Assembly (NCBI RefSeq): GCF_900182935.1
Contig: NZ_FXUE01000005.1
Span: 62,001 to 126,000 of the forward strand
Source: Fibrobacter sp. UWB10
GTDB taxonomy: Bacteria > Fibrobacterota > Fibrobacteria > Fibrobacterales > Fibrobacteraceae
Reading direction: 5' to 3'
DNA length: 64,000 bases
The translations under genes were made by a program, and so were the position numbers. The notes under the pieces are model-generated. The model was given only the letters and a program-made list of their open reading frames with translations, ran no database searches and was not told the origin of the DNA. Of this stretch, positions 1 through 64,000 are shown piece by piece. Numbering within the stretch: the first letter of the stretch is position 1; every line of letters starts with the position of its first letter.

Positions 1-1802
1 AACTTGACCTTTTCAATGTCCATCGCATCGCGGCTAATTTCATTTCCGTCGTATTCAGGCGCGCACTTGCGTTTTTCAAACCATTCCGGGCGGAGCGTCT
101 TGATGCGTTTATAGACTTCAAGCCCGATTTCACGGTCATAGCACACAAACATTGCCTTGCCGTTTACGGTAGCATTTTCACGGCAACGTTTTTCATAATG
201 GCCAATAAAGTGATTGACAACAATATCAAGGCGACTTGTAGCCCCCAGAATTGTCTTGATCTTGAGCATATCCCGTTGCGATTGTTGAATCTGGTCCGGG
301 TTTGTGCCTGCATTTGCCATAGATTCGTAAAACTTATCGCAAATTTCAGCTTGACGTTCGTTTAATTGAACTTCTCGCGGACCGTTCAATCGGGAAATCT
401 GGACCGTTGCGCCGTCTTCTTTCGACTGGAACATCGTGTACTTGAAGGTGATGTCTCCAAAGACTTGCAAAGTTGCATCTACGGGTGTGCCGGTAAAGCC
501 TATATAAGTGGCATTAGGGAACGAATCTCGCAAGTATTTCGCGAAACCGTAAACCGTCTTTGCGCCCTTGGTTTGCGACATCACGATTTTACTGTTCACA
601 TTCGTTTGCGTTCGGTGCGCTTCGTCAGAAATACAGAAGATATTCCTGCGGTCACTGAGCAAGTTCAGGTCTTCCCTGAACTTTTGAATAGTCATCAGGT
701 AAACACCGCCACTTTGGACATCCTTCAATTTTTGTGTCAGCATTGGCCGGTTCTTGATTTGCAGAGTATTCGCTTCTACAAAGTATTCCTTGGCGTTTTC
801 GAAATCTTCGGACAGCTGGTCGTCCAAATCATTGCGGTCCGTAAGCATGATGACGGTCGGCTTGTCAAATTCCTCGTAGGTCGTAATCTTTTTTGCGAGG
901 AACAGCATGATATACGATTTTCCGCAGCCGGTCGCACCCCAGAACGTGCCACCCTTGTGTGTATTTGCCGCATATTCCTTGACGATGCCCTTGAACATCG
1001 CCTCAGCACCATAATACTGATAGTATTTGGGCAAGATAACGAGATTCTTATCGCTATTGTCAGGAATATAGATATAATTGCGCAAAAAATTCAATAATGT
1101 GCGGCGTTCAAAAATGCCTTCGATAATGTTGTCTATTCCCTGCGGGCCATCGGCACTTCTGTAAGCATCGCCTTCCTTGAGTTTCCACTTGAAATAGAAT
1201 TCGTATGGGCTGAACAACGCTCCGTATTTATTGTTTGCACCATCGCTGATGATATTGATAAAGTCAAACTTCATTAGCGAAGGAATATTCTGGGCATAGC
1301 GGATATGCGTCTGTTCGTATGCGTCAGCAATGGTTACGGAATCATCGGCTGGATTCTTTAGCTCAATAACGGAAACAGGAATGCCGTTGATAAACAGCAC
1401 TATGTCAGGGCGTTGTAGTTTATATTCCTGGAATTCAAACTGGTTTACAACGCGGAAAATGTTGTTGGTTTCAGCATCGTCGCCAAAGTCAAAGAAATTG
1501 ATAAACAGCCTTGAACCATCGTCTCGCGAAAGGTCAAAACCCTTGAAAATACGCTTGTAGGTTTCTTTTAAAGCTCGATAAAGCGACTGGTTTGAATATT
1601 CCGTGATGTAACTGACAACTTGGCTAAATTCGTTATCCGAAAGCGAATCATAATTCTGGTCCAAGTAAGTGCGAAGGTCTTGCTCAAGAATGGGCGAATC
1701 CAACTCACGGCTGATATCGTAGCCGCAAAGGTATTCCCAGGAATTGTTCTCGAACTTTTCAAGAACAGCCTGCTCGAATTCATTTTCGCAAAACTTGGCC
1801 AT
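1..1802 (-). CDS. hsdR: Type I restriction enzyme R subunit HsdR (3' part missing at window edge)
   Basis: Motor and nuclease subunit of a type I restriction-modification complex. About 600 residues are visible and the frame is open to the window edge, so the C-terminal part lies outside. Near residues 130-150 there is a PD-(D/E)xK-like nuclease signature (RPDIVLFINGIPVSVIELK). A Walker A motif (GATGCGKS) lies at about residue 287 and a DEAH box (SDEAHRTQ) at about 390, followed by a TGTP motif, as expected for the SF2 DNA-translocase domain. The ATG at 1802 is preceded by AAGAGG and lies 5 bp after the hsdS stop, so it is the last gene of the hsdM-hsdS-hsdR operon. No frameshift is visible. 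Identity is secure; the missing part cannot be judged. Confidence 0.95.
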   Translation of the reverse strand, partial: MAKFCENEFEQAVLEKFENNSWEYLCGYDISRELDSPILEQDLRTYLDQNYDSLSDNEFSQVVSYITEYSNQSLYRALKETYKRIFKGFDLSRDDGSRLFINFFDFGDDAETNNIFRVVNQFEFQEYKLQRPDIVLFINGIPVSVIELKNPADDSVTIADAYEQTHIRYAQNIPSLMKFDFINIISDGANNKYGALFSPYEFYFKWKLKEGDAYRSADGPQGIDNIIEGIFERRTLLNFLRNYIYIPDNSDKNLVILPKYYQYYGAEAMFKGIVKEYAANTHKGGTFWGATGCGKSYIMLFLAKKITTYEEFDKPTVIMLTDRNDLDDQLSEDFENAKEYFVEANTLQIKNRPMLTQKLKDVQSGGVYLMTIQKFREDLNLLSDRRNIFCISDEAHRTQTNVNSKIVMSQTKGAKTVYGFAKYLRDSFPNATYIGFTGTPVDATLQVFGDITFKYTMFQSKEDGATVQISRLNGPREVQLNERQAEICDKFYESMANAGTNPDQIQQSQRDMLKIKTILGATSRLDIVVNHFIGHYEKRCRENATVNGKAMFVCYDREIGLEVYKRIKTLRPEWFEKRKCAPEYDGNEISRDAMDIEKVK

Positions 1803-1807
1803 AGGCG

Positions 1808-2959
1808 TTAACCTCTTTTGGATTTACCTTCTTCGACAGCACCCTTGATTAGGATGGGACAGATGTTCTTGATTTGCTGTTTGAGTTTTTCGTTTAAATC
1901 TTTTCGAATATTAAATGCTTTGTAAATTTCGGCAATATTCTTTTGAGTTGTTATATCAGGTATCGGAATTTTGTAATCACAGAGTGCATTCCAATCAAAA
2001 GTCTCGCGAGCAGACCCCCAAGAGTTAAAACGAGCGTAACGGTCAAACTCGGATCTAACAAAGAAAAGCATCAAATATTCAGAAAGCAATGATTTCTTTT
2101 CTGTTTCAAACACAATAGATATGGAAGAAACCAATATCGGTTTGTCTGATTTGTTAATTCCAAGAGAGATTTTATCACCACGTCTTGAAGTATCTGGAAC
2201 ATATGTAATTTGTAAAGGCGCTACTACTTTATAATTTTCAAGACTAACACCATCCATATTTGCTTTTGTTGGTATTAATTCCTTACTTGTGGCGATGCCT
2301 CTTACAGAATCAATGGTCAGGCCTATTGAATTTTTACTATCACATTCTTGTATATACGGACCTATTTTTTCGCAGGGCATTTTGCGGCGGAGTTCTTCAA
2401 TGTAGGCGTCGCAGGTGAGTTTCAGGTCATCAAGGCCTTTTTCATAGGCCTTTTGGTTTGCACACATTGCATCATAGATATCAACATACTTCTGCTGTGT
2501 CTGAAAATCAGGAAGCGTGATTGTGATATCGCATAAATCATCCCAATTAAAAAATTCAGTTGAACTACCCCAAGAATTAGTAATCACATATCTATCAAAT
2601 TCTGCTCTACAAAAATAGATGTACAGCCATTTAGGAGATAAAGTAGTAAGACATTTTTCTTTTACTCGAAAAACAACATAGTCCTCGGTAAAGATATGAT
2701 TTTCCGAATCGTAATTGTATGTGACACTAAATTTGCTTCCATTACGCGATGTACGATGATTAAAAACAAAATATCCAGGTTTTACAATTTGAAATTTTCT
2801 TAAATCTCGACCGAATAAATCCGCCTTTGTACGCATCATCTGTTTTAGATTGCTAACACCACGAACATCATTGGCTCCATATCTCCCATCAGAATTCCGT
2901 TCATCCAATGGTTCAATCAAGTCTCCCAATTTATACGTAGTCAAATTACTTAATCCCAT
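1808..2959 (-). CDS. hsdS: Type I restriction-modification specificity subunit HsdS
   Basis: DNA-recognition subunit, 383 residues, pairing with HsdM for methylation and with HsdR for cleavage. It has the usual two-fold internal repeat. Each half ends with a related segment (EFDRY..NSWGS..F.WDDLCD.TITLPDFQTQQK near residue 170; EFDRYARFNSWGSARETF.WNALCDYKIPIPD near 345), marking two target recognition domains separated by conserved helices. I chose the ATG at 2959 because AAAGGG lies at suitable spacing; a TTG two codons upstream would abut that site. It overlaps the end of hsdM by 14 bp. The sequence is visibly more AT-rich than hsdM and hsdR, which fits frequent exchange of recognition domains. 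The DNA target cannot be read from the sequence. Confidence 0.93.
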   Translation of the reverse strand: MGLSNLTTYKLGDLIEPLDERNSDGRYGANDVRGVSNLKQMMRTKADLFGRDLRKFQIVKPGYFVFNHRTSRNGSKFSVTYNYDSENHIFTEDYVVFRVKEKCLTTLSPKWLYIYFCRAEFDRYVITNSWGSSTEFFNWDDLCDITITLPDFQTQQKYVDIYDAMCANQKAYEKGLDDLKLTCDAYIEELRRKMPCEKIGPYIQECDSKNSIGLTIDSVRGIATSKELIPTKANMDGVSLENYKVVAPLQITYVPDTSRRGDKISLGINKSDKPILVSSISIVFETEKKSLLSEYLMLFFVRSEFDRYARFNSWGSARETFDWNALCDYKIPIPDITTQKNIAEIYKAFNIRKDLNEKLKQQIKNICPILIKGAVEEGKSKRG

Positions 2960-4517
2960 ACCCAATCCCTTTAAATGCGTTCACAAGCATTTCTTGAGAC
3001 TTGACTTCTTCGGCAATGACTTCTTGCATTTCCTTTTGGATTCGTTTCATCTCTTTCTTGTAATCGATATCCAGGTCGTGGTCAATGAACTCGATATACT
3101 TACTCGGAACAAGCGAATAATCCTTTTCAATGATTTCACTCATTGGGGCAGAGTAGCAATATTCCGCTTCGTCCTTATACAAATTTTTCCAATCAGGGGA
3201 TTGCCAGTTGAAAAGCGTTTGCGCAATGCGTTGCTTGCTTTCTTCCGTCAAAAGGGTAAAGCCGTCTTCGTTTGCGCCGCCATCACCAAGCTGGCGAGCG
3301 TCAATGAACAAAATCTCGTTTTCGCGATTGCGGAGCTTGACATTCTTGCCGTCGCGTTTTACGGTCTTTTCTTTCTTGTGATTACCCACAATCCAAAGCG
3401 TCACCGAAATATCCGTCGCATAGAACATATCTCTCGGCAACACGATAATTGCCTCTACCTTGTGTTCTTCAATCAATTTCTTGCGAATCTTGTATTCATC
3501 GCCATCAGCATTCAACGCCCCATTTGCCAAAAGGAACGCCGCCGTCCCGTTATAGCTCAAGTGCGAAATCATGTGCAAAATCCACGCGTAGTTCGCGTTG
3601 CTTACGGGAGGAACTTCGTAGCCTTTCCAACGCGCATCATTTTTCAGTTCTTCTTCCGTTCGCCAGTTCTTCAGGTTGAACGGCGGATTAGCCAGGATGA
3701 AGTCTGCCTTCAAGTCCTTGTGTTTGTCGTTCGTAAAACTCGAAGCATCGGTATCGCCCAAGTTGCAATTCAAGCCGCGAATGGCCAGGTTCATTCGAGC
3801 CAGTTTATAAGTTTTGTCGTTTGATTCTTGACCGTAAATGGTAATGTTCTTCTTGTTGCCTTTGTGGCGCTTGATAAATTCAGCCGACTGCACGAACATT
3901 CCACCCGAACCGCAGGCCGGGTCAAAAACGGAACCCGTATAGGGCTGCACGATTTCGGTCATCAGTTCGACAATATTCCCCGGCGTGTAGAACTCACCTT
4001 TTTCGGACTTTGCTGCAATGCAGAACTTACGCAAAAAATATTCGTAAACGCGACCGATCACATCGTCCGTTTCATCGGTACTGTATTTCATCTTGTTGAT
4101 TTCGTCCATCAGCGAAGAGAACTTGTTCGCCTCGATATGCAGGTCGCGGTAAAAGCCAATCGGAAGCGCACCCTTGAGCGACGGATTGTTCTTTTCCATA
4201 TTGTTGAACGCATCGTCAATCTGCTTGTAGATTTCGTTCTTCTTGGAATTCTTGAGCAAGTAGTTCCAGCAGTCCGTCTCTTCAAGATAGAACACGTTTT
4301 CCTTGGAGTAAAAACGCGGATTGTTGACGAAATCCTTCGTGTCTTCGTTTGCAAGGAGAGCCCGACGTTGCGCTTCGAACTTGTCATAGGCAAACCGCAG
4401 GAACAAAAGTCCCAACACGACGTTCACGTAATCCGTGGCGCTCACGCTTCCGCGCAACTTGTTACACGCAGCCCAAAGTCCCGCTTCGAGCGATACCTGC
4501 TTTTTTTCCTTCGCCAT
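2946..4517 (-). CDS. hsdM: Type I restriction-modification methyltransferase subunit HsdM
   Basis: N6-adenine DNA methyltransferase subunit, 523 residues. The N-terminal helical domain (SLEAGLWAACNKLRGSV...LGLLFLRFAYDKFE) is typical of HsdM. The SAM-binding motif I reads VFDPACGSGGMF and catalytic motif IV reads NPPF, as expected for a gamma-class N6-adenine enzyme. The start is the ATG at 4517 with GGAG five bases upstream; the frame could extend five codons to a TTG at 4532 but that has no ribosome site. It is the first gene of the operon. The leader contains two large hairpins, annotated separately, that may control its transcription. Confidence 0.95.
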   Translation of the reverse strand: MAKEKKQVSLEAGLWAACNKLRGSVSATDYVNVVLGLLFLRFAYDKFEAQRRALLANEDTKDFVNNPRFYSKENVFYLEETDCWNYLLKNSKKNEIYKQIDDAFNNMEKNNPSLKGALPIGFYRDLHIEANKFSSLMDEINKMKYSTDETDDVIGRVYEYFLRKFCIAAKSEKGEFYTPGNIVELMTEIVQPYTGSVFDPACGSGGMFVQSAEFIKRHKGNKKNITIYGQESNDKTYKLARMNLAIRGLNCNLGDTDASSFTNDKHKDLKADFILANPPFNLKNWRTEEELKNDARWKGYEVPPVSNANYAWILHMISHLSYNGTAAFLLANGALNADGDEYKIRKKLIEEHKVEAIIVLPRDMFYATDISVTLWIVGNHKKEKTVKRDGKNVKLRNRENEILFIDARQLGDGGANEDGFTLLTEESKQRIAQTLFNWQSPDWKNLYKDEAEYCYSAPMSEIIEKDYSLVPSKYIEFIDHDLDIDYKKEMKRIQKEMQEVIAEEVKSQEMLVNAFKGIGYGIK

Positions 4518-4596
4518 AACATCTCCAAGCAAAAGTGGCGAAATCCATCTTCATTCGCACAAAGACCTTGGCCTAAGATGTCGGGAAAACAAAAAA

Positions 4597-4754
4597 GGCG
4601 TGGAGTCGCTTAGCGTGCCTATCATCGCTGCGGGCTACCACACCCTTTCGTACAATAAGCACAAACGACCCACGCCCCAGATGGGACGTGAGTGTTCGTC
4701 TTATTCTTGTACGAATTGAAAGTGGTAGTTTCAGCGATAAGAATAAGAGACGAA
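4597..4754 (-). promoter_or_regulatory. Twin-hairpin leader of the hsdMSR operon (candidate attenuator or palindromic element)
   Basis: Read on the minus strand, two stem-loops precede hsdM. The distal one (4754-4695) has 14 paired bases, TTCGTC plus TTATTCTT against AAGAATAA plus GACGAA. The proximal one (4676-4597) pairs GGCGTGG-GTCG with CGAC-T-CCACGCC, then GTGCTTAT with ATAGGCAC, and is followed immediately by TTTTTT. The two loops are complementary in three blocks (ATCGCTG/CAGCGAT, CTACCAC/GTGGTAG, TTCGTACAA/TTGTACGAA). The elements are therefore inverted copies with conserved loops and different but still paired stems. Hairpin plus U tract in the leader suggests transcription attenuation; a mobile palindromic element is the main alternative. 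Confidence 0.55.
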
Positions 4755-4771
4755 TCTCAAAAACCAGTTTG

Positions 4772-4801
4772 CCTATGGTTCTACGCCACAGGCTATGTCA
4801 A
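4772..4801 (-). promoter_or_regulatory. Possible promoter of the hsdMSR operon
   Basis: On the minus strand a perfect TTGACA -35 box lies at 4801-4796. About 18 bp downstream is a weak -10 candidate (CATAGG). Transcription would start about 250 nt before hsdM, so the twin hairpins would be in the leader RNA. The weak -10 keeps confidence low. Confidence 0.35.
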
Positions 4802-4834
4802 CTGCAATATAGATTTTTCAAAGAGAAAAGGAGA

Positions 4835-4909
4835 TGCCGCATCGAGTGCGGCAAGACAATTTGGGGTCTTAGGGGCGAAGCCCCTAGGCGAGGGGGTAGC
4901 GTAAGACCC
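4835..4909 (+). repeat. Structured palindromic repeat, copy 1 (REP-like)
   Basis: A hairpin TGCCGCA-N5-TGCGGCA (4835-4853) is followed by a two-stem element. The outer stem is GGGTCTTA (4864-4871) with TAAGACCC (4902-4909). The inner stem is GGGGC-GAA-GCCCC (4872-4884), followed by the unpaired block TAGGCGAGGGGGTAG. A second copy on the minus strand at 32457-32500 keeps the block and the pairing with compensatory changes. The rest of the gap 4518-5043 shows no other convincing gene. Confidence 0.6.
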
Positions 4910-5043
4910 GGCGTGCAGGGGCTGCAGCGAGGGGGAATCTTCCCCCATCAAACAAAGGCTTTTCTCTGTACAGTTCATAGGCTTGCGTATTAACATGCCG
5001 CGAATGTATATTCCATGCAGAATCTTTATTTATTGGAGACAGC

Positions 5044-5214
5044 ATGAGCAAAGTCATTAAAAATTTGCTGATAGACCCAGAATTATTAGCCCAGGCAACA
5101 CCGATACTCGAAGGGCTAGGGCTTACAGTGCCGCAGGCGCTTACCATATTTCTGCGGCAAATTGTATTGCGACGCGGGTTACCTTTCGAAGTAAAAGTTC
5201 CGAAAGTCCCCTAA
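5044..5214 (+). CDS. Small RelB/DinJ-like antitoxin, apparently orphan
   Basis: A 56-residue protein starting at an ATG with GGAG seven bases upstream. The core LTVPQALTIFLRQIVLRRGLPFEV matches the ribbon-helix-helix pattern of RelB/DinJ antitoxins (a strand, then S/T..A...FLRQ.., ending in G.PFE). Such proteins bind DNA as dimers and neutralise a RelE/YafQ-type ribonuclease, usually encoded immediately downstream. Here the next 100 bases hold no toxin-sized frame and the GH9 gene follows. The gene is complete, so this may be the surviving half of a toxin-antitoxin pair or a solitary regulator. Family assignment is from motif only. Confidence 0.7.
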   Translation: MSKVIKNLLIDPELLAQATPILEGLGLTVPQALTIFLRQIVLRRGLPFEVKVPKVP

Positions 5215-5314
5215 TTCTTATGGCGGCCCGTGCAAATCTTATTTTACTTGACTGAAAACACACTTTTACGCCCGATTATTGATATTCAGGGGTCAATAAA
5301 TTATATTCAAGCCT

Positions 5315-7441
5315 ATGAATACAGTTTGCAGACTCCTCCCCTTTGCGATTGCGGCTTCCGCATTCGCGGATAACACGTTTTTCCTTAACGAGGCGGGCTA
5401 CGACCTAGGCAAGCCCTTTTCGGCCGTAGTACAAAGCACCGAAGAACTCGAAGGAACCAAGTGGAGCATTTACTATTTGCGCGATAACATGCCCCAAACT
5501 CAAGGTTTACCCCCGCAAGTTTTAGCGGAGGGTGTATTTGGTAAAGGCGAAAATCCCGACAATTGGTCTAAAAGCGGAAAATACTATCGCATCGAAATTC
5601 CCTACGGTTTTTTATATGAGGGAACGTACTACATTGACGATGTTACGGGCAGCCCCTCTAAATCGCAAGAATTTACCGTAGGTGGAAACCAGCTTGCCAA
5701 GAGCACACTCGGCATGGTGCTGGACTACTTCTACGATGACCGCGCCGACAAGGCTCCCATTATCGAATGGGACCAAAAGGTTCCCGTTTACGGCAGTTCT
5801 GGAGTCACGCGCGATGTTCGCGGCGGTTGGTATGATGCAAGCGGTGACGTGAGCAAGTATCTTAGCCATCTTTCTTATGCAAACTACTTGAACCCGCAAC
5901 AGATACCCTTAACGGTATGGTCGCTCGCCTATGCAGCAGAACGCATTCCGACGTTGCTCGCATCGACAAGTTCCAAAGCCAAGACCGTCAACGAAGCCGC
6001 CTACGGTGCAGACTTCTTAGTACGCATGCTCGACGAACAGGGGTTCTTCTACATGACGGTGTTCGACAATTGGGGCATGGGAGACCGAACCCTTTGTGCC
6101 TTTAGCGGCGAAGACGGCAAAAAGAGCAATAATTACCAGACGGCTTTCCGCGAAGGCGGTGGCATGGCAATCGCAGGCCTTGCCCGCGTGGCAAAACTTG
6201 GAGTCAAAGGCGATTACACCAGCGAACAGTACCTCGCTGCAGCCGAAAAAGCTTATGCACACCTCTCTGAAAAACAGAGCATTGGTGGTAATTGCGCCTA
6301 CTGCGACGACGGCAAGGAAAACATCATCGATGACTACACCGCACTCCTTGCGGCAACAGAATTGTTCCTCGCTACGGGAAAAGGTGTCTACATGAACGAT
6401 ATGGAAAGCCGCGCTGGACACCTGGCCGACCGTATTAGCAATGACGGTTATTTCTGGAGCGACGACGCGAAGACCCGTCCGTTCTGGCATGCAAGCGACG
6501 CAGGACTTCCGCTGATTGCATTGGTACGATTCCTCGAAGCAGAAATGCAGATTGAACGCGAACCTTGCCCCCCTGAATTCGACTGTTCAGTCTCCAATGG
6601 TGAAATTGTCTACAAGACAGCACTCGCGGCCGTCCGCAAGCACTTGAGCTGGCTCACCACCATCACAAACAAAGTTGCAAACCCCTTCGGTTACGCCCGC
6701 CAGACCTACAAGACCGGCGGAAACATCAAGGACGGATTCTTTATTCCGCACGACAACGAAAGCAAGTATTGGTGGCAGGGCGAAGACGCTCGTCTCGCAA
6801 GCCTTTCTGCCGCAGCTACTTATACACAGACCGCATTGAGCATCGTTGATTCCGGAGCTATATCCAAGTATGCAACCGACCAGCTCGACTGGATTTTGGG
6901 CAAGAACCCTTACGGCACTTGCATGATGTACGGCATCGGTAAGAAGAATCCTGCCAAGTACGACGGCACCTCTGATTACGACGCAACCCTCAAGGGCGGC
7001 ATTGCAAACGGCATTACTGGCAAGAGCACGGACGGCTCGGGAATCGCTTGGGATGACGACGGAGTTGCCTACGTAGGCTTTAACCCCGAAGAACCTTGGA
7101 ACAACTGGCGTTGGGTTGAACAGTGGTTACCGCATACCACTTGGTACCTGAACGCACTAGTCGCCCGCTACGATGAAAATCCGATTAAGGTTTACAACCC
7201 CGATGCAATCAAGCCTAAGGCTATCGCGAGCGCCAAATTCTCGGTGCAGACTCAGGGCCGCATGCTTACGGTGAACGCCCGCGGAACCGCAAAAGTGCAG
7301 GTATTGAGCCTCAATGGCGCAGAAATTGCAACCGCAAAGCTTACCGCCGGACACGCAACGCTGAACCTCGACAACGCGCAGAGCGGTATCTACATGGTCA
7401 AGGTTGACGGCTTTGGAGCAAAGAAGATTGCAATAAAGTAA
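5315..7441 (+). CDS. Secreted GH9 endoglucanase-like enzyme with C-terminal sorting tail
   Basis: A 708-residue exported glycoside hydrolase, probably a beta-1,4-glucanase. A signal peptide (about 1-18, ending AFA) precedes an Ig-like domain typical of one GH9 subgroup (FFLNEAGYDLGKPFSAVV, 22-120). The GH9 catalytic domain follows, about 130-620. The aspartate motif reads GGWYDASGD (D174, D178), one residue longer than the common DAGD. A LGKNPYG segment and WRWVEQWLPHTTWYLNA near the end follow, with E602 the likely proton donor. Residues about 640-708 form a beta-rich tail ending GIYMVKVDGFGAKKIAIK, resembling T9SS-type C-terminal sorting domains. ATG at 5315; no clear ribosome site. Substrate is inferred from the family. 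Confidence 0.88.
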   Translation: MNTVCRLLPFAIAASAFADNTFFLNEAGYDLGKPFSAVVQSTEELEGTKWSIYYLRDNMPQTQGLPPQVLAEGVFGKGENPDNWSKSGKYYRIEIPYGFLYEGTYYIDDVTGSPSKSQEFTVGGNQLAKSTLGMVLDYFYDDRADKAPIIEWDQKVPVYGSSGVTRDVRGGWYDASGDVSKYLSHLSYANYLNPQQIPLTVWSLAYAAERIPTLLASTSSKAKTVNEAAYGADFLVRMLDEQGFFYMTVFDNWGMGDRTLCAFSGEDGKKSNNYQTAFREGGGMAIAGLARVAKLGVKGDYTSEQYLAAAEKAYAHLSEKQSIGGNCAYCDDGKENIIDDYTALLAATELFLATGKGVYMNDMESRAGHLADRISNDGYFWSDDAKTRPFWHASDAGLPLIALVRFLEAEMQIEREPCPPEFDCSVSNGEIVYKTALAAVRKHLSWLTTITNKVANPFGYARQTYKTGGNIKDGFFIPHDNESKYWWQGEDARLASLSAAATYTQTALSIVDSGAISKYATDQLDWILGKNPYGTCMMYGIGKKNPAKYDGTSDYDATLKGGIANGITGKSTDGSGIAWDDDGVAYVGFNPEEPWNNWRWVEQWLPHTTWYLNALVARYDENPIKVYNPDAIKPKAIASAKFSVQTQGRMLTVNARGTAKVQVLSLNGAEIATAKLTAGHATLNLDNAQSGIYMVKVDGFGAKKIAIK

Positions 7442-7460
7442 GAGAGAGAAAACGCCCCGG

Positions 7461-8333
7461 CTAGCCCTTCGACAGGGTTAGCAACACAGCGCCCGCGAGA
7501 ATGATGAAGGTCGCCAAGAGCAACTTGATTCGTTCGCGGGCCGTTTTGTATTCGCCGAAAACGAACACACCCCAGCCGAGGTTCACCAACAAGTTCAGCT
7601 GCGTGAGCGGGTAGCCAATGGCATAACCAAGCGCACCGTTCACATCAATAGCCCAGAAGCAGCCGTGCATACCGATCGTCCAGAGCACACCCATCAAAAC
7701 GGTGACAACGCTCGGCACAAGCTTGTATTCGAACATCTTTTTACGGCGAATTTCAAGCACGGCAATCAGCGCCTGGCTGCCGACAAAAATGCCGATGGTA
7801 AACGGGCAAAGGAATTCAACATCGGTCATCGAGAGGCCCGACTGAACAGCAAGCTTATAGGGAATCAGGTACGTACCGAAGGCAAGGCCGCCCAAAAGCG
7901 AGCGCCAATTCCTGAATACGGAGCCACCATGCGACGGCGACAAGCGCGAAAGCCCGATCAAAAAACATGCAATCGCCGGAATCGAGAGGAAGAACTTGGA
8001 CTGTTCACCGAACAGGAGCACGCCTGAAAGGAACGAAGCCAGAATGCTCACGCCCATGGAACGCACGCCAGCGCCCGCAAGGTCAGCCTCGGCTTGCACC
8101 GCCCAAAAACAGAAGGCTCCGCCCACGACCCACATCAGGCCGCAAAACACGCCAATCGGGTGCACATTGAAAGTACCCGTATAGAACGCCACGACAAGCG
8201 CACTCAAAAGCGCGCCCAAGGTCATCATCGAAAGGTATGCCCAGCTAGAATAATTCGGCCATTTTTTAAGGGGTACCATGTAGGAGCCAAACATGAAAAT
8301 GGCAAGCAAAGCACCGATATAACTACTTTCCAA
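7461..8333 (-). CDS. Drug/metabolite-superfamily sugar transporter (GRP/RhaT-like)
   Basis: A 290-residue inner-membrane protein with about ten hydrophobic segments and no large soluble domain. The start MESSYIGALLAIFMFGSYMVPLKKW, the mid-protein FGTYLIPYKLAVQSG and GYAIGYPLTQLNLLVNLGWGVFVFGE resemble the glucose/ribose porter branch of the DMT superfamily, two five-helix repeats each with a PxK/YP-type segment. It probably imports a monosaccharide by proton symport, which fits nearby polysaccharidases. The start is TTG, with GGGG seven bases upstream, inside the last codons of mnmE (11 bp overlap), so the two genes are probably co-translated. Substrate is unknown. Confidence 0.75.
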   Translation of the reverse strand: MESSYIGALLAIFMFGSYMVPLKKWPNYSSWAYLSMMTLGALLSALVVAFYTGTFNVHPIGVFCGLMWVVGGAFCFWAVQAEADLAGAGVRSMGVSILASFLSGVLLFGEQSKFFLSIPAIACFLIGLSRLSPSHGGSVFRNWRSLLGGLAFGTYLIPYKLAVQSGLSMTDVEFLCPFTIGIFVGSQALIAVLEIRRKKMFEYKLVPSVVTVLMGVLWTIGMHGCFWAIDVNGALGYAIGYPLTQLNLLVNLGWGVFVFGEYKTARERIKLLLATFIILAGAVLLTLSKG

Positions 8334-9729
8334 TGCAGAACCCCGCGAAAATAGATTGTAAAATGTCTTCGGACGAAATTTCGCCCGTTATACTCTGGAG
8401 CGCCCTGCGCACAAGTTGCATTTCAAACGCAAGCAATTCCACTGCCGGATTTCTCCGGAGCAAATCGAGCACGCGGTTCACGCCGGCGTAAGCGTCTTCG
8501 AGGCAAGCCTTTTCACGTTCACTGGTAATCCAGAGGTCTTCGGCGTTGTCAGACTTTTTGAACAAGGCGGCATTCATGACGCTCTTGAGTTCGGCAAGGC
8601 CCGCACCCGTTTTCGAAGAAATGCAGAGAGATCCTTCGACACGCTTTGCTTTCCCCAAAGAGGATAACTCAACTTGAGAACTAAAGTTCTTAGTTTCGTA
8701 TAGCTCAGGATGACAAGACGTCAAATCGCTCTTGGAAACGACAATAAAATCAGGTATAATCTCGTCTCTCGTCTGTAGGGCTCCGTCCGTTCTCTCGTCT
8801 GTACCGTCGAGGACTAAAATTTTGAGGTCCGCTTCTTCCAAAATCTCGCGGGACTTTTTCATGCTGAGCGCATCGAGTTCGTCGGTGGCATGCTCTGCAA
8901 TGCCTGCGGTATCGACCAGTCGGACTTCACCGCCATCTAAAAACAGGCGGACTTCGACAAAATCGCGCGTGGTGCCCGGAACATTGCTCACGAGCACACG
9001 GTCTTCGCCGAGGAGCGCATTCACCAAGCTCGACTTGCCCGCATTCGGGGCACCGTAAAGAACGGCCAGCGGGAGCCTGCTCAGATTTGCCTTACCGCGG
9101 AAGCTGTTCAAAATCTGCAGGATTGTCGTGCGGATATTTTCAAACTTTTCTTGCCAGCCGTCATAATCGGGGTCGGCTTCTTCTTCGGCAAAATCCACAT
9201 CGAGCTCGAGACGGGCCGAAATATCTTTCACTTGCGCCGTAAGCGTAGCAATCTTTTTCGAAAGCGCGCCCGAAAGCAGGCGGTGGGCGTTTTCCAGTTC
9301 CGCGCGGTTCGCGCTGTGAATCACGTCGGCCACCGATTCGGCCTGGGTCAAGTCCATTTTGCCATTCAAGAAGGCACGGCGCGTGTATTCGCCAGGTTCA
9401 GCCAGGCGCACGCCCTCGATGCTGCGGATTGCCTGCAGCAAGTCGCGTACAATCAGCGGGTTTCCATGCGGATAAAGTTCCAGCACATCTTCGCCGGTAT
9501 AAGAATTCGGCGATTCAAAATAAATGTACAGAAGGCTATCGAGAACCTTGCCCGATTCCGGGTCGCGGGCAGTACCGAGATTCGCCATACGGGGCACCAG
9601 TCCCTTAACAGCCTTTGTTCCAAACAGGCGTTCCACCACCAAACGCACCTGCGAGCCACTCACGCGGAGGGCTGCCACGGCACTCACGCCAGCTGGCGTC
9701 ATCGGGGCTACAATCGTCTGGGAATCCAT
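8323..9729 (-). CDS. mnmE: tRNA uridine-5-carboxymethylaminomethyl(34) synthesis GTPase MnmE
   Basis: A 468-residue cytoplasmic GTPase that with MnmG modifies U34 of tRNAs. The N-terminal domain (TIVAPMTPAGVSAVAALRVSG) is followed by helical parts surrounding a G domain: G1 GAPNAGKSS near residue 225, VPGTTRD, DTAGI, and SKSD as a variant G4. The C terminus FCIGK carries the catalytic cysteine motif. The loop between SKSD and SSKTG is about 12 residues longer than in the E. coli protein as I recall it, and it encodes a dispersed repeat (8629-8716). A second repeat (8757-8805) sits just before G4. ATG at 9729. The downstream transporter overlaps its end. Confidence 0.95.
   Translation of the reverse strand: MDSQTIVAPMTPAGVSAVAALRVSGSQVRLVVERLFGTKAVKGLVPRMANLGTARDPESGKVLDSLLYIYFESPNSYTGEDVLELYPHGNPLIVRDLLQAIRSIEGVRLAEPGEYTRRAFLNGKMDLTQAESVADVIHSANRAELENAHRLLSGALSKKIATLTAQVKDISARLELDVDFAEEEADPDYDGWQEKFENIRTTILQILNSFRGKANLSRLPLAVLYGAPNAGKSSLVNALLGEDRVLVSNVPGTTRDFVEVRLFLDGGEVRLVDTAGIAEHATDELDALSMKKSREILEEADLKILVLDGTDERTDGALQTRDEIIPDFIVVSKSDLTSCHPELYETKNFSSQVELSSLGKAKRVEGSLCISSKTGAGLAELKSVMNAALFKKSDNAEDLWITSEREKACLEDAYAGVNRVLDLLRRNPAVELLAFEMQLVRRALQSITGEISSEDILQSIFAGFCIGK
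8629..8716 (-). repeat. Dispersed repeat inserted in frame in mnmE (G4-G5 loop)
   Basis: On the minus strand the segment begins TGTCATCCTGAGC and ends GTCGAAGGATCT, with a central palindrome AGAACTTTAGTTCT. The ends match the repeat in the Nudix gene at 55177-55213 (GATTCTTCGAC ... GCTCAGAATGACA, read on plus) apart from C/T changes. It encodes a stretch between the G4 and G5 motifs of MnmE. Confidence 0.65.
8757..8805 (-). repeat. Second dispersed repeat in mnmE, shared with the nth upstream region
   Basis: On the minus strand it reads ACAGACGAGAGAACGG, then a short variable part, then CCTACAGACGAGAGACGAGA. The gap before nth (21602-21645) contains the same two blocks with G/A changes around a GGCGCAAGCGCC hairpin. 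The AGACGAG unit is repeated with period seven. In mnmE it encodes DERTDGALQTRDE in a surface loop before G4. Confidence 0.6.
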
Positions 9730-9861
9730 GCGGCGAAAGATAGCAAAAGCTTACGGGACCTTCATTTAAGTATGAAAATCGTCACATTGTATTTTAATAT
9801 TTTCTTATTTGATTGTTGCAACGGGGCATTTTTCCCTTATTTATTGTACATTTATTGCCGT

Positions 9862-10887
9862 ATGAGTCAATTCAAACTAATTTTCCGCCCCCTGGGCACC
9901 ATTCCCTGTTTTGTTCTTCAACGCGATGACGGAGCCGAATTTGAAATCTTGAGCGGCTTTGGCGGAGGACTCAACGGTTGGCGAGTCCCCGTAGAAAACA
10001 CGCAAAATACCCGTACCTCGACCATGCTTGACCTGCTGTACGGCTACAAGGACGAAGCCACCCTGCGGAAAATTTCGCCGGACACCAACGCCGGCTGCAG
10101 ACTCACGCCCTTCCCGGGCCGCACCGCTTATGCAAAATTCACTTGGCAGGGCAAGACCTACGAACTCATGAATAATGTAAGCTGGGCTCCGCACGCCCTG
10201 CACGGATTCTTGCAAGACAAAGAATGGGAATTCGATTCCTTTGAAAGCGAAAACGACAGCTGCACCGCCGTATTCACTTGCGACTGGCCAGGCGCATTCG
10301 CCGGTTTTCCGTTCCCCTTCCGAGCCACCAACGCCATCACCTTTACAGGCGAAAGCGTCTCTATCTCTTCGACCGTCAAGAACATCGGTAACACCGACAT
10401 GCCTTATTCCGAAGGCTGGCACCCGTACTTTACTTTGGGCGAAAAGATTGACAACCTAACCATGAAATTGCCCAGTTGCTCGCTCGCCCTGTTGGACAAG
10501 GCAGACCTCCCCACCGGACAATACAAAGACGACACGCGTTTTGAAAACGGTCGCAAAATCAATGACGAATTCATCAACAACTGTTTCTGTCTCAAAAAAG
10601 ATGTCACGGAATTGCAGGCTGACGGCTCTGATTTTATCAACAACGCCCATGTTTCGCTCGAAAGCGACCGCTATACGCTTGACATTTGGCAAAAGGCTGG
10701 CGTTGAGCAGTACAATGCCATCCAGATTTATACGCCACCTGACCGCATGAGCATCGCTATCGAGCCCATGACAACGGAACCCGATGCATTGAATCACCAC
10801 CGTGGCCTCATTGTGATCCCGCCTGGTGAAGAACGCACATTTACGTTCGGTTTCCATTTCCACGAAAAGACGGGAATTGAGCTTTAA
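9862..10887 (+). CDS. Aldose 1-epimerase (mutarotase) family protein
   Basis: A 341-residue cytoplasmic protein of the galactose mutarotase fold, interconverting alpha and beta anomers of a hexose or a related sugar. Expected catalytic positions are visible: HALHG (near residue 111), EGWHPYF (near 185) and the general-base glutamate region IAIEPMTTEPDALN near the end. I placed the start at the ATG at 9862 (MSQFKLIFRPLG); the frame is open further upstream but only antisense to mnmE. No strong ribosome site. A terminator follows. The exact sugar is unknown; the GH9 and GH26 genes nearby suggest glucose, mannose or galactose. Confidence 0.82.
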   Translation: MSQFKLIFRPLGTIPCFVLQRDDGAEFEILSGFGGGLNGWRVPVENTQNTRTSTMLDLLYGYKDEATLRKISPDTNAGCRLTPFPGRTAYAKFTWQGKTYELMNNVSWAPHALHGFLQDKEWEFDSFESENDSCTAVFTCDWPGAFAGFPFPFRATNAITFTGESVSISSTVKNIGNTDMPYSEGWHPYFTLGEKIDNLTMKLPSCSLALLDKADLPTGQYKDDTRFENGRKINDEFINNCFCLKKDVTELQADGSDFINNAHVSLESDRYTLDIWQKAGVEQYNAIQIYTPPDRMSIAIEPMTTEPDALNHHRGLIVIPPGEERTFTFGFHFHEKTGIEL

Positions 10888-10925
10888 TACGCGAATTCAA
10901 AGCATCTAGTAAACATTAATTATCG

Positions 10926-10953
10926 AAATCCGCTTGAAAAAGCGGATTTTTTT
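10926..10953 (+). terminator. Rho-independent terminator after the aldose epimerase
   Basis: AAATCCGCTT-GAAA-AAGCGGATTT forms a 10-bp stem with a GAAA tetraloop, followed by a T run. Confidence 0.88.
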
Positions 10954-10999
10954 GTTGAGAATTACCCAACGATTTATTCAACGCTATTCAAAATATGCT

Positions 11000-11027
11000 T
11001 TGAAATGCACTCTACAAAACCTATTTT
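11000..11027 (+). promoter_or_regulatory. Possible promoter of the first GH26 gene
   Basis: TTGAAA (11000-11005) and TATTTT (11022-11027) are separated by 16 bp, 26 bp before the ATG at 11054. The gene has an AGGAG ribosome site at 11043-11047. Moderate matches only. Confidence 0.35.
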
Positions 11028-11053
11028 CCTTGACGAAAATATAGGAGCATGTT

Positions 11054-13369
11054 ATGAAATTCACAAAAACGATTCTCGCTTTCGGTCTCGCCGCCGCAGC
11101 AACAGCAAGCGCTGCGCAGTACGAAGCCGAAGACGGCACGGCCACTGATGGCGCCGAAGTCGCCACCGTTTCCGCCGCATCGGGCAGCAAGGTTGTCCAG
11201 CTGAAAAGTGGCAACCTTACGTTTGCACCTGTTTCCGTTGAAAAAGCGGGCCAGTACACGATCGTCATCCATTACATGAACAACTACGGTACTTCCAAAA
11301 TCAACAATGTCGTTGTCGGAAGCACCTCTTCTGCCGTTACATTTGAAGAAACCGAAAAGGGCAAGTTCGCCGACGTTGAAACGGTTATGAATCTTGCCGC
11401 AGGCGAAAACACAATCGCCATTACCAATAGCTGGGGCTGGATCGATGTGGACTACATCGAAGTCAAGGAATACGAAGCAAAGGCATTCACACTTTGCAAC
11501 GCTCCTGTCACCAAGAACGCCACCCCGTCTGCAGTTAAGCTTTACAACTTCTTGGTCAACAACTTTGGCAAGAAGACTATTTCCGGTGTAATGACCGGCA
11601 ACATGGACGCCTACACCAAGGGCGATGCGACCCTGCACGAAGACGTTCAAGCAGTGTATACAGCTGGCGGCAAGTACCCGGCACTCGTCGGCGTCGACCT
11701 GATGAACGCCACCGGCGCTAACAAGGAATCTTCTTGGTTCAAGGAATACACCGAAAAGGCTATTGATATCGCCAAGTCTATTTGGAAAAAAGGCGGCATT
11801 CCGGCTGTCACATGGCACTGGCGCCCGGGCGACGAAGTAGAATTCTACACCGCTAACGGCAACAAGACCAACAATACCGAATTTGACTTCTCCGAAGCAT
11901 TCGTCAAGGGCACCACTACATGGGATACGACTTCCGCCCAGTACAAGGCCATTGTCGGTGACATTGACCTCGTTTCTAACATTTTCCTTGACCTTCAGAA
12001 AGAAGGCGTCGCCGCCATCTTCCGCCCGTTGCACGAATCCGGTGGAAACTGGTTCTGGTGGAGCGTCAATACTGGCAAGCAGTTCGCAGCCCTTTACCAG
12101 TTGGTCTACGAACGCATGGTCTTCAAGAACGGCGTGAACAACCTGATTTGGGACTTTAACCCGAAGGATGCCGCCACAATGTCTTGGACTCCGGGCGAAA
12201 CCTACTATGACGTGTTGAGCATTGACATTTACAACAAGGCAAATGATCACCAGAGCAACAGCGCTGCATTCATTGACCTCACAAACAAGGGCGGCACCAA
12301 CAAGATTATTTCGCTCAGCGAAAACGGCCCGATTCCTGACGTCGACAACATGTACACTGATGGTGCAACATGGAGCTGGTGGATGCCCTGGTACGAATCT
12401 CCGTCTTGGAACGGCGGCTACGTTAGCCAGACTTCTGCCGAAGTGTGGACAAAGAACCTCGCCGACGAACGCATTATCACTCTTGACGAAATGCCGGGTT
12501 GGGAAAACTACGCCGAAGCAACCTCTGCTACGAAGGTTTGCCCGACTGCAAGTGAAAGCGCCAAGTTCGACGCAGACACCTCCAAGAAAGAAGACTACAA
12601 GAACCTGATGATGGCCGTGACCTACAAGGCTTTGAACGACAGTGGTGCAAACATTGAACTTCAAAAGGTTCCCAACCTCACTGGTGCAACGACGGTTTCT
12701 CTCAAGATTACGAATAACGGTTCCGGCGGTGCAGACGGAGGCATCTGGGTTGGTCTCGCCTTTGTCCGCAACGGTATGGAAGACGACGGTTGGACGTGGG
12801 AAATGTCGCCTTCGACCGGCTGCTGGATTAACGACGGCGCATCTTCGACTTGCGAATTTGACATTACCAAGTACGAAGATGATGATAAAGTGGAACACCC
12901 CATGGACCTCGACAAGCTCTTCTCTGTAACGCTGATGGTTGCGGCCGTGGGCTTCGAAGGAACCATAATCTTCGACGAACTCGTCGCCGACAACGGCAAG
13001 GTGATTTCCGCCTTCGACAAGACCTCTGAACTCTTCAAGGCTGCAACGCAGAGCAAGTCCAAGATTGCAAAGATTGAACTTGTCGACGAAACTGGCGCAC
13101 CCGCCGCATTCAAGCCGGTTGTCGCCAAGGCTGGCTCCGCCGCCAAGCTGAGCGTTTCGGGCAAGACCGTTTCTCTCACGACTGCAAAGGCTGGCCTCGT
13201 ATCTGTCGAAGTATTCGGTATGAACGGCAAGCGCGTGGCAACTCTCTACAAGGGCAACCTCGCCGCAGGCACAAGCGCATTCAGCCTCGCCGATATGCCC
13301 AAGGGCCGCTACATTGTGCGCGTCAAGGGCGCAGGCCTTGCCGCCACCCAGCCGGTCTTAATCAAGTAA
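11054..13369 (+). CDS. Secreted GH26 mannanase-like enzyme, copy 1, with CBM35-like and extra module
   Basis: A 771-residue exported enzyme, probably an endo-beta-1,4-mannanase. The order is: signal peptide (1-20, ending ASA); CBM35-like module (QYEAEDGTA...WIDVDYIEVKEYEA, 21-138); GH26 domain (about 155-490) with acid/base E328 in FRPLHESGG and nucleophile E423 in SLSENGP; a beta-sandwich (about 495-650) that may be another carbohydrate-binding module; and a C-terminal sorting-type tail (about 695-771, ending GRYIVRVKGAGLAATQPVLIK). Start ATG has AGGAG. It is the first of three tandem paralogues and the only one with the extra module. GH26 also includes other mannan- and glucan-active enzymes, so the substrate is inferred. 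Confidence 0.9.
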   Translation: MKFTKTILAFGLAAAATASAAQYEAEDGTATDGAEVATVSAASGSKVVQLKSGNLTFAPVSVEKAGQYTIVIHYMNNYGTSKINNVVVGSTSSAVTFEETEKGKFADVETVMNLAAGENTIAITNSWGWIDVDYIEVKEYEAKAFTLCNAPVTKNATPSAVKLYNFLVNNFGKKTISGVMTGNMDAYTKGDATLHEDVQAVYTAGGKYPALVGVDLMNATGANKESSWFKEYTEKAIDIAKSIWKKGGIPAVTWHWRPGDEVEFYTANGNKTNNTEFDFSEAFVKGTTTWDTTSAQYKAIVGDIDLVSNIFLDLQKEGVAAIFRPLHESGGNWFWWSVNTGKQFAALYQLVYERMVFKNGVNNLIWDFNPKDAATMSWTPGETYYDVLSIDIYNKANDHQSNSAAFIDLTNKGGTNKIISLSENGPIPDVDNMYTDGATWSWWMPWYESPSWNGGYVSQTSAEVWTKNLADERIITLDEMPGWENYAEATSATKVCPTASESAKFDADTSKKEDYKNLMMAVTYKALNDSGANIELQKVPNLTGATTVSLKITNNGSGGADGGIWVGLAFVRNGMEDDGWTWEMSPSTGCWINDGASSTCEFDITKYEDDDKVEHPMDLDKLFSVTLMVAAVGFEGTIIFDELVADNGKVISAFDKTSELFKAATQSKSKIAKIELVDETGAPAAFKPVVAKAGSAAKLSVSGKTVSLTTAKAGLVSVEVFGMNGKRVATLYKGNLAAGTSAFSLADMPKGRYIVRVKGAGLAATQPVLIK

Positions 13370-13388
13370 GTTTCTCTTCATGACTCCT

Positions 13389-13430
13389 GAATCCCCGTGG
13401 TTGACGCAAGTTTGCCGCGGGGATTCTTCT
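13389..13430 (+). terminator. Rho-independent terminator after GH26 copy 1
   Basis: GAATCCCCGTGG (13389-13400) pairs over 12 positions with CCGCGGGGATTC (13415-13426). It is followed by the short T-rich stretch TTCTATTT. Confidence 0.75.
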
Positions 13431-13494
13431 ATTTGAACAATGAATTTTCAATTTCGGGGAAAATAATGTATTTTAAAATGGAACCGGAGGTTGT

Positions 13495-15246
13495 ATGAAT
13501 ACCTATCATTTTTTGACCGCAACAGCGCTCGCATTTTCGACCTACTCCATGGCCGCAGCCATTCGCGTTGAAGCCGAATCTGCCGTGCCCGCCGACGACC
13601 ACAAACTTGAAATCACTACAGATGCAAACGCCTCGGGCGGCAAGTATGTGGAAATGGGCGAAGGCGACCTTGCATTCACCGTCAACATGCCTAGCGACGG
13701 CTACTACACGCTGTATGTGAGCTACAAGCTCCCCACCGATCGCGGCAGCAAGACCCAGAATCTGACTTTGAACGGAAGCTCCGCCGGTCAGGTGACCTTC
13801 GGAGTTTCCGATGATTTTAAGGTCCTCAAGGCGGCAGGTAAAATCAAGCTAAAAAAAGGTGAAAACGCAATCGGGATTGTCCATTCCTGGGGATGGGTCG
13901 GCATCGACTACATCGAAATCACCGAATTCGAAGCAACTCCTTGGAACATCAGTCCCAAGCCCGTCACTCCGGAACCTACCGAAAGCGCCCAGAAGCTCTA
14001 CAACTTCTTGTACACGAACTTTGGCAAGAAAGTCATTAGCGGTGTAATGACCGAACGCCCCTTCGAAAACGACGGCAATTACACCCCGCAGGATTTTGAC
14101 ACCCAGACTGAACTCAGCTACATCAACAAGGCTAGCGGCAAGAACGTGGTTCTCGTCGGTTTCGACTTCTTGCATGCCTCCGGCAAGAATTCCGATCAGC
14201 AGTGGTATCAGGGCTACACGCATGCCTCCTTGGAAATGGCAAAGACCGTATGGAAGAAGGGCGGCATTCCGCAATTCAACTGGCATTGGAAAGACCCGAT
14301 GCACAGCGTAGAAGCCTTCTACACTTTCTCTAGCGGAAACGACCCTTACACTGAATTCAGCATCGGCCTTGCCTACGACACCACCACCGGCAAGTGGAAA
14401 ACCGACAGCGACGAATACAAGGCCATTATGCGCGACATGGAAATGATCGCCGATTCGCTGCTCACGCTCCAGAAAGAAGGCGTTGCCGTGCTGTGGCGTC
14501 CGCTTCACGAAGCAAGCGGCAAATGGTTCTGGTGGGGCACCGACGGCGCAAAAGCCTGCGTAGCCCTGTACAAGCTCATGTTCGACACTTTTGTGAACAA
14601 GAAGGGGCTCCATAACCTGATTTGGGTCTGGACAACCGACGAAGCGCCCGATGCACTGGATTGGTATCCCGGCGACGAATACGTAGACGTGGTTGGTCGC
14701 GACTACTATTACTACCCGCGCGAATCGAATCACGCATCGCTCATCAGCTCTTTCGAAAAAGTCAAAGACATGTACGGCGCCAAGAAAATCGTCACACTGT
14801 CTGAAAACGGCTCCGTGCCCTACCCCGACGAAATGAAGGCCGATGGAGCAAACTGGAGTTGGTTCATGCCGTGGTACGGCGACTACGCCATGGAAGGCTG
14901 GGCAAACGATAACAATGCCGAAAGCTGGAAGACCGTCATGAACAACGAATACACCTTGACACTCGAAGACATGCCCGGCTGGGACAAGTACGAAATGCAG
15001 ACGACCATCATCGCCACCTCCAAGAAAGCGGCTCCAGCAATCCAGCTTGTCGGTCGCGATTTGCAGGTGAACCTGAACGCCGGCATGGCCCAGGTTTCGA
15101 TTTACGACCTGCAAGGAATCCGCGTGCTCGCGAAAAAGATGAGCCAAAACGGCACGATTGCGCTTTCTCGCCTCGCCCGCGGACCTTACCTAGTGAAAGT
15201 CCTGGCGAACGGTTTGACACAAAACCACAAAATCACGCTAAAATAA
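13495..15246 (+). CDS. Secreted GH26 mannanase-like enzyme, copy 2
   Basis: A 583-residue paralogue of the preceding gene. It has a signal peptide (about 1-21, ending MAAA), a CBM35-like module (IRVEAESAVPADD...WVGIDYIEITEFEA, about 22-142), and a GH26 domain (about 155-500) with acid/base E339 in WRPLHEASG and nucleophile E437 in TLSENGS. The shorter sorting-type tail is about 515-583 (QLVGRDLQVNLNAGMAQVSIYDLQG...GPYLVKVLANGL). It lacks the second sandwich module of copy 1. The ATG at 13495 follows GGAGG. It has its own terminator, so the three genes can be transcribed separately. Confidence 0.9.
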   Translation: MNTYHFLTATALAFSTYSMAAAIRVEAESAVPADDHKLEITTDANASGGKYVEMGEGDLAFTVNMPSDGYYTLYVSYKLPTDRGSKTQNLTLNGSSAGQVTFGVSDDFKVLKAAGKIKLKKGENAIGIVHSWGWVGIDYIEITEFEATPWNISPKPVTPEPTESAQKLYNFLYTNFGKKVISGVMTERPFENDGNYTPQDFDTQTELSYINKASGKNVVLVGFDFLHASGKNSDQQWYQGYTHASLEMAKTVWKKGGIPQFNWHWKDPMHSVEAFYTFSSGNDPYTEFSIGLAYDTTTGKWKTDSDEYKAIMRDMEMIADSLLTLQKEGVAVLWRPLHEASGKWFWWGTDGAKACVALYKLMFDTFVNKKGLHNLIWVWTTDEAPDALDWYPGDEYVDVVGRDYYYYPRESNHASLISSFEKVKDMYGAKKIVTLSENGSVPYPDEMKADGANWSWFMPWYGDYAMEGWANDNNAESWKTVMNNEYTLTLEDMPGWDKYEMQTTIIATSKKAAPAIQLVGRDLQVNLNAGMAQVSIYDLQGIRVLAKKMSQNGTIALSRLARGPYLVKVLANGLTQNHKITLK

Positions 15247-15280
15247 GCAAATTTCACTAAAAAAAGCCATTCAGGCTATT

Positions 15281-15311
15281 GCGGAAAAGACAACATCTTT
15301 TCCGCTTTTTT
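15281..15311 (+). terminator. Rho-independent terminator after GH26 copy 2
   Basis: GCGGAAAAGA-CAACA-TCTTTTCCGC followed by six T. Confidence 0.9.
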
Positions 15312-15375
15312 GCTTTCAAAATGAAAATCGCGGCCATTCGAAGGTATATTTAAGGCATAAATTAAGGAGTGTTGT

Positions 15376-17238
15376 ATGGGATGTAAATTACTCGCGGCGC
15401 TGTCCGCATTCTCTATGGTGTCTGCTTTTGCAGCCCCCACCATGTACGAAGCCGAAGATTTGCCGGGCGCAAGCGTTGCCGAAGGCGCCGAATTTTCGGG
15501 CGGAAAGTACGCAAAGACCGCAGACCCTAGCGGCATCACGTTCACCGTCAAGGTCGAAGAAACCGCCGTCTACGATATTACCACCAAGGTCCTGATTAAG
15601 CAATACGACTGGACCACCTCTAAAATCGCGGTCAACGGTGTGGATGTAGGCTCCATGCTTACCACCCCGCGCAATTGCGATTCGAGCTACGTGGTTTCGG
15701 CATCGGCCAAAATGAAGGCCGGCGAAAACAAGATTACCGTGGGTAACCAGGCTCTCGGCGTGGACTACATTACCGTCGAACGCCACCCCGACCCGACATT
15801 CAACATCGGAACTGCACCAGTCACGCCGAATGCAAGCGAAAGCGCCAAGAAACTCTACTCCTTCCTGCGCGAAAACTTCGGCAAAAAGACAGTTAGCGGC
15901 ATGATGATTAGCGACCAGAATTTCAACTACGATTACGGCAACATGCGGCTCATTCCGCCTGGTGGCTGCACGCCCGCGGACTCTTGCAAGTTCAGCGACG
16001 AAGAAGTCTCGTGGAAGGGCCAGACCGACATTGCCGAATTCTACAAGCGTAGCGGCCACTACCCCGCTATTGGCGGCTTCGACATGCTCTTTGCCGCCGG
16101 CGGCCACCATGAAGAAGGCTGGTTCAAGGGCTACACCGAAAACAACCTGCTCATGACCGAAGACTTGTGGAACATGGGCGGCATTCCGACTTATACTTGG
16201 CACTGGAAGGTCGGCGAAGACACCGTATTCTACACGCAGGGCACTCCCGCAGGCTTTAACAACCCCGGCTGCACCGAAGGCGTCATGGGCACTTCGAACA
16301 CAAATACCTGCTTTAACTACACCAAGGCTTTCAAGGGCGAACAATGCCAGGAACTTGACGAAACCTCGCAAGAATACAAGGACATCGTCGCCGACGTAGA
16401 CATTGTTTCGGGCTACTTCAAACAGCTCGAAGAAAAGGGAATCGCCGTCGTATGGCGTCCCTTGCACGAAGCGAGCGGAGGCTGGTTCTGGTGGGGTACC
16501 GCTAGCGCCGAATGCTATGTACAGCTGTACCGCCTGGTATTCAATCGCATGGTCAAGACCAACAAGCTCACCAACCTGATTTGGGTCTGGAACATCAATA
16601 CCGACCCGAAATTCGGTTACGACTACAGCGCCCTGAATGCAGCATGGTACCCTGGCGATGAATACGTGGACATCGTGGCAGTCGACATTTACGACCCGCT
16701 GAATGACCACAATTCTGCAGCCAATTACTACAACAAGATTGTGAGCGACGTGGGCACAAGCAAGATGATTGCCTTGAGCGAAAACGGTGCCATTCCGGAC
16801 ATCGACAGCATTGCCGAAGACAAGGCCTATTGGAGCTACTGGATGACTTGGAGCCAGACCTGGAGCGGAAACTTCTTGGAAAAGACTCCTGCCGACATGT
16901 GGAAGCGCAATCTAGATGACGAACGCATTATCGCTCTCGACGACATGCCCGGCTGGGACAAATACATCGCCGAAGTTACCACAAGAGCTTTCAACCGAAT
17001 TCCAAACAAATTAAACATCACGCTGCAAGACAACAACCTGAACATCACCATTCCGCAGGCAGGCCACACAAGCATCGCACTCTTTGACATGCTCGGACAC
17101 AAAGTAGCAAGCCTCGCCAAGGGCAACCTGCCCGCAGGCACCCTGCAATTCAGCCTCGACGGCATCGCCAGCGGCAACTACATCATACGCGCCAAGAACG
17201 GCACCGCAAGCTACGCACAGAGAATTAGGGTGAAGTAG
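15376..17238 (+). CDS. Secreted GH26 mannanase-like enzyme, copy 3
   Basis: A 620-residue third tandem paralogue. It has a signal peptide (about 1-20, ending AFA), a CBM35-like module (MYEAEDLPGASV...LGVDYITVERHP, about 22-138), and a GH26 domain with acid/base E365 in WRPLHEASG and nucleophile E469 in ALSENGA. The tail, about 555-620, contains SIALFDMLGHKVASLAKGNLPAGT. Compared with the other two it has a Cys-containing insertion (PPGGCTPADSCKFSDEE, near residue 200) and a longer loop with NPGCTEG..NTNTCFN near 300. These are candidate extra disulfides, fitting an exported protein. The ATG at 15376 follows AAGGAG. Confidence 0.9.
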   Translation: MGCKLLAALSAFSMVSAFAAPTMYEAEDLPGASVAEGAEFSGGKYAKTADPSGITFTVKVEETAVYDITTKVLIKQYDWTTSKIAVNGVDVGSMLTTPRNCDSSYVVSASAKMKAGENKITVGNQALGVDYITVERHPDPTFNIGTAPVTPNASESAKKLYSFLRENFGKKTVSGMMISDQNFNYDYGNMRLIPPGGCTPADSCKFSDEEVSWKGQTDIAEFYKRSGHYPAIGGFDMLFAAGGHHEEGWFKGYTENNLLMTEDLWNMGGIPTYTWHWKVGEDTVFYTQGTPAGFNNPGCTEGVMGTSNTNTCFNYTKAFKGEQCQELDETSQEYKDIVADVDIVSGYFKQLEEKGIAVVWRPLHEASGGWFWWGTASAECYVQLYRLVFNRMVKTNKLTNLIWVWNINTDPKFGYDYSALNAAWYPGDEYVDIVAVDIYDPLNDHNSAANYYNKIVSDVGTSKMIALSENGAIPDIDSIAEDKAYWSYWMTWSQTWSGNFLEKTPADMWKRNLDDERIIALDDMPGWDKYIAEVTTRAFNRIPNKLNITLQDNNLNITIPQAGHTSIALFDMLGHKVASLAKGNLPAGTLQFSLDGIASGNYIIRAKNGTASYAQRIRVK

Positions 17239-17272
17239 ACTAAGCCAAAAAATTTTCCAATTTCTTATGAAC

Positions 17273-17296
17273 AAGGACTCGCTCAAGCGAGTCCTT
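17273..17296 (+). terminator. Hairpin terminator after GH26 copy 3
   Basis: AAGGACTCGCT-CA-AGCGAGTCCTT is a perfect 11-bp stem. No T run follows directly; a tandem heptamer repeat begins at the next base. Confidence 0.7.
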
Positions 17297-17324
17297 CTGT
17301 CTACTGTCTACTGCCTACCGCCTA
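17297..17324 (+). repeat. Tandem heptamer repeat (CTGTCTA)
   Basis: Four consecutive seven-base units: CTGTCTA, CTGTCTA, CTGCCTA, CCGCCTA. They lie between the terminator and the GH57 gene. Confidence 0.85.
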
Positions 17325-17345
17325 CTATTTTTTATATTTGTTAAC

Positions 17346-19760
17346 ATGGAAAAGAAGCACCCCCTTTATTTTACGATCCACGGTCACTTTTACCAGCCTC
17401 CTCGTGAAAACCCTTGGACAGGCGTTATCGAGAATCAGCCGAGCGCACGCCCCTTCCACGACTGGAACGACCGCATTGCAAGTGAATGTTATAGTCCGAA
17501 TTCCGCCAGCCGTATTTTGAGACCGAACGGACGTATTGTCGATATTGTCAACAACTACGATTTTATGAGCTTTAACATTGGTCCGACTCTCATGGGTTGG
17601 ATCCGCACGAATGCACCTGACACCTATAAGCGCATTCAAGAAGCCGACAAGCGTAGCATGAAACGTCTGAATGGTCACGGCAACGCAATTGCGCAGGTGT
17701 ACAACCACATCATTATGCCGCTCGCATCTGCCGAAGACAAAAAGACGCAGATCCGCTGGGGTATTGAAGATTTCAAGTTCCACTTTGGCCGTATGCCCGA
17801 AGCCATGTGGCTCGCCGAAACCGCCATCAATCTCGAAACGGTAGTGGAACTCATCAAAGCCGGTATCAAGTACACGATTCTTTCACCCACACAGGCCGAC
17901 AAATTCCGCAAGTTGGGCGATAATGATTGGATCGATTGCAGCAATACTAATATCGATACGACCCGCCCCTACCGCATTTACCCGCGCAACAAAGACGGCG
18001 TAATCGTTTGCGACGGCTACCTAGATGTATTCTTCTACAACCCGACGCTTTCGTCGGCAGTGGGCTTTGAGCACTTGCTCCGCGATGCAAGCACCTTCGG
18101 CAACCGCATTAAAGGCGCTTGGGATGAAAAGCGCAACGACCCGCAGCTGGTAAGCATTGGTACCGATGGTGAAAGCTACGGCCACCACGAACCGTTTGGC
18201 GACATGTGCGCAGCTTGGCTTTTCAACCACTACGCACCGAAAAACAACATGGAACCGGTAAACTACGGCTGGTACTTGGAAAAGTTCCCGCCACAGCATG
18301 AAGTATTACTCAAGAACTTCTACAGCGAAGGTTGCGCCTGGAGTTGCGCTCACGGAGTTGGCCGCTGGTACCGCGATTGCGGATGTTCGACAGGCGGTGG
18401 CCCGGGCTGGAACCAGAAATGGCGCGGTCCGTTACGCGACGCATTCAACCACTTGAAAAAACTCGCCGACGACATTTTCTACCGCGAATTCGAAAAGATT
18501 TCGAATGTGAACCCGTGGGATGCCCGCAATAACTTTGTAGAAGTTCTAGTCGCACCCGAAGACGAATCCCGCATCAAGGATTTCCTTGCCAAGACCGTCA
18601 AGAACCCAAACGACCCGGATATGTGCGCGAAGGCTATTCGCCTGCTTGAAATCCAGAAGTTCTGCCTGTTCAGCTTTACAAGCTGCGGCTGGTTCTTTAA
18701 CGACATCGAAGGTTTGGAACCGGTGCAGAACATGCGTTACGCCCTGCGTGCCATGGAGCTCTTGGAACCGTTCCTGCCGTATGGTCACCATATCAAGAAC
18801 GAATTCATCAGCATTCTTGCCCGCGCCACAAGTAACGAACATAAGTGGAATGGAGCCGAGGTGTTTACAAACTACGCCGAAGAAAAGGTTCCGTCCATCG
18901 TAAAGGAAATGGCCGAACAGGCTGCCATGTTCCACTTACATCTGGAAGACGACAACGAACAGAACAAGAAAATTGTCGCAACCAAGATTGCATCGCGCAA
19001 GCGCCAGACGCTTGTACGTACCGAGTATTACGACAAGTATATCAACGAACGCCGTATTTCGACCGTACTCGCCATTACCGACACACTCGGCCGCATTAAC
19101 TTGGTCGTTGCCGACGGTGAAAACGAACAGAATGGCCTCAAAATTGTCAAAGACCCGAACATGAGCACGCAGGAGCTGCAGGCCACCTACCCCACCGCCT
19201 ACGTGGTGCGTATGCGCAACCTCATGAGCGACTCGATCAAGCGCATCAACCAGATTTCGACCAAGAAGTACTTGAACGAAATTACGGAATCGTTCTCGAG
19301 TTTCGCGCTTTCGCACGGTCTTTCAATCGACAGTCTGGCCGACCCCGACCATACCCTGCCGGACACCATGCGCAAAATCCTTTCGCTCGAAATCAACTCC
19401 AAGATTCACCATCTGGCACTCGCCTACATGGAAAACGACGACCAGAAGGTCTTTGACGAAATTAAGGATCTGATCGAAGAAGCAAAGGCATTGCACACCC
19501 ACTTCTCGTTCGGCGGTACGGGCCGCATGTTCCATGCCAAGCTCGTGAAACTGATTGATTCCGTATTCGAGAAATTCGATCCAGCTGCCGTCAAGCACAT
19601 TACAGGCCTCATTACAGTGGCCGACTGGCTTGGCCTCGGCATCGACAAGACTAGCCTCGAAAACAAGGTATTCCCTGCATACCAGGAATATGTGAAGTAC
19701 CCGACCAGCAAGATTGCGGGCCTCAAGCCCATGTTCAGCTGGCTGAACTTTGAGGTATAA
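17346..19760 (+). CDS. GH57 family glycoside hydrolase with DUF3536-like C-terminal region
   Basis: An 804-residue cytoplasmic protein without signal peptide. The N-terminal half resembles GH57 amylases and glucanotransferases: HGHFYQPPRENPWTG at the start, PEAMWLAETA near residue 155 (the E is the likely nucleophile), and GTDGESYGHHEP near 277 (the D is the likely acid/base). The C-terminal half is mostly helical and resembles the DUF3536 region of long GH57 members. It may act on intracellular alpha-glucan, such as glycogen, which Fibrobacter is known to store. The stop is 5 bp before hpt, so it likely leads an operon with hpt, a membrane protein, cysE and nth. Substrate is inferred only. 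Confidence 0.83.
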   Translation: MEKKHPLYFTIHGHFYQPPRENPWTGVIENQPSARPFHDWNDRIASECYSPNSASRILRPNGRIVDIVNNYDFMSFNIGPTLMGWIRTNAPDTYKRIQEADKRSMKRLNGHGNAIAQVYNHIIMPLASAEDKKTQIRWGIEDFKFHFGRMPEAMWLAETAINLETVVELIKAGIKYTILSPTQADKFRKLGDNDWIDCSNTNIDTTRPYRIYPRNKDGVIVCDGYLDVFFYNPTLSSAVGFEHLLRDASTFGNRIKGAWDEKRNDPQLVSIGTDGESYGHHEPFGDMCAAWLFNHYAPKNNMEPVNYGWYLEKFPPQHEVLLKNFYSEGCAWSCAHGVGRWYRDCGCSTGGGPGWNQKWRGPLRDAFNHLKKLADDIFYREFEKISNVNPWDARNNFVEVLVAPEDESRIKDFLAKTVKNPNDPDMCAKAIRLLEIQKFCLFSFTSCGWFFNDIEGLEPVQNMRYALRAMELLEPFLPYGHHIKNEFISILARATSNEHKWNGAEVFTNYAEEKVPSIVKEMAEQAAMFHLHLEDDNEQNKKIVATKIASRKRQTLVRTEYYDKYINERRISTVLAITDTLGRINLVVADGENEQNGLKIVKDPNMSTQELQATYPTAYVVRMRNLMSDSIKRINQISTKKYLNEITESFSSFALSHGLSIDSLADPDHTLPDTMRKILSLEINSKIHHLALAYMENDDQKVFDEIKDLIEEAKALHTHFSFGGTGRMFHAKLVKLIDSVFEKFDPAAVKHITGLITVADWLGLGIDKTSLENKVFPAYQEYVKYPTSKIAGLKPMFSWLNFEV

Positions 19761-19765
19761 GAAAC

Positions 19766-20311
19766 ATGTACAGGATGTCAGAAAAACCGCTGATTAGCGC
19801 CAACGAGATTCGCGAACGAGTAACTACACTTGCCCGCGAAATCGTCGCCGTCTACGATTACGACATCCTGATTTCGGCACTCACCGGTGCCTACATGTTT
19901 ACCGCCGACTTGACTCGAGAACTCGCCAAGGCAGAAGGCGCCAAAGCGCCCCAGAAAAAGATAGCCTTCATCAAGGCTTCTAGCTACGGCGATTCCACGG
20001 AATCTAGCGGCAAGCTCCAGGTGCGCGGACTTGAAAAAATCGACATCAAGGGCAAGAAAATCCTGATGGTCGATGACATCGCCGACACGGGAACCACCCT
20101 GCTCGGGCTCTGCGAAATGCTCCGGGATGCCGGTTCCCAAGAGGTTCGCACCTGTGTTTTACTGAACAAACAGGAGCGTCGCGAAGTAGACATCACGGCA
20201 GATTTTGTAGGTTTTGAAATAGCAAACGAATTCGTGGTAGGTTACGGGCTCGATTACGCAAACGATTACCGATTCCTACCGGACATCTGGACACTACAGG
20301 AGACCAACTAA
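19766..20311 (+). CDS. hpt: Hypoxanthine phosphoribosyltransferase
   Basis: A 181-residue purine-salvage enzyme converting hypoxanthine (and usually guanine) plus PRPP to the nucleotide. The PRPP-binding motif ILMVDDIADTGTTL (near residue 98) and the flexible-loop region SSYGDSTESSGKL are diagnostic. YGLDYANDYRFLPDIW near the end matches the base-binding C terminus. The ATG at 19766 has GAGG about nine bases upstream; an internal ATG at 19775 is also possible. Its stop abuts the next start (TAAATG). The operon position after the GH57 gene looks incidental. Confidence 0.9.
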   Translation: MYRMSEKPLISANEIRERVTTLAREIVAVYDYDILISALTGAYMFTADLTRELAKAEGAKAPQKKIAFIKASSYGDSTESSGKLQVRGLEKIDIKGKKILMVDDIADTGTTLLGLCEMLRDAGSQEVRTCVLLNKQERREVDITADFVGFEIANEFVVGYGLDYANDYRFLPDIWTLQETN

Positions 20312-20815
20312 ATGGCAAACAACGATTTAGATGACGTCCGACTCCATGCCACCCAAGCCTTCGAAGCTGTAGAACGCAGCTACAACAAGATTGGTCGCGG
20401 CAAGCGGTTCTTGATCAACCTTAGCGTATGCCTGCTATTCTTTATCGCGGGATTCATTACATGTAGTGTCTTCACGAGCATTCCAAACGAAGGCATTATC
20501 GAACGCGTGGCGGCCCAGCCCGACATGCCGAACAAGTGCAAGTTCCGCTATGACCGAGCCATGGAATATGCCATTATGCACGAATGTGTCTTTGGCAAAG
20601 GCACTCCCAGCAGCGGAAAATCGTTGATTCAGCGAATCAACTATTGCACCTGCGCCCTCGAAAGCGTGCAGAAGAAAAAGCCCTACCAGAAAATGTTTGA
20701 AAATAACCTCGTCGACTTCACCTTCAAAATTCGCGAAGAAAATCTATGCCGTGAAAACAAGGTAATCCCCACTTTGGATGACGAAGACGACGCGAAAGAC
20801 AAGGCCAAGAAATGA
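20312..20815 (+). CDS. Single-pass membrane protein of unknown function
   Basis: A 167-residue protein I do not recognise. A cytoplasmic N terminus of about 30 residues (acidic, then KIGRGKRF) is followed by one transmembrane helix (LINLSVCLLFFIAGFITCSVF, shown split by position about 34-54). The outer domain has four cysteines (about C74, C90, C107 and C109, the last two in YCTCALES, and one more near C146 in ENLCREN) that could form disulfides. The tail DDEDDAKDKAKK is charged. The start directly follows the hpt stop and its stop overlaps cysE by four bases (ATGA), so it is translationally coupled. No function can be assigned. Confidence 0.8.
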   Translation: MANNDLDDVRLHATQAFEAVERSYNKIGRGKRFLINLSVCLLFFIAGFITCSVFTSIPNEGIIERVAAQPDMPNKCKFRYDRAMEYAIMHECVFGKGTPSSGKSLIQRINYCTCALESVQKKKPYQKMFENNLVDFTFKIREENLCRENKVIPTLDDEDDAKDKAKK

Positions 20816-21600
20816 ACATCGAAGAAATAGAACAAGCGATCCGAAAAGAAGCCGAGAAGTTGGTTCACGATGAACCGCTTTCGGTACTAATGCTCACCGA
20901 GCAGGTCCTGAACTGTAAGGACTTTGCCGCGATGCTTTCGGTTACGCTGTCATGTCAGCTCGCAGGCGAAGTCATGGACCGCGCCGAGCTCGAAAAGATG
21001 TTCGACATTCTTTATTTGAGATACCCCGAACTTTTAATTTGCGCCTGCAAGGACTTGCATGCAACCGTCCTTCGCGACCCCGCTTGCACCAGCTACTTGG
21101 AACCGCTCCTGTTCTTCAAGGGATTCCAGGGATTGCAGGCCTATCGCGCCGCGCACGCCTTGTGGCTTGAAGGCCGTTCTTTCCCGGCCAAGATGATCCA
21201 GAGCATTGTGAGCCGCAAGTTCGGCATGGACTTTCACCCGGCAGCCAAAATCGGTCACGGTCTCTTGATTGACCACGCCACCAACATTGTGATTGGCGAA
21301 ACCGCCGTGGTCGGCAACAACGTGAGTTTCTTGCACGGCGTGACCCTCGGCGGTACCGGTAAGGAAACCGGCGACCGTCACCCGAAAATCGGTAATGGTG
21401 TGATGCTCGGCGCGCATGCTCAGTTGCTCGGCAACATTCACATTGGCGATGGCGCCAAGATTGGTGCTGGCGCTGTAGTGGTGACAGACGTTCCGCCGCA
21501 TACGACTTATGCAGGCGTCCCCGCCGTCGAAGTCGGCCACCCGGACGATGAAATGCCCAGCTTCAACATGCAGCAAGACTTCACGCGCGACTGTGAATAA
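20812..21600 (+). CDS. cysE: Serine O-acetyltransferase CysE
   Basis: A 262-residue enzyme making O-acetylserine from serine and acetyl-CoA, the first step of cysteine synthesis. The N-terminal helical region includes RDPACTSYLEPLLFFKGFQGLQAYRAAH. The C-terminal left-handed beta-helix of hexapeptide repeats includes the signature DFHPAAKIGHGLLIDHATNIVIGETAVVG and GGTGKETGDRHPKIGNGV. The active-site histidine and aspartate lie in IDHAT and GDRHPK. The C-terminal tail is longer than minimal forms and ends FTRDCE. The start overlaps the stop of the preceding membrane protein. No riboswitch is visible. Confidence 0.93.
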   Translation: MNIEEIEQAIRKEAEKLVHDEPLSVLMLTEQVLNCKDFAAMLSVTLSCQLAGEVMDRAELEKMFDILYLRYPELLICACKDLHATVLRDPACTSYLEPLLFFKGFQGLQAYRAAHALWLEGRSFPAKMIQSIVSRKFGMDFHPAAKIGHGLLIDHATNIVIGETAVVGNNVSFLHGVTLGGTGKETGDRHPKIGNGVMLGAHAQLLGNIHIGDGAKIGAGAVVVTDVPPHTTYAGVPAVEVGHPDDEMPSFNMQQDFTRDCE

Positions 21601-21601
21601 A

Positions 21602-21650
21602 TAGACAAAAGAACGGCGCAAGCGCCTACAGACGAAAGACGAGAGATTTT
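21602..21650 (+). repeat. Dispersed repeat between cysE and nth, related to the repeat in mnmE
   Basis: Contains AGACAAAAGAACGG, a GGCGC-AA-GCGCC hairpin, then CTACAGACGAAAGACGAGAG. Both outer blocks recur, in frame, in mnmE at 8757-8805. The units AGACGAA, AGACGAG and AGATTTT have period seven. Confidence 0.65.
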
Positions 21651-21654
21651 CTAA

Positions 21655-22269
21655 GTGAAAAAAGCTGATAAGATAAAATTCATCAGCGAGACGCTCGACG
21701 AGTTACTTCCCGACCCGCCGATTCCACTGGATTACTCTGACCCTTACACGCTCCTGGTCGCGGTCGTGTTGAGCGCGCAATGCACCGACCTCCGCGTAAA
21801 CCAGGTGACCAAGGAGCTTTACAAGAAGGCGAAAACCCCCAAGGCCATGGTGAAACTCGGCGTCGAGAAAATCACCGAAATCATCAAGCCCTGCGGCCTT
21901 TCGACTACCAAGGGCAAGAACATTTTCAATCTGTCCAAGATTCTTGTCGAAAAATATAACAGCGTAGTTCCGCAGACCTTCGAAGAACTGGAAGCACTCC
22001 CCGGCGTAGGTCACAAAACCGCCAGCGTCATGATGATTCATGCGTTCAAGATTCCCGCCTTCCCGGTGGACACGCACATTCACCGTCTCGCCAAGCGTTG
22101 GGGACTTTCCGACGGATCCTCTGTCGAGCAAACCGAAAAAGACCTCAAGAAAATCTTCCCCGAAAACGAATGGGAAAAACGCCACCTGCAAATCATTCTA
22201 TTCGGACGCACCTACTGCAAGGCTCTCGGCCACAAGCCCGAAAACTGCCCTATCTGCAGCAAAATCTAG
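21655..22269 (+). CDS. nth: Endonuclease III-like DNA glycosylase/AP lyase
   Basis: A 204-residue base-excision repair enzyme removing oxidised pyrimidines. The helix-hairpin-helix motif LPGVGHKTASV contains the catalytic lysine, and FPVDTHIHRL contains the catalytic aspartate. The C-terminal cysteine cluster is unusual: CKALGHKPENCPIC gives C-x9-C-x2-C and the protein ends three residues later, so the fourth ligand of the usual C-x6-C-x2-C-x5-C [4Fe-4S] cluster is absent. The stop region is tandemly duplicated (AAAATCTAGTCG twice). The start is GTG, 54 bp after cysE, following a dispersed repeat. Confidence 0.9.
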   Translation: MKKADKIKFISETLDELLPDPPIPLDYSDPYTLLVAVVLSAQCTDLRVNQVTKELYKKAKTPKAMVKLGVEKITEIIKPCGLSTTKGKNIFNLSKILVEKYNSVVPQTFEELEALPGVGHKTASVMMIHAFKIPAFPVDTHIHRLAKRWGLSDGSSVEQTEKDLKKIFPENEWEKRHLQIILFGRTYCKALGHKPENCPICSKI

Positions 22270-22279
22270 TCGATAAAAT

Positions 22280-22975
22280 CTAGTCGTTATTCCGCTGGTA
22301 GAACCAGTAGTAAAACAGACTCCAAGTACCCCACAGCACGCAAAGCCACATTCCTACATAGCCCGTGGCATACACGGCGTTTGCAATCGTATCGTACTTG
22401 AGCAACAATCCCATTTCAGACAGAATAAAATTCCAGTCATGAAAACCATACGGAGCCTCGGCTCCCGTACCGCCGCTAATCAGCATTAGTTTCATGGGCA
22501 GAGCGTCGTCAATGTATACAGCCACATCGATAAAGTTTTCAAACGCCCACCAAAGCGCCACCGACGCGCCAAGAATATCGCGGGGCTTAATCCACAGCGC
22601 AAAGCAGAATACGAGCGGCATGATAATCTGGAACAGCGAACCGCCCAACGAATGCAGCACACGATTTCCGAAAATCGAAAACACCAAGTGACCCGTTTCG
22701 TGCACCGGCAAATTCAAGCAATGCAAATACTGCGCAATCCAAGCATCGTACCCTTCGCGCATCAACTGTATGGTAAAGAAAATCATCGCAATCACAAGCA
22801 AAAGTCGGAACGGAACAAAACGCGCTCCACCGAGCGTTTTGGGGTACAGCAAAAACTGCACGACCACCGGCCATGTTCCGGGATCGTCCAAACAAAAAGA
22901 CGACGGCGTTTCATGCTTCACCGTCACCAGATTTAAACGTACCTGGTCTGTCGCTTTCTGTTTCTCGTTTTCCAT
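22280..22975 (-). CDS. Multi-pass membrane protein with HETGH motif (M50-like)
   Basis: A 231-residue protein with about five hydrophobic segments. The motif NLPVHETGHLVFSIFG near residue 90 has an HExxH zinc site in a membrane context, as in M50-type (site-2 protease or M50B) peptidases. A second aspartate-bearing segment (ENFIDVAVYIDDALPM, near 150) could supply the third ligand. Protease activity is an inference, since many such proteins are uncharacterised. The frame can be extended to a TTG at 22993, but I chose the ATG at 22975 (MENEKQKATDQ). It is convergent with nth and stands alone, so context gives no substrate. Confidence 0.7.
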   Translation of the reverse strand: MENEKQKATDQVRLNLVTVKHETPSSFCLDDPGTWPVVVQFLLYPKTLGGARFVPFRLLLVIAMIFFTIQLMREGYDAWIAQYLHCLNLPVHETGHLVFSIFGNRVLHSLGGSLFQIIMPLVFCFALWIKPRDILGASVALWWAFENFIDVAVYIDDALPMKLMLISGGTGAEAPYGFHDWNFILSEMGLLLKYDTIANAVYATGYVGMWLCVLWGTWSLFYYWFYQRNND

Positions 22976-23133
22976 CACTCTAAATATACCCAAATACTTA
23001 CAATTCGGAACAATAAACCCCTAAAATAGAACCATTCTTAAGCAGGCCACTTTTTCCTTTTTCTTTTTTACAATTCTAGGGTAAACAGAACCGAAAAATA
23101 AAGCTATCTTCAACCAAAATTTGGAGTTGTGTT

Positions 23134-25245
23134 ATGATGAAAAAACTTTCTACTGCAGCACTCGCTGCAGCCACAATCGCTTCTGCAGCAAGTATTACCG
23201 TCGACCCGACCGCAACAAAGCAAGAAATCGTCGGTTTCGGTGGCGGCTCTGTTTATTACCAGAGTTGGATTACAGCACTTGCCGACAAAAATAAGGAAGC
23301 TCTTTTTGACACCGCCTTCACAGGTTTGAACCTTTCTCTTTTGCGCGTGGGCAACTGGCTTCAGGCAGACACCGCCAAGGTAAGCCAAGATGACATAGCC
23401 ATCGTGCAGGCCGCAAAGAAGCGTCTCGGCGACCACGTCAAAATTGAAATGTCTAGCTGGTCCGCTCCGGGCAGCCTCAAACCGAGCGGCAGCGTGAATG
23501 GTAGCGCAGGCTCTAGCAAGTCTGACAACTCGCTGAAAAAGGTCAGCGGCGATGCCTACGGTTCTTACGCATACACAGACTTCGCCAATTGGTGGAAAAA
23601 GAGTATCGAAACTTACAAAGCAGCCGGCATTACGCCCGACTACATCAGCATTCAGAACGAGCCGGACATGAACGCTGACTACGAAGAAACCCTCTTCGAG
23701 CCCACTGAAACAAGCGAAATAGCTGGCTACAAAGAAGCCTTGAACGCTGTTTATGACGCCGTGAAGGGCACCACCAAGATTCTCGGACCGGAACCGCTCG
23801 GCATCGGTTACAGCAACTTTGAAAAGTATGCTAAGGAACTGGACGACAGCAAGCTAGACGGCTACGCCTACCACCTGTATCACGCAGGCGATGGCAACGA
23901 CAACTCCGGCAACAACTACCTCGCTCCCGAAAACTTCCGCAAGTCCATGAAGGCAATCGGTTCTACTTACGGCGGCAAGGGCAAGCCGATTATCATGACC
24001 GAATTCTGCAACATGCTCGACAAGACCCGCGAAGAAGACATGGTGGGCCTCGCCCACATTATGCAGGTCGGCTTTACCGATGGCCAGCTCGGCGGCTACA
24101 TCGCTTGGGAACTCTTCTGGGGTAACGGCACCGGTCAGCTCATCGGCGTTTGCACCCAAGGCTGGGGCAGCTGTAAGAAAGACGAAATCGTGATTGGTCC
24201 TGAATACCACGCCATGCGTCACTATTCCAAGTTCGTGAATCCGGGCTGGAAGGCTATCTCTGCCTCCACCGCCGAAAACGACCTCAAGACGGTCGCTTTC
24301 GCAAGTGCCTCCGGCGACTCCGTTTCCGTGGTTGTCATCAACACCGGCAAGACCGCCATTCAGCTTGACGCTCCGGCAATCAGCGGCATGAATGTCGCAA
24401 CCGCCGTGCAGTCCAAGGAAAACGGCTTCAAGAGCAAGAACATCACCATTGCAAGCTGCTACATGCTCCCCGCACGCTCGGTAACGACGCTCGTTCTCAC
24501 CAAGACCGCAGCCGCCTCGACCGTCGCCGCATGCCAAGACGAAACCACCGATCCGAACTACACTGAACCGGTCATTACCCCGTCTGCAGATGTCGTGATC
24601 CTCGACTACTCCAAGACCTCCGACGTTTCCACCTGGCAGGCCATGAGCGACGACCTCGGCGCAGTCACCTACGAAGCCGGCGAACTCGACGGCATTACAG
24701 GTTATGTCAGCGTACCGCTCGCCGGTTGCGAACAGTCTGAATGCGGCTACAAGAGCCAGCTCGTGAACATCAGCGAAGAAGGCGCCGCCGCACTGGCAAG
24801 CTGCTCCGAACTGGTGATTACCATGCGCAGCCAGGGCACTTCCAATGCCTACGTGAACGTGGGTGCCGCAAACGGTGGCAGCTGGGTTGACTACCAGTAT
24901 GGCCGTACCGCTGCCGCAAACAGCTGGAGCGAAACCACAGTGGATCTTGAAAAAGAAGGCGACAACGGCTCTACCGCACTGCACTTTAACAGCGACGCCA
25001 CCGGAATCTACATCGCAAAGATTGTGGCTACGGGCTGCACCTCGACCGGTATCACGAAGGCTCCGAAGTTCGCCGTCAACGACCGCTTCGCCCCGGCGAA
25101 AGTCTTCGACCTGAACGGCAACCTCGTGTGGAGCGGCATCAAGGGCCAGGCTCTGAATGCCGACGGGACGCTGCGCCTCGACCTCCGCCAGGGCATGTAC
25201 CTGGTGAAGACGAAGAACTCCACGGTGAAAGCGGTGAAGAAGTAA
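23134..25245 (+). CDS. Secreted GH30 enzyme (probable xylanase) with sandwich module and tail
   Basis: A 703-residue exported glycoside hydrolase. A signal peptide (about 1-20, ending ASA) is followed by a GH30 domain (about 21-470) beginning with the characteristic TVDPTATKQEIVGFGGG. E176 in SIQNEPDM is the likely acid/base and E290 in IMTEFCNML the likely nucleophile. After a linker (ACQDETTDPNYTEP) a beta-sandwich of about 490-640 may bind carbohydrate. The end (LDLRQGMYLVKTKNSTVKAVKK) resembles a sorting tail. The architecture is closest to GH30 glucuronoxylanases, but subfamily placement would need alignment. The ATG at 23134 follows GGAG. Tandem heptamers and a terminator follow the gene. 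Confidence 0.87.
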   Translation: MMKKLSTAALAAATIASAASITVDPTATKQEIVGFGGGSVYYQSWITALADKNKEALFDTAFTGLNLSLLRVGNWLQADTAKVSQDDIAIVQAAKKRLGDHVKIEMSSWSAPGSLKPSGSVNGSAGSSKSDNSLKKVSGDAYGSYAYTDFANWWKKSIETYKAAGITPDYISIQNEPDMNADYEETLFEPTETSEIAGYKEALNAVYDAVKGTTKILGPEPLGIGYSNFEKYAKELDDSKLDGYAYHLYHAGDGNDNSGNNYLAPENFRKSMKAIGSTYGGKGKPIIMTEFCNMLDKTREEDMVGLAHIMQVGFTDGQLGGYIAWELFWGNGTGQLIGVCTQGWGSCKKDEIVIGPEYHAMRHYSKFVNPGWKAISASTAENDLKTVAFASASGDSVSVVVINTGKTAIQLDAPAISGMNVATAVQSKENGFKSKNITIASCYMLPARSVTTLVLTKTAAASTVAACQDETTDPNYTEPVITPSADVVILDYSKTSDVSTWQAMSDDLGAVTYEAGELDGITGYVSVPLAGCEQSECGYKSQLVNISEEGAAALASCSELVITMRSQGTSNAYVNVGAANGGSWVDYQYGRTAAANSWSETTVDLEKEGDNGSTALHFNSDATGIYIAKIVATGCTSTGITKAPKFAVNDRFAPAKVFDLNGNLVWSGIKGQALNADGTLRLDLRQGMYLVKTKNSTVKAVKK

Positions 25246-25303
25246 TGTGAGATGTGAAATGTGAGATTATTCATTTCTCATTAGTCATTTCACATTACAC
25301 ATA
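25245..25303 (+). repeat. Tandem heptamers after the GH30 gene
   Basis: Units ATGTGAG, ATGTGAA, ATGTGAG are followed, after ATTATTCATT, by TCTCATT, AGTCATT, TCACATT and ACACATA. The two halves are partly complementary, so a hairpin is possible. Confidence 0.75.
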
Positions 25304-25304
25304 A

Positions 25305-25338
25305 CAAAAAAAAGCGGGCTAATGCCCGCCTTTTTTTG
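25305..25338 (+). terminator. Bidirectional rho-independent terminator
   Basis: A run of A, then GCGGGC-TAAT-GCCCGC, then a run of T. It serves the GH30 gene on plus and the convergent hypothetical gene on minus. Confidence 0.9.
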
Positions 25339-25355
25339 TTGCTTCAGCAACTCAA

Positions 25356-25994
25356 TTAGCCTTCTTCGAGAGCTTCCTTGTATTCGTCGACCGTTGCGAT
25401 GTATTCGTCAATCATGTCGTCCTTAGATTCAAGGTAAGAAAGAATCTGTTCCAGATGTTCCTTCTTGAACACAGCCTTGAGCTGACGGCTAGCGTGTCCA
25501 CGATAGCCCCATTCCTTGAGGATTTCGTCGGTCACCACGAAGGCGTCGTTCATAGAGACAAAGCGCATGGGGCCATAGACAGCCCAGTTGTGTTCCATCT
25601 GCATGCATTCCGGTTCCTGGAGTTCCGGATTAGCCATGTAGCGCTGGATGTGGCGGGTACGCACGTCCTTAATCTTGTCGATGCGCATGTAACCCATAAT
25701 CAAGTACTTGTTGCGGAGTTCGGAATCGCTCAGGCCTTCGTAACGGGTGCCGAACAGAATGTAGCGGCTCTTTGCCTTGAGGATTGCGTTGATCGCCTTC
25801 ACGTTATAGCAGCTCATCAGACCATAGGTGCTAGTTTCGTAGTTGGGTTCATAGAGGAAACCCTTACCGTTTTCGTTCAGCTGGTCGCGGACCGGCATTT
25901 CGGACTGGTGGCTGGTTTCGACGTAGAGCAAGCTACCGGCAGCGTTGCCGCGGTAATCCTGCCAACCTTCGAGATTGATCTGTGTTTTAGGCAT
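25356..25994 (-). CDS. Conserved-looking hypothetical protein, 212 residues
   Basis: I do not recognise this soluble protein. It has no signal peptide or transmembrane helix. Visible features are an aromatic-rich middle (SRYILFGTRYEG...YLIMGYMRIDK), a tail of acidic helices (ESKDDMIDEYIATVDEYKEALEEG) and a basic patch (GYRGHASRQLKAVFKKEH). Codon use matches neighbours and the ATG start at 25994 is unambiguous, so it is very probably real. The leader contains a strong GC-rich hairpin (26025-26054). A terminator lies downstream. No function can be assigned from sequence or context. Confidence 0.8.
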   Translation of the reverse strand: MPKTQINLEGWQDYRGNAAGSLLYVETSHQSEMPVRDQLNENGKGFLYEPNYETSTYGLMSCYNVKAINAILKAKSRYILFGTRYEGLSDSELRNKYLIMGYMRIDKIKDVRTRHIQRYMANPELQEPECMQMEHNWAVYGPMRFVSMNDAFVVTDEILKEWGYRGHASRQLKAVFKKEHLEQILSYLESKDDMIDEYIATVDEYKEALEEG

Positions 25995-26024
25995 TTGTCA
26001 TCCACTCTAGTTAGGTTAAACTTT

Positions 26025-26054
26025 GGGAACCCCGAATTTTTGGTCCGGGGTCCC
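26025..26054 (+). other. GC-rich hairpin in the leader of the 25356-25994 gene
   Basis: GGGAACCCCG pairs with CGGGGTCCC (one bulged A) around an AT-rich loop. A T run follows on the plus strand, where no gene ends. On the minus strand it lies in the 5' leader of the hypothetical gene, so it may act on that message or stop antisense transcription. Confidence 0.5.
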
Positions 26055-26134
26055 CTTTTTATATAAATCTTACAATCGGACTACTTATGGCAGTCCGTTG
26101 CTTATTTTCAATATGCAAGATACAAATTTATAAG

Positions 26135-26944
26135 CTAAAAGGTAACTGACTCTGCCGAAAAACCGGTCATTCCAAAGAGCGATGCCCCTTTTTCGAAGAA
26201 TTTCGCGGTATCGGTGGTCAAAAACCTAGTTTTTCCATTTTTTGTAAGGCGGGCATCCATCTCCGGATGGCGTTTCAGGTAGTCCACGGTCTTTTCGGAC
26301 ACGATATCCCCCTGGAACACGAGCTTCACATGAGGCGGCAGGGCAGCTCGGATTGCCCCCTCCAGGAGCGGGTAATGAGTGCAGGCGAGCAAGACTGTGT
26401 CGATATCCGGGTCTTGGGCGAGCAGGGCGTCCACATCCTTCTTGACAAAGAATCGGGCTCCTTCGGATTCCCTTTCGCCATATTCGACCAGAGGCACCCA
26501 CATGGGGCAAGCATGTTGTGTCACCTTGAGCTCGGGGTAAAAATGGTTGATTTCAATCAGGTAACTGCCCGAAGATACCGTTCCCGCCGTCCCGAAAATG
26601 CCAATATGGCCCGACTTGCTGAACTTGCCAATTTCCTCGGCAGTGGGTCGCACAATGCCAAGCACACGCTTGTCCGGGAATTCATACGGGAGTACGTCCT
26701 GCTGAATGCTACGGAGCGCCTTGGCCGACGCCGTATTGCAAGCGAGAATCACCAAAGGGCAGCCGCGACTAAAAAGTTCACGAACCGCCTGCAATGTATA
26801 GCGGAAAATCGTTTCGAACGTGCGCGAACCATAAGGAGCACGAGCGTTATCGCCCAAATAAAGGTAATCGTACTGCGGGAGCGCCTTCTGCAGGTTTCTG
26901 AGAATGGTCAGGCCACCAAAGCCCGAATCGAACACTCCTATCAC
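26135..26944 (-). CDS. murI: Glutamate racemase
   Basis: A 269-residue cytoplasmic enzyme producing D-glutamate for peptidoglycan. Catalytic cysteines are in VILACNTASA (near residue 70) and LLACTHYPLLEG (near 190). The N terminus IGVFDSGFGGLTILRNL is diagnostic, with the DNARAPYGSR segment following. The start is GTG at 26944, overlapping the stop of the upstream acyltransferase frame by four bases (GTGA), so translation is probably coupled. Length is normal for the family. Confidence 0.94.
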   Translation of the reverse strand: MIGVFDSGFGGLTILRNLQKALPQYDYLYLGDNARAPYGSRTFETIFRYTLQAVRELFSRGCPLVILACNTASAKALRSIQQDVLPYEFPDKRVLGIVRPTAEEIGKFSKSGHIGIFGTAGTVSSGSYLIEINHFYPELKVTQHACPMWVPLVEYGERESEGARFFVKKDVDALLAQDPDIDTVLLACTHYPLLEGAIRAALPPHVKLVFQGDIVSEKTVDYLKRHPEMDARLTKNGKTRFLTTDTAKFFEKGASLFGMTGFSAESVTF

Positions 26945-27669
26945 AGGGCATCCTCCATCATCTTGTGGACCATGGGGAGCATGTGAATCTTGGGATCAAA
27001 CTTTTCGTTTTCTTTGCGGCACTCCAGAACATCGATTGGTGCAAGCACCTTCACATTCACCTTGCAACGCTTGGTATCCTTACGGCGTTCCCAGACCGGG
27101 CCCGAACCCTTGATAACAAGCGGGAGCATGATGGCATCGTTTTCGCAAGCAAAGCGGAACACGCCACTCTTGAAAGTTCCAAGCGCACCAGTCTTGCTGC
27201 GAGTGCCTTCGGGGAAAATAAATATGCGCGCCGAGTTTCCTCTTTCAGAGACTGCCTGACGCACCGCCTTGGCGGCGCCGCCCTTTTCGCGGTTCACCAA
27301 AACGCAACCAATTTTGTGCATCCAGAAATTCAAGAAAGGAATTCGACCAAGTGATTTCTTTGCAACAAAGCCCACGGTCTTCTGGATAGCCAAAAATACT
27401 ATCGGAATGTCAACAAACGAATTGTGATTCCCGACAACAAACACCGGGCGACTCCAATCGACTTTTCCGAGCTGGGCCTGATCTTCAATCGTCAAGTCTA
27501 TGCGTATAACCTTCATGCAGTATCTTGAAAAATCTTGAATTTTGTGATCGAGCCACGCATCAAAATTTTTCCCATAGCGCAGTTTCAAATACGGAAGTGC
27601 AATGATATACATCAGCATGTATCCAAGCACCGCCACCACGACATAGATTTTAAACAAGATTACAGGCAT
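26941..27669 (-). CDS. plsC: PlsC-like acyltransferase, possible independent internal start
   Basis: Alternative reading of the 3' part of the helicase frame: 242 residues from the ATG at 27669, preceded by GGAATGGAAT, a weak ribosome site. MPVILFKIYVVVAVLGYM is a natural membrane-anchoring N terminus for PlsC. The catalytic NHNSFVD and substrate-binding FPEGTRS motifs are intact. The enzyme would acylate lysophosphatidic acid to phosphatidic acid at the inner membrane. Listed separately because the normal family length is matched exactly from this start. Confidence 0.5.
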   Translation of the reverse strand: MPVILFKIYVVVAVLGYMLMYIIALPYLKLRYGKNFDAWLDHKIQDFSRYCMKVIRIDLTIEDQAQLGKVDWSRPVFVVGNHNSFVDIPIVFLAIQKTVGFVAKKSLGRIPFLNFWMHKIGCVLVNREKGGAAKAVRQAVSERGNSARIFIFPEGTRSKTGALGTFKSGVFRFACENDAIMLPLVIKGSGPVWERRKDTKRCKVNVKVLAPIDVLECRKENEKFDPKIHMLPMVHKMMEDAL

Positions 27670-29160
27670 ATTCCATTCCGTACTTCGATTTCTTTCGTGA
27701 GGCAAAAATCTCGAACGCCTAAACCTTCGCAATTTGCCTTTCCAGAATCTACGCTTGCAATATAACAAAAATAGGCATGCTTCGGCCCGGGTTACCCCGA
27801 CGTAATAAAGCCTTCGTTCCTCATCTAACTGCCGTTTTCGTGCCTTGCGGTCCCCCGTACATTCTCCAGGCGTGAGTTTTTCGCATAAGCCTGCGTAATA
27901 CACCACCGCATACTGGAGTCCTTTGGAGGCATGCACCGTCTCTATATGCACGCCGTCTTCAACTGTCACCTCGGACGTGGCAGCACCATTCTCCATCTCG
28001 CCCGCATCTGTCACCACGTCGCCTGCAATCGGAATATTGTAGTCGCGAAGAGCCTGCTCGTAATAAAGGCGTTGCCGGTTGTAGCGAACTAGAATTGCAA
28101 AATTTTTCCAAGCAAGGTCATAATCTTCGCGAAGCTCCTTGATTGATACGACTATTTTCTGGATTTCTTCAACAGGATTGTCAGACACCCAGATTTCGGG
28201 CTTGCGATTTTCCTTATAGAGCGGGTTTCCGCCGGAACCATTCAAGTTGCCCGCACGCAGCATCTTGCGCAAGTGAATCGGCTTATTCTTGAAAATTTCA
28301 TTTGCCAAATAGAGAACATTCGGTACCGAGCGGTAATTCCACTCCAAGCGAATTTGCGTTGATTCCTTGAAGTCTTCACAAAAGCGTTCGATGTTTCCGA
28401 TGTCGGCGCCACGGAATCCGTAAATGGCTTGGTCATCATCGCCTACGACAAACAGTTGCTTTCTATCGCCCAACAAGCCTTTCACCAAACGATACTGCGA
28501 GGGGTTTATATCTTGGTATTCGTCCACCAGAATTTCTTTCCATTGGTCGCGAAAGTAATCCCGCGCAGCCTCGTTAGTTTCGAGCAATTGTATCGCTGAA
28601 TATATCAAGTCTTCAAATACGACTTGGCCCGATTCTAGAACGGCTTCACGGAGCGGTTGCAATTTCGCTGACACCGCCGCGCCATAACAGTCCGAAAACA
28701 AGTTCTCCCGCGACACATTGACTTTCAACTTGAGCTTCGAAAGCGCCTGCGAAAATTCTCGTTCCGACGATTCTGTCGGCACAGGCATTTTCTTGAAGCC
28801 CAAAAGTTCGTAAGCCGGACACTCGCCGCCCGCGCCACCTTTTTTCCCGCACGGCATCTTGCACTTCAGCATATACAGCGCAAGCGAATGGAACGTACAC
28901 AATCGCACGCCCGCATTCGGGAAAAGCTTTTGCACACGTTCCCGCATTTCGGCGGCGGCCTTTGCGGTGAATGTTAGCGCCAAGATTTTTTCAGGTTCTA
29001 CACCGCAAAGAATCCTATACTGGATTCGCTTGGTCAAGACGGATGTCTTGCCCGAGCCGGCCCCCGCCAAAATCAAAAGTTGCGCACCTTGTTCATGGTC
29101 GTGCAGCACCGCTGCACGCTGGTCAGAATTCAACCCTTTCAGGATTTCTTCGGCGTCCAT
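26941..29160 (-). CDS. UvrD-like helicase frame continuous with a PlsC acyltransferase (putative fusion)
   Basis: A single uninterrupted 739-codon frame. Residues about 1-490 form an SF1A helicase: Walker A AGAGSGKTSVL, motif II DEYQD, QAIYGFRGAD, and C-terminal HASKGLQ and YVGVTRA. It is shorter than typical UvrD/Rep (about 650-720 residues) and ends in a basic stretch (KRRFWKGKLRRFRRSRF). Residues about 498-739 form a complete 1-acylglycerol-3-phosphate acyltransferase with its own hydrophobic N terminus, NHNSFVD (HX4D) and FPEGTRS. The ATG at 29160 is clear. Either the two are fused, or the helicase stop was lost and the acyltransferase also starts at the internal ATG at 27669. The pairing has no obvious functional logic. 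Confidence 0.8.
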   Translation of the reverse strand: MDAEEILKGLNSDQRAAVLHDHEQGAQLLILAGAGSGKTSVLTKRIQYRILCGVEPEKILALTFTAKAAAEMRERVQKLFPNAGVRLCTFHSLALYMLKCKMPCGKKGGAGGECPAYELLGFKKMPVPTESSEREFSQALSKLKLKVNVSRENLFSDCYGAAVSAKLQPLREAVLESGQVVFEDLIYSAIQLLETNEAARDYFRDQWKEILVDEYQDINPSQYRLVKGLLGDRKQLFVVGDDDQAIYGFRGADIGNIERFCEDFKESTQIRLEWNYRSVPNVLYLANEIFKNKPIHLRKMLRAGNLNGSGGNPLYKENRKPEIWVSDNPVEEIQKIVVSIKELREDYDLAWKNFAILVRYNRQRLYYEQALRDYNIPIAGDVVTDAGEMENGAATSEVTVEDGVHIETVHASKGLQYAVVYYAGLCEKLTPGECTGDRKARKRQLDEERRLYYVGVTRAEACLFLLYCKRRFWKGKLRRFRRSRFLPHERNRSTEWNMPVILFKIYVVVAVLGYMLMYIIALPYLKLRYGKNFDAWLDHKIQDFSRYCMKVIRIDLTIEDQAQLGKVDWSRPVFVVGNHNSFVDIPIVFLAIQKTVGFVAKKSLGRIPFLNFWMHKIGCVLVNREKGGAAKAVRQAVSERGNSARIFIFPEGTRSKTGALGTFKSGVFRFACENDAIMLPLVIKGSGPVWERRKDTKRCKVNVKVLAPIDVLECRKENEKFDPKIHMLPMVHKMMEDAL

Positions 29161-29261
29161 AACGCCTCGTATGGAATGGGGCGAAGTACATGTAAATCGC
29201 CACCGCTATCTAAAAACCGTCGCACGCCCCAACGTTTCAGTCCAAGGCCTGCGCCGTCGAA

Positions 29262-30284
29262 TTATTTCGGTTCGCCTTCAGTCTTAACAGGCATATTTGT
29301 CGCAGGCGTTCCGCCAAGCAAAAATACGAATGCGCCAAACAGGCTCAGCAACAGGCTCACAAAGTAAGCAAGCAGCTGAATCACCACCGATTCAAGCCCA
29401 GGCACTCCGGCACGTGCAAAAAGCGACTGCGCCAAAAGTTCACGCGGGCCAAAACCGCCAATCGAAATCGGGAGAGCACTCACGATTGCAACCAGCGGGA
29501 TGTAGTAAAAGTACCACGAAATAGAAAGGTCAACACCGACCGCGATTCCGCAAAAATAGTGCACCAAGATTCGAAGGCCCTGAGTCACCGCCGAAAGCAA
29601 GTTAATAGACGCCAAAAGCTTTACCGAACGGAATTGCTGGAATCGTTCGAACATGTGAATCAAGCGTTCGTTAATCTTTTTCGGGAAAATCTTCGTAAGC
29701 ACCTTGCACAGCAAGCGCCCGAGCCTACGGCTGCAAAGGGCGGCAAACAACGCACAGAATCCCAGGAAAATCCAAACCGAGGGCCACATGAACGAGCGCT
29801 GAGCTTCATCGTGCATAAAGAACAACAGGCCCATGGCAAGCGCAAACAGCGTAATAAAGAACAGCCCGTAAAGGCGGTCAAAGAAAGTTGCCGTAAGCCC
29901 AGCGCCCACGGAATCCTGGCCACCCTGCATGCGGATGTCATAAACCTTCTTGGCATCGCCACCCACATTGCCCGGCATAAAATTATTGAAGAAAAGTCCC
30001 ACGTAATAAAGCTTGAGCAAATGCCCGTAGCCAAGCTTCACGTTCTGTCTTTCAAGCAAAAGCTTCCACTGCAGGCACGCAGTAAAGTTCGAAAGGCCAA
30101 GGCACAAAAGGGCAACAATCAAAGGCCAAACGCTATGCGTACTGAACAGCGTATACAAGTCATCGACGCTCCAGTCAGGCGCCATCACGATGTTACGGTA
30201 TACAAAGTAGGCCGGAACTGCCGTCACGACTAACTTCAGACAAAAAATCAACGCCGACTTAAGCCGACCATTCATTTTACTCAT
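29262..30284 (-). CDS. Flippase-like/UPF0104 membrane protein (LPG-synthase TM family)
   Basis: A 340-residue integral membrane protein with about eight helices. It carries family motifs PGNVGGDAKKVYDIRMQGG (near residue 105) and ALPISIGGFGPRE (near 265) of the lysylphosphatidylglycerol synthase transmembrane domain, also found in glycolipid-related flippase-like proteins. There is no soluble aminoacyl-transfer domain, so it is not MprF. The ATG at 30284 follows GAGGAA. It overlaps the upstream glycosyltransferase by 8 bp, which supports a role in moving or assembling an envelope glycolipid. The substrate is unknown. Confidence 0.82.
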   Translation of the reverse strand: MSKMNGRLKSALIFCLKLVVTAVPAYFVYRNIVMAPDWSVDDLYTLFSTHSVWPLIVALLCLGLSNFTACLQWKLLLERQNVKLGYGHLLKLYYVGLFFNNFMPGNVGGDAKKVYDIRMQGGQDSVGAGLTATFFDRLYGLFFITLFALAMGLLFFMHDEAQRSFMWPSVWIFLGFCALFAALCSRRLGRLLCKVLTKIFPKKINERLIHMFERFQQFRSVKLLASINLLSAVTQGLRILVHYFCGIAVGVDLSISWYFYYIPLVAIVSALPISIGGFGPRELLAQSLFARAGVPGLESVVIQLLAYFVSLLLSLFGAFVFLLGGTPATNMPVKTEGEPK

Positions 30285-31419
30285 TTCCTCCCCCCACTTG
30301 TCGCTCTATAACGGCGTCCTGCAAAAGGTCGAGAGTCTTCTCGGCTGCAATGTCCCAGCGGAACTCGCCCGCATAGCTTTTTGCCGCCGCCGAAAGTCTC
30401 GTGCGCAAATCGTCGTCGCTATAAAGTCTGTCCATTTCGGACGCACAAGTATGAAAATCCCCCACCGGGAACAAGAGTCCCGTTTCGCCGTTTCTAACGC
30501 TATCGCGGAGTCCCGGCACATCGCTTGCAATCGTCGTCGTTCCAAGCCTTGCAGCCTCTACAACCGTAAGCCCCCAGCCTTCCTTGTAGCTGGTCTGCAA
30601 GAGCGCCACCGCTTTCTGCAACAAGGCGCGTTTCTTTGACGGCGTTACAAATCCCAAAAGTTCAACACGTTCCGTAAGCCCGCGTTCCTTGAGCCACGCC
30701 GGAATCTTTTTCAGGAGCGGACCGTCGCCTGCCACCACAAGCTTTACATCGGGGTGGTTTTCGTTCTCGGCAAATTCTTCAAAAGCCTCGAGCGCCGTCC
30801 AAATACCCTTGTAGCGGTGCACGCGCGAAAGCCACAAAAAGTACGGCGTACTCGGCACGTCTTCGGTCGCCACGACCTGCGACGGATCCACATCGTCAGA
30901 CCCATTATAAATCACCGAGATGCGGTCTTCGTCAATTCCGATTTCTTCAAGTTCGTACTTGGTGCTCGGGCTCACCACCACAAACGGCTGCTTGCGGTAG
31001 AACCACGGAATAACGCGTTCAAACGCCCACACCATAAAGGCAATCGGGAACGACGCCTCATGGAAAATGGAGCTACGCCACAAATGGTGCATCTGCACCA
31101 CCACGGGCTTCTTGGTCAAAAACGGCGTAAACAGCGGAAGCTTGTTCAGGTCCTCGACCACCACATCAAAATTGAATTCGCGGTCCAGCTTGCGGATATT
31201 CATCGCCGTCGTCAGCTGGAACAGCAAATCGCCCCCCTTGCGAATCACCTCGATACCGTCGACCGTTTCGCGGGCCTTGCAACCAGCAAACGCCGTCGTA
31301 AAGAGCACAACCTTGTGCCCCGCTTCTACAATCTGCGAAAAAATACGGTGAAGGTGCTTTTCGGCGCCCCCTGCAGCAGGGTGCATCCGGTCGCGGTAAT
31401 TAACTACAAGGATGTTCAT
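30277..31419 (-). CDS. GT4 family glycosyltransferase
   Basis: A 380-residue GT-B fold enzyme, probably at the inner face of the membrane. The N terminus ILVVNYRDRMHPAAGGAEKHL is the acceptor-side glycine-rich segment of GT4. The C-terminal half has SRVHRYKGIWTALEAF and the EX7E motif EGWGLTVVEAARLG, retaining configuration. It lies 3 bp after a methyltransferase and overlaps a flippase-like gene, forming a three-gene operon for a glycoconjugate. Donor and acceptor cannot be told from sequence. Confidence 0.9.
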   Translation of the reverse strand: MNILVVNYRDRMHPAAGGAEKHLHRIFSQIVEAGHKVVLFTTAFAGCKARETVDGIEVIRKGGDLLFQLTTAMNIRKLDREFNFDVVVEDLNKLPLFTPFLTKKPVVVQMHHLWRSSIFHEASFPIAFMVWAFERVIPWFYRKQPFVVVSPSTKYELEEIGIDEDRISVIYNGSDDVDPSQVVATEDVPSTPYFLWLSRVHRYKGIWTALEAFEEFAENENHPDVKLVVAGDGPLLKKIPAWLKERGLTERVELLGFVTPSKKRALLQKAVALLQTSYKEGWGLTVVEAARLGTTTIASDVPGLRDSVRNGETGLLFPVGDFHTCASEMDRLYSDDDLRTRLSAAAKSYAGEFRWDIAAEKTLDLLQDAVIERQVGGGNE

Positions 31420-31422
31420 CGG

Positions 31423-32202
31423 CTAGGGCTTCTTGCCCAAGACTCCAATGCACAACTGCGTGTAGTGCATAAGCGAATTGTTTTCGAGAGAATCAAGAAT
31501 CTTGTCCTTGACCTTCTGGTAAGCAGAACCCTGCAGCGGATACTTCGGCAGTTCTACGCCCACCTTGAAGCCCACTTCGCGCACAATGCGGTAGAACAGG
31601 TTCGGGCGCATCCAGTCGCCATAATCGTAAACGCATTCAAAGCCCGCATCGGCCATAAGCTTCTTGAGCTGCGGCATGGTGAACTGCTTTTCCCAACCAG
31701 CAAACCACTTGTCCATCGCAATCAGAATATGCTTGATAACGGTGTACGGGTGAACGGTCTGCGGCACGTCGCACAGGCAATGGCCACCATGCTTTAGAAT
31801 GCGGTAGTTTTCCTTGATCAGCGGGAGCGAATCCTTGAAGTGTTCGGCCAGGCCCTGATGGAACACCAAGTCAAAGGTGCAATCCGGGAACGGAGCCTTG
31901 AAGGCATCGCCACGCACAAGCTTCAGGTTATCGTAAAGGTTATCCTTCGCACGAATGGCGTCCACAATTTTCAGGCTGTTTTCAGCGTAATCAAGTACGT
32001 AGACGTCGGCACCCAAGCGGGCCAGTTCGGCACTATCGCGACCGGTACCGGCACCCACTTCCAAAACCTTGAGGCCTTCGAGCTTAAAATTCTTCTTAAT
32101 CGTATTCAACACAGACGGGGACGAAGGATAAACCTTGTCCATATCGTTCTTCTGTTGCCAAAATCTGTTCCAGACAGACTGATCAGGTTCTTTAATAGAC
32201 AT
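31423..32202 (-). CDS. SAM-dependent methyltransferase, class I
   Basis: A 259-residue soluble protein with SAM motif I LEVGAGTGRDSAELA (near residue 47), an acidic VYVLDYAENSL strand end, and FDLVFHQGLAEHF as motif IV. It belongs to the broad Methyltransf_11 type. It is the first gene of the operon with the GT4 enzyme and flippase-like protein, so a sugar or lipid-linked glycan is a reasonable but unproven acceptor. The ATG is at 32202. The long non-coding block to its left side upstream (32203-32886) contains a palindromic repeat on the same strand. Confidence 0.85.
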   Translation of the reverse strand: MSIKEPDQSVWNRFWQQKNDMDKVYPSSPSVLNTIKKNFKLEGLKVLEVGAGTGRDSAELARLGADVYVLDYAENSLKIVDAIRAKDNLYDNLKLVRGDAFKAPFPDCTFDLVFHQGLAEHFKDSLPLIKENYRILKHGGHCLCDVPQTVHPYTVIKHILIAMDKWFAGWEKQFTMPQLKKLMADAGFECVYDYGDWMRPNLFYRIVREVGFKVGVELPKYPLQGSAYQKVKDKILDSLENNSLMHYTQLCIGVLGKKP

Positions 32203-32700
32203 AGCGTGTAAAATATACTAATTCGGAATTCAAAATTTGGAATTCAATTTTTGCCGTGTGGCAACATTACATTTTTTTTGTTAGAAATAGAGCCGAACGG
32301 TCTGTAAAGGGGTAGGTATCCCCCTGGTGCAAGCCATGGCAATCGCCAAACTATGGCCGCCGCGATGTTTTTACCCGCTCACTACCACGGAAAAACCCAT
32401 GAATCGTTCGCTTGCTAAAAACATTCGCTCTGGCCATCAGCAATTTCAAGCGCCATGTCTTTTACCACCCCCTCGCCTAAGGGCTTTGCCCTTAAAAACC
32501 CATACAAGGCGAATGCCGCAACAATCGTGCTTGCACGAATTCCGAAGCTCTAAACGCGCTATGTCCGCGGGCTTTTCCGACCAGGCGCAAGCGCCGCGCC
32601 GACTACGAGATTTGTAACGAACGAGCCCCGGTCCCCTGAACGTGTTCAGGGCCCGGCTAGCGAGTGAGAGCAAATCTCATAAGGAGGCGCCAGTCCCAAC
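32203..32700. other. Non-coding palindromic block upstream of the sigma factor gene
   Basis: No convincing gene. It contains several small hairpins: the structured repeat copy 2 (32457-32500), CGTGC-TT-GCACG, GGCGC-AA-GCGCC (also seen before nth), and CCCTGAAC-GT-GTTCAGGG (32634-32651) inside a GCC...GGC context. The density of hairpins suggests either decayed palindromic repeats or an unrecognised structured RNA. I found no match to RNase P, tmRNA or SRP motifs by eye. Confidence 0.5.
32457..32500 (-). repeat. Structured palindromic repeat, copy 2 (REP-like)
   Basis: On the minus strand: outer GGTTTTTA, inner AAGGGC-AAA-GCCCTT, the block TAGGCGAGGGGGTGG, then TAAAAGAC. It aligns with copy 1 at 4864-4909. 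Inner-stem G-C pairs are replaced by A-T pairs and the outer stem stays paired with wobble, while the block is conserved. Confidence 0.65.
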
Positions 32701-32710
32701 CCCGCACCGA

Positions 32711-32787
32711 ATTGTCATAAAATTACGACAATAGTTGAAAATCAAAGACAATTTTTCTATTTTTAGAGACAAAATTCATAATTGTGT
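32711..32787 (+). promoter_or_regulatory. Candidate activator sites upstream of the sigma-54-type promoter
   Basis: ATTGTC-N10-GACAAT (32711-32732) is a perfect 6-bp dyad with one-turn spacing, and ACAAAATT-CAT-AATTGTGT (32769-32787) is an imperfect dyad. They lie about 150 and 80 bp before the expected start of transcription, the usual range for bacterial enhancer-binding proteins. Assignment depends on the promoter call. Confidence 0.4.
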
Positions 32788-32833
32788 GACATTTTTTGTT
32801 AAATCTGATACAGTTTGCAAATTTTTTACACTT

Positions 32834-32850
32834 TTGGCACGCATCTTGCT
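32834..32850 (+). promoter_or_regulatory. Sigma-54-type promoter of the sigma-70 family gene
   Basis: TTGGCACGCATCTTGCT matches the -24/-12 consensus (TGGCACG-N4-TTGC) at every conserved position, with the invariant GG (32836-32837) and GC (32848-32849) ten bases apart. Transcription would begin near 32861, giving a 26-nt leader with a TAAGG ribosome site. An overlapping sigma-70 reading (TTGGCA, 18 bp, TACGAT) is weaker. Confidence 0.65.
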
Positions 32851-32886
32851 TAAAAAAATACGATATTAAGGATGTAAGGTTATAAA

Positions 32887-33699
32887 ATGCATATTGATTC
32901 TACTGATACTACTCTAAAACGTTACCTCGAAGATATTAGACGCACAGCTCCCCTCTCTCGTGAAGAAGAGCAGATTCTGTTCCAGAAAGCTAAAGAAGGC
33001 GACAAAATCGCCCGTAAAAAGCTTATTTCTGCAAACATGCGTTTCGTTTTGAAAGTTGCAATTCAATACCGTGGTTGCCCGATTCCGCTGCCGGACTTGG
33101 TGAGCGAAGGCGCTATGGGTCTTGTACGTGCTATCGAATCCTTTGAACATACTCGTGGTCTTAAGTTCATTAGTTACGGCGTGTGGTGGATTAAGGCTTA
33201 CATTACCCGTGCCATTAACGAACAAGGTAACTTGATTCGCTTGCCGGCTAACCAGCACTTGCGCGTGCGTAAGGCTTTGCACGAACAGAGCCGCGGTAAG
33301 GAAATCAACGAAGAAATCCGCGAACTTATCCAGATCGGTCAGCGCGGTGTTTCGTTCGACAGCCCGCTCAAGGCAGACTCTAAGGCAACCTATGCCGAAG
33401 TGCTCCCCGATGGCACCGCAACGAACCCGGAAAACGAATCTGAAATCCAGAGCGTCGAAGCTTTGGCTCGTGACCTCATGGAACAGCTTCCGGAACGCGA
33501 AGCTAAGGTGATTACCGGTATCTTCGGTATCAACCAAGAAGCTCCGCAGACACTTCGCGAAGTGGGCGAATCCATGAACATCTCTCACGAACGTGTCCGT
33601 CAGTTGCGCGACCAGGCTCTCCGCCGTATCCGCAAGTACAACAGCAAGGAATTCCTCCAAGATAAGAAGGACGCCTTTTTGGCAGCAATCAACAAATAG
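32887..33699 (+). CDS. Sigma-70 family RNA polymerase sigma factor (short RpoD/RpoS-like)
   Basis: A 270-residue sigma factor lacking region 1.1. Region 1.2 (LKRYLEDIRRTAPLSREEEQILF), region 2 with RFVLKVAIQYRG and GLKFISYGVWWIKAYITRAI, region 3 (RLPANQHLRVRKALHEQ) and region 4 with the helix-turn-helix LREVGESMNISHERVRQLRDQALRRIRKY are all present. This size is seen for primary sigma factors in Bacteroidetes and for group 2 (RpoS-like) factors elsewhere, so primary or alternative status is open. The upstream sigma-54-type promoter argues for regulated, perhaps stress- or nutrient-responsive, expression. A terminator follows. ATG at 32887. Confidence 0.92.
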   Translation: MHIDSTDTTLKRYLEDIRRTAPLSREEEQILFQKAKEGDKIARKKLISANMRFVLKVAIQYRGCPIPLPDLVSEGAMGLVRAIESFEHTRGLKFISYGVWWIKAYITRAINEQGNLIRLPANQHLRVRKALHEQSRGKEINEEIRELIQIGQRGVSFDSPLKADSKATYAEVLPDGTATNPENESEIQSVEALARDLMEQLPEREAKVITGIFGINQEAPQTLREVGESMNISHERVRQLRDQALRRIRKYNSKEFLQDKKDAFLAAINK

Positions 33700-33727
33700 G
33701 CTTCACTTCGTTTCACCCCGCAAGCCA

Positions 33728-33755
33728 CCCCGGTTCAACAACCGGGGCGTTTTGC
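33728..33755 (+). terminator. Terminator of the sigma factor gene
   Basis: CCCCGGTT-CAAC-AACCGGGG followed by a T-rich stretch. Confidence 0.85.
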
Positions 33756-33808
33756 TTTTTATACTTGTTCGCGCTCCGCGCTCTCACCCGCCTTTAAGCT
33801 TACATACA

Positions 33809-33838
33809 AAAAACATTCAGCTACCGCTGAATGTTTTT
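33809..33838 (-). terminator. Bidirectional terminator of the surface-protein operon
   Basis: AAAAACATTCAGC-TACC-GCTGAATGTTTTT, a 13-bp stem whose arms supply a T run on both strands. It lies 22 bp after the stop of the minus-strand gene. Confidence 0.85.
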
Positions 33839-33860
33839 CATTTTCTACAGAGCGCAACCG

Positions 33861-36800
33861 CTACTTCTTATGTTTCTTGCGGCGGACGCCCCACTTGTCC
33901 TTGATTTCTTCGACAATCTTCTTGTCTTCGTAGCGGACAACCATCTTGAACTGCACGGTGTACACGCCCGTTCCAACGAAGCGTCCCTTGTGATCCTTGA
34001 AGTTCCAGTTCACAAAGACCTTCTTGTCGGTTTCAAGGCAGTTACCGCCGAACTTCGGGCTTTCGCAAGGCACCGTGATAATGGTGTCGTTCACGTACTG
34101 GCCCAAGTGATCGAAGTAGTTCACGATGAACGAGATGTACACGTCTTCAGGCTTCAAGGAATCGAGCACAGACGGATCATACGTACCGTCGGCAGACACC
34201 TGGGCACGGTCCAGAAGCTGCGGCACAAAGCGTTCGCCAAGCTGCACCAACTGTCCAAGAGCGCCTTCCTTTTCCATGTCTTCCTTGGTCGTAGAACCCG
34301 GCACATAGCGCAGGTTCACAGAGCTTACCGTCTGCAAGGTATAAGACTTGCCATCGGAATCTTCCTTCGGGGTATCGTCATTGACATCGAAGGTGCCCAT
34401 CTGCGTGGCTTCAACCAAGTGGTTCAGGAGACCACCGATAATGACTGCCTGCGGATTTTCACCGGCAACATTCTTGTAGTTATCCTTGATGGCATCCTTT
34501 GCGCCCTTGCGGACAACAATGGAGTCACCCGGCATAATCGTTCCGTCGCTGCCGTTAAACACGAGCTTGGCAGAAAGACCATCCGAAGACCAATCGATTC
34601 TCGACGGATTCAGTTCGATCACTTCTTCACCATGGATGTAAGAGAAGTAATCAGATCCCTTAAGATCCTTCGTAAGAATCGGTTCCGAGAACACAACTAC
34701 GAGCGTATCGGCCTTCTTGCCGTAGTCAAGAGTAGCGGTCGATACCACAGGAGCCATCTTGTCGACCAGCGGAGCAGCGCCTTCGTTCACGAAGGTTTCG
34801 CCAAAGATCTTGTAGTAGGTATACACATTTGCCTGCGGCAAGTCTTCAGAGATATTCGTTACACCGCTAGCCAAGCGAGTCGTCGATATAACATCCCAAA
34901 TCACGCGAGTCGAATCCTTCGGGTCGAGCTTCAAGTTTTCAGGCTGAGCCTGCAACTGAATCATCATACCGCGATAGCTGTACCACGGGAACGACATATA
35001 CAGAGAACCGTCAATGTCTTCAGCAGTCAGCTTCTTGTCGAACACCGTGACAATCTGATCCAAGACGCCGTCGCCATCGGTATCCCAGTATTCCACATTC
35101 TTTGCCTGCGGAAGCCTGTCGACCACGGTGACCGGCACTTCGCGGTCATATTCGTCAGAAGTAATGTACGGCAAGGTCGTGAAAGTTGCACCCGGATGCA
35201 GCGACACGCTGTCCTTATTATCGCCCTTCAGCTTGAAGTTCTTTCCGACCAGAATCACGATATCCTTGGCAGGCATGTAGACCTTCTTAATCTGATCCAC
35301 ATCGAAGCCATAACGCTTAGCATCCTGCTTGATCATCACCAACATTTCAGGCATGCTGACGTCTGTCGGGAACAGGTCGATATTGTACTGCAAGAACAGC
35401 GAATCGAGGCCATTCACGTTACGGATTGCGTAGGCATCCTTAATGACGTTGCTACCGACTTCAACAATAGCAGATTCGCGGACGTAAGTCGCACCCGAAC
35501 CAAGTTCGTCACCGTAAGAAACAAGTGCCTTAGCATCCTTCGGGAATTCACCTGCAGGCGGGAGCACCAAGCTAGACACATCAACCAGAATGCGATCACG
35601 TGCAGCATTGAACTTCGGATCCACGCAATCAAGCGTATCCTTGCCAATCACCAACTTCACGCCATCCAGGTAGTAGTTGTTCGACAGAGTGTCTTCCAAC
35701 AGGATTTCTACATAGTCCAGAGCCTTGTCGCCATCGGTATCCTTGATGTAACCCATGCGAGTATCCGGAATCGGATCGTAGAAGTTGATGTTGTCGATAA
35801 TCACCATCTGGCTGCCACCATACACCTTGATCGAACCGCCCTGAACCACCTTGTCGGCGGTTACGAAGATCGTGACAGAACCATCAGGATGAACCACCAA
35901 GGCTTCATTCTTGGAGCCATCCGTCGGGTCAACCAGGCGGACATCCGTCTTCGAGACGAAGCGGAGCGAATCCGGAGAATCAAAGTATTTCTTGACCTTG
36001 TCTGCATCAAGCGTAATGGCAACAATTTCGCCCACCTTGGCAGAATCCTTGCCAGAATTATAATGCAGATCCATTTCAGTGCCTTCAGGATCATTCGTCA
36101 ACTTATAGTAGTTTCCGTTGACAAAGACCACGCTCGGATCATTCGGATCCGGATCGGTCGGGCTGAGCACAACCGTCTTCGAAACGAGCGAGTCACCCTT
36201 TTCAAAGTCATCAGCAGACGGGTATTCGTCGAAGCCGGAACCCGGATCTTCTTCGTAATCTTCAGCACCGAAATACTGTCCTCTCGAAGAACTGGATTCA
36301 CCTTCATCTTCGCCAGTTCCAATAGATCTGCTCGAAGAAGACTTGTCACCCTGATCTTCACCATTACCGTTTCCGCTGCTCGAAGAGCCATTGCTGTTGC
36401 TGGAACCGTCGTTACCAGAGCTGTTGCCGTTTCCGCCACTGCTGCTGGAGCCATCGTTACCAGAGCTATTGCCATTTCCGCCGCTAGAGCTGGAGCCGTC
36501 ATTGCCACTGCTGTTGCCGTTTCCGCCGCTAGAGCTGGAGCCGTCATTACCAGAGCTATTGCCGTTACCACCGCTAGAGCTAGAGCCATCGTTACCACTG
36601 CTGTTACCGTTTCCGCCACTAGAGCTAGAACCGTTACCACCAGAGCTCAAGTTAGTACCGCTGCTAGAGCTACCGTTGTTGCCGGAGCTATTACCCGTGC
36701 CCGAGCTGCTAGACTTTGCGCTGCTAGAAGATTCGTGGTATTCGATCAGCGAAGAGCTGCTCTGCGAGTCGCTAGACAAAAGATCTTCGTCATCACCCGA

Positions 36801-38078
36801 ATGACCGCCTTCACGAATCACACCCACGCCAGAAAGCGGAGCCAAGTCATCGAGGTAGTTGTCAATCCACTGCACGTGAATCAAAACGTTGTCGTTAATC
36901 AACTTCTTGGGGTTTGCGGCATAGTCCACAAAAATCATGTGACCCGTATTAGATGCCACAAAAAGATGGCCGTAACCATCCGTGGTACCCTGGTCCAAAC
37001 GCCAACCCACGCCACCTGTTCTCGGGCCACTCAAATTCGCCTTTGATTCTTCAAAGAAATATTCACGGAGGTCAATCGTTGCAACGACTTTTGCCTTGAC
37101 TTCGCCACCTTCGCGATAGGGCTGGATCTGCACAATGCGAGAACCACCGAACACGAAGATTGTCTTAGAATAAGTATCGTAGGCGCCACCATGAGCACCT
37201 TCCAACGAGTCAATCAAAACCTTAGTACCGACAGAAGCGATGACCTTGTCACCCACATTTCCGCCATAAGTACCACGGTTCGCATTCGTCACAGTCACCC
37301 AGGTCGTATCGGTAAACACGCCGAAATAAGAATCCTTCAGGTTGTTCTTGTTTTTACGTTCCTGTTCCGTACAGGCCCTATATCCGCCGCCAGCTTCGCA
37401 GCCACCGCCGAAATAGTCAGAACGCGTAAAGAAGGCAGTACCTTCGCCGTCCCAAATCACGGTTGCCAGTTTCTTGTCTTCTTCAGAGGTGTGCTTCGGG
37501 CCCTTGGGTCTCAATTCAACCTGATAACCGGTCGTTGCAAAGTTATTGTTTTGCGGATCGGTTTTCGTCGAGAATCGATACAGATAGCCAGGAATACCGG
37601 CAGCCCAAAGGTTATCACCCTTCGGGTCCATCATCAAATGCCAGAAACCGCCCTTACGCGTTGCAGGGGTTGCCTTTGCGACACGGCATGCACCACCATT
37701 TTCCTTAGCGGTCTTGCTCACCTTGAAAATGCGTTCGCCCTGACCGGCCACCAACAGGTCGCCATCCGGATGGTGAACAATACCATCGGCGCCTTCCATG
37801 CCGTCACCTTCTGTACAAAGAGTCTTCTTGTCAGAAGGCTTCATCAAGAGGTAGCCAGCACCATTATACTGGTAGCTGATACTCTTGACGCGGTCGCTCT
37901 GCTCGTACTTGGTATAGTACAGCGTAGCCTTGGTCGCGGCGTGCGGCACAATGTCGCCGATCTGTTGAATCCAAATACCTGTCGCCGGATTTTCCGGAGT
38001 AGGGTATTCGCCGTTTGCAGCGAAACTTGCCGCTGCAGACAATAAAACCATCGAAAAGTTTTTAATTGTTTTTCTCAT
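33861..38078 (-). CDS. Giant secreted surface protein: propeller-like domain, Ser/Gly/Asn linker, Ca-loop repeats, FlgD-like C terminus
   Basis: A 1405-residue exported protein. A signal peptide (about 1-21, ending SFA) precedes a beta-propeller-like region (about 25-430) with repeated strand patterns such as DGIVHHPDGDLLVAG and GHLFVASNTGHMIFVD. Residues about 440-620 are a low-complexity linker with five copies of a 15-residue unit (GGNGNSSGNDGSSSS). The remainder holds repeated beta domains with acidic loops of calcium-binding type (DTDGDKALD, DTDGDGVLD). The end (GRFVGTGVYTVQFK...) resembles FlgD-type Ig domains and finishes with a basic tail, RRKKHKK. The C terminus is clearly related to that of the adjacent 906-residue protein. 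Function unknown; adhesion or a cell-surface scaffold is plausible. Confidence 0.87.
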   Translation of the reverse strand: MRKTIKNFSMVLLSAAASFAANGEYPTPENPATGIWIQQIGDIVPHAATKATLYYTKYEQSDRVKSISYQYNGAGYLLMKPSDKKTLCTEGDGMEGADGIVHHPDGDLLVAGQGERIFKVSKTAKENGGACRVAKATPATRKGGFWHLMMDPKGDNLWAAGIPGYLYRFSTKTDPQNNNFATTGYQVELRPKGPKHTSEEDKKLATVIWDGEGTAFFTRSDYFGGGCEAGGGYRACTEQERKNKNNLKDSYFGVFTDTTWVTVTNANRGTYGGNVGDKVIASVGTKVLIDSLEGAHGGAYDTYSKTIFVFGGSRIVQIQPYREGGEVKAKVVATIDLREYFFEESKANLSGPRTGGVGWRLDQGTTDGYGHLFVASNTGHMIFVDYAANPKKLINDNVLIHVQWIDNYLDDLAPLSGVGVIREGGHSGDDEDLLSSDSQSSSSLIEYHESSSSAKSSSSGTGNSSGNNGSSSSGTNLSSGGNGSSSSGGNGNSSGNDGSSSSGGNGNSSGNDGSSSSGGNGNSSGNDGSSSSGGNGNSSGNDGSSSSGGNGNSSGNDGSSNSNGSSSSGNGNGEDQGDKSSSSRSIGTGEDEGESSSSRGQYFGAEDYEEDPGSGFDEYPSADDFEKGDSLVSKTVVLSPTDPDPNDPSVVFVNGNYYKLTNDPEGTEMDLHYNSGKDSAKVGEIVAITLDADKVKKYFDSPDSLRFVSKTDVRLVDPTDGSKNEALVVHPDGSVTIFVTADKVVQGGSIKVYGGSQMVIIDNINFYDPIPDTRMGYIKDTDGDKALDYVEILLEDTLSNNYYLDGVKLVIGKDTLDCVDPKFNAARDRILVDVSSLVLPPAGEFPKDAKALVSYGDELGSGATYVRESAIVEVGSNVIKDAYAIRNVNGLDSLFLQYNIDLFPTDVSMPEMLVMIKQDAKRYGFDVDQIKKVYMPAKDIVILVGKNFKLKGDNKDSVSLHPGATFTTLPYITSDEYDREVPVTVVDRLPQAKNVEYWDTDGDGVLDQIVTVFDKKLTAEDIDGSLYMSFPWYSYRGMMIQLQAQPENLKLDPKDSTRVIWDVISTTRLASGVTNISEDLPQANVYTYYKIFGETFVNEGAAPLVDKMAPVVSTATLDYGKKADTLVVVFSEPILTKDLKGSDYFSYIHGEEVIELNPSRIDWSSDGLSAKLVFNGSDGTIMPGDSIVVRKGAKDAIKDNYKNVAGENPQAVIIGGLLNHLVEATQMGTFDVNDDTPKEDSDGKSYTLQTVSSVNLRYVPGSTTKEDMEKEGALGQLVQLGERFVPQLLDRAQVSADGTYDPSVLDSLKPEDVYISFIVNYFDHLGQYVNDTIITVPCESPKFGGNCLETDKKVFVNWNFKDHKGRFVGTGVYTVQFKMVVRYEDKKIVEEIKDKWGVRRKKHKK
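36402..36626 (-). repeat. Five 45-bp coding repeats in the giant surface protein
   Basis: Each unit encodes GGNGNSSGNDGSSSS. The copies differ mostly by synonymous changes, so the repeat is kept at protein level. Copy number could vary between strains. Confidence 0.85.
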
Positions 38079-38101
38079 GTTCGTACCCTCGGAAAAAATC
38101 C

Positions 38102-40822
38102 TTACTTAGACCTCTTTGCAGAAATGCCCCATCTAAAGATCCTTTCAACCTTAAAGTCATCCTTTGCTCCGTAAACCTTGATTCTGAATTTAGCAAGATA
38201 AACACCAGCGCCCACCCTGCGGCCATCTTTAGAGCGCATATTCCAACGGACATAGAGTTTGTCCGGATTTTCAAGACAGTTGCCGTCAAAGAACGGGTCA
38301 TCGCAAGCAATGCTACCCGAAGCACCGCCAACGTAGTTGCCAATATTGGTGTACACATACAATTCCCAATGGAGTCCGATATCTTCCATATTCGGCACAG
38401 CCTGGCCCTTTTCGTCTTTTCCCATAATGGTGGCATAGCCGATATCCATAAGCACGCCGAGCGAAGACTGGTCAGAAGCTTCCTTAGCTTCTTTCACGTG
38501 TTCAATCGTAAACGGCTTTACGCGGTCGCTGAGTTCGGCAGCCTTGTTCAAGTCTGCAAAGGAATTGGTTTTCATGATTACGCGCGGGTCACCTTCCACC
38601 ATGACAGCCGGAGAAAGTTCAGAAACCTTGTTGCCCTTCTTGTCGGCAAGGCCGCTCGTGAAGTTGTCGAAGCGGACAGAGTCAGCCGGGTTCATACGGG
38701 TCACAAGATCTTCGCCGGCTTCCATGTACAGAACCAGTTCGCGGCCGTCATCGCTCCATTCAGCAGAGCTCAAGCTATAATGAACCCAGGCGCCATCGAC
38801 ATAAAAAGCAAGGCAGTCATCCGAAAGCATCACGTTTTTCTGGTCCATTGCTTCGGAGAAGGTAATCTTGAACTTGTCCGGTTCCATCATCTGGAACGAC
38901 TCCGGAGTCAGGAATGTAGACGAAATGACCGGAGCCATGTAGTCGTTCATGCCGTACAACATTTCTTCCTTAGATTCCTTGCCATCAACAGAAATCTTAT
39001 TGGCAATCGAGGCATAGCCGTATTCGATATCGCCACCCTTCGAATAAGACTTGTCAATTCCTGTCAGCATGTTCTTGACGTCGTACTTTTCAGGATCAAG
39101 CGCGAAGCCAAGCAGGGTGCCGTCTTCCGAAATGGTGAGGTCTGCAAGATTCGGATGAATGGCAACCAATTCTCCGTCGTTGTCGAGCCAGTAGAAGGTG
39201 ATGTCCATCTTCTTGAGATCTTCTTCGGTAATCGGAGTTTCAAAGCCAAGCGAGGTAGAGTCCATGCGGCCATCGCCATCGCTGTCATAGAAGCCGTTCT
39301 TGTCGTTGTCCACATAAATGCGGCCAGCGTTCTTCACCGGGACTTCCTGGTTGTTCTTGTTGGTCGGCACGCCGTCGGCAGCGGTGAGAATTCCATCGGG
39401 GCAACGAGACTCGTCGCAAATGGTTTCAATCTTGAGCATATCGCCCACAGCAACCTTGCCGGACTTAACGGTAAATGCCCACTGGTCACCCTTCTTGGAG
39501 AAAGCCGTCACATCGAGCGGATCGCCATTGAGCTTCAAGCCCTGACCGCTTGTCCAAGACGGGTCCATGTCCTTGTTGAATCGAATGATCAAGGTATCGG
39601 TATCGCCGTCGCCCTTCACAAGCGTTGCCGACTGAATGACAGCGCCAATGCTATCGACCAGAGAGGTCTGCATATATTCGCATCGACCGCTAATCGACGA
39701 GCAAACATAAGCCTTCACGGCACCCGTTGCAGAATCAGTCTGCAATTCCACATTCACTTTAGAAAGTCCAAAGACGTTTTCATCCCGCCTGACATCACCG
39801 CCGTACTTTTTGAAGTCATCGTCACTCGGCCAGCTGTAGTAGAACGTATCCACATCAGCAGATTCAATCTGACCACCAAACCAGGTTACAATACGGTCGC
39901 CAATGCCATCGCCGTCGGTATCGTAAATGGCGGCATTATCAAGAGTCGGCATATCGGGGTTCGTGAACTGGTATTCACCCGGGAACGGATCTGTCAGAAT
40001 GAACTTGGTGCCACCCACAGAATCCTTACCGTCATCAAAGGCGTTCATGCTGAAGTTCGAACCATCAGTCACGGCCTTGGTTGCCACCACCTTGAACTTG
40101 CCCTTGCCGTTGTCAATATTTAAGCGAATGGTGTTGTCACTTTGCTTCAGGTTTACGCCACCATCGCTCAAAAACTGGAGGTTTTCGCTTTGACCAAAAG
40201 CCTTGAAATAGAAAGTTCTCTTCAGAGTCGAATCGACACGGCCCTTTGCCGGTCCAAACGGAATAATCGCTTCGACATCGACCAGCATGGTATCGCCCAC
40301 TTCATACTGAAGTTTGGAAGCATCCGTTACTTCTTTGCCTTCCACAATGTACTTGAGGTACGGCACGTAGAAGTTGTAGACCAGGCTTATAAGCGGGTCA
40401 GTGGCATCGGCATTATCAGATGTACCGAGCCTAAAGTTCTTGAGTTCATAGCGGCTCCCCACGCGAAGCTTCACGAGGCCAGAATCTGCATCGCCCTTGA
40501 CAGCCTTGTGATTCTTGACGATAGTGGAATCTTCCGAAAGTTCCAGCGTCAGCATGTCGCGGCTGTACTTTTCTTCATCCGGAGCAAACACATAGAACGA
40601 TGCACCCGGAATCGCATTCCTCTTGACAAGGGCAGATTCAGGGGGCACGACATAAAGAACCGCCGTACGGGTATCCCAAATTCGGAAATACTTGCAACGC
40701 ACGTCGGGATTGCCATTGTAATCAATGCAATCAACATTTTCGACCGCTGCAAAAACACCCGTTGCTAGACTCAGCAACGCCAAAACGAAGAGCGAAAGAA
40801 TATGCTTTTTTACAGACTGCAT
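38102..40822 (-). CDS. Large secreted protein with Ca-loop beta repeats and FlgD-like C terminus
   Basis: A 906-residue exported protein. The start is the ATG at 40822 with GAGG six bases upstream; the frame runs 20 codons further but only to a TTG. The signal peptide is MQSVKKHILSLFVLALLS..GVFA. The mature part contains repeated beta domains with acidic loops (DTDGDGIGDRIV, DSDGDGRMDST). The last 110 residues (GGASGSIACDDPFFDGNCLE...GRRVGAGVYLAKFRIKV, then a basic KRSK end) are homologous to the C terminus of the 1405-residue neighbour 23 bp downstream. The pair is therefore an operon of partial paralogues. Secretion route and function are not known. Confidence 0.86.
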   Translation of the reverse strand: MQSVKKHILSLFVLALLSLATGVFAAVENVDCIDYNGNPDVRCKYFRIWDTRTAVLYVVPPESALVKRNAIPGASFYVFAPDEEKYSRDMLTLELSEDSTIVKNHKAVKGDADSGLVKLRVGSRYELKNFRLGTSDNADATDPLISLVYNFYVPYLKYIVEGKEVTDASKLQYEVGDTMLVDVEAIIPFGPAKGRVDSTLKRTFYFKAFGQSENLQFLSDGGVNLKQSDNTIRLNIDNGKGKFKVVATKAVTDGSNFSMNAFDDGKDSVGGTKFILTDPFPGEYQFTNPDMPTLDNAAIYDTDGDGIGDRIVTWFGGQIESADVDTFYYSWPSDDDFKKYGGDVRRDENVFGLSKVNVELQTDSATGAVKAYVCSSISGRCEYMQTSLVDSIGAVIQSATLVKGDGDTDTLIIRFNKDMDPSWTSGQGLKLNGDPLDVTAFSKKGDQWAFTVKSGKVAVGDMLKIETICDESRCPDGILTAADGVPTNKNNQEVPVKNAGRIYVDNDKNGFYDSDGDGRMDSTSLGFETPITEEDLKKMDITFYWLDNDGELVAIHPNLADLTISEDGTLLGFALDPEKYDVKNMLTGIDKSYSKGGDIEYGYASIANKISVDGKESKEEMLYGMNDYMAPVISSTFLTPESFQMMEPDKFKITFSEAMDQKNVMLSDDCLAFYVDGAWVHYSLSSAEWSDDGRELVLYMEAGEDLVTRMNPADSVRFDNFTSGLADKKGNKVSELSPAVMVEGDPRVIMKTNSFADLNKAAELSDRVKPFTIEHVKEAKEASDQSSLGVLMDIGYATIMGKDEKGQAVPNMEDIGLHWELYVYTNIGNYVGGASGSIACDDPFFDGNCLENPDKLYVRWNMRSKDGRRVGAGVYLAKFRIKVYGAKDDFKVERIFRWGISAKRSK

Positions 40823-40959
40823 TATCACCTCAATACAAAACTCTGACAACGCAAAAAAAACTTTGCATTCGTCATATTCCAAAGATATGATTTTTTTTTA
40901 TAAAACGGACAATAAAAATTTACGTTGTGACCCGAATCGCAGAGATTTATCAAAACAAA

Positions 40960-42129
40960 CTAGTCCAAGTTGGAATAAGTGTTTGCTAAATCAGTGACAA
41001 TATCGTCCATAAAGACCCAACCTCGGCCACTAAGCCTTAAACCAGGCTGGATTTGTAACAAATTCGAAAGCAATTCGGTTGTTAGGAAGCCTTTCTGAAT
41101 CCAGCGTTCACAAACCGATTTGTCGAGTGAAATTCCGAGCTTGCGGAGCCCTTCTGGCGAGATACCCTTGGTTTGCCGGAGCGAAAGCCATAAAAACTCC
41201 ATAATTTCGTCTTCACGCCTCAGCCGGTCAACCGAAAGAGCCGATTCTGGGCAGCCAGAATTAACGTATTCGCGCCACCGCGGATAAATTTCGGGGGCAT
41301 AATAGCGAATTCCATGCAAATAACTGTGCGCCCCAGGCCCAAAACCGATATATTCACCCCGATTCCAGTAATTCTGGTTGTGCGCGCTTTCAAAACCTGG
41401 ACGAGCAAAGTTGGAAACCTCGTAACGGTTCAGCCCCTTGCGCTCCAAAATATCGACCCCGCCCATGTACATGGGCTCGTAAAGGTCTTCGTTTACGGCA
41501 AGTTCCCCGCGATCCACGCGATGTCCAAGCCGAGAACGCGGAGAAACGTTCAATCCGTAAAAACTCACGTGATTCAGCGGAAAATCCGAAAGGCGGTCGA
41601 CATCGGCCAAGAAGCCCTCAACCGTTTGGCCGGGCAAATCGAACATCAAGTCCGCATTCACCTGCAAATTCGGCGTCGAAGTCAGCAAATTCAAGGCTTC
41701 GAGCCCCTTTTCGACAGAATGCACTCGGCCAACCGTTTTTAACAAATTAGCATCAAACGTCTGGATTCCAAGGCTGACGCGGTTCACGCCAAGATCCATC
41801 GCATTTCGCACAGACTCGCAGTTCGTCGATTCCGGATTGAATTCCATGGAAATTTCGCTTAATTTCGACACATCGAGCCCCGCCGAGGCCAGACAATCGA
41901 AAATCTGGCGCAAAAATTCCGCCGGCAATTCCGAGGGGGTTCCCCCACCCAAATAGAGCGTTTTTGCCGAAGCAAGCACCCCGGGATTGCCCTTCTCGAA
42001 AGTTACAATTTGCTTACACAATAAGTCCGTATATTCCGCAAAAAGTTTCGATTGCGACGGCATGACGCGAAAATCGCAATAATCGCAAACATGGCGGCAA
42101 AACGGAATGTGAATGTAGACACAAAACAT
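40960..42129 (-). CDS. hemW: HemW-like radical SAM protein
   Basis: A 389-residue cytoplasmic protein with the radical SAM cluster motif CRHVCDYC (CxxxCxxC) at the N terminus, TLYLGGGTPSEL, and GVNRVSLGIQTF. The HemW-type C-terminal domain includes EYIGFGPGAHSYL. It is a haem chaperone by current understanding, historically annotated as an oxygen-independent coproporphyrinogen oxidase; HemN itself has a different C-x2-C-x-C context. The ATG at 42129 (MFCVYIHIPFC) is chosen over a TTG nine codons upstream. It is separated from the surface-protein operon by about 140 bp. Confidence 0.9.
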   Translation of the reverse strand: MFCVYIHIPFCRHVCDYCDFRVMPSQSKLFAEYTDLLCKQIVTFEKGNPGVLASAKTLYLGGGTPSELPAEFLRQIFDCLASAGLDVSKLSEISMEFNPESTNCESVRNAMDLGVNRVSLGIQTFDANLLKTVGRVHSVEKGLEALNLLTSTPNLQVNADLMFDLPGQTVEGFLADVDRLSDFPLNHVSFYGLNVSPRSRLGHRVDRGELAVNEDLYEPMYMGGVDILERKGLNRYEVSNFARPGFESAHNQNYWNRGEYIGFGPGAHSYLHGIRYYAPEIYPRWREYVNSGCPESALSVDRLRREDEIMEFLWLSLRQTKGISPEGLRKLGISLDKSVCERWIQKGFLTTELLSNLLQIQPGLRLSGRGWVFMDDIVTDLANTYSNLD

Positions 42130-42190
42130 AATTTTTAAACGGATAATATAACCCAAGGGGGTTCTTTTTTATAAAATTTAGATTATATAC

Positions 42191-42376
42191 ATGTATATGG
42201 ACAAGAAGACAGTAAACAAATTCAAGAAAAAATTGAAGAAGCGGCTTCCGCTCCTGATTTTCTTGACGTTGTCCACCACCATCTTCTTTTTGGCATCGAC
42301 CCTGCTACTCGACGAGTCCTATAAAGACATCATCATCATCGCCATGATTTGGGCGCTGCCACTATTTATCCACTGA
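42191..42376 (+). CDS. Small membrane protein, 61 residues
   Basis: A very basic N terminus (MDKKTVNKFKKKLKKRLP) is followed by two hydrophobic segments, about 21-40 and 45-60. It ends 7 bp before the cyclase gene, whose ribosome site (GAAGG) overlaps its stop, so it is probably co-transcribed and may be an accessory of the cyclase. I do not recognise it. The second ATG at 42197 is an equally possible start. Confidence 0.55.
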   Translation: MYMDKKTVNKFKKKLKKRLPLLIFLTLSTTIFFLASTLLLDESYKDIIIIAMIWALPLFIH

Positions 42377-42383
42377 AGGTGCT

Positions 42384-43460
42384 ATGGCTATTACCCGATT
42401 AACGCAGCGTAAATGTAAAGCGATTGCATTCTATATCTTGACTTGGGTGACCTTTACCCTGAGCGCCTCGGCCCTTTTGACTTACGGCGCTGGCAACGGA
42501 TTCGATTCAACCCGCATGCTGTATATGCTGCAGATGTCGCTATTGACAGGCCTATCACACGCCATTTACGACGTGATTATCTTGCAAGACGAAATGGACA
42601 AGAGGCCTGTAGCGGCGGCCCTTTTGATCCGTTCCTGTTTTTTCTTGGCGAGCATTTGCGCGAACCTGACGCTTTGCATTCTCATTTGGGACATCGACCG
42701 AAGCGAAGGGCTCATCAACGAAGCCGCCCTGCAACACGTACTGGACGTATTCAAGCAATCCAAAACGCACATCCTGATTTTCGAACTGTTCATGCTCGGG
42801 CACCTGATTACCTTTATCCGTTCCGTACACAAGAAATTCGGAACACGCGTATTCATCAACACCCTGCTCGGCAAGAACCAGGACCCCAAGGAAGAAGACC
42901 TGATATTCATGTTCATCGACATGAAGCATTCCACCGAAATCGCTGAAGAACTGGGACATGTGAAGTATAGCAACTTTATCCGCGACTACTACAGGCTGCT
43001 TTCGAACTGCTGCGAAGAAAACCACGGTGAAATTTACCAGATTGCAGGCGACGGCGTGTTCTTGACCTGGAAAACTAGCGACTGCAAAAAAAAGGCTCGC
43101 CCCATAGACTGCTTTTACGACTTTGCCGAATGCCTAGACCGCACCGCCGCCAAGTTCAAGAAGCGCTACGGTGTAGTGCCCGCATTCAAGGCGGCCGCCC
43201 ACTGCGGTAAGGTGATTTCGACCGAAGTCGGAAACTTCGGAAGTGAAATGGCATACCACGGCGACGTGCTAAATACAACATCTAGAATCCAGACGCTTTG
43301 CTCCAAACTCGGCCAGGACTTTTTGATTTCGGAAGACCTGTACATGCGCCTGCCACTACCGCTCCCCCACGGATTTTTGGGAGTAAAAGCCGGATTTTTC
43401 GAATTGAGGGGCAAAAAGAACGGAATTTTGATTTTTTCTCTGCATTTGCCCTTGACATAG
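42384..43460 (+). CDS. Membrane-bound class III adenylate/guanylate cyclase
   Basis: A 358-residue protein with about four transmembrane helices in the first 155 residues and a C-terminal class III cyclase catalytic domain (about 170-345). Metal-binding aspartates are visible in FMFIDMKHST and QIAGDGVFLTW. The transition-state Asn/Arg pair is in GDVLNTTSRIQ. It would make cAMP or another cyclic nucleotide; substrate specificity cannot be fixed by eye. There is no HAMP domain; the sensor would be the membrane part. The tRNA promoter -35 box lies within the last codons of this gene. Confidence 0.87.
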   Translation: MAITRLTQRKCKAIAFYILTWVTFTLSASALLTYGAGNGFDSTRMLYMLQMSLLTGLSHAIYDVIILQDEMDKRPVAAALLIRSCFFLASICANLTLCILIWDIDRSEGLINEAALQHVLDVFKQSKTHILIFELFMLGHLITFIRSVHKKFGTRVFINTLLGKNQDPKEEDLIFMFIDMKHSTEIAEELGHVKYSNFIRDYYRLLSNCCEENHGEIYQIAGDGVFLTWKTSDCKKKARPIDCFYDFAECLDRTAAKFKKRYGVVPAFKAAAHCGKVISTEVGNFGSEMAYHGDVLNTTSRIQTLCSKLGQDFLISEDLYMRLPLPLPHGFLGVKAGFFELRGKKNGILIFSLHLPLT

Positions 43461-43480
43461 CGAATTTATTATTCTATAAT
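43452..43480 (+). promoter_or_regulatory. Consensus sigma-70 promoter of tRNA-Gly(GCC)
   Basis: TTGACA (43452-43457), 17 bp spacer, TATAAT (43475-43480): a perfect match. It lies 12 bp before the tRNA and overlaps the end of the cyclase gene. Confidence 0.9.
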
Positions 43481-43491
43481 TGGGTCACCCC

Positions 43492-43564
<73 letters not shown>

Positions 43565-43568
43565 CTAA

Positions 43569-43602
43569 AAAAGAAAAGCCACCTATTAGGTGGCTTTTCT
43601 TT
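43569..43602 (+). terminator. Terminator after tRNA-Gly(GCC)
   Basis: AAAGAAAAGCCACCT-ATT-AGGTGGCTTTTCTTT, a 15-bp stem ending in a T run. Confidence 0.92.
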
Positions 43603-43604
43603 TT

Positions 43605-43815
43605 TATAGACCGGGAGGGACCGGCCCCGAGACCCCTTGGGGGAGAGGGTGCGACCAAATTCTTTTGTGGGCGCAAGCCCGTGAAAAGAATTTGGAGCTT
43701 AACGCGAACGAAGTGAGTGTTGAGCCCGTAGGGTTAGACCGCAACCTTGCGCAAGCAAGGAATATTGCGGGCTAACAGTCCCTTTTCCTAAGGCGCAGCC
43801 GCAGTCCCTTTTCCC
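43605..43815 (+). repeat. Palindromic block with GCAA-loop hairpins and tRNA 3'-end duplications
   Basis: Two hairpins with GCAA tetraloops are visible: CCAAATTCTTTT...GGGC-GCAA-GCCC...AAAAGAATTTGG (43653-43693), and CCTTGC-GCAA-GCAAGG within CGCAA...TTGCG (about 43739-43769). AGTCCCTTTTCC, the 3' end of the adjacent tRNA, recurs at 43777-43788 and, one base longer, at 43803-43815. The following gap to 43993 is AT-rich and probably holds the promoter of the regulator gene. Confidence 0.6.
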
Positions 43816-43993
43816 TATACGCCAAATCACATAATTTGCCTCATGCACAAAGTGCGAAGCCCCTTCCACCCGTATAATAAAATTCCAATTTCTTAACATT
43901 ATACACAAAATTATACATTTCAGCAAAAATTCGCAGATTTTGTATAGAAATACTATTCTCCACCGCCCTGTAGTAGAATATATTTAGAGTACT

Positions 43994-44836
43994 ATGAAAT
44001 CTGTAATTGAATACGAAGACTATCGTTTATTCATGAACGATTACTACGAATGGAAAAAGCGGACCTCCGCTTTTTCGTGGAGAGAATTTACCAAGAAAGG
44101 TGGGTTCACCTCCCCCAATTACATGAAGCTCGTTTGCGAAGGCAAGAGCGGATTGTCTAAAACGGGAATCGAACGCGCCGCCGACGCCATGGACCTCATT
44201 GGCGCCGAACGCGAGTACTTTAGGCAACTCGTCAAATTCGGACAATCCAAGAGAGACGCCGACAAAAAGGCAGCTTACTCCGAAATGAAAGAAATCGCCA
44301 GCGCCCACAAAGTCCGCGTTCTTGAAGGCGAATCAGTTTCCTTTTATGAATCGTGGAAGTACCCCGTGCTGCGTGAGCTAGCACCCATGATGCCGGGTGC
44401 CAAGCCGTTCGATATCGCCAAAGCGTGCGGCAACGCATTTTCTGCCGAAGAAATCCGCAACGCACTTGCATTTTTAACTCGCGCAAAATTTCTGAAAAAG
44501 ACGGCTAATGACACCTACGAACAAGTAGAGCGATCGCTCCAGATGTCAGTTGCCGCCATGCCAACACTCGTTCGTGAAATGCACAAGGAAATGGCGGACT
44601 TCGCCAAAGACGCCATTGAGAAATACCCTGTAGAAGAACGAAACTTCACCGGCATTACCATGGGCATCGATGATGAAGACTATGCCGAAATTTTAAAAGA
44701 ACTCGAAGCGTGTCGCAAGAGAATCATCTCTATCGCAACCGCCAAGAAAGGCGGCAACCGCGTGTATCGATTGAACATGCAGCTATTTCCGCTTACAGAC
44801 AAAGTTCAAAACATTAAAACATCTCAAAAAAAATAG
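43994..44836 (+). CDS. TIGR02147/DUF4423-type regulator
   Basis: A 280-residue cytoplasmic protein of a family with many paralogues in Fibrobacter. Typical features are the N terminus IEYEDYRLFMNDYYEWKK, then SWREFTKKGGFTSPNYMKLVCEGKSGLS, which resembles a DNA-binding helix-turn-helix, and the DUF4423-like C-terminal part (FYESWKYPVLRELA...EIRNALAFLTRAKFLKK...NFTGITMGIDDEDY). It is presumed to regulate the lipoprotein gene that starts 11 bp downstream. Molecular function is unproven. The region upstream is AT-rich with no clear ribosome site. Confidence 0.82.
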   Translation: MKSVIEYEDYRLFMNDYYEWKKRTSAFSWREFTKKGGFTSPNYMKLVCEGKSGLSKTGIERAADAMDLIGAEREYFRQLVKFGQSKRDADKKAAYSEMKEIASAHKVRVLEGESVSFYESWKYPVLRELAPMMPGAKPFDIAKACGNAFSAEEIRNALAFLTRAKFLKKTANDTYEQVERSLQMSVAAMPTLVREMHKEMADFAKDAIEKYPVEERNFTGITMGIDDEDYAEILKELEACRKRIISIATAKKGGNRVYRLNMQLFPLTDKVQNIKTSQKK

Positions 44837-44847
44837 GGGGCACAACT

Positions 44848-46068
44848 ATGAAGAACAAACTATTTATTTCTGCAGCGACCATAATCGCACTGACAGCCTG
44901 TTCCGATTCGGACAAAGCCGCAGGCGGCTCCATCGAAGACAACAACGCCTCTTTAGATGAATGGTTCAACTACGGTTCGGATTGGAAAGAATCCGCATAC
45001 ACAAAAATCGATGGCGGTAAAATCGCCATGGCAGAAGGCAACAAAACCGGCTCCCGCGTAGAATGCACCGCCGACAGCGCCACGTTTGCAATGACAATCC
45101 AAATCGAAGACGGCGTATCCATTAGCACTCAGCAGGCTACAAATCTTGGAAATTCGTGCGATTCCATTTACACCGCATTCAAGACAAGTTGCACGAACTT
45201 TTCAAACAGCGAATTTTTTGTACACAACGCTCGTACAAGCAACGGCTGTAAAGACGGAGCTTTCAAAGCCGCATGCGTCATAAACGGAATAGAAGACAGT
45301 TCGGCAAAGGCCTTGATTTCTGAATTCAGCGCCGCCGCAGCAACACGCTGTTCCGACATGTCCAAGGGCGCGAAAACATCAACAGGCAGATACGAAACAG
45401 CTTTATCATCAGCCAGGGAAGACGATGGTTTCAGTTCGTCATCAAGCTTTATCGAAGAAGAAATCATAATACCACAGCAGCCAATCGATACGATTGTAAC
45501 TATTGACAGCAGCAAGACCCTTGAAAACTATACTTTGCAGTATGCATCCAGCGCCGAACAGCTCTCTTTTGACAAACATGTGATAGCCTACAACGGTACA
45601 CCCAGAAGGGCCTGCGTCGAATTCGCGGAACAAAGTTCAGGTGTCAACACAAACGACTTAATCACAAACTACCCCATATTCCAAATCGACACAAACGACA
45701 TTCCGACTTGTTTCCCGATGACGGCAAAACTAATGAGCGAACAACCGACAGAAAAAGAGTGCCGTTACTTCATGACGCTTTCTATTGACGGGACCCAGCC
45801 CACAGGACATGTTCTAAGCAACATTACCAACGACGAACTTGAATTTACAAGTACCTACCCAAGTGGAATGTGCGTCAGGACAAACATGTTCCAATCCGTA
45901 TACTTCTTAATCGAAGATTGCGACAACGAAATCAACCCAGCAGATCCGCAAACCACCCATAAAACCCTTGAAAGCGAAATCTGGAAATGCGAAGACGGAG
46001 AGTCCAGTCCAAGCCCCATCGTGAATTCATACGGGGAATGGTTTAGCGAAAGACTCATCAACGAATAA
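44848..46068 (+). CDS. Lipoprotein of unknown function paired with the TIGR02147-type regulator
   Basis: A 406-residue lipoprotein: signal MKNKLFISAATIIALTAC with lipobox LTAC and Ser-Asp after the cysteine. The mature protein has many cysteines (about a dozen), suggesting disulfides outside the cytoplasm, and a Ser-rich patch (DDGFSSSSSFIEEE, near residue 195) dividing two halves. The ATG at 44848 follows AGGGGG. I do not recognise a domain. Its tight linkage to the regulator suggests a two-gene unit in which the regulator controls or senses this surface protein. Confidence 0.8.
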   Translation: MKNKLFISAATIIALTACSDSDKAAGGSIEDNNASLDEWFNYGSDWKESAYTKIDGGKIAMAEGNKTGSRVECTADSATFAMTIQIEDGVSISTQQATNLGNSCDSIYTAFKTSCTNFSNSEFFVHNARTSNGCKDGAFKAACVINGIEDSSAKALISEFSAAAATRCSDMSKGAKTSTGRYETALSSAREDDGFSSSSSFIEEEIIIPQQPIDTIVTIDSSKTLENYTLQYASSAEQLSFDKHVIAYNGTPRRACVEFAEQSSGVNTNDLITNYPIFQIDTNDIPTCFPMTAKLMSEQPTEKECRYFMTLSIDGTQPTGHVLSNITNDELEFTSTYPSGMCVRTNMFQSVYFLIEDCDNEINPADPQTTHKTLESEIWKCEDGESSPSPIVNSYGEWFSERLINE

Positions 46069-46121
46069 TATTTTCATTTCCCTAAAAAGAAAACGCCCCA
46101 CTCGGTTAGGAGTGCCGTGAG

Positions 46122-46157
46122 CAACAAACGTCTGGTATAAACCAGACGTGGTTGCGA
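46122..46157 (+). other. Strong hairpin after the lipoprotein gene
   Basis: GCAAC-AA-ACGTCTGGT-ATAA-ACCAGACGT-G-GTTGC. It has no T run, so it is either a weak terminator or a palindromic repeat. Confidence 0.6.
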
Positions 46158-46204
46158 GAGCGAGCGCATATCAACTTTTTCCAGCTTTAGCGCGAGCGGT
46201 ATAT

Positions 46205-46230
46205 AAAAAGCACCCTGCAGAGCAGGGTGC
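46205..46230 (-). terminator. Terminator of the infC-rpmI-rplT operon
   Basis: On the minus strand GCACCCTGC-TCT-GCAGGGTGC followed by TTTTTA, 39 bp after the rplT stop. Confidence 0.88.
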
Positions 46231-46268
46231 AATTTCTCGCGTGAAGATGAAGCTAAGCTTCAGCTCAA

Positions 46269-46619
46269 TTAAGCAGCCTTCACAGTTTCAACGACCTTAG
46301 CAAAAGCTGCCGGATCGGCGACGGCCATATCGGCGAGAACCTTGCGGTTCATCTGGATGTTGGCCTTGGAAAGCTTGTAAATGAACTGGCTGTAGCTGAT
46401 GCCATATTCGCGGACAGCTGCGTTCAAGCGAGTGATCCACAGAGAGCGGAAGTCACCCTTCTTGTCACGGCGGTGAGCGTAGGCATACTGACCGGCGTGG
46501 GCAACGGCGTCAATAGCAAGGCGAAGGTTCGACTTGCGACGGCCATAGAAACCCTTAGCGGCCTTGAGGATGTTTTTGCGGCGTTCGCGGGAAGGAACTC
46601 TGGTTTTAGCGCGTGGCAT
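46269..46619 (-). CDS. rplT: 50S ribosomal protein L20
   Basis: A 116-residue basic ribosomal protein with the typical start [20 protein letters not shown] and the conserved [15 protein letters not shown]. It binds 23S rRNA early in assembly, and in other bacteria L20 represses its own operon. It is the last gene of infC-rpmI-rplT and lies 11 bp after rpmI. Confidence 0.97.
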
Positions 46620-46630
46620 TCTTACACTCC

Positions 46631-46828
46631 TTATGCAACGACAAGCAGACGCTTGACATGGTAAACATCGACTTTCTTAACGAGAGCGCCCTTACGCAGG
46701 TTACGCTTACGCTTCGTGGACATCTTGGCAAGAATGTGGCGCATGCCAGCACGCTTGAACTTGACGTGGCCGGAGCCAGTCAGGCGGAAGCGCTTCTTAG
46801 CACCGCTGTGTGTTTTCATCTTAGGCAT
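46631..46828 (-). CDS. rpmI: 50S ribosomal protein L35
   Basis: A 65-residue, very basic protein with the L35 signature [19 protein letters not shown] and [17 protein letters not shown]. It is the middle gene of infC-rpmI-rplT. Normal length. Confidence 0.97.
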
Positions 46829-46846
46829 TTTTACCTCTTTAGGTTA

Positions 46847-47473
46847 TTAAGTTGAAGCCTCACCTGCTGCCATGGGCTCGGTTACGGGCTTTGGTGCCGG
46901 GGCCTGCTTCTTGGCAGTGCCTGCACCGCGTTTCGGACCGTAAATCGAGAGCATTGTGTTGCCTTCGACTCGCGAATCCATTTCCAAGTCGCCGTACTGG
47001 AGCAAGTCTTCTTTAGCGCGCTCCATCAGGCGTTTGCCGTAGTCCATGTGCGCCATTTCGCGCCCACGGAACTGCATAATAAGCTTGACCTTCATGCCAT
47101 CCTGCAAGAACTCGGCGGCCTGCTTGATCCTGTACAGGTAGTCGTTCTCGGCAGTCTTCGGGTGCATCTTGATTTCTTTAAGCTTCACCACGTGCTGCTT
47201 GGCCTTTGCGGCCTTGGCCTTCTTGATCTGTTCAAACTTGTACTTGCCGTAGTTGATGATACGGCATACAGGCGGCTTAGCATTGGGAGACACTTCCACC
47301 AGGTCCAGTCCGGCGTCCTTGGCCATCTGGAGAGCCTGTTTGGTATCCATGATGACGGCCTCGCCATCGTCCTTGACAAGACGGATCGGGGAAATGCGAA
47401 TGTCTTCGTTAATGCGGGTTCCATCACTCTGTCTGTTCGGCATGCGACGGTCGCGGGGGTTTTGTAACGCCAA
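46847..47473 (-). CDS. infC: Translation initiation factor IF-3
   Basis: A 208-residue factor that prevents subunit joining and checks the start codon. The N-terminal domain (RINEDIRISPIRLVKDDGE) and C-terminal domain (LKEIKMHPKTAENDY, MQFRGREMAHMDYG) are clear. The C terminus carries an Ala/Lys/Pro extension. The best start is TTG at 47473, with AGAGG nine bases upstream. A later ATG at 47443 lacks a ribosome site. A rare start fits infC elsewhere, where IF-3 represses its own translation by rejecting a non-AUG codon. It is divergent from tRNA-Gly(TCC). Confidence 0.93.
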   Translation of the reverse strand: MALQNPRDRRMPNRQSDGTRINEDIRISPIRLVKDDGEAVIMDTKQALQMAKDAGLDLVEVSPNAKPPVCRIINYGKYKFEQIKKAKAAKAKQHVVKLKEIKMHPKTAENDYLYRIKQAAEFLQDGMKVKLIMQFRGREMAHMDYGKRLMERAKEDLLQYGDLEMDSRVEGNTMLSIYGPKRGAGTAKKQAPAPKPVTEPMAAGEAST

Positions 47474-47560
47474 GTTAAGCTACCTCTAGGTAAAATTGTT
47501 ATTGTGGCGCTAAATATAGTTTTTTTAATAAAAAATGCAAGAACTTTTTAATGAACCCCT

Positions 47561-47587
47561 TTGAAAATAGGCGGATTTTTGTATAAT
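47561..47587 (+). promoter_or_regulatory. Promoter of tRNA-Gly(TCC)
   Basis: TTGAAA (47561-47566) and a perfect TATAAT (47582-47587) with a short 15-bp spacer, 11 bp before the tRNA. Confidence 0.65.
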
Positions 47588-47598
47588 TGGTCTTGCTC

Positions 47599-47670
47599 GC
47601 GGCGGTAGCTCAATGGTAGAGCCTTAGCCTTCCAAGCTAATGGTTGCCGGTTCGATCCCGGTCCGCCGCT
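47599..47670 (+). tRNA. tRNA-Gly(TCC)
   Basis: A 72-nt cloverleaf: acceptor GCGGCGG/CCGCCGC, D arm GCTC/GAGC, anticodon stem TTAGC/GCTAA with loop CTTCCAA (TCC at 47631-47633), T arm GCCGG-TTCGATC-CCGGT. The T loop is canonical, unlike the GCC isoacceptor in this window. CCA is not encoded. Confidence 0.97.
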
Positions 47671-47673
47671 CTT

Positions 47674-47703
47674 AGACCCTTCTTCGGAAGGGTCTTTTTT
47701 TTT
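47674..47703 (+). terminator. Terminator after tRNA-Gly(TCC)
   Basis: AGACCCTTC-TTCG-GAAGGGTCT with a C(TTCG)G tetraloop, followed by nine T. Confidence 0.94.
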
Positions 47704-47735
47704 GTATTAGCCCCACACTGAGGGGCTTTTTGAAG

Positions 47736-48434
47736 TTACTCAACGAATGTCAGAGGAATGGTAACCTTGCTCTTGTCGTAGTTGCCGCTCGTGAATTTCC
47801 ATTGCAGAATATCTTCCAGGACAGCCTGTTCAAACTCAGGATTGCCAAGGGTCGACTCCAGAATTTCAACATTTTCGACCGTTCCATTCTCTACGATGAC
47901 GATTTTCACGCGCATTTTGCCGCCAAGGCCCGATTGTTCCTGCAAATGCTTGTTAAAGATGGGGCGCAGGCGTTCGCGCTTGTTCGTTTCCACCACAAGC
48001 AGGATATCCTTGCCAGAGCGTTCATTCTTGGCGCAGGCGACGCCTTCGGCAGAAAAGGAAACCGTCGTTTCGACGACGAAAGACTTTATACCGCTGACAT
48101 CGTACTTCCACAGCGTCAAATCTTCTTTAATTGCATTTTCCAGTTCCGGGTCATCCAAGTTCGATTTGACAATTCTTACGCTATCTACATCACCACTAGA
48201 GCCAAGCGCCAATCTCACAGTCATTTCGCCGGCGGCATCGGGGTGATCTTTGCGATACTGGTCATAAACAGGGCGAATACGGTCCAAGACGCTTGTAACG
48301 ACATCGGATTCGGCATTGCCTTCAAGCGATTTGTTCGCATCTTGCGACACCGTGGATTTAGAAGATGCGCAAGCAACAAGGCTTGCCAAAACGGCAAACA
48401 GAGCCAAAAACTTAGTGAAAGTGCGTAATTTCAT
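47736..48434 (-). CDS. Lipoprotein with two tandem TonB-C/AgmX-PglI-like domains
   Basis: A 232-residue lipoprotein (lipobox LVAC, signal about 1-21). The mature part consists of two similar segments of about 80 residues. One has IRPVYDQYRKDHPDAAGEMTV..DVDSVRIVKSNLDDPELENAI; the other has LRPIFNKHLQEQSGLGGKMRV..TVENVEILESTLGNPEFEQAV, each ending in LxxWKF/Y. This fold resembles TonB C-terminal or AgmX/PglI C-terminal domains of periplasmic proteins. Duplication is clear; a role in periplasm-spanning energy or secretion systems is an inference. It is convergent with tRNA-Gly(TCC) and ends 32 bp from its terminator. Confidence 0.8.
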   Translation of the reverse strand: MKLRTFTKFLALFAVLASLVACASSKSTVSQDANKSLEGNAESDVVTSVLDRIRPVYDQYRKDHPDAAGEMTVRLALGSSGDVDSVRIVKSNLDDPELENAIKEDLTLWKYDVSGIKSFVVETTVSFSAEGVACAKNERSGKDILLVVETNKRERLRPIFNKHLQEQSGLGGKMRVKIVIVENGTVENVEILESTLGNPEFEQAVLEDILQWKFTSGNYDKSKVTIPLTFVE

Positions 48435-48512
48435 AAGATATTCAAAATCCCTTTAAGCAAATAATACAAAAAAAGCAGTTTAAAGTTTTCATGAACTTTC
48501 TAAATTTTACAC

Positions 48513-49673
48513 ATGCTCTTTGAACAAGCCATTGCACATCAGGTTCCGGGCTATACCCGTGAAGCCGACTCCGCCCACGGCGAATCGCTCGCCATGCTCG
48601 ACTATAAAGACGAACTCCGAATCAAGGACCTCGCCATTCAAGAATTTTGGGATGTAAATCGCCTCGCGGGCACTCCGCAGAAGGTGATCGCAAGCCCCAT
48701 GCCGCGCGCTTATCGCACCACAAGTAAGCGCCGTGTGTTCATGCAGCCGGGCAACCTGCAGTTCGACCGTCAGGAATCGATGCTCGAACCCGAAGAGCAC
48801 AACAAGATTTACGATTTTCTTTTCGAAAAGCTGATTACGCCGGCATACAAGCCGCTCGCCTATGCGCTCAACTGGATTATTATTCGCGGCACCTACCAGT
48901 ACCGCGTGGTGATTTTCAACATCAAGAAGATCGATGCAAGCATCGTGCGCAAGCTCAAGCTGATTTCGGACGCCCTGAAGGAAACGCCTTTCAAGGTGAC
49001 CGCGGCACACGCCTACGTAGACACGACCGAATCGGATTACTATCTGGAATCAAAGCGCCCGACCGAAGGCTTAAACTTCAAGCAGCTTTACGGTCCGCGC
49101 GAAATGAGTCTTGGACTCGGCAAGTTCAGCCTGCGCTACCCCGTCACGGGATTCAGCCAGATTAACGAGAGCCAGATTCACAACCTAATCAAGGCCGCAA
49201 GCCGCTTACTCAGCTTGGGCAAAGAAGACCATTTTCTGGATTTGTACTGCGGATACGGTCTGTTCAGTTTTGCGCTCGGCGAAGCCGCCAAATCGGTTCT
49301 CGGCGTGGAATGGGAAGGTCCGTCTATCGACTGCGCAAAGGCTTCTGCCAAGCACCTTAAAAAGTCTTACCGCTTTATCGCCGGCAAGATCGACGAAATG
49401 TTCGTGCAGACGCGACTCCCGCGGCCGATCCCTGGCGAACCCGAAAAAATCCTGCTGGACCCGCCGCGTAAGGGCTGCGAACCGGGCGTGATTCACGCGC
49501 TCGCCATGCGTAAGCCGATTCGCGTATGCCACGTGTTCTGCGGCACCGACGAAATTCCCGCCTCACTCAAGGAATGGGAACGCTACGGCTACCGCGTGCG
49601 CGAAGTGCAACCGTTGGACTTGTTTCCCGGCACCCCGCACCTCGAAACCATCGTGATGCTGGAAAGAAAGTAA
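48513..49673 (+). CDS. TrmA/RumA-family RNA (uracil-5-)-methyltransferase
   Basis: A 386-residue SAM-dependent enzyme methylating C5 of a uracil in rRNA or tRNA. Motifs include QINESQIHNL, motif I FLDLYCGYGLFSFALG (near residue 247), LLDPPRKGCEPGVI, the catalytic cysteine in HVFCGTDEIPASL, and the C-terminal DLFPGTPHLETIVMLER. There is no N-terminal TRAM domain with the Cys cluster of RlmD, so RlmC- or TrmA-type substrates are equally possible. It is divergent from the lipoprotein at 47736-48434. The ATG at 48513 is only weakly supported by a ribosome site. Confidence 0.87.
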   Translation: MLFEQAIAHQVPGYTREADSAHGESLAMLDYKDELRIKDLAIQEFWDVNRLAGTPQKVIASPMPRAYRTTSKRRVFMQPGNLQFDRQESMLEPEEHNKIYDFLFEKLITPAYKPLAYALNWIIIRGTYQYRVVIFNIKKIDASIVRKLKLISDALKETPFKVTAAHAYVDTTESDYYLESKRPTEGLNFKQLYGPREMSLGLGKFSLRYPVTGFSQINESQIHNLIKAASRLLSLGKEDHFLDLYCGYGLFSFALGEAAKSVLGVEWEGPSIDCAKASAKHLKKSYRFIAGKIDEMFVQTRLPRPIPGEPEKILLDPPRKGCEPGVIHALAMRKPIRVCHVFCGTDEIPASLKEWERYGYRVREVQPLDLFPGTPHLETIVMLERK

Positions 49674-49678
49674 GCCTT

Positions 49679-52441
49679 TTATTTCTTAATCGGTAACGTT
49701 CTCAACAGAGAATCCAGTCGTTCCGTATACTGGATTGCTCCAAGGTAGCTGACATGATAAGCGTTTGCTGCCATTTCTTCGGTATAGTCATGTAGGCCAT
49801 CCTTGTTTTCATCGAAAATAAGGATTCCCATATCAGCAACCTCTTGAATCAATTCATGAGCAACCGTTCTTGATGGTCCAAAAATATCGAAGGCTTCCGT
49901 CTCCCTATAAGCCGGATTACGCGGCGTAATGGTGGCGATAACGGTCATACCACAAGAATCAGCCATCTGCTTTATCGACTTGATTGCATTCAAGCCCCTT
50001 TGGACAATAGGCAAGTCCGCAGTCATTTTTGAAATATCAACAGAAATTTCCGGCACAAGCCAGCCCTTGAAAGGCAAAAGGAATGTGTTTTTGAGATATT
50101 GTTGAGAGAACAAATCCCTCGGATATTCTTGATCCAGACTGAAATCGGCAATTTCATCTTTAGTTTCGGCGGTCAAGTGTTTTGCGTCATACAGCATTCC
50201 CGGAGAACGGTTTATCAACCAGCCCGCATGTTCATCATAATTTCTGTAAAGCAATCCCGGAGAAAGTTCCACGATAACAATCTTAACATTGGGAGCATAC
50301 GGCAAGATGTAGTTTCGCAGCAAATACTCGCCAAGATGAACATCGCCTAACGATACGCCCATGTTTAAAGTACGGTAGGATTCCATCATGGGTTCGACAA
50401 GCGCATCCAAAATCATGGAACTTCCAAAAGCAACCGCTTCCGCTTCATCTTTGTATTTCCAGAAATCCTTCAGGTGCATCGCCAATTCAACCGACGAGAA
50501 CACGAACGTATTCGATGCGTCATATTCAAAATAAACCCCAGCACTATCCTTATCGACAACAGGCTTTGGATGACTAGAATTTTCTTGACGAATCCACAAA
50601 GACGGGTGCCAAAGTTCTCCACCCTGAACAAGCTTATGAACACTACTATCTTTGAGGTCTACCAATGCAATGTATTCATGCGCATCGTTGATATTGGTAA
50701 GGGATACGACCACCAAATTGCTGGCAGAATCCTTCAATATACCACTCACCCATTCGCTATGATCAAAACGGAATCCCGTAATCGTCGGTACAGATTGAAT
50801 CAAATTGCCTAAGCTATCAACAATCAGCAATTCTTCGTGAACTCGATAATTTGTTCCCGTAAAGCTATGGCCCGTTTTTCCACCAAAATCAAGGAACAAA
50901 GTCCGCTTGCTTCCATCTTTTGACAACGAAACATTACAAGCCTGTTCTTCATTATACCAGATAACATCTTGGCCTTCGCCCGATTCAGACTCCACGCGGG
51001 CGCGAAGCCTTGTCGAGCCCGAAACCGCCAAGCGTTCGTCATCAGAAATTCCACCATGATACGCCCCATTGAATAGTTTGCGAGGCGTTCCAAATTCACG
51101 ATTTGCAAACGGGACTTCCCATGTACTTTCCTGTTCAAACTGGGAACCATTATTATTGTAGGCCGACGTCACGTAGACAATTACAGTATCGCCATTCGGC
51201 TTCACTTTCCATCTCGGAATAGTTGCGCTACCTTCTACTTCCAGCTTTACCAGATTGTGTCCAAGGTCATCTAAATCGCGAACATAAATAGACGAAAATT
51301 CAGCCTCGCCTTCCATCGATGTGCAGAAAGCAACTCGCTGGCCATCAGGCGAAATTTCTGGATGATAAACATCTATGGTATCTTCGATTTCAAAAACTTT
51401 CGGTTCTTTTGAAGCATAGTTCACATAGACAAGATTATGGGTTTCGTCGTTTCTGAAAACAAGCTTGACTTTGTAGGAATCCGTGAGTTTCCTAAGTTCA
51501 GCATCATTAACCAAAGGCGTTACCGGAGTCAACAGAATATTTTTATCGTCAGAAAGATATTCCGCATCTGGAATCGAGCCATACGCAAGACGAAAACCGA
51601 CATAATCTGCCCTACTAGAATAAAAGACCGGATAATCATCCCCTCTTTTATACAAATACATTTCATTCGGATCCTTATGGAAGCTTCCGCCTTTGACAAC
51701 ACCAGCCGTAGTATTGCTATTGACCATTCCGCCCACAAAGTTTTTCATGACGCCGCCATTAAACGAGGCGCGGCCATCATTCACCCATTCCAGAAGGTTT
51801 CCGGCCATATCGCAAAGATACTGGGTATTTTCATTTGACGAACAAACCTTATGAGCTGTCAAACCTGAATTAAGAAAGTTCCAGCTTTGTTCCGGATTCC
51901 AGACTTGTTCTGCAGCAAACATCCATTCCGCTTCTGTCGGCAATCTAAAGCCATTTGCGTTGGGCATAAAGGCAAAGCCATTCATGTTCATGCAGTGCAG
52001 TTCAGCATCTAATTCCATCGACGAATAAGCATATACGGAATCAAGTCCATGTTGTTTACTTAAGGCATTCGCATAAAGAACCGCATCGTAGAATGTCACA
52101 TTGGATACCGGCATAGAATCTTCAGCACATTTCAAATTCAAACCGGAAATGCGATTCATTACGCTATCAAAATCTTCGCAAAGAACTTCATGGCGAGAAA
52201 TCGAATAGTCATAAGTAAAATCGACTCGCATTGGCGAACGTTCATCTAGCTTTGACGCCAGATCTTCGGTACCTAAGACAACGCTCTTTCCGCTTGCCAA
52301 GACATGAACCATACCAGGCATCGGATCGTTTTCAAACACGACATCAGAAGGGGCCGTACTACTTGAAGAACCATCGGAAGAACACGACGCCATCAATAGT
52401 GCCAACGAAAATGCACAGAAAATTTGAAGAAGATTTTTCAC
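49679..52441 (-). CDS. TIGR02171-type large lipoprotein with FGE-sulfatase-like domain
   Basis: A 920-residue lipoprotein (lipobox MASC, then Ser-rich SSDGSSSS). The N-terminal third resembles the formylglycine-generating-enzyme fold (FMPNANGFRLPTEAEWMFAAE, DMAGNLLEWVNDG, VVKGGSFHKD, VGFRLAY). A TolB/WD40-like propeller follows (HPEISPDGQRVAFCTS, near residue 380). The last third (IVELSPGLLY...VIATITPRNPAYRET...DENKDGLHDYTEEMAANAYHVSYLG) looks like an SGNH-type hydrolase-like region. I believe this order matches the paralogous TIGR02171 family of F. succinogenes, function unknown. The start is GTG at 52441 without a clear ribosome site. Enzymatic activity is not demonstrated for any part. Confidence 0.8.
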   Translation of the reverse strand: MKNLLQIFCAFSLALLMASCSSDGSSSSTAPSDVVFENDPMPGMVHVLASGKSVVLGTEDLASKLDERSPMRVDFTYDYSISRHEVLCEDFDSVMNRISGLNLKCAEDSMPVSNVTFYDAVLYANALSKQHGLDSVYAYSSMELDAELHCMNMNGFAFMPNANGFRLPTEAEWMFAAEQVWNPEQSWNFLNSGLTAHKVCSSNENTQYLCDMAGNLLEWVNDGRASFNGGVMKNFVGGMVNSNTTAGVVKGGSFHKDPNEMYLYKRGDDYPVFYSSRADYVGFRLAYGSIPDAEYLSDDKNILLTPVTPLVNDAELRKLTDSYKVKLVFRNDETHNLVYVNYASKEPKVFEIEDTIDVYHPEISPDGQRVAFCTSMEGEAEFSSIYVRDLDDLGHNLVKLEVEGSATIPRWKVKPNGDTVIVYVTSAYNNNGSQFEQESTWEVPFANREFGTPRKLFNGAYHGGISDDERLAVSGSTRLRARVESESGEGQDVIWYNEEQACNVSLSKDGSKRTLFLDFGGKTGHSFTGTNYRVHEELLIVDSLGNLIQSVPTITGFRFDHSEWVSGILKDSASNLVVVSLTNINDAHEYIALVDLKDSSVHKLVQGGELWHPSLWIRQENSSHPKPVVDKDSAGVYFEYDASNTFVFSSVELAMHLKDFWKYKDEAEAVAFGSSMILDALVEPMMESYRTLNMGVSLGDVHLGEYLLRNYILPYAPNVKIVIVELSPGLLYRNYDEHAGWLINRSPGMLYDAKHLTAETKDEIADFSLDQEYPRDLFSQQYLKNTFLLPFKGWLVPEISVDISKMTADLPIVQRGLNAIKSIKQMADSCGMTVIATITPRNPAYRETEAFDIFGPSRTVAHELIQEVADMGILIFDENKDGLHDYTEEMAANAYHVSYLGAIQYTERLDSLLRTLPIKK

Positions 52442-52498
52442 AAGAAATAATATAGAAATCTAAATTGCTATTTTTTTCTTATTATTCAAAGGAGCAAG

Positions 52499-53698
52499 AT
52501 GGACTGTTCAGCAAATACAAAAAACGACCAACGTCCAAAGCTTTGGACGCGAAATTTCGTGACGGTTGCCGCCGCGAACTTTTTGCTGTTCTTTAGCTTT
52601 TACCAGTTGCTGCCTATTCTCCCGCTCTACATTATCGAGAAATTTGCGACTGACAACGCGACCGCCGGATTCATTATTTCGCTTTATACGATTGGTGCGC
52701 TTGCCTGTAGGCCCTTCGCCGGATTCTTGGTGGATACGCTGAGCCGCAAGCCATTGTACTTCTGGACTTTCTTTGCGTTTACCGCTTGCTTTTTAGGCTA
52801 CAAGACTGTCGGCATTCTACCGATTCTTGCCGCCGTGCGGTTTGCACATGGTTTGTTCTTTGGAATTTCAAGCACGGCGAGCAATACGGTCGCCATCGAT
52901 GCACTGCCCGCATGTCGCCGCGGTGAAGGCATTGGCTACTTTGGCATTAGCGTGAATTTGGCGTTTGCGACAGGCCCGATGACCGGCATGTTCCTGTATG
53001 AGGCCTTCGGCGATACGATTGTGTTTGCGATTTCGATTATTTTGTGTGTGATTGGCTTGATTCTTGTGCAGACTTTGAATGTGCCGCGCAAAGAAAAGAA
53101 ACCGCACGCACCGCTTTCGCTTGACCGATTCTTCTTGACCCGCGCCATTCCGCAGTTCGTAAACTTCATCTTTGTGGGATTCGCCTACGGCCCGGTCACC
53201 AACTACATTGCCCTTTACGCCAAAGAACTTGGCATTGGCGGTTCCGGCTGGTTCTACGCATTGATTGCTGCGGGCCTGATTATGAACCGCATTATGACAG
53301 GGCGCTTGATTGACCGCGGCTACTTGATTCACTTAGTGGGAACCGGCATGACCTTGAACGTGGTCGCCTACTTTATTCTCGCTTTTAGCCACACGCCCAT
53401 TACCTTCTTTGTCGCGGCATTCCTGATCGGCACAAGCCTCGGCCTGATTTTCCCGGGCTACCAGACCATGTGCGTAAACCTCGCCCGACACGACCAGCGT
53501 GGCACAGCCAACAGCACCTACCTGAGCGGTTGGGACATCGGTATCGGTACAGGTATTTTAGTGGGCGGTTCCATGGCAGGGCATTTCGGTATGCACCAGC
53601 CCGTATTCCTCGCCTGCGGAGTAGCACTTGTAATCGCCGACGTGCTTTACTTCACGTGGACGTCGAGACATTATCTGAAGTATAAGTTGGAAGGTTAA
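52499..53698 (+). CDS. Major facilitator superfamily transporter
   Basis: A 399-residue inner-membrane transporter with about twelve hydrophobic segments. The MFS loop 2-3 motif is ACRPFAGFLVDTLSRKP; the second half has NRIMTGRLIDRG. FLIGTSLGLIFPGYQTMCVNL and similar segments suggest the drug or sugar efflux side of the family, but substrate cannot be told. The ATG at 52499 follows AAAGGAG. Divergent from the large lipoprotein with a 57-bp gap. Confidence 0.87.
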   Translation: MDCSANTKNDQRPKLWTRNFVTVAAANFLLFFSFYQLLPILPLYIIEKFATDNATAGFIISLYTIGALACRPFAGFLVDTLSRKPLYFWTFFAFTACFLGYKTVGILPILAAVRFAHGLFFGISSTASNTVAIDALPACRRGEGIGYFGISVNLAFATGPMTGMFLYEAFGDTIVFAISIILCVIGLILVQTLNVPRKEKKPHAPLSLDRFFLTRAIPQFVNFIFVGFAYGPVTNYIALYAKELGIGGSGWFYALIAAGLIMNRIMTGRLIDRGYLIHLVGTGMTLNVVAYFILAFSHTPITFFVAAFLIGTSLGLIFPGYQTMCVNLARHDQRGTANSTYLSGWDIGIGTGILVGGSMAGHFGMHQPVFLACGVALVIADVLYFTWTSRHYLKYKLEG

Positions 53699-53706
53699 GC
53701 GTACTT

Positions 53707-54858
53707 TTAAGCAGAACGCTTGTCGTCGTACATCATCTTGTCGGCGGCTACGACGCTTTTCCGGAAATTCGCAACGTGACCATTCCAGCTAGCATAGCCA
53801 ACGCTCACCTGAAGCGTATAGTACCGACGGTCTTCGCTCTTTCTCAGTTCTTCGCGCAAGCATTCCCGAATGACCTGAACCACATACGCAGGCATTTCGG
53901 TCGGCACGATTAGCAAGAAATCATCGCCGCCATAGCGGCACAAAAAGCCGGTATTTCCTAAACTGACACAAGCACTCTTAAGCGCATTAGAAACAGTTAC
54001 AAGAGCCCTGTCACCCTCTAAATGTCCGTAGGTATCGTTGATCTGCTTAAAGCGGTCCACGTCTACCATAACGACATAAAGGTCTTTCGATTCCCTCTGC
54101 GACTGCAAGTAGCGTTCCAACTGGTTACGGTTGTTCAGCGATGTCAAAGTGTCTGTCGAAATCAACTGGTTTTGCAGATTCAAATAGACAAACAGAATAA
54201 TCATGACGCACCAGAAACAGAAGATCGGAGTCGTCATCGACAAAAACACCTGCAAAGCCCCAGAAACAACGCAACCTGGAGTATAGCAAGCCACAATCAA
54301 GTAGGTTCTTAAATTCTTTCGATTTTGCGGTTTTAATCCACGCAAAAGGCAACGCGCCGTCACCGTCATGATATACACACACGGGATAGCCATCAAAACG
54401 ACATAATAGTGAGCGCGAGGTTCCAAATCTTTCTCTAACCAAAAATCAGGAACCAATGCAAACGAAACTAGCAACACCACCGCTTCTACAATAACCGGAA
54501 CTTTTAGTTTCGTTAAGAGACTCTGAATCTGCACACGAGTCATTTCTGGCCGCGTGCTAATTTCGGCATAAGCAAAGCAACTATAAAAAAGAATCGATAT
54601 TATTACCGCGTTTGAATAATTCACGGCTAAAACAGAAAATGTATTCTTCGGTATTACGCCGTCATTCACCAATGCCCAAAATGCATCACTCACAAAATAG
54701 ACGGCATGCCACCACACCAGCCTGGCAAACAAGTTGAACTTCTGCTGTGGAGTCGGGAGCTTTTTTATACTATACAAAAGGAGCATCAAAACGCACGCGC
54801 ACCCGACACTAACTTCCGCATAAAAAATAAAGTCACTCATATTACAGAAAATATACAT
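53707..54858 (-). CDS. Membrane-bound diguanylate cyclase (GGDEF domain)
   Basis: A 383-residue protein. About seven transmembrane helices in the first 215 residues form an undescribed sensor. A GGDEF domain follows (about 220-380): DTLTSLNNRNQL, VVMVDVDRFKQINDTYGHLEGD, and the active-site loop RYGGDDFLLIVP. The signature is GGDDF; GGDDF/GGDEF/GGEEF variants can be active. An inhibitory-site RxxD five residues upstream is not present. It would make cyclic di-GMP from GTP in response to a membrane signal. Start: ATG at 54858, or ATG at 54840 (MSDFIFYAEVS) which is equally plausible. Confidence 0.88.
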   Translation of the reverse strand: MYIFCNMSDFIFYAEVSVGCACVLMLLLYSIKKLPTPQQKFNLFARLVWWHAVYFVSDAFWALVNDGVIPKNTFSVLAVNYSNAVIISILFYSCFAYAEISTRPEMTRVQIQSLLTKLKVPVIVEAVVLLVSFALVPDFWLEKDLEPRAHYYVVLMAIPCVYIMTVTARCLLRGLKPQNRKNLRTYLIVACYTPGCVVSGALQVFLSMTTPIFCFWCVMIILFVYLNLQNQLISTDTLTSLNNRNQLERYLQSQRESKDLYVVMVDVDRFKQINDTYGHLEGDRALVTVSNALKSACVSLGNTGFLCRYGGDDFLLIVPTEMPAYVVQVIRECLREELRKSEDRRYYTLQVSVGYASWNGHVANFRKSVVAADKMMYDDKRSA

Positions 54859-54876
54859 ATTTCTAAATTAAATCGT

Positions 54877-55446
54877 ATGAAACCCTGGAAACTATTGGAT
54901 TCAGAATACCTCGTAAACGCTCCTTGGCTAAAAGTGGCCAAAGAAACCTGCGAATTGCCCAATGGAAAGGTTATTGACGACTTTTATACGCTTTGGCAGC
55001 CAGACTGGGTCCTAATTCTTGCCCGAACCACCGAAGGCAAATGGGTGATGACGGAGCAATACCGCCATGGAACCGGCAAAATCGCCCTTGAATTCCCGGC
55101 CGGGATTATTGACAAGGGTGAAACACCGGAACAGGCGGCCCTCCGAGAACTGCAGGAAGAATGTGGATACGGTTTAGATTCTTCGACTCCGCTTCGTTCC
55201 GCTCAGAATGACACAACCAGTTACCTCGGTAAATTTCCGGTAAACCCGGACAGGCACCGCGGCATTTTCCACGTGGTTTTTATTGACGGGGTTGTCAAAA
55301 CAGGCGCAACGCATTTCGACAGCACCGAAGACATTGAAAGTCTTTTGCTAAGCGACGAAGAACTGCGGGCCAAAATGGCTGACGGCACATTCAATCACCC
55401 GCTCCAAATGGCGGGGTATTTGCGTTTTCTACTTAACCGCGGGTGA
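54877..55446 (+). CDS. Nudix hydrolase, ADP-ribose pyrophosphatase type, with in-frame repeat
   Basis: A 189-residue cytoplasmic hydrolase of nucleoside-diphosphate-linked compounds. The Nudix box GIIDKGETPEQAALRELQEECGY fits G-x5-E-x7-REUxEExGU completely (shown here by position, residues about 77-99). Directly after the box the frame runs through a dispersed repeat (55177-55213) encoding DSSTPLRSAQNDT before returning to SYLGKFPVNPDRHRG. The ATG at 54877 (MKPWKLLDSEYL) is chosen; the open frame upstream is antisense to the cyclase gene. Its last 14 bp overlap the convergent barrel-like gene. Confidence 0.88.
   Translation: MKPWKLLDSEYLVNAPWLKVAKETCELPNGKVIDDFYTLWQPDWVLILARTTEGKWVMTEQYRHGTGKIALEFPAGIIDKGETPEQAALRELQEECGYGLDSSTPLRSAQNDTTSYLGKFPVNPDRHRGIFHVVFIDGVVKTGATHFDSTEDIESLLLSDEELRAKMADGTFNHPLQMAGYLRFLLNRG
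55177..55213 (+). repeat. Dispersed repeat inserted in frame in the Nudix gene
   Basis: Begins GATTCTTCGAC, contains a CGCTTCG/CGTTCCG core, and ends GCTCAGAATGACA. Read on the other strand it starts TGTCATTCTGAGC, matching the start of the mnmE repeat (TGTCATCCTGAGC). Confidence 0.7.
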
Positions 55447-56230
55447 TGCGGATCAGGAACCGGATTTCTGTCCGGTCGCCTCTGTAATTTTCATACATGT
55501 CATCTTCGATGACAGAAAACAGCGAATAAACGAAAGACGCTCCGATAGACCAGGTTTCGCTTACCCACCAATCCTTGCCAATTTCGAATCTGGTAAGAAC
55601 ATTAATTTGTCCAAACGTGTCTATATCGTTTCCATCTACCGTACAAATCCCAGCAATTCCACCGGTATACGCAAAGAAGGTTCCATTCCACATATTATTA
55701 GGGTCTCTGAACGGATAGACGGCAAAGCCTAATCCAGCCATTCCCGACACGGCATAGACATCTTCTTTATATGTTGTTTCCCCTATTTGGACATCTTCGT
55801 CCGCATATTTTATCACATGACCGTTGTAGCCTTCTACAATTGGTCTCGTGTAGCGTTTCTCAACCACTTTTGCCGAACCCGTAGACATGCCAGCCTCAAA
55901 AAGGCTATACACTGCCATCAAGTTACCAAAGGACCTACCAAACCGAAACTCCATCATCGGAGCGGCAAAGCCTGAATATTCTTCGTCTATAGAATGGTCC
56001 ACAAAAGAATACGATTGCCAATTGACATATCCATCACCAATATATTCATCATAGGTATAAGCTCCGTGAGTGGCTTCCCTATAGGTGGAAAACTGCGAAT
56101 ATCCAAGCCCGAGGCCTGCACTAAAGAAAAAGCCGCGATGTTCGTAAGGCGGGAACCCCTTTTTGGAGTCTTCTGCCCACAATGCAGTCGCAAGCAAGGT
56201 TACAACGACAAGAACTTTAATCATTTTCAT
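55433..56230 (-). CDS. Exported barrel-like protein, paralogue 1
   Basis: A 265-residue exported protein of unknown function. The signal peptide is about 1-20 (KVLVVVTLLATALWA). The mature part alternates hydrophobic and polar residues and ends LIRITRG, suggesting a small outer-membrane beta-barrel or periplasmic beta protein. It shares an ordered set of motifs with the next gene: EHRGFF.S, PMMEFRFGRSFGNLMAVYSLFE, FAVYPFRD and the RITRG end. The longest frame starts at TTG; I chose ATG at 56230. No function can be assigned. Confidence 0.75.
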   Translation of the reverse strand: MKMIKVLVVVTLLATALWAEDSKKGFPPYEHRGFFFSAGLGLGYSQFSTYREATHGAYTYDEYIGDGYVNWQSYSFVDHSIDEEYSGFAAPMMEFRFGRSFGNLMAVYSLFEAGMSTGSAKVVEKRYTRPIVEGYNGHVIKYADEDVQIGETTYKEDVYAVSGMAGLGFAVYPFRDPNNMWNGTFFAYTGGIAGICTVDGNDIDTFGQINVLTRFEIGKDWWVSETWSIGASFVYSLFSVIEDDMYENYRGDRTEIRFLIRITRG

Positions 56231-56236
56231 CGTCAA

Positions 56237-56980
56237 TTAACCACGCGTTATGCGGAAAGAAAGGGACAAAACATTATCGGACTTATGAGAATCGACAGTA
56301 TGCCAAACTAAGCTACTATGGGCAAAGCCCAATCCCACACCGATTGCCATGTGATCGTTTATCCACCACTCCTTACCAATTTCCATTTCATAGCCAATGC
56401 CACCATTGCCGTAAGCATTTTCATCGTTAGAATTAATCACGGTAACAAACAGTGTGTACCCGATAGCACTGCTCACAAAAAGGCCGTTCAACGGGGACTT
56501 TTTGTCTCTGAACGGGTAAACCGTCGTACCGAATCCAACAAATGACCTAAAACTATACGCATCGGCCGACGAGAATTCTTCCGTTTCATCATCTTCGAGA
56601 ATCGGAACACAGATATCGTCTTCATCGCAAACTTCTTTATATTCTTCATTACGGTAATCCATCGCCCCAATGTAGAAGCCCAAATTGAATACCGAGTAAA
56701 GCGCAACAAGGTTTCCGAGAGCCACACCGAACTTGAATTCCATCATTGGATACGTGAAGCCGTTATATTCGAAATATTCCATGTCGCGATACTTTTCGTC
56801 CCCAAACGACTTGCCATCGTACTCGCTTGCATCGTACCAGTTATAGGCAAACGAAAAAGAGGTGCTAGAGTAGAAACCGCGATGTTCCCTCGGGGCAGGA
56901 GTGCCAACGAGAGGGCTAGACTGCGCACAGACGAATGTTGCCAAGCACAGAGACAGAATTGCAAGAATTTTAGTATTCAT
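56237..56980 (-). CDS. Exported barrel-like protein, paralogue 2
   Basis: A 247-residue exported protein, adjacent to and co-oriented with its paralogue (6 bp gap). The signal peptide is about 1-20 (ending VCA). Shared motifs are EHRGFYSSTSF, PMMEFKFGVALGNLVALYSVFN, TTVYPFRDKKSP and SFRITRG. A loop with acidic residues and two cysteines (EVCDEDDICVPILEDDE) is unique to this copy and could bind metal or form a disulfide. Start ATG at 56980 (MNTKILAILS). The tandem pair suggests an operon of related surface proteins; function unknown. Confidence 0.75.
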   Translation of the reverse strand: MNTKILAILSLCLATFVCAQSSPLVGTPAPREHRGFYSSTSFSFAYNWYDASEYDGKSFGDEKYRDMEYFEYNGFTYPMMEFKFGVALGNLVALYSVFNLGFYIGAMDYRNEEYKEVCDEDDICVPILEDDETEEFSSADAYSFRSFVGFGTTVYPFRDKKSPLNGLFVSSAIGYTLFVTVINSNDENAYGNGGIGYEMEIGKEWWINDHMAIGVGLGFAHSSLVWHTVDSHKSDNVLSLSFRITRG

Positions 56981-57027
56981 AAAACCAGATTTTTTTAACA
57001 AATGATTACAAAATATAAATAAATTAT

Positions 57028-57825
57028 TTAGAATGTGACAACGTATTCACGATGTAAATCCTTATCACCATACTTGTCTTCGGTACCGGGAGCCAAATCT
57101 TCGGCGGAATAGCCGCTAGTAATGCGCTGTAGCAGCACGCAGCGAGCCGATTCATCGTAGCTAAAATGAATGCGGAAGGTGCGGTACGCAAGCACGCCCG
57201 TATGTGCGGATTCATCGACCGTTAAGCGACGGCGGGAACTGTCGAAAACATCTTTCGAGAAATTTCCGCGAGAAAGCTGCACCTGCGCAAAGCTTTCTAA
57301 ATCGAATTCACTGCGTTCAGCAATCCAGCAGTTCTGTTTTGCAAAATCTTCGGACATTTCGACCGACCACAAGTCGCCCACTTGTTCTTCGACCCAGCCC
57401 GCTTTGGCATCGGGAAATGCGTCAGCCATCGGAATGTAAGGCTTGATATCAAGCACGGGCGTTCCGTTCAGCAAATCAGCCTCATCTACATATAAAGTAA
57501 GGCCTTCGATTTTCAAAAGGCGCACGCAGCTGAGCCCAATCGGATTTGGGCGGTAAGGACTGCGGCTTGCGAAAGTGCCCACGCGGTCTTTGCCTTTGGG
57601 CGGTACGGGTGGGCGCGTTGTCGGACGCCAGCCCTCGTTCTCGTGGAATTGGAAAATCACCCAAATGCGTTCAAAGCCTTCCAAGTCGCGGAGCGCCATT
57701 TCAAAGTTCTGCCCCGCATTCAATTCAATCCGGCCCGGATGCCCCGCAAACAGCCACCCCTGCCGGGGAGCGTCGTACTTGTAAATGGCATCGCCATAAA
57801 ATGTACCGATTGGGGTGACTTGCAT
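57028..57825 (-). CDS. trmO: tRNA-Thr(GGU) m6t6A37 methyltransferase-like protein (TsaA/TrmO family)
   Basis: A 265-residue protein of the VirR/TsaA beta-barrel family that N6-methylates t6A37 in tRNA-Thr in E. coli. The start MQVTPIGTFYG and the segment GWRPTTRPPVPPKGKDRVGTFASRSPYRPNPIGLS carry the diagnostic family residues; the latter is given by position, about 84-118. A C-terminal extension (about 180-265) with YRTFRIHFSYDESARCV follows the core. The ATG at 57825 is chosen; the frame upstream is antisense to prfA. It is divergent from prfA with only 37 bp between starts, so promoters must overlap. Confidence 0.88.
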   Translation of the reverse strand: MQVTPIGTFYGDAIYKYDAPRQGWLFAGHPGRIELNAGQNFEMALRDLEGFERIWVIFQFHENEGWRPTTRPPVPPKGKDRVGTFASRSPYRPNPIGLSCVRLLKIEGLTLYVDEADLLNGTPVLDIKPYIPMADAFPDAKAGWVEEQVGDLWSVEMSEDFAKQNCWIAERSEFDLESFAQVQLSRGNFSKDVFDSSRRRLTVDESAHTGVLAYRTFRIHFSYDESARCVLLQRITSGYSAEDLAPGTEDKYGDKDLHREYVVTF

Positions 57826-57862
57826 GAAACCAAAATTAGAAAAAATTCTAAATTTGAGCGCG

Positions 57863-58930
<1,068 letters not shown>

Positions 58931-58960
58931 TGGAGATGCCCGGTTAAACCGGACATGACA
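58931..58960 (+). repeat. Palindromic repeat between prfA and prmC
   Basis: TGGAGATGCCCGG-TTAAA-CCGGACATGACA. GCCCGGTT pairs with AACCGGAC-type sequence except at one base. It occupies almost the whole gap between two co-transcribed genes and resembles dispersed repeats found in many bacterial genomes. Confidence 0.55.
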
Positions 58961-58965
58961 AGAAA

Positions 58966-59829
58966 ATGCCACAGATGACTGTACTTGAAATTCTGAACCG
59001 CACCAAGGTATTCTTCGAAAAGAAGGGAATTCCTGACGCGCGCTTGGATGCCGAATACATCATCAGCCACGGACTTCAGATGAAGTCCCGCATGGACATT
59101 TACCTGAACTTTGAAAAGCCGCTGACGGAAGCCGAACTCGATGTACTCCGCCAGATGGTGGCTCGCCGCGCCAACCGCGAACCGTTACAGCATATTATCG
59201 GCGATACCAGTTTTCGCGGGTTCATTATCAAGTGCGATCCGCGAGCACTGATTCCGCGCCCCGAAACTGAATCCCTGGTGGATATGGCCAAAGAGGCGCT
59301 CAAGGGAATCGAGAATCCGTTCATTGTCGAAGTGGGCACGGGAACAGCAGCGATTTCTATCGCTTGTGCGAAAGAAATCGCCGGAGCGAAAGTACTCGCC
59401 ACCGACATTTCTGAAGACGCACTTTCGCTCGCTCGCGAAAACGCCGAAGCCAACGGCCTCGGCGAAACTCTCGCTTTTTCAAAAGGCGACTTGCTGGACG
59501 CCGTCACCGCAACTGACAAAATCGACTGTTTGATTGCAAATCTGCCGTACATTCCTGACGGCGAAAAAGGAAAGCTCCAGCCTGAAGTTGATAAATTCGA
59601 CCCGGCACTCGCCCTCTATGGCGGACCGGACGGCCTTACGCTCGTGCGCAAGCTCTTGCAGCAGACCGAAGGCAAGCTAAACGCAGGCGCCCCGATTCTT
59701 TTGGAAATCGGGTCTGAACAAGCTGAAGTCTTGAAGAACGAAGCCGCCAACTACCCGTGGTTGGAATTCTCCGGAATCCACAAGGATTACTGCGGGAATG
59801 TGCGTTTCGTAAGTTATAAGGCGAAATAA
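58966..59829 (+). CDS. prmC: Release factor glutamine methyltransferase PrmC
   Basis: A 287-residue SAM-dependent enzyme modifying the GGQ glutamine of release factors. The N-terminal domain (LNRTKVFFEKKGIPDARLDAEYI) and the PRALIPRPETESLVD segment are diagnostic. Motif I is VEVGTGTAAISIACA. The catalytic motif reads NLPYIP instead of the common NPPYxP. Position downstream of prfA fits its function. ATG at 58966, with another three codons later. Confidence 0.93.
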   Translation: MPQMTVLEILNRTKVFFEKKGIPDARLDAEYIISHGLQMKSRMDIYLNFEKPLTEAELDVLRQMVARRANREPLQHIIGDTSFRGFIIKCDPRALIPRPETESLVDMAKEALKGIENPFIVEVGTGTAAISIACAKEIAGAKVLATDISEDALSLARENAEANGLGETLAFSKGDLLDAVTATDKIDCLIANLPYIPDGEKGKLQPEVDKFDPALALYGGPDGLTLVRKLLQQTEGKLNAGAPILLEIGSEQAEVLKNEAANYPWLEFSGIHKDYCGNVRFVSYKAK

Positions 59830-60024
59830 TCACGCGCCCACGGTGCAGCCGAGGGCGGAGAGGACGTAGGTTTCGCTTTCGCCCGCACGGTAAAATGGTA
59901 GCAGAGTTTCGTCGTCCACTAAAGAATCATCAAATCCATTCAGTTGAAGTTGTTCGTCTATACGGCGCTTAAACGAAGAAAAACCCGTGTTCCAAAGCGT
60001 CGCTGATTCATAATTGCTATACAT
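59830..60024 (-). CDS. Small hypothetical protein, 64 residues
   Basis: A short acidic protein (MYSNYESATLWNTGFSSF...SLVDDETLLPFYRAGE...) without signal peptide. Its ATG has a strong ribosome site (AGAGGAAAAA), which is the main reason to accept it. A perfect 9-bp palindrome (60097-60119) lies about 75-95 bp upstream and could be an operator. It is convergent with prmC, whose stop abuts its own. I do not recognise it. Confidence 0.6.
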   Translation of the reverse strand: MYSNYESATLWNTGFSSFKRRIDEQLQLNGFDDSLVDDETLLPFYRAGESETYVLSALGCTVGA

Positions 60025-60096
60025 TTTTTCCTCTAATTTTTAGAAAAACACACAAACTTACCAGTGCTTTTCTGTACAGCAAAATATAGAATCAAA

Positions 60097-60119
60097 CAGA
60101 TGTCAAATTATGACATCTG
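60097..60119. promoter_or_regulatory. Palindromic operator-like site
   Basis: CAGATGTCA-AATTA-TGACATCTG, perfectly symmetric arms. It lies between rlpA and the small gene, upstream of the latter. It could instead be a weak terminator for rlpA. Confidence 0.45.
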
Positions 60120-60140
60120 CAATTTTCGCGATTTTAGGGA

Positions 60141-60653
60141 TTATTCCACAACGGTTGCGGTGACTTTGGCGTGGCCGACTTTTTCGAGGCCAAGCTTTTT
60201 GCCAGCGGCAGCGCTCAAGTCCAGTACACGGCCTTTAGCAAAGGGACCGCGGTCATTCACGCGCACTCTAACCTTTGCGCCAGAATCTTTGCGAACCACT
60301 TCGAGAATCGTTCCGAACGGAAGTTTCTTGTGGGCGCAAGTAAAATCATTCTGATTAAAAATTTCGCCACTAGCAGTCTTTTTACCATCGAAACCGGGGC
60401 CGTAGTAGCTTGCTTCGCCTTCGAACGTGGTACCGATGGCAGCCGTCTTTTTCTTTTTACCCGACTTAGTGGTCTGTGTCTGCGTTTTTTCTACAGAACG
60501 GTCGTGACCCTGGCGAGAAGCAATTTTGGCATTGCCGGTGGCACAATTAGACAAAAGCAGTGCTACAGCCACGAACAATGCAATTCGTGCAACAAACAGA
60601 CCACGCTTACTCAAAATCGTACATGCTGTTGTATGTGTTTTCAAGAATTTCAT
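60141..60653 (-). CDS. rlpA: RlpA-like septal lytic transglycosylase family lipoprotein
   Basis: A 170-residue lipoprotein (lipobox LSNC) with a double-psi beta-barrel domain: GEASYYGPGFDGKKTASGEIFNQ, AHKKLPFGT and VNDRGPFAKGRVLDLSAAA. RlpA proteins cleave denuded peptidoglycan glycan strands, and the aspartate in NDRGPF is the conserved acidic residue. There is no SPOR domain. The ATG at 60653 overlaps the end of the TPR gene by 47 bp; a TTG at 60614 (LSKRGLFVARIALFV) would give a more typical signal peptide coupled to the TPR stop and is a real alternative. Confidence 0.85.
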   Translation of the reverse strand: MKFLKTHTTACTILSKRGLFVARIALFVAVALLLSNCATGNAKIASRQGHDRSVEKTQTQTTKSGKKKKTAAIGTTFEGEASYYGPGFDGKKTASGEIFNQNDFTCAHKKLPFGTILEVVRKDSGAKVRVRVNDRGPFAKGRVLDLSAAAGKKLGLEKVGHAKVTATVVE

Positions 60654-62514
60654 CTTCCTGGCTCTTGACTTCGGCCTGCTTTTCTTCGGGCGCCTTGTTC
60701 AAACCTTCATAATACTGTGCAGACAGCTTTTCCACATGAAGTTGGCTGCTCTTGACGCGCTTGCGCAAGCGTTCCAAATCCTGATCCGTAATGGTCAAGC
60801 GGTTGTTCATGAGCGAAGCCGCTTTTTTGCCCCAAGGGGTTTGACCATACTTGTCGCGAAGGAGCTTGTAAGTGACCATGGTGCTGTCGATACGTTCCGG
60901 ATTCATCTGGAAGTAAATCGCCTTCATGTAAAGGGCCTGAATGCCAGCCTGCGTTTCGGGGAATTCCTGATACAGGCTATCGAAACGCGTGAATGCACGG
61001 GCATAAGCCGAATCGACCAAATCCATTTGATCCAAGGGCATTTCGGTAGCGATTGTCCAGAGACTTTCGGCCACCATGTACTTTTCCTTGGCCATATCTT
61101 CGCGAGTCTTTAAAGTCACACGCATACCCAAGTTCACTTGAGCCTGCTTTGCGTATTCCGTTTCCGGATACTTTTCCATGATTTGCTTGTAGATTTCTTC
61201 GGCGCCATCGGGGTCATGCATGTATTCGTCGAAAATGAACGCCTTTGCATAGAGGGCGCGCAAAGACTTTGCGCTGTCGCCCGATTCAATCACCGTATTC
61301 AAGCGAGCAACGGCACTATCGACTTCGTCGAGCTTGAACAAGAACAGTTCGGCAATCAGGAATTCAGACTTGAAGAAATTGTCGACATTCGGAATGGAAT
61401 CCTTGCGGGCACTATCGTTCTTGGTACGCATGGCCACCAAGCGCTTAAGGGCATCGCGACGGTCGCGGCTTTCCTGGCCCCATTTGCTGATGGTGCGAGA
61501 AATAAAGCTACTGTCGTAATAAACGATTGCCTTGTCGTAATCAATACGCTTGTGCTGTTCGTAATCGCCCAAGCAGAAATAACTACGCGACGCATGTTCA
61601 GAGCGCGGGTATTCCGTATTCACCTTCTGCAAAATGACAATTGCATCGGCATGACGTTCACCCAACATGGTCAGTTCGCCAATGCGAACCAGGTATTCCG
61701 GCTGTTTGGTTTCATATTCCGGATTCTTGTAGAGTTCCTTGTATTCGTCGGCGGCCTGCAGGTATTCCTTGCGGTTAGCCAAGCATTCTGCAGCCTGCTC
61801 CCCCGCCGTTTGCTGTTCACGCGGGTTCAATTCCTTAATTTCTTTAGCGGTATAATGTTCGCGAGACTTGTCCCAGTTTTCTTTCTTGAAATAAAGACCC
61901 GCAAGTCTGAAATGAGCCTTACCGCGCATAAAGGGCGTACCTGCGGTATCGGCCAAGACCGCTTCCAAAGAGGCAATTGCCTGGTCCGGGAATTCAGCCT
62001 GTTCGTCGAGCAACGAAAGAAGGTTCAAGCCCTGGAAGTAATACGGGTGATCCTTAGAAGCAATTACCGGTTCCAAGGCGAAACGGCTAATGTTATATTC
62101 GTGATTGCGATAAAGGCAATAAGCACGCTGGTATTCGACCGCCTGCATAGAATCGTGGTCGGCAAAGTAGCGTTCAAATTCGTCGTACTTGGTAATAGCC
62201 TTGCCCCATTCATGCTTATGGCGGAAAGATTCACCAATCAAGAACACTGCCTCGGCGGTACGTTTTTTGTTCTTGGGGAAACGTTCCAGCACGCGAGAGC
62301 CTTTTTCGATAATCTTGTCGTATTTCTGGCGTTCTTCGGAACCGGGCAGAGAATTTTCACTATCGGGAATGCTGTCCAAGCGAGCTTGGCGCATTTCTCC
62401 GGCCTGTTCATCCAGGCGTTCCGCATTGAACATATGGTTCAAGTAAGCACAGCAAGTACACCCCTCGAACACGAGGGCGAGCATTACAAGTGCCATGTAG
62501 CGGATACGTAGCAT
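60607..62514 (-). CDS. TPR-repeat outer-membrane-type lipoprotein
   Basis: A 635-residue protein with a lipoprotein-like signal (MLRIRYMALVMLALVFEGC, cysteine at about 19, atypical -3 position). It is built almost entirely of tetratricopeptide repeats, such as ERFPKNKKRTAEAVFLIGESF, KYPETEYAKQAQVNLGM and YGQTPWGKKAASLMNN, in the style of BamD/YbgF and periplasmic scaffold proteins. It ends in a charged helix. It sits between a TPR gene cut by the window edge and rlpA, all on the minus strand, suggesting an envelope-assembly operon. Partner proteins are unknown. Confidence 0.82.
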   Translation of the reverse strand: MLRIRYMALVMLALVFEGCTCCAYLNHMFNAERLDEQAGEMRQARLDSIPDSENSLPGSEERQKYDKIIEKGSRVLERFPKNKKRTAEAVFLIGESFRHKHEWGKAITKYDEFERYFADHDSMQAVEYQRAYCLYRNHEYNISRFALEPVIASKDHPYYFQGLNLLSLLDEQAEFPDQAIASLEAVLADTAGTPFMRGKAHFRLAGLYFKKENWDKSREHYTAKEIKELNPREQQTAGEQAAECLANRKEYLQAADEYKELYKNPEYETKQPEYLVRIGELTMLGERHADAIVILQKVNTEYPRSEHASRSYFCLGDYEQHKRIDYDKAIVYYDSSFISRTISKWGQESRDRRDALKRLVAMRTKNDSARKDSIPNVDNFFKSEFLIAELFLFKLDEVDSAVARLNTVIESGDSAKSLRALYAKAFIFDEYMHDPDGAEEIYKQIMEKYPETEYAKQAQVNLGMRVTLKTREDMAKEKYMVAESLWTIATEMPLDQMDLVDSAYARAFTRFDSLYQEFPETQAGIQALYMKAIYFQMNPERIDSTMVTYKLLRDKYGQTPWGKKAASLMNNRLTITDQDLERLRKRVKSSQLHVEKLSAQYYEGLNKAPEEKQAEVKSQEDEILENTYNSMYDFE

Positions 62515-62549
62515 GGGAGTAAAGATACAAAATTAGAGTCTTTAAAACC

Positions 62550-64000
62550 CTAGTATTGGTTCAAGTACTTCGTGTAATCGCAGAGCTTGAGGCCTGGCGG
62601 GAGCGCAGACTTGTCAAAGCGGACCATACGGACTTCGGCCGGTTTACCCACCACGCGGGCAAGCATTTCAAAGTTGTCCTGCGTTTCCCATACGGCAGCA
62701 TCGATAATCAGGCCGTCACCGCAATCGGTTTCGCCAGTGCTGTTGCCAATACCCGAGATTCTGGAGTTTTGCTTCAGAAGTCGAGTATAGATTTCGGGGG
62801 CAATTCCAAAATGATTCGTGGTCGAAGACGAGTCATGCACGACAACATGCACTTCGCGGAAATGATTCAAAGAATCGAAGACAACCGTGTAAGTATGCAT
62901 GTACGGAGCAATAAAGAAGGTTTCTTGCCAGACATTCTTTGCCACAGGCCTGAAGTTTCCGATAGAATACTTCTTGAAGAATTCCTTGGGCGTTGCACCA
63001 TAGCGCACCACATAATGGCCAAGCATGGTCGAGAAGTCATGAACCGTAGACGGAGCCATCGTTTCACGGAGGCTATCGACAGCACGGTTCAGGTTCGCGG
63101 TCAAGCCGTCGTTCTTGTTAATCGGAGCGGGCCTTGTAATGTTCGATTCCTGAATGCGCTGCTGAATATCAGGGTATTCCGGATCGATTTTCTGGATTTC
63201 CTGGAACTGCTTGCGGGCAAGGTCAAACTGGCGGCCCTTCAAATAAGCGCGGCCAAGAGCTTCCTTGAGCGGCAGGTTTTCGGGATACTTGTCGACCATG
63301 GGTTCCAAAATATCGAGGGCGGTCTGCGCACGGTCTTGCGGAGAAAGAACCACGCCGTTACCCGGGCCCGGAGGAGATTTTTCACCCAGAGTAGAAACAG
63401 CATCTCGGGCAGGAGCGTAATCCGGCATGAACGCCAGAATGCGCTGGTAAATTTTTTCGGCAGCATCAAAGTGGCCCTGGTATTCATCCATGTAGCCCTG
63501 CAAAAGCAAGAGCTTGACATTCATCGGATACTGAGAAAGGGCGTATTCGACCACGGCAGCGCAGCTATCCAACTGTCCGCTACGGTGATAAAGGTCAGCA
63601 AGGTTTTCGTAGGCGGCAGGGACATCGCCACTCGAGAGACTCACCACCGTCTTGAATTCATTTGCAGCCTGCAAGAATCGGCCATTTTCCATGAGGAGTT
63701 GGCCATACCAAAGCCTAGTCTGGTACAAGGCGGGCGCACGTTCAGAGGCCACGCGAGCAAGTTCAAGAGCAGCGGCTGCATTGCCGGTCTGGTAAATTTT
63801 ACGGCTTTCAACGTAAGTCGACACGCCGGAACCCGGCAAGCGGGCCTGAAGCTTACCAATCAAAAGAGAAAGACGGTCCTGCTGATTATCCGAAAGCGGG
63901 CTCATTTCAAACAAAGTATTAATTTGTCCGAGAAGGGCCGGCAACAGGTCCGGATAAAGAACAATCACGCCATCATAAATATCATAGGCTGCCTGGTAAG
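62550..64000 (-). CDS. TPR-repeat protein, 5' end beyond the window
   Basis: The frame is open to the right edge (YQAAYDIYDGVIVLYPDLLPALLGQ...), so the start lies outside. About 483 residues are visible: TPR repeats (LARVASERAPALYQTRLWYGQ, FKTVVSLSSGDVPAAYENLAD, RKQFQEIQKIDPEYPDIQ), then a C-terminal globular domain of about 180 residues (YSIGNFRPVAKNVWQETFFIAPYMHTY...YTKYLNQY). It shares the TPR character of the next gene, 35 bp downstream, but not its C terminus. Cell location cannot be judged without the N terminus. Confidence 0.82.
   Translation of the reverse strand, partial: YQAAYDIYDGVIVLYPDLLPALLGQINTLFEMSPLSDNQQDRLSLLIGKLQARLPGSGVSTYVESRKIYQTGNAAAALELARVASERAPALYQTRLWYGQLLMENGRFLQAANEFKTVVSLSSGDVPAAYENLADLYHRSGQLDSCAAVVEYALSQYPMNVKLLLLQGYMDEYQGHFDAAEKIYQRILAFMPDYAPARDAVSTLGEKSPPGPGNGVVLSPQDRAQTALDILEPMVDKYPENLPLKEALGRAYLKGRQFDLARKQFQEIQKIDPEYPDIQQRIQESNITRPAPINKNDGLTANLNRAVDSLRETMAPSTVHDFSTMLGHYVVRYGATPKEFFKKYSIGNFRPVAKNVWQETFFIAPYMHTYTVVFDSLNHFREVHVVVHDSSSTTNHFGIAPEIYTRLLKQNSRISGIGNSTGETDCGDGLIIDAAVWETQDNFEMLARVVGKPAEVRMVRFDKSALPPGLKLCDYTKYLNQY

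Follow-up and report, generated by a model that had tools for sequence, protein, structure and literature searches.

Directly upstream of hsdM, Fibrobacter sp. UWB10 encodes an RNA that is probably the leader of the hsdM-hsdS-(hsdR) operon and would act in cis as a transcription attenuator/antiterminator, of a kind used mainly by restriction-modification (R-M) operons. The window analyzed is a stretch of 64,000 nt (GCF_900182935.1, contig NZ_FXUE01000005.1, positions 62,001–126,000), and all coordinates of the home locus refer to it. The predicted leader RNA is ~209 nt long and runs on the minus strand from GACATAG to a U tract (4591–4799), as judged from covariance model matches and an alignment of 130 copies, with the 5' end placed from a -10 box. 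The locus showed the features of an attenuator: a 5' leader on the gene strand, an intrinsic terminator with a GC stem between promoter and gene, and an alternative fold that excludes the terminator. The first gene behind the leader is hsdM (2946–4517, minus strand; ATG at 4517 with an SD-like GGAG just upstream; PF02384 5.5e-94, PF12161 2.9e-21), followed on the same strand by hsdS (1808–2965; PF01420 1.4e-13) and a probable hsdR (1–1802), which runs past the window edge as an open ORF of 600 aa with DEAD-like motifs seen by eye. HsdM and HsdS of this type I operon are thus assigned by Pfam and HsdR by sequence only. Divergent from the R-M operon lies a gene of glycoside hydrolase family 9 (5315–7441, plus strand), which also encodes a secretion-tail domain.

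The sequence-only reading had described two hairpins on the minus strand, a distal one of 14 pairs and a proximal one of about 19 pairs followed by TTTTTT, with three matched loop blocks through which the loops could pair with each other, and had noted that the proximal stem with its U tract looks like a terminator. All of these points held. The distal hairpin is formed by TTCGTC-TC-TTATTCTT and AAGAATAAGACGAA (14 pairs), and the proximal hairpin by GGCGTGGGTCG..GTGCTTAT and ATAGGCAC..CGACTCCACGCC (11 + 8 = 19 pairs), after which TTTTTT follows at 4591–4596. The three blocks that are complementary between the two hairpins are ATCGCTG/CAGCGAT, CTACCAC/GTGGTAG, and TTCGTACA/TGTACGAA. Folding of the leader, which had been suggested as a check, gave −85.1 kcal/mol for 4585–4800 (minus strand) as against −56.3 ± 4.3 kcal/mol for shuffled sequences (z = −6.7), and none of 200 shuffles was as low. 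In the most stable global fold both hairpins are merged in one long nested structure, and the separate hairpins represent an alternative state.

A covariance model was built from 28 copies and used on 61 Fibrobacter genomes and on other Fibrobacterota. A search of Fibrobacter genomes, for the loop blocks, had also been proposed beforehand. The results revealed a structured RNA family with copies in 60 of the 61 Fibrobacter genomes, at 1–18 copies per genome. Other genera of the Fibrobacteraceae also had copies, and three further families of the phylum had diverged members. The 130 aligned copies, of which 110 distinct sequences were used for covariation, were sampled by model score and are not a complete set. 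The home genome has two further copies: one, 88% identical, immediately precedes an hsdR-hsdM-hsdS operon, and the other, which is diverged, precedes the gene of a small membrane protein (8xMP), so that type I operons stand behind two of the three copies. An exact core pattern run over GTDB genomes returned 52 stretches, of which all but two carried the label Fibrobacter, Fibrobacteraceae or Fibrobacterales. The two exceptions, MAG contigs labelled Bacteroidales and archaeon, carry good, true copies and are probably mis-binned Fibrobacter DNA. In Rfam there was no match at the gathering score and there were only chance-level matches at E up to 10; the leader was therefore rejected as a member of a known RNA family, and the family is apparently undescribed and seen in Fibrobacterota only.

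The -10-like box of the leader promoter, TATATT, lies at 4806–4811 (minus strand). Of 105 distinct copies, 104 have a TA..T box at the equivalent place, 8–14 nt upstream of ACATAG, as compared with 32% in shuffles, and no conserved -35 was seen among these 105 copies. TTGACA had been taken for the -35 element of the promoter; this assignment was rejected, as TATATT lies upstream of TTGACA and no -10-like box is found downstream of it. Given this arrangement, GACATAG is likely to be the RNA 5' end, and the RNA most plausibly begins with TTGACATAG. In many copies, palindromic intergenic repeats (for example GTCATCCCCGCG-AGGCGGGGATCTCC) occur just before the leader promoter.

Two folds can be drawn for the RNA (all positions on the minus strand). 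The antiterminator (AT) fold consists of the nested elements P2, P3, P4, P5, and P6/P7, and the T fold combines hairpin 1 with the terminator helices, whose loop contains the small hairpin H2. AT and T cannot coexist because they have strands in common: P6/P7 competes for the terminator 5' arm, and P6 competes with hairpin 1. Upstream of the shared region, the 5' hairpin P1 (GCCTGTGG..CCATAGGC, 4771–4793) is variable in sequence and paired in the copies inspected, and the P2 hairpin GAGA-UUCG-UCUC (4747–4758) is 96% paired with double changes in 4/4 pairs. In the AT state, P3 (4624–4738) joins 4732–4738 to 4624–4630 and P5 (4647–4715) joins 4708–4715 to 4647–4654. Both helices are hypervariable but complementary, being 98.7% paired with 7/7 pairs doubly changed and 93.7% paired with 8/8 doubly changed, respectively. 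The long P6/P7 hairpin (4655–4704), which sequesters the terminator 5' arm, is ~98% paired. Three copies (L163, at 4863–5114, L223 and L224) have an extra hairpin of ~60 nt at the tip of P7, and two of the three precede 8xMP-like membrane-protein genes. In the T state, hairpin 1 (4701–4746), which is the distal hairpin, pairs its core UUAUUCUU (4739–4746) with AAGAAUAA (4701–4708), and the terminator hairpin (4597–4676), which is the proximal one, pairs 4666–4676 with 4597–4608 and 4655–4662 with 4615–4622. The terminator U tract (4591–4596) is represented by a run of 4–8 U in 130/130 copies.

The first covariation test was performed on a MAFFT alignment of 28 sequences fitted to neither fold. 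In this alignment, 94.4% of AT and 96.6% of T positions were paired, 23 of 48 AT pairs and 11 of 34 T pairs had changed on both sides, and the covariation score of AT or T was reached by none of 500 shuffles. With 110 sequences, AT was 97.5% paired, with 31/48 pairs and 1108 cells doubly changed (311 in shuffles), and T was 96.1% paired, with 19/34 pairs and 151 cells doubly changed (56 in shuffles). Since this larger alignment was fitted to AT and not to T, the T counts are not flattered by it. Within T, hairpin 1 was 96.2% paired in the 110 sequences with 6/8 pairs doubly changed, though in few cells (15 vs. 3.6 in shuffles), and the terminator helices were 96.6% paired with 8/19 pairs doubly changed and 32 cells vs. 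5.5. The T-specific covariation is thus real and above all shuffles, but modest, because the T strands hardly vary. These results bear out the earlier proposal that the stems vary yet stay paired and that structure is selected, and they do so for both folds across the family.

Strands with two partners are conserved, and strands with one (P3, P5, and the loops) are hypervariable but compensated. We also considered whether P3 and P5 have diversified against cross-pairing of copies in the same genome. A permutation test gave no support for such orthogonality, as P3 was shared within a genome in 1/136 pairs and P5 in 3/136, compared with permutation means of 1.9 and 2.1; the hypervariability is explained more simply by the single pairing partner of these strands. 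In one copy (L090, 5001–5169; G030:C55), the arms of P3 and P5 are unpaired (GTTATCG/CTGCAAT and GCATCA/GTGTTG) and the rest of the copy is intact. It may have arisen as a natural mutant of the clamp, by recombination between two copies, or as a chimera during assembly.

The middle loop block is carried by two mini-hairpins with complementary loops, H0 (GAAA[CUACCAC]UUUC, 4718–4732, minus strand) and H2 (GGGU[GUGGUA]GCCC, 4632–4645, minus strand), whose loop pairing constitutes P4. At least seven contiguous Watson–Crick pairs were possible between H0 and H2 in 65 of 66 distinct segment pairs as against ~14% with swapped partners, and the pairing is kept though the loops differ (CUACCAC, UCUGGUAAA, UCGGCAAA, AACGACCAA, and others); in the AT fold the complementary loops are 7–9 nt long. 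Stems of at least 4 bp were present in 58/66 distinct H0 and 63/66 distinct H2 segments, compared with 26% and 43% in shuffled letters. The closing pair of H2 had changed on both sides in 44 sequences, and H2 alone accounted for 44 double-change cells vs. 21 in shuffles. Eight diverged members have kept the complementarity of P3, of the loop block (P4), and mostly of P5, with sequences that are largely different. H0/H2 together with P3 and P5 can be arranged in a four-way junction in which the loops kiss, a geometry that we infer; alternatively, the H0/H2 base pairs could form a plain internal helix.

The downstream gene was readable for 128 of the 130 copies. In 123/128 a gene starts on the same strand no more than 250 nt downstream, and in 114/128 the distance is at most 120 nt. 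The first gene encodes an R-M protein or DNA methyltransferase in 88/128, namely HsdM, HsdR, type III Mod, type ISP/IIG, MmeI, EcoRI-type or Dam-type methyltransferases; one R-M cluster was counted on weak database support and carries NPPY and a glycine-rich motif. In 15 further copies an R-M homologue lies within ~5 kb, giving a total of 103/128; these include all DUF4417-led loci, two DrmD-like (DISARM), and two UvrD-like loci. The R-M share was alike in the top half (36/53) and the bottom half (37/54) of copies by model score. The tie to R-M genes that had been supposed from the single locus is therefore seen across the family. In another family, a diverged member is followed by a type III Mod-Res pair, and a member in another genus precedes a C5 methyltransferase. 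Because members of family f7 precede secreted proteins and ~25 copies precede TPR, acyltransferase or secreted-protein genes, the R-M link is strong but not exclusive. In the home genome the leader is found at two of four N6_Mtase loci, and a type I hsdM of this genome (C7) has none; the leader is therefore not needed for R-M expression.

Several further observations were made on the loci. At eight of them, two tandem leaders lie ~1.4–2.1 kb apart, the first before a small gene (mostly DUF4417) and the second before an R-M gene. The same promoter block is found ahead of different R-M genes, an arrangement that hints at gene swapping behind a common leader. In six loci the divergent upstream genes appear to be KilA-N, RhuM/virulence-type or ORF6N-like. 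In other families of the phylum, the genes behind five diverged members encode, as judged by sequence, secreted or LamG-like proteins and an HNH-like protein, and the RNA may therefore predate its R-M role.

The position of the downstream genes also bears on the possibility that the element encodes an independent small RNA acting in trans, which has a promoter and a terminator of its own and whose gene travels with defence genes, the downstream gene being transcribed from another promoter. The -10 box and the conserved strong terminator would indeed release a discrete RNA of ~209 nt. We nevertheless consider this explanation unlikely, since the same-strand gene start lies so close in 114 of the 128 copies, no second conserved promoter between terminator and gene was seen by eye in the family alignment, and the terminator of a simple small RNA needs no conserved, exclusive alternative helix for its 5' arm.

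In the attenuator reading, RNA polymerase would start near 4799 and transcribe ~209 nt to the intrinsic terminator (4597–4676) and its U tract. In the AT state, H0, H2, P3, and P5 would clamp the P6/P7 hairpin, and since this hairpin holds the terminator 5' arm, transcription would read through into the R-M genes. In the T state, hairpin 1 would form, the terminator arm would be free and transcription would stop. A signal, which may be a ligand, a protein, an RNA or polymerase speed, would choose the fold. That the folds interconvert in the cell and set the level of read-through, and that some signal decides between them, we infer from this architecture. AT had a lower folding energy than T in 100 of 109 sequences (median difference 12 kcal/mol), and when prefixes of the window leader were folded, hairpin 1 appeared first (~nt 105–140) and AT from ~nt 155, once P5 and H2 had been made, so that AT was in place before the terminator 3' arm appeared. 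These models suggest that AT is the ON state and the default, and the signal may therefore act by breaking the P3/H0–H2/P5 clamp. The simplest reading would then be read-through by default and termination when the clamp breaks. If co-transcriptional kinetics favour T, the polarity could be the reverse, and the terminator might be of little importance if AT always wins.

The same stability would fit a constitutive element, such as an RNase III target, a stability or insulator element, or a fixed partial terminator that keeps R-M levels low, which does no switching; AT forms a long hairpin of very high stability, and most copies favour it thermodynamically. However, a second, exclusive set of pairs (hairpin 1, the terminator helices, and H2) has been kept with compensatory changes, for which a fixed hairpin has no need, and a purely constitutive role thus appears improbable.

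With regard to the signal of the proposed switch, the family copies contained no conserved aptamer-like pocket, protein site or uORF. The search of Rfam, which covers known classes, gave no riboswitch. No conserved leader peptide was found, and a peptide-dependent attenuator was rejected because an ATG uORF of at least 9 codons was present in only 16/112 copies. The sequence-only reading had further suggested that the switch might delay restriction after entry into a new cell. This idea found no support, as methylase and nuclease are encoded behind the same leader or in one polypeptide: the leader lies ahead of hsdM-hsdS-hsdR, hsdR-hsdM-hsdS or single-chain type IIG/ISP enzymes and thus cannot, alone, express modification before restriction. 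The copies ahead of non-R-M genes also count against it.

Attenuator leaders are well known as a class. Like riboswitches, T-boxes, and protein-controlled attenuators, the Fibrobacter RNA is a 5' leader of ~200 nt with an intrinsic terminator and an exclusive fold that hides a terminator arm, and it shares with terminator/antiterminator leaders a wide use ahead of functionally related genes. It differs from them in that it has no known aptamer or Rfam match and has been seen only in Fibrobacterota, in that its AT fold is closed by a pair of mini-hairpins that have complementary loops and lie between hypervariable helices, and in that its targets are mostly R-M and defence genes. The leaders of type III toxin–antitoxin systems (ToxIN) consist of an RNA element followed by a terminator and a defence gene. 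The order is the same here, but the Fibrobacter leader lacks tandem RNA repeats, and since the downstream genes belong to unrelated families, it is not an antitoxin for one toxin.

Processive antitermination elements (HK022 put, EAR, and LoaP) are cis RNA hairpins that raise the transcription of long operons. An element of this type, which loads polymerase for long, horizontally acquired operons, would suit the RNA hairpins near the 5' end and targets that are long accessory genes (R-M, DISARM-like, and large secreted proteins). The leader is set apart from these elements, as they are described, by its own switchable terminator and the fold that hides it, which indicate local attenuation, and we regard a processive mechanism as very unlikely.

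It is highly unlikely that the sequence acts as DNA in the form of a palindromic mobile or recombination element (REP/MITE or integron attC-like), the first of which was the alternative offered by the sequence-only reading: many copies per genome do occur in accessory loci, sometimes two of them ~1.4–2.1 kb apart, but the copies are not randomly scattered, orientation and distance to the downstream gene being fixed (same strand, within 250 nt, in 123/128 copies), the covariation is of RNA type with G–U pairs and is accompanied by a U tract, and conservation within the phylum is deep with no matches in phages, plasmids or IMG/VR. An integron attC site was rejected, since GTTRRRY/RYYYAAC is absent from the window copy and just 2/112 copies have both motifs. 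Transfer by phages or plasmids was likewise rejected as the means of spread, as no copies were found in phages, plasmids or, by pattern search, IMG/VR.

Most of what is known about the regulation of R-M genes concerns proteins specific to one system, with a few antisense RNAs in addition. The known cases are C proteins, autorepression by methyltransferases, and antisense RNA in EcoRI and Eco29kI. The present leader resembles these cases in that R-M expression would be controlled and, as in the antisense examples, RNA is involved (PMC3874152, PMC12707154); it differs in that a single leader family is shared by types I, II, and III, whereas the known repressors, activators or reverse promoters are system-specific. 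A 2025 R-M review mentions antisense RNA and does not contain 'attenuat', 'riboswitch' or 'leader', and among open-licence papers we found none that describes attenuation of R-M genes by a leader or the motif in Fibrobacter. Neither the leader family and its architecture nor its use by R-M systems of different types turned up in Rfam or the searched papers.

A wider reading, which we put forward tentatively and hold to be less probable than the attenuator itself, is that of a phylum-wide defence regulon, in which one switch RNA would serve unrelated R-M systems (types I, II, and III) as well as genes of the DISARM/UvrD type, a common signal (perhaps phage takeover or altered polymerase speed) would toggle restriction together, and the H0/H2 kissing clamp in a four-way junction would decide termination. 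The hypervariable but compensated helices show which pairings matter and make the leader a clean test case for a kissing-clamp antiterminator. If one structured leader RNA is indeed shared by many unrelated R-M types across the phylum, restriction would be under common control at transcription termination, in hosts that are rumen fibre degraders and in which restriction barriers matter for genetics.

Follow-up and report, generated by a model that had tools for sequence, protein, structure and literature searches.

A dispersed three-hairpin repeat family, possibly mobile DNA, in Fibrobacter and in Spirochaete MAGs

RESULTS

Two copies of a structured repeat in the window

The window (the whole 64,000-nt stretch of Fibrobacter sp. 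UWB10 DNA that was analyzed, positions 62,001 to 126,000 of contig NZ_FXUE01000005.1) holds two copies of a repeat, one followed by a gene for a RelB-type antitoxin and the other lying between a methyltransferase gene and a divergent gene for an RpoD-like sigma factor (Table 1). Both had been noticed in the initial annotation, at 4864-4909 and 32457-32500, and both are real, but the extent given was too short and the number too low. The block that they were said to share was recovered as the 13-mer TAGGCGAGGGGGT, at 4885-4897 on the plus strand and 32467-32479 on the minus strand. It occurs seven times in the UWB10 genome, compared to none for a reversed control pattern. Alignment of the seven sites showed that six share GGGGTTTT on the 5′ side, hairpin 1, GGCGAGGGGGT, a variable stretch, AGGGGGAnnCTTCCCCC, and mostly T's. 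The seventh is minus-strand copy 2 of the window, whose truncation is only apparent; past a nested repeat, it resumes with CACCAGGGGGATACCTACCCCTTTA.

A covariance model (R1) was built from six copies, which it recovers by construction. Copy 1 is one of the six, and its match had an E value of 9.8e-20 in a 240-kb search and 1.4e-18 genome-wide (model E values are rough, the calibration having been short). Copy 2 was matched in two parts on the same strand, 32416-32501 (47.7 bits) and 32305-32398 (20.8 bits, E 0.0086). The near-terminal hairpin of copy 1 is GGGGGAATCTTCCCCC. By eye, hairpin 2 of two other UWB10 copies (L133 and L143) contains the same ∼95-nt palindromic repeat as copy 2, and in genome G036, hairpin 2 of the orthologous copy keeps similar outer arms around another insert. 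On the 5′ side of copy 2, at 32606-32678, there is also a long imperfect palindrome (AGATTTG..CTAGCCGGGCCCTGAACACGTTCAGGGGACCGGGGCTCG..CAAATCT), which by eye is present in G060 too and absent from G003 and G009.

Table 1. Positions of the two element copies, their parts, and neighboring genes in the window
Feature	Position	Strand	Basis
Element copy 1, whole, 88 nt	4863-4950	+	Model R1, 94.2 bits
Hairpin 1 of copy 1, TAGGGGC-GAA-GCCCCTA (inner stem of the initial annotation)	4870-4886	+	Sequence; pair counts
Core GGCGAGGGGG joining hairpins 1 and 2, copy 1	4887-4896	+	Alignments
Hairpin 2 of copy 1, variable; closing T-A pair, A.G mismatch, internal loops	4897-4930	+	Pair counts; folding
Hairpin 3 of copy 1, GGGGGA-ATCT-TCCCCC (3′ module)	4931-4946	+	Sequence; 3′ module pattern
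RelB-type antitoxin gene, 3′ neighbor of copy 1	5044-5214	+	Pfam RelB PF04221, E 2.2e-9
Methyltransferase gene, 3′ neighbor of copy 2	31423-32202	-	Pfam Methyltransf_11, E 1.1e-19
Element copy 2, whole, ∼196 nt including the nested repeat in hairpin 2	32306-32501	-	Model R1; sequence
Hairpin 3 of copy 2, GGGGGATACCTACCCC	32309-32324	-	Sequence
Hairpin 2 of copy 2, enlarged by nested repeat	32325-32467	-	Outer arms by eye
Nested palindromic repeat in hairpin 2 of copy 2 (approximate limits)	32350-32440	-	By eye; also in L133, L143
Core GGCGAGGGGG of copy 2	32468-32477	-	Sequence; 13-mer match
Hairpin 1 of copy 2, TAAGGGC-AAA-GCCCTTA	32478-32494	-	Sequence
Divergent neighbor of copy 2, gene for an RpoD-like sigma factor (assigned by eye)	32887-33699	+	ORF; match in 38/38 genus genomes

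Architecture of the element

Read from 5′ to 3′, the element consists of GGGGTTTT, hairpin 1, GGCGAGGGGGT, a variable hairpin 2, hairpin 3 (GGGGGAnnCTTCCCCC), and TTY. Its 5′ module (GGGGTTTT, hairpin 1, and GGCGAGGGGG) and its 3′ module (hairpin 3, GGGGGAnnCTTCCCCC-TTY) are fixed, and hairpin 2 between them varies. The length was 74 to 97 nt in 135 of 153 distinct copies, with a full range of 64 to 138 nt. The ends are sharp, the information content of 87 copies falling below 0.3 bit outside GGGG and CCCCC-TTY. These ends are mutually complementary over just 4 to 5 bases, and among the same 87 copies they carry neither long terminal inverted repeats nor a GTAG or CGTC tag. Integron attC sites have RYYYAAC and GTTRRRY ends and are accompanied by an integrase; these motifs are likewise absent from the conserved ends (87 copies).

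Hairpin 2 measured 23 to 77 nt in 132 copies and is longer where nested repeats sit inside it. It has a T-A closing pair, next to which 43 of 87 copies had the two bases G-C and 38 had A.G. Its interior folded better than shuffled sequence (mean z of -1.94 for the 132 of 153 copies cut out by pattern), the MFE structure closed both of its ends in 105 of the 132, and a 3x3 internal loop recurred among the folds shown. The outer stem that had been described as staying paired (GGGTCT/AGACCC in copy 1) is not kept family-wide: runs of at least 6 pairs were found at this position in 42 of 132 copies, compared to a shuffled mean of 35.8 and a maximum of 46. Hairpin 3 is GC-rich and near-invariant, with 98.5% of cells paired in 58 distinct copies, and is followed by TTY. 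At least four consecutive T's come after it in 27 of 153 copies and at least six T's within 8 nt in 29 of 153, tracts too short for a strong intrinsic terminator, which was rejected as a candidate.

The two modules were also searched for separately. The 3′ module pattern occurred exactly 21 times in the UWB10 genome, compared to 0 for the control; 19 of these lie within model matches (some of them weak), and the remaining two correspond to the reverse strand of a match and to a partial match. At 15 places in the stretches scanned, the 5′ module had no 3′ partner within 75 nt; a partner lay 83 to 208 nt off in six cases and was absent under the strict pattern in nine. No autonomous long version carrying a gene in hairpin 2 was seen. 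Direct repeats of 4 to 8 bp flanking 152 copies were not in excess of shuffles at any length (15 compared to 15.2 for 4 bp and 7 compared to 4.5 for 5 bp; the 4 repeats of 6 bp, compared to 1.4, were equaled in 16 of 300 shuffles; none of 7 or 8 bp), so that no target-site duplication was detected.

Family size and covariation

The covariance search that the initial annotation had proposed gave many further copies and covarying pairs. Sixty genomes, UWB10 included, were searched at a cutoff of E ≤ 0.1, and 49 matched: 37 of 37 of the genus and 12 of 23 outside it. In UWB10, the model gave 63 matches at E ≤ 10, and 42 of these had E < 1e-3. Each of the 36 other genomes of the genus that were searched was positive, and copies per genome in the genus ranged from 3 to 65.

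When 58 distinct copies were aligned, standard pairs filled 93.2% of the pair cells, and 11 of 17 pairs had changed on both sides. Double-change cells numbered 81, compared to a shuffled mean of 17.5, and the covariation score was 0.261, compared to 0.084 for shuffled and at most 0.077 for slid controls; the slid controls weigh more because relatedness of the copies inflates the shuffle comparison, and the alignments (A4 to A7), being fitted to the model, favor its structure. A good example is the inner stem, hairpin 1. As first described for the two window copies, its changes are compensatory (TAGGGGC/GCCCCTA compared to TAAGGGC/GCCCTTA, G-C becoming A-T on both sides), and in the 58 copies six of its seven pairs had double-sided changes, with 96.5% of cells paired. 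Selection on the secondary structure had been proposed from this stem and the outer one. Either selection on the fold or faithful copying of it in a dispersed repeat is supported, but membership in the REP or RAYT-mobilized elements, also suggested then, is not.

Half-changed pairs in 153 distinct copies were G-U in 21 cases and A-C in 7 (P = 0.013), excluding the misregistered pair hp1-2. That pair adds 11 G-U, for a total of 32 among roughly 2,500 pair cells. The excess of G-U over A-C is a hint that folding involves the strand as written, but G-U pairs are too rare to compel an RNA.

Placement relative to genes

Gene orientation was tabulated for those distinct Fibrobacter copies that had a called gene on each side. 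Of 110 rows, 12 G060 rows shared in place, 4 duplicates, and 33 rows lacking a call on one flank or both were removed, leaving 61. Twenty-five were divergent, 21 sense, 11 antisense, and 4 convergent; sense did not significantly exceed antisense (P = 0.11). Genes were called with a simple ORF scorer, which gave no call on one side for 9 of 37 UWB10 copies, 9 of 29 from relatives, 11 of 25 from G060, 13 of 25 from Treponema, and 8 of 21 others; seven copies overlap an ORF call. Distances in divergent pairs showed no asymmetry (P = 0.18, in an earlier set of 64 Fibrobacter copies that included three duplicates).

Many copies lie 20 to 200 nt before the starts of mdh, glyA, aspS, dnaK, and other genes (named by eye from translations). 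Four of the antisense copies sit in tight operons, no more than 48 nt from either gene. Five distinct copies start 2 to 4 nt past a stop codon, one of them ending 20 nt before the next start, and such abutment involves either strand. The antisense and convergent placements ruled out a leader or riboswitch as a general reading.

Differences between and within species

At the argC site, read in 30 genomes, G000, G019, and G027 have the element, and the same-species G060 lacks it; G018 has an element between the same two genes (locus L090). Spacers upstream of argC at six loci (L241, L242, L246, L247, L255, and L256) contain imperfect inverted repeats of short near-heptamer units of the TTAGTGG/CCACTAA and TAGAGAC/CCTAACC types, a second kind of repeat at the same site in several species. 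At the rpoD site of window copy 2, where spacer sequences were inspected for 11 of 30 loci, G000, G060, and G036 have an intact element (that of G036 with its different nested repeat), G029 and G019 have what look by eye like deletion remnants, and G003 and G009, for example, have a short spacer without the element; three loci (L264, L272, and L273) give weak model matches (E 0.006 to 0.055).

Comparison of 22 G060 copies with G000 stretches showed a matching 3′ flank for 16 and no match on either side for 6. Seven of the 16 match on the 5′ side too, two of them over merely about 77 nt, and nine do not; no copy matches on the 5′ side only. Where the 3′ flank alone matches, the match ends 5′ of the element in two of the nine copies and within it in two more; in one it ends 2 nt past the element, and in the other four 41 to 140 nt 3′ of it. 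This 9:0 split toward change on the 5′ side, where the altered DNA often carries FISUMP lipoprotein genes, was obtained with comparison stretches picked partly for partial matches and is a lead, not a proof. At the mdh site, agreement extends from the 3′ flank through hairpins 3 and 2 and breaks off within the element; hairpin 1 and all sequence farther 5′ differ. Between L181 and L201, the hairpin 1 type is switched and both flanks are orthologous. In G060, a 2.5-kb insert (L207:14176-16725) carries a FISUMP gene together with a small gene and ends at an element; G000, a genome of the same species, has ∼38 nt there (L225:4466-4504). No clean insertion of a single element with an exact empty site was seen, and the changes take in neighboring repeat DNA.

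FISUMP genes and other repeats nearby

Eighteen of 45 UWB10 copies (the 42 at E < 1e-3 plus the three next weakest) lie within 1.2 kb of a Fib_succ_major (FISUMP) domain, compared to 2.75 expected, a figure that uses partly approximate lengths and does not control for long repeat-rich spacers. Fourteen of the 18 are 3′ of the domain on the same strand. A motif scan detected no FISUMP gene in the Treponema loci. The link may therefore be peculiar to Fibrobacter and may stem from the repeat-rich DNA around FISUMP genes.

The DNA 3′ of FISUMP genes in UWB10 is, by eye, a mosaic of other dispersed palindromic repeats (for example, L127:4331-4771, L139:3429-3830, and L141:2813-3102), with CAAAGGAGATGCC..GGCATGACA, AATGCTGATGCTGACCTTCGTCAGCATGACA, and AAAGCGGAGGCGAGTGCCTGACCGCAAAGCGAACATT types. 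A repeat resembling the CAAAGGAGATGCC..GGCATGACA type lies just 5′ of window copy 1, at about 4820-4860. Directly 3′ of FISUMP genes in L133 and L135 is a very short ORF that starts with MSKKNIKNNKKNSTRKNYK and is preceded by a palindrome; in L133, it ends with IEALEPRLMMDA. Genes of the PD-(D/E)XK transposase family and YhgA-like genes (Pfam) adjoin FISUMP-element units at L131:5161-6102 and L127:2118-3062. The hairpin 2 loops of L171, L135, L087, and L089 contain ATTGCTTCGCTACGCTCGCAATGACG and GATCCTTCGACT..CGCTCAGGATGACA, which resemble widespread CGTC-type palindromes. By eye, repeats nested in hairpin 2 look CGTC-like.

Distribution across phyla

A scan of a genome collection with the exact pattern found 36 stretches: 16 from Fibrobacter or other Fibrobacterales (some of them contigs already among the G genomes), 18 from Treponema and other Spirochaetes, one from a Myxococcales MAG, and one from an unnamed bacterium, MAG taxonomy being taken from record labels. 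The whole genomes behind 14 loci comprised nine (Treponema, Treponemataceae, or Spirochaetaceae) with 31 to 59 copies and five with 1 to 5. Five of the nine copy-rich Spirochaete MAGs are named as derived from ruminant stomach. The structure of the element is retained in the MAGs of other phyla. Because the contigs reach 192 kb and differ from Fibrobacter in base composition, contamination with Fibrobacter DNA is unlikely as a general explanation. Two Fibrobacter-labeled contigs (L287 and L316) have low G+C and a Treponema-like 4-mer composition, possibly from misbinning. Among viral contigs, none had the exact pattern, and carriage by phage was thus not detected.

Search for a mobilizing enzyme and tests against known families

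The search for a RAYT-like transposase that the initial annotation had recommended gave no link to the element. Y1_Tnp (PF01797, RAYT/IS200) was found in 11 of 38 genus genomes, and its presence did not correlate with copy number (11 compared to 26 genomes, mean of 25.3 compared to 20.1 copies, P = 0.33). It was undetected in G015, G021, G002, and G003, which have 65, 60, 47, and 35 copies at a completeness of 82, 81, 88, and 100%, respectively. Around all 17 Y1 match rows (16 stretches, 134 kb), three elements lay 1.2 to 2.4 kb off, compared to ∼0.9 expected by hand arithmetic from genome copy densities, a weak excess that decides neither way. The Y1 matches that have an element at this distance are L379 (the Y1 gene of UWB10 itself), L376, and L384. 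No element was found within 1.5 kb of 10 Y1 genes, and no Y1 gene was flanked by elements. The reverse transcriptase domain RVT_1 (PF00078) was found in 10 of 38 genus genomes and was undetected in UWB10, G015, and G021. SINE-like retroposition through such an enzyme was not supported, there being no correlation between RVT_1 and copy number (P = 0.34), a comparison that bears on present activity.

At the gathering threshold, Rfam 15 matched two tRNAs and nothing else in the window, and at E ≤ 1 it had no match at the element in 12 element-bearing loci. The REP class, with its GTAG or CGTC tag, was set aside for a 74- to 97-nt three-hairpin unit ending in GGGG and CCCCC-TTY, and the MITE class was set aside for the missing target-site duplication. 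The fixed outer modules and variable middle module are those of a BOX-like composite. The portions of the literature covered by our search, including that on BOX repeats, contained no description of a three-hairpin family, and no mention of such repeats was found in the portions covered of the S85 genome paper (PMC3079729); the family is apparently undescribed.

DISCUSSION

What the repeat might be

We consider the element, with a probability of about 0.55, to be a composite repeat of mobile DNA that is small, structure dependent, and non-autonomous and that a presumed trans-acting enzyme would mobilize. The enzyme would recognize the folded single strand, the hairpins would be kept because copies that do not fold do not get copied, and the loop of hairpin 2 may serve as a landing site for other palindromic repeats. 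This reading is favored by a large dispersed family with sharp ends, covarying hairpins, and intergenic copies in both orientations, as well as by differences within species, patchy orthologous sites, presence in MAGs of two phyla, and the lack of target-site duplication. Against it, a mobilizing enzyme was not found, Y1_Tnp and RVT_1 being undetected in most genomes and not tracking copy number, and none of the sites compared showed a lone element cleanly inserted into an exact empty site. In addition, the purine internal loops, the switch between A.G and G-C, and the excess of G-U over A-C suit RNA equally well. The element probably has no essential role in the host, although some copies may affect neighboring transcripts.

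The main rival, in line with the repeated RNA suggested as an option in the initial annotation, is a structured RNA, either a multicopy small RNA or a UTR element running from GGGG to hairpin 3 and its U's, which would bind a protein through the purine loops of hairpin 2 or act as a cis-regulator. The three covarying hairpins, the folding of hairpin 2 with both ends mostly closed and its recurrent 3x3 loop, the 21 G-U compared to 7 A-C, the G-C or A.G choice beside the closing pair, and the retention of structure in other phyla all agree with this. However, G-U pairs are rare (21, or 32 with hp1-2, of roughly 2,500 cells), the bias in gene orientation is not significant and antisense copies sit in tight operons, Rfam had no match at the element, and the copy number varies from 3 to 65 among congeners. 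On balance, we regard an RNA as rather unlikely. The element might instead be a portable intrinsic terminator or insulator, hairpin 3 and its T's stopping transcription ahead of the downstream gene. A GC-rich, near-invariant hairpin 3 with TTY and the five copies that start just past a stop codon point that way, but few copies have at least four consecutive T's, and neither hairpins 1 and 2 nor the sharp 5′ end would be accounted for; with no significant orientation bias either, a terminator seems improbable.

Two further readings concern movement of DNA. The element could be a recombination junction for gene cassettes, marking the 3′ edge of exchanged DNA that carries FISUMP or other genes. 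The clustering near FISUMP genes, mostly 3′ and on the same strand, the 16 of 22 G060 copies matched on the 3′ side with nine lacking and none having only the 5′ match, and the 2.5-kb FISUMP-plus-element insert are as expected of such a junction. Yet the edges of the matches fall 5′ of, inside, and 3′ of the element, and it is therefore not a fixed edge. Moreover, two of the seven two-sided cases match little on the 5′ side, most copies have no FISUMP neighbor and none in the Treponema loci does by motif scan, no recombinase was found, the stretches were picked partly for partial matches, and recombination between dispersed repeats would look identical. We hold this to be doubtful. A REP family mobilized by RAYT is the least probable reading of all: the copies are dispersed, palindromic, and intergenic, with three near Y1 matches compared to ∼0.9 expected, but Y1_Tnp occurs in a minority of genomes without relation to copy number, no Y1 gene is flanked by elements, and a unit of three hairpins has ends without the GTAG or CGTC tag.

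Within the mobile-repeat reading, a bolder version may be put forward as a long shot. Here a mobile system shared across phyla and directed by structure, of neither RAYT nor DDE type, would use the element as its recognition end. Its trans-acting enzyme would read the folded single strand, cut near the 3′ edge (hairpin 3-TTY), and be able to carry variable lengths of 5′ DNA, as in one-ended rolling-circle transposition. If true, one-ended carriage on the 5′ side would explain why genes such as those for FISUMP lipoproteins change on that side and the 3′ gene remains in place. A repeat with dozens of copies per genome in two gut-bacterial phyla and without an Rfam match would be the footprint of a copying activity. 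Its sharp ends, the covariance model, and the sites that differ within a species offer a handle with which to hunt for an enzyme and to trace DNA passing between Fibrobacter and Treponema, and the element accounts for part of the hypervariable intergenic DNA by FISUMP genes.

Comparison with known repeats

Three kinds of known repeats resemble the element, each in the portions of the sources covered here. MITEs are described as short, non-coding, strongly folded, and present in many copies (PMC3049150). The element shares all of this, but unlike MITEs it is GC-rich and has neither target-site duplication nor long terminal inverted repeats. REPs are described as 20- to 40-bp palindromes with a tetranucleotide tag (GTAG or CGTC), often in head-to-head pairs; those with CGTC also occur in Spirochaetes and lack a dedicated transposase, and some REPs are inserted within other palindromes (PMC3733652). 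The likeness lies in dispersed palindromes across several phyla, whereas the element is a three-hairpin unit from which the tag is absent. In BOX repeats of Streptococcus pneumoniae, fixed outer boxA and boxC enclose a variable middle boxB, stem-loops are predicted, insertion of repeat into repeat is described, and novel insertions are said to be slow (PMC3049150). Compared by description alone, the likeness is one of build, a composite with fixed outer modules and a variable middle; the difference is that the pneumococcal middle consists of tandem boxB units, whereas the element, in Fibrobacterota and Spirochaetota, has one variable hairpin. Because it shows the defining features of BOX and of REPs only in part, the element is filed separately, and it is a family of its own of the same broad kind as BOX and REPs.

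Follow-up and report, generated by a model that had tools for sequence, protein, structure and literature searches.

The mnmE gene and its inserted loops

The window analysed here, a stretch of 64,000 nucleotides of Fibrobacter sp. UWB10 (genome G000; 3.48 Mb in 10 contigs), a member of a genus of gut and rumen bacteria, carries on its minus strand a gene for MnmE (mnmE, also trmE; 8323-9729, 468 amino acids), with the Pfam domains TrmE_N, MnmE_helical and MMR_HSR1 and a match to NCBIfam TIGR00450 above cut-off. In a structure search, the AlphaFold2 model of the protein matched solved MnmE structures with a Z of about 30, which confirms the MnmE fold only. The G4 motif, SKSD, was located by translation and alignment at residues 332-335 (8725-8736, minus strand), where K333 and D335 are invariant. 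This motif lies between two hypervariable slots, loop 1 (residues 309-326; 8752-8805, minus strand) and loop 2 (residues 337-370; 8620-8721, minus strand). The lowest-confidence part of the model (residues 347-364, pLDDT under 50) falls within loop 2, which is predicted to be disordered. No RNA family of Rfam matched mnmE up to E = 1.

The first-pass annotation of this DNA had proposed that two different dispersed repeats are inserted in frame in the GTPase domain of MnmE, in loops near G4. This description was borne out, and the inserts had been placed correctly, in the two loops that flank SKSD; a third element, called C below, had been missed and must be added to it.

Repeat A lies in loop 2, running from TGTCATCCTGAGC to GTCGAAGGATC (8630-8715, minus strand), and is split by element C into two parts, 8703-8715 and 8630-8651. 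Its general form is GTCATYCTGAGC-core-GTCGAAGRATC, mostly with a T before it, and 21 exact matches to this pattern were found in the host genome, while the reversed control pattern gave none. The repeat is present in 40 of 41 genomes of the genus, with 3 to 68 copies per genome. The copy counts given here for the repeats are lower bounds, as they derive from pattern searches. Among 20 copies, 19 distinct cores were observed, most of which form small hairpins; the longest stem averages 3.65 bp (2.37 in shuffles), and the Y and R positions at the inner base covary (17 C-G and 3 T-A pairs). Most copies have a further stem inside, of 2-8 bp, that is specific to the copy. The proposal that this insert shares its ends with a repeat in a Nudix hydrolase gene (54878-55446) also proved correct, as the ends of A match an element at 55177-55213 (plus strand), which lies there in frame and in reverse orientation and is spanned by PF00293. 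This Nudix element is common to G000 and the same-species genome G060, and it is absent in G003, G009 and G036. As a separate observation, the Nudix gene of G029 (L175, G029:C11) carries a pair of oppositely oriented A elements, each of them in frame, where G000 has one.

Repeat B lies in loop 1 (8760-8800, minus strand) and consists of GACGAGAGAAC, the hairpin GGACGGAGCCC and TACAGACGAGAGACGAGA; in the same-species genome the hairpin has a perfect counterpart, GGGCGGAGCCC. The general form of the repeat is GACGAGAGAAC-hairpin-TACAGACGAGAGACGARA, with conserved arms and a hairpin that varies by copy. A search of the host genome that allowed up to one mismatch gave 29 matches, against zero for the reversed control. 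Since the genome contains 21 and 29 matches to A and B and none to their reversed controls, neither repeat can be attributed to chance. As the first-pass annotation had suggested, the second MnmE insert shares two blocks with the region upstream of nth; both belong to an intergenic B element, GACAAAAGAAC-GGCGCAAGCGCC-TACAGACGAAAGACGAGAGA (21604-21647, plus strand). Another B element, with its own hairpin (CCGCGTAGCGG), was noticed just downstream of the single IS200-type transposase of the genome (L109, around 2039, G000:C2).

Element C, nested within A in loop 2 (TATACGAAACTAAGAACTTTAGTTCTCAAGTTGAGTTATCCTCTTTGGGGA; 8652-8702, minus strand), is a palindrome, mostly of 51 bp, with the form TATACGAAACT-stem-CTTTAG-stem-TTAGTTGAGTTATCCTCTNTGNGGA and dispersed copies. 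Consequently, loop 2 of the G000 protein is a composite, in which A is interrupted by 51 bp of C. By contrast, the mnmE gene of G060 carries A alone, so that the two genomes of the same species differ at this site by a clean 51-nt segment and a few further substitutions. When the 95-bp MnmE insert was used as a query, matches were obtained in 34 of 41 genomes of the genus, and many of these covered C only. Joining the flanks of other C copies restores an intact A in L188, L199, L201, L202, L206, L217 and others, an intact B in L182, L183 and L220, and a perfect hairpin, GGACGCC-GTA-GGCGTCC, in L185; no target-site duplication was seen on joining these flanks. Some of these copies were collected with a query that contained A, which inflates the proportion of C copies found within A. 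When the host genome was searched with a pattern for C only, four of the clearly delimited copies were inside A or B and another inside a hairpin.

The same DNA in other genes and other frames

The A::C composite of MnmE recurs in the ahbB gene of G060, in frame and with 94% identical DNA, and is absent from ahbB of G000. (This gene is assigned to siroheme decarboxylase beta by its best NCBIfam match, which is below cut-off, and has the Pfam domain AsnC_trans_reg2.) The frames differ, as the composite reads SVILSYTKLRTSVLKLSYPLRGEQSESMDP in ahbB of G060 and CHPELYETKNFSSQVELSSLGKAKRVEGS in MnmE of G000, and this is the strongest single case of the same DNA encoding different peptides.

Repeat A alone is also found in frame in diverse genes of the host genome. 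For instance, it encodes CHPERSANGVEGS in TrpC-TrpF, CHPEQSEAKSKDL in HemC, SVILSGARSAKSKN in UvrB, RVILSETPNGVESKN in an RlmL-like methyltransferase, DPSTAQQRCSAQDDT in HrpB, DPSASPLWASLRMT in an arginase-family protein and DSSTPLRSAQNDT in the Nudix protein. One frame yields CHPE.. peptides (TrpF, HemC and MnmE), another VILS.. peptides (UvrB and RlmL), and the reversed element reads DPST..AQDDT (HrpB, the arginase-like protein and Nudix). Because A is read in a total of three frames, depending on the protein, it is the DNA, rather than the peptide, that is conserved. The same genome has in-frame copies of B in RlmL, TopB, UvrA and a CbiX-NAD-binding fusion. Altogether, eleven genes of the host genome were examined, ten with Pfam calls plus mnmE, all unrelated conserved genes with in-frame inserts; judged by sequence, at least ten housekeeping enzymes besides MnmE carry repeat-derived in-frame loops. 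The search of the genome for both repeats and their in-frame copies, which the earlier annotation had recommended, gave 21 copies of A and 29 of B, and copies of A, B or both lie in frame in these eleven genes. The situation is similar in a second species (G004): among the 20 A sites sampled there, one is in TilS, one is in a CobA-HemD fusion, and a third is close to the beginning of a deaminase gene (probably TadA).

Not every difference between species has the appearance of a simple insertion. Clean A insertion sites were sought in HemC and TrpF and were not found, as the flanks have diverged and, for TrpF, no matching empty site was available; several between-species differences, including these, are not clean insertions. 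Additionally, on one flank of the insert, HemC of G000 is diverged relative to its own species, which points to a probable exchange of alleles, and G029 and G036 have one HemC loop in common.

MnmE loops across the genus

A survey of 36 MnmE sequences from 35 genomes of the genus, together with 14 outgroup sequences, indicated that both loops vary widely. Loop 1 has 11-76 residues and loop 2 has 11-101 in the genus, with a median of 18 each, compared with 11-32 and 11-20 residues, respectively, in the outgroups. The reading frame is open over both loops in all 36 genus sequences, in agreement with the proposal that the inserts lengthen the loops without breaking the frame. For this reason, an insert that is not translated, through bypass or as an intron, was considered and appears unlikely.

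Repeat DNA occurs in loop 1 in 19 of the 36 genus sequences and in one or both loops in 25, whereas same-sized windows drawn 200 times from the rest of the same mnmE genes gave a mean of 3.9 and a maximum of 9. The family patterns were written after the loops had been seen, so this contrast with the control windows is informative but not blind. At least six families are represented, and the loops contain A, B, C and GTCATTGCGAGC..GAAGCAATC elements, together with GTCATTCTCGCG-type arrays and AATTAACAAT-type, GAATTCGGAATTC-type and GAACCTCGAACCTC-type repeats. The same two loops are thus filled by different repeats in different species, and in two near relatives, G003 and G029, they are short and repeat-free. 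The longest loop 1, of 76 residues, was noticed in L081 (G032:C15) and contains tandem RHSREGEL-type units of a GTCATTCTCGCG-type array.

Origin and spread of the inserts

Our preferred interpretation, to which we assign a probability of roughly 0.88, is that the segments are small, dispersed, palindromic REP/MITE-like DNA copies inserted in frame in two flexible surface loops of MnmE. The repeats are dispersed and independent of frame, close relatives differ in whether a given site is filled, one element is nested in another, the same slots are reused, and a 51-bp difference exists within one species. The repeats look mobile, as is supported by their presence or absence between genomes. In the mechanism that we propose, the elements would be copied in a manner akin to transposition, with no target duplication, and copies that shift the frame, create stops or fall in structured parts of the protein would be purged by selection, so that in-frame copies in flexible loops remain. 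Once tolerant, a loop might become a landing site for more insertions, for recombination between repeat copies and for exchange between strains. The peptides encoded by the inserts are probably neutral spacers.

It had also been suggested that such repeats tolerate or prefer in-frame sites in essential genes. Tolerance agrees well with the many conserved genes affected, their open frames and the polymorphism within one species. By contrast, preference finds no support, as only 7 of the 21 exact A copies lie inside recognisable genes, although a bacterial genome is mostly coding. Survival in tolerant loops is therefore the simpler reading.

One alternative to mobile DNA is that the loops are simply variable parts of the protein, of an ordinary kind, and resemble repeats by accident. 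Although loop 1 also varies in the outgroups, this explanation seems extremely improbable, as it has to contend with the same DNA read in three frames in different proteins, with intergenic copies and with repeat matches in far more MnmE sequences than the control windows would predict; the comparison of frames and the 51-bp polymorphism within one species refute it. The earlier annotation had reasoned that ordinary loops would be indicated if all MnmE homologues in the phylum carried the same residues with diverged DNA, but presence and absence were found to differ between relatives. Retention of the inserted loops as something useful, for instance as a varying interaction surface or because the mRNA hairpin sets translation pausing, might account for the reuse of the same slots across the genus with every frame open. 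We nevertheless regard it as improbable, given that neither the peptide nor the frame, the length or the element family is conserved and that G003 and G029 manage with short loops free of repeats.

Loop change could instead be due mainly to exchange between repeat copies or related strains, by homologous recombination or gene conversion, with little or no current transposition, and the one-sided divergence of HemC in G000, the HemC loop common to G029 and G036 and the A::C composites with shared ends in several genomes are all compatible with it. However, C is found in A elements with differing inner stems, in B and in unrelated hairpins, and joining its flanks restores an intact host repeat; therefore, insertion of C itself is indicated, and we consider that recombination is a possible but minority explanation. 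Mobilisation by a host-encoded Y1 transposase, of the IS200 or REP-associated type, is an unlikely alternative on present evidence, even though palindromes without target duplication would fit single-strand transposition and G000 does encode one such enzyme. Matches to PF01797 (Y1 transposase) were found in only 12 of 41 genomes of the genus and are absent from complete genomes with 27-68 copies of A. The single Y1 of G000 scores as IS200, below the cut-off for REP transposases, and none of the 12 Y1 loci examined has A at both ends. A resident RAYT was consequently rejected as the mobiliser. At one locus (L111), an A half-site lies inside or beside a broken Y1 copy.

Beyond the insertion of palindromic elements in tolerant loops, which we favour, a more speculative possibility, which we find rather doubtful, is that Fibrobacter harbours a hierarchy of single-strand-type palindromic elements. 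Driven by a putative mobiliser, C would target other repeats at their hairpin loops (GC^GNAG), and protein loops would serve as standing exchange slots that lead to rapid length variation in conserved enzymes.

Relation to known repeats

The earlier annotation had likened the inserts to the palindromic elements of Rickettsia genes (RPEs). These comprise several palindromic families inserted in frame in unrelated housekeeping genes, whose proteins tolerate them, and they are about 150 bp long with a conserved encoded peptide (PMC10969869, PMC3733652). The likeness holds for behaviour, as dispersed palindromic families are likewise found here in frame in unrelated housekeeping genes, but not for membership, since the Fibrobacter elements are shorter (about 31-90 bp), conserve neither peptide nor frame, and, unlike RPEs, refill the MnmE loops with different families in different species.

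The closest known relatives of repeat A are the CGTC-tagged REPs, in which the unpaired tag is often TGTC and is followed by a stem of 8-9 bp that starts with AT and a loop of 4-5 nt, without a known dedicated transposase (Di Nocera et al. 2013, PMC3733652). Repeat A starts with (T)GTCATYC and ends with RRATC, and thus also shows a tag and then a stem starting with AT, although in most copies a single stem of 8-9 bp is replaced by an inner hairpin that differs from copy to copy; a few short forms approach the REP layout. REPs have also been described inside genes, including uvrA and uvrB, in a text that does not mention Fibrobacter (PMC3733652).

GTAG-tagged REPs, which go with RAYT transposases, resemble our elements in being short palindromes dispersed in one genome singly or as inverted pairs, but A, B and C lack the GTAG tag and no REP-associated transposase scored above cut-off in G000. 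MITEs are mobile elements that are small, non-coding and devoid of a transposase gene; our elements are likewise small and lack a transposase gene of their own, but no target-site duplication was seen for C and no parent element with the same ends was found. No description of these repeats in Fibrobacter was found in the open-licence literature. Several features set the elements apart from known REPs and RPEs: the core varies by copy, no peptide is conserved, C is nested in other repeats, and many families occupy the same loops within one genus.

These results extend to Fibrobacter the in-frame invasion of housekeeping proteins by repeats, known mainly from Rickettsia and some REP-rich bacteria. 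In one enzyme, at least six unrelated repeat families have entered the same two loops across a single genus, and two genomes of one species differ there by 51 bp. Natural insertions have in effect scanned a conserved GTPase, and the system is a tractable one for studying how elements move without a known transposase. In addition, alignments of housekeeping genes from Fibrobacter can be distorted by loops of repeat origin.

Other repeats in the window and elsewhere

Another dispersed palindromic repeat (GGGGTCTTAGGGGCGAAGCCCCTAGGCGAGGGGGTAG..) occurs in the window at 4862-4913 and 32451-32502 as an inverted pair, 79% complementary. A tandem array at 36354-36713, with a unit of 45 bp and a spacing of exactly 45 in six registers, probably codes for a protein repeat. 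Three adjacent related genes at 11054-17238, which look like mannanase-type glycoside hydrolases with C-terminal sorting tails, have blocks of 60-80% DNA identity in common. Finally, eight GTCATTGCGAGCGAAGCGAAGCAATC units with an exact spacing of 45 bp were noticed in another genome of the set (G023:C4:3274-3614).
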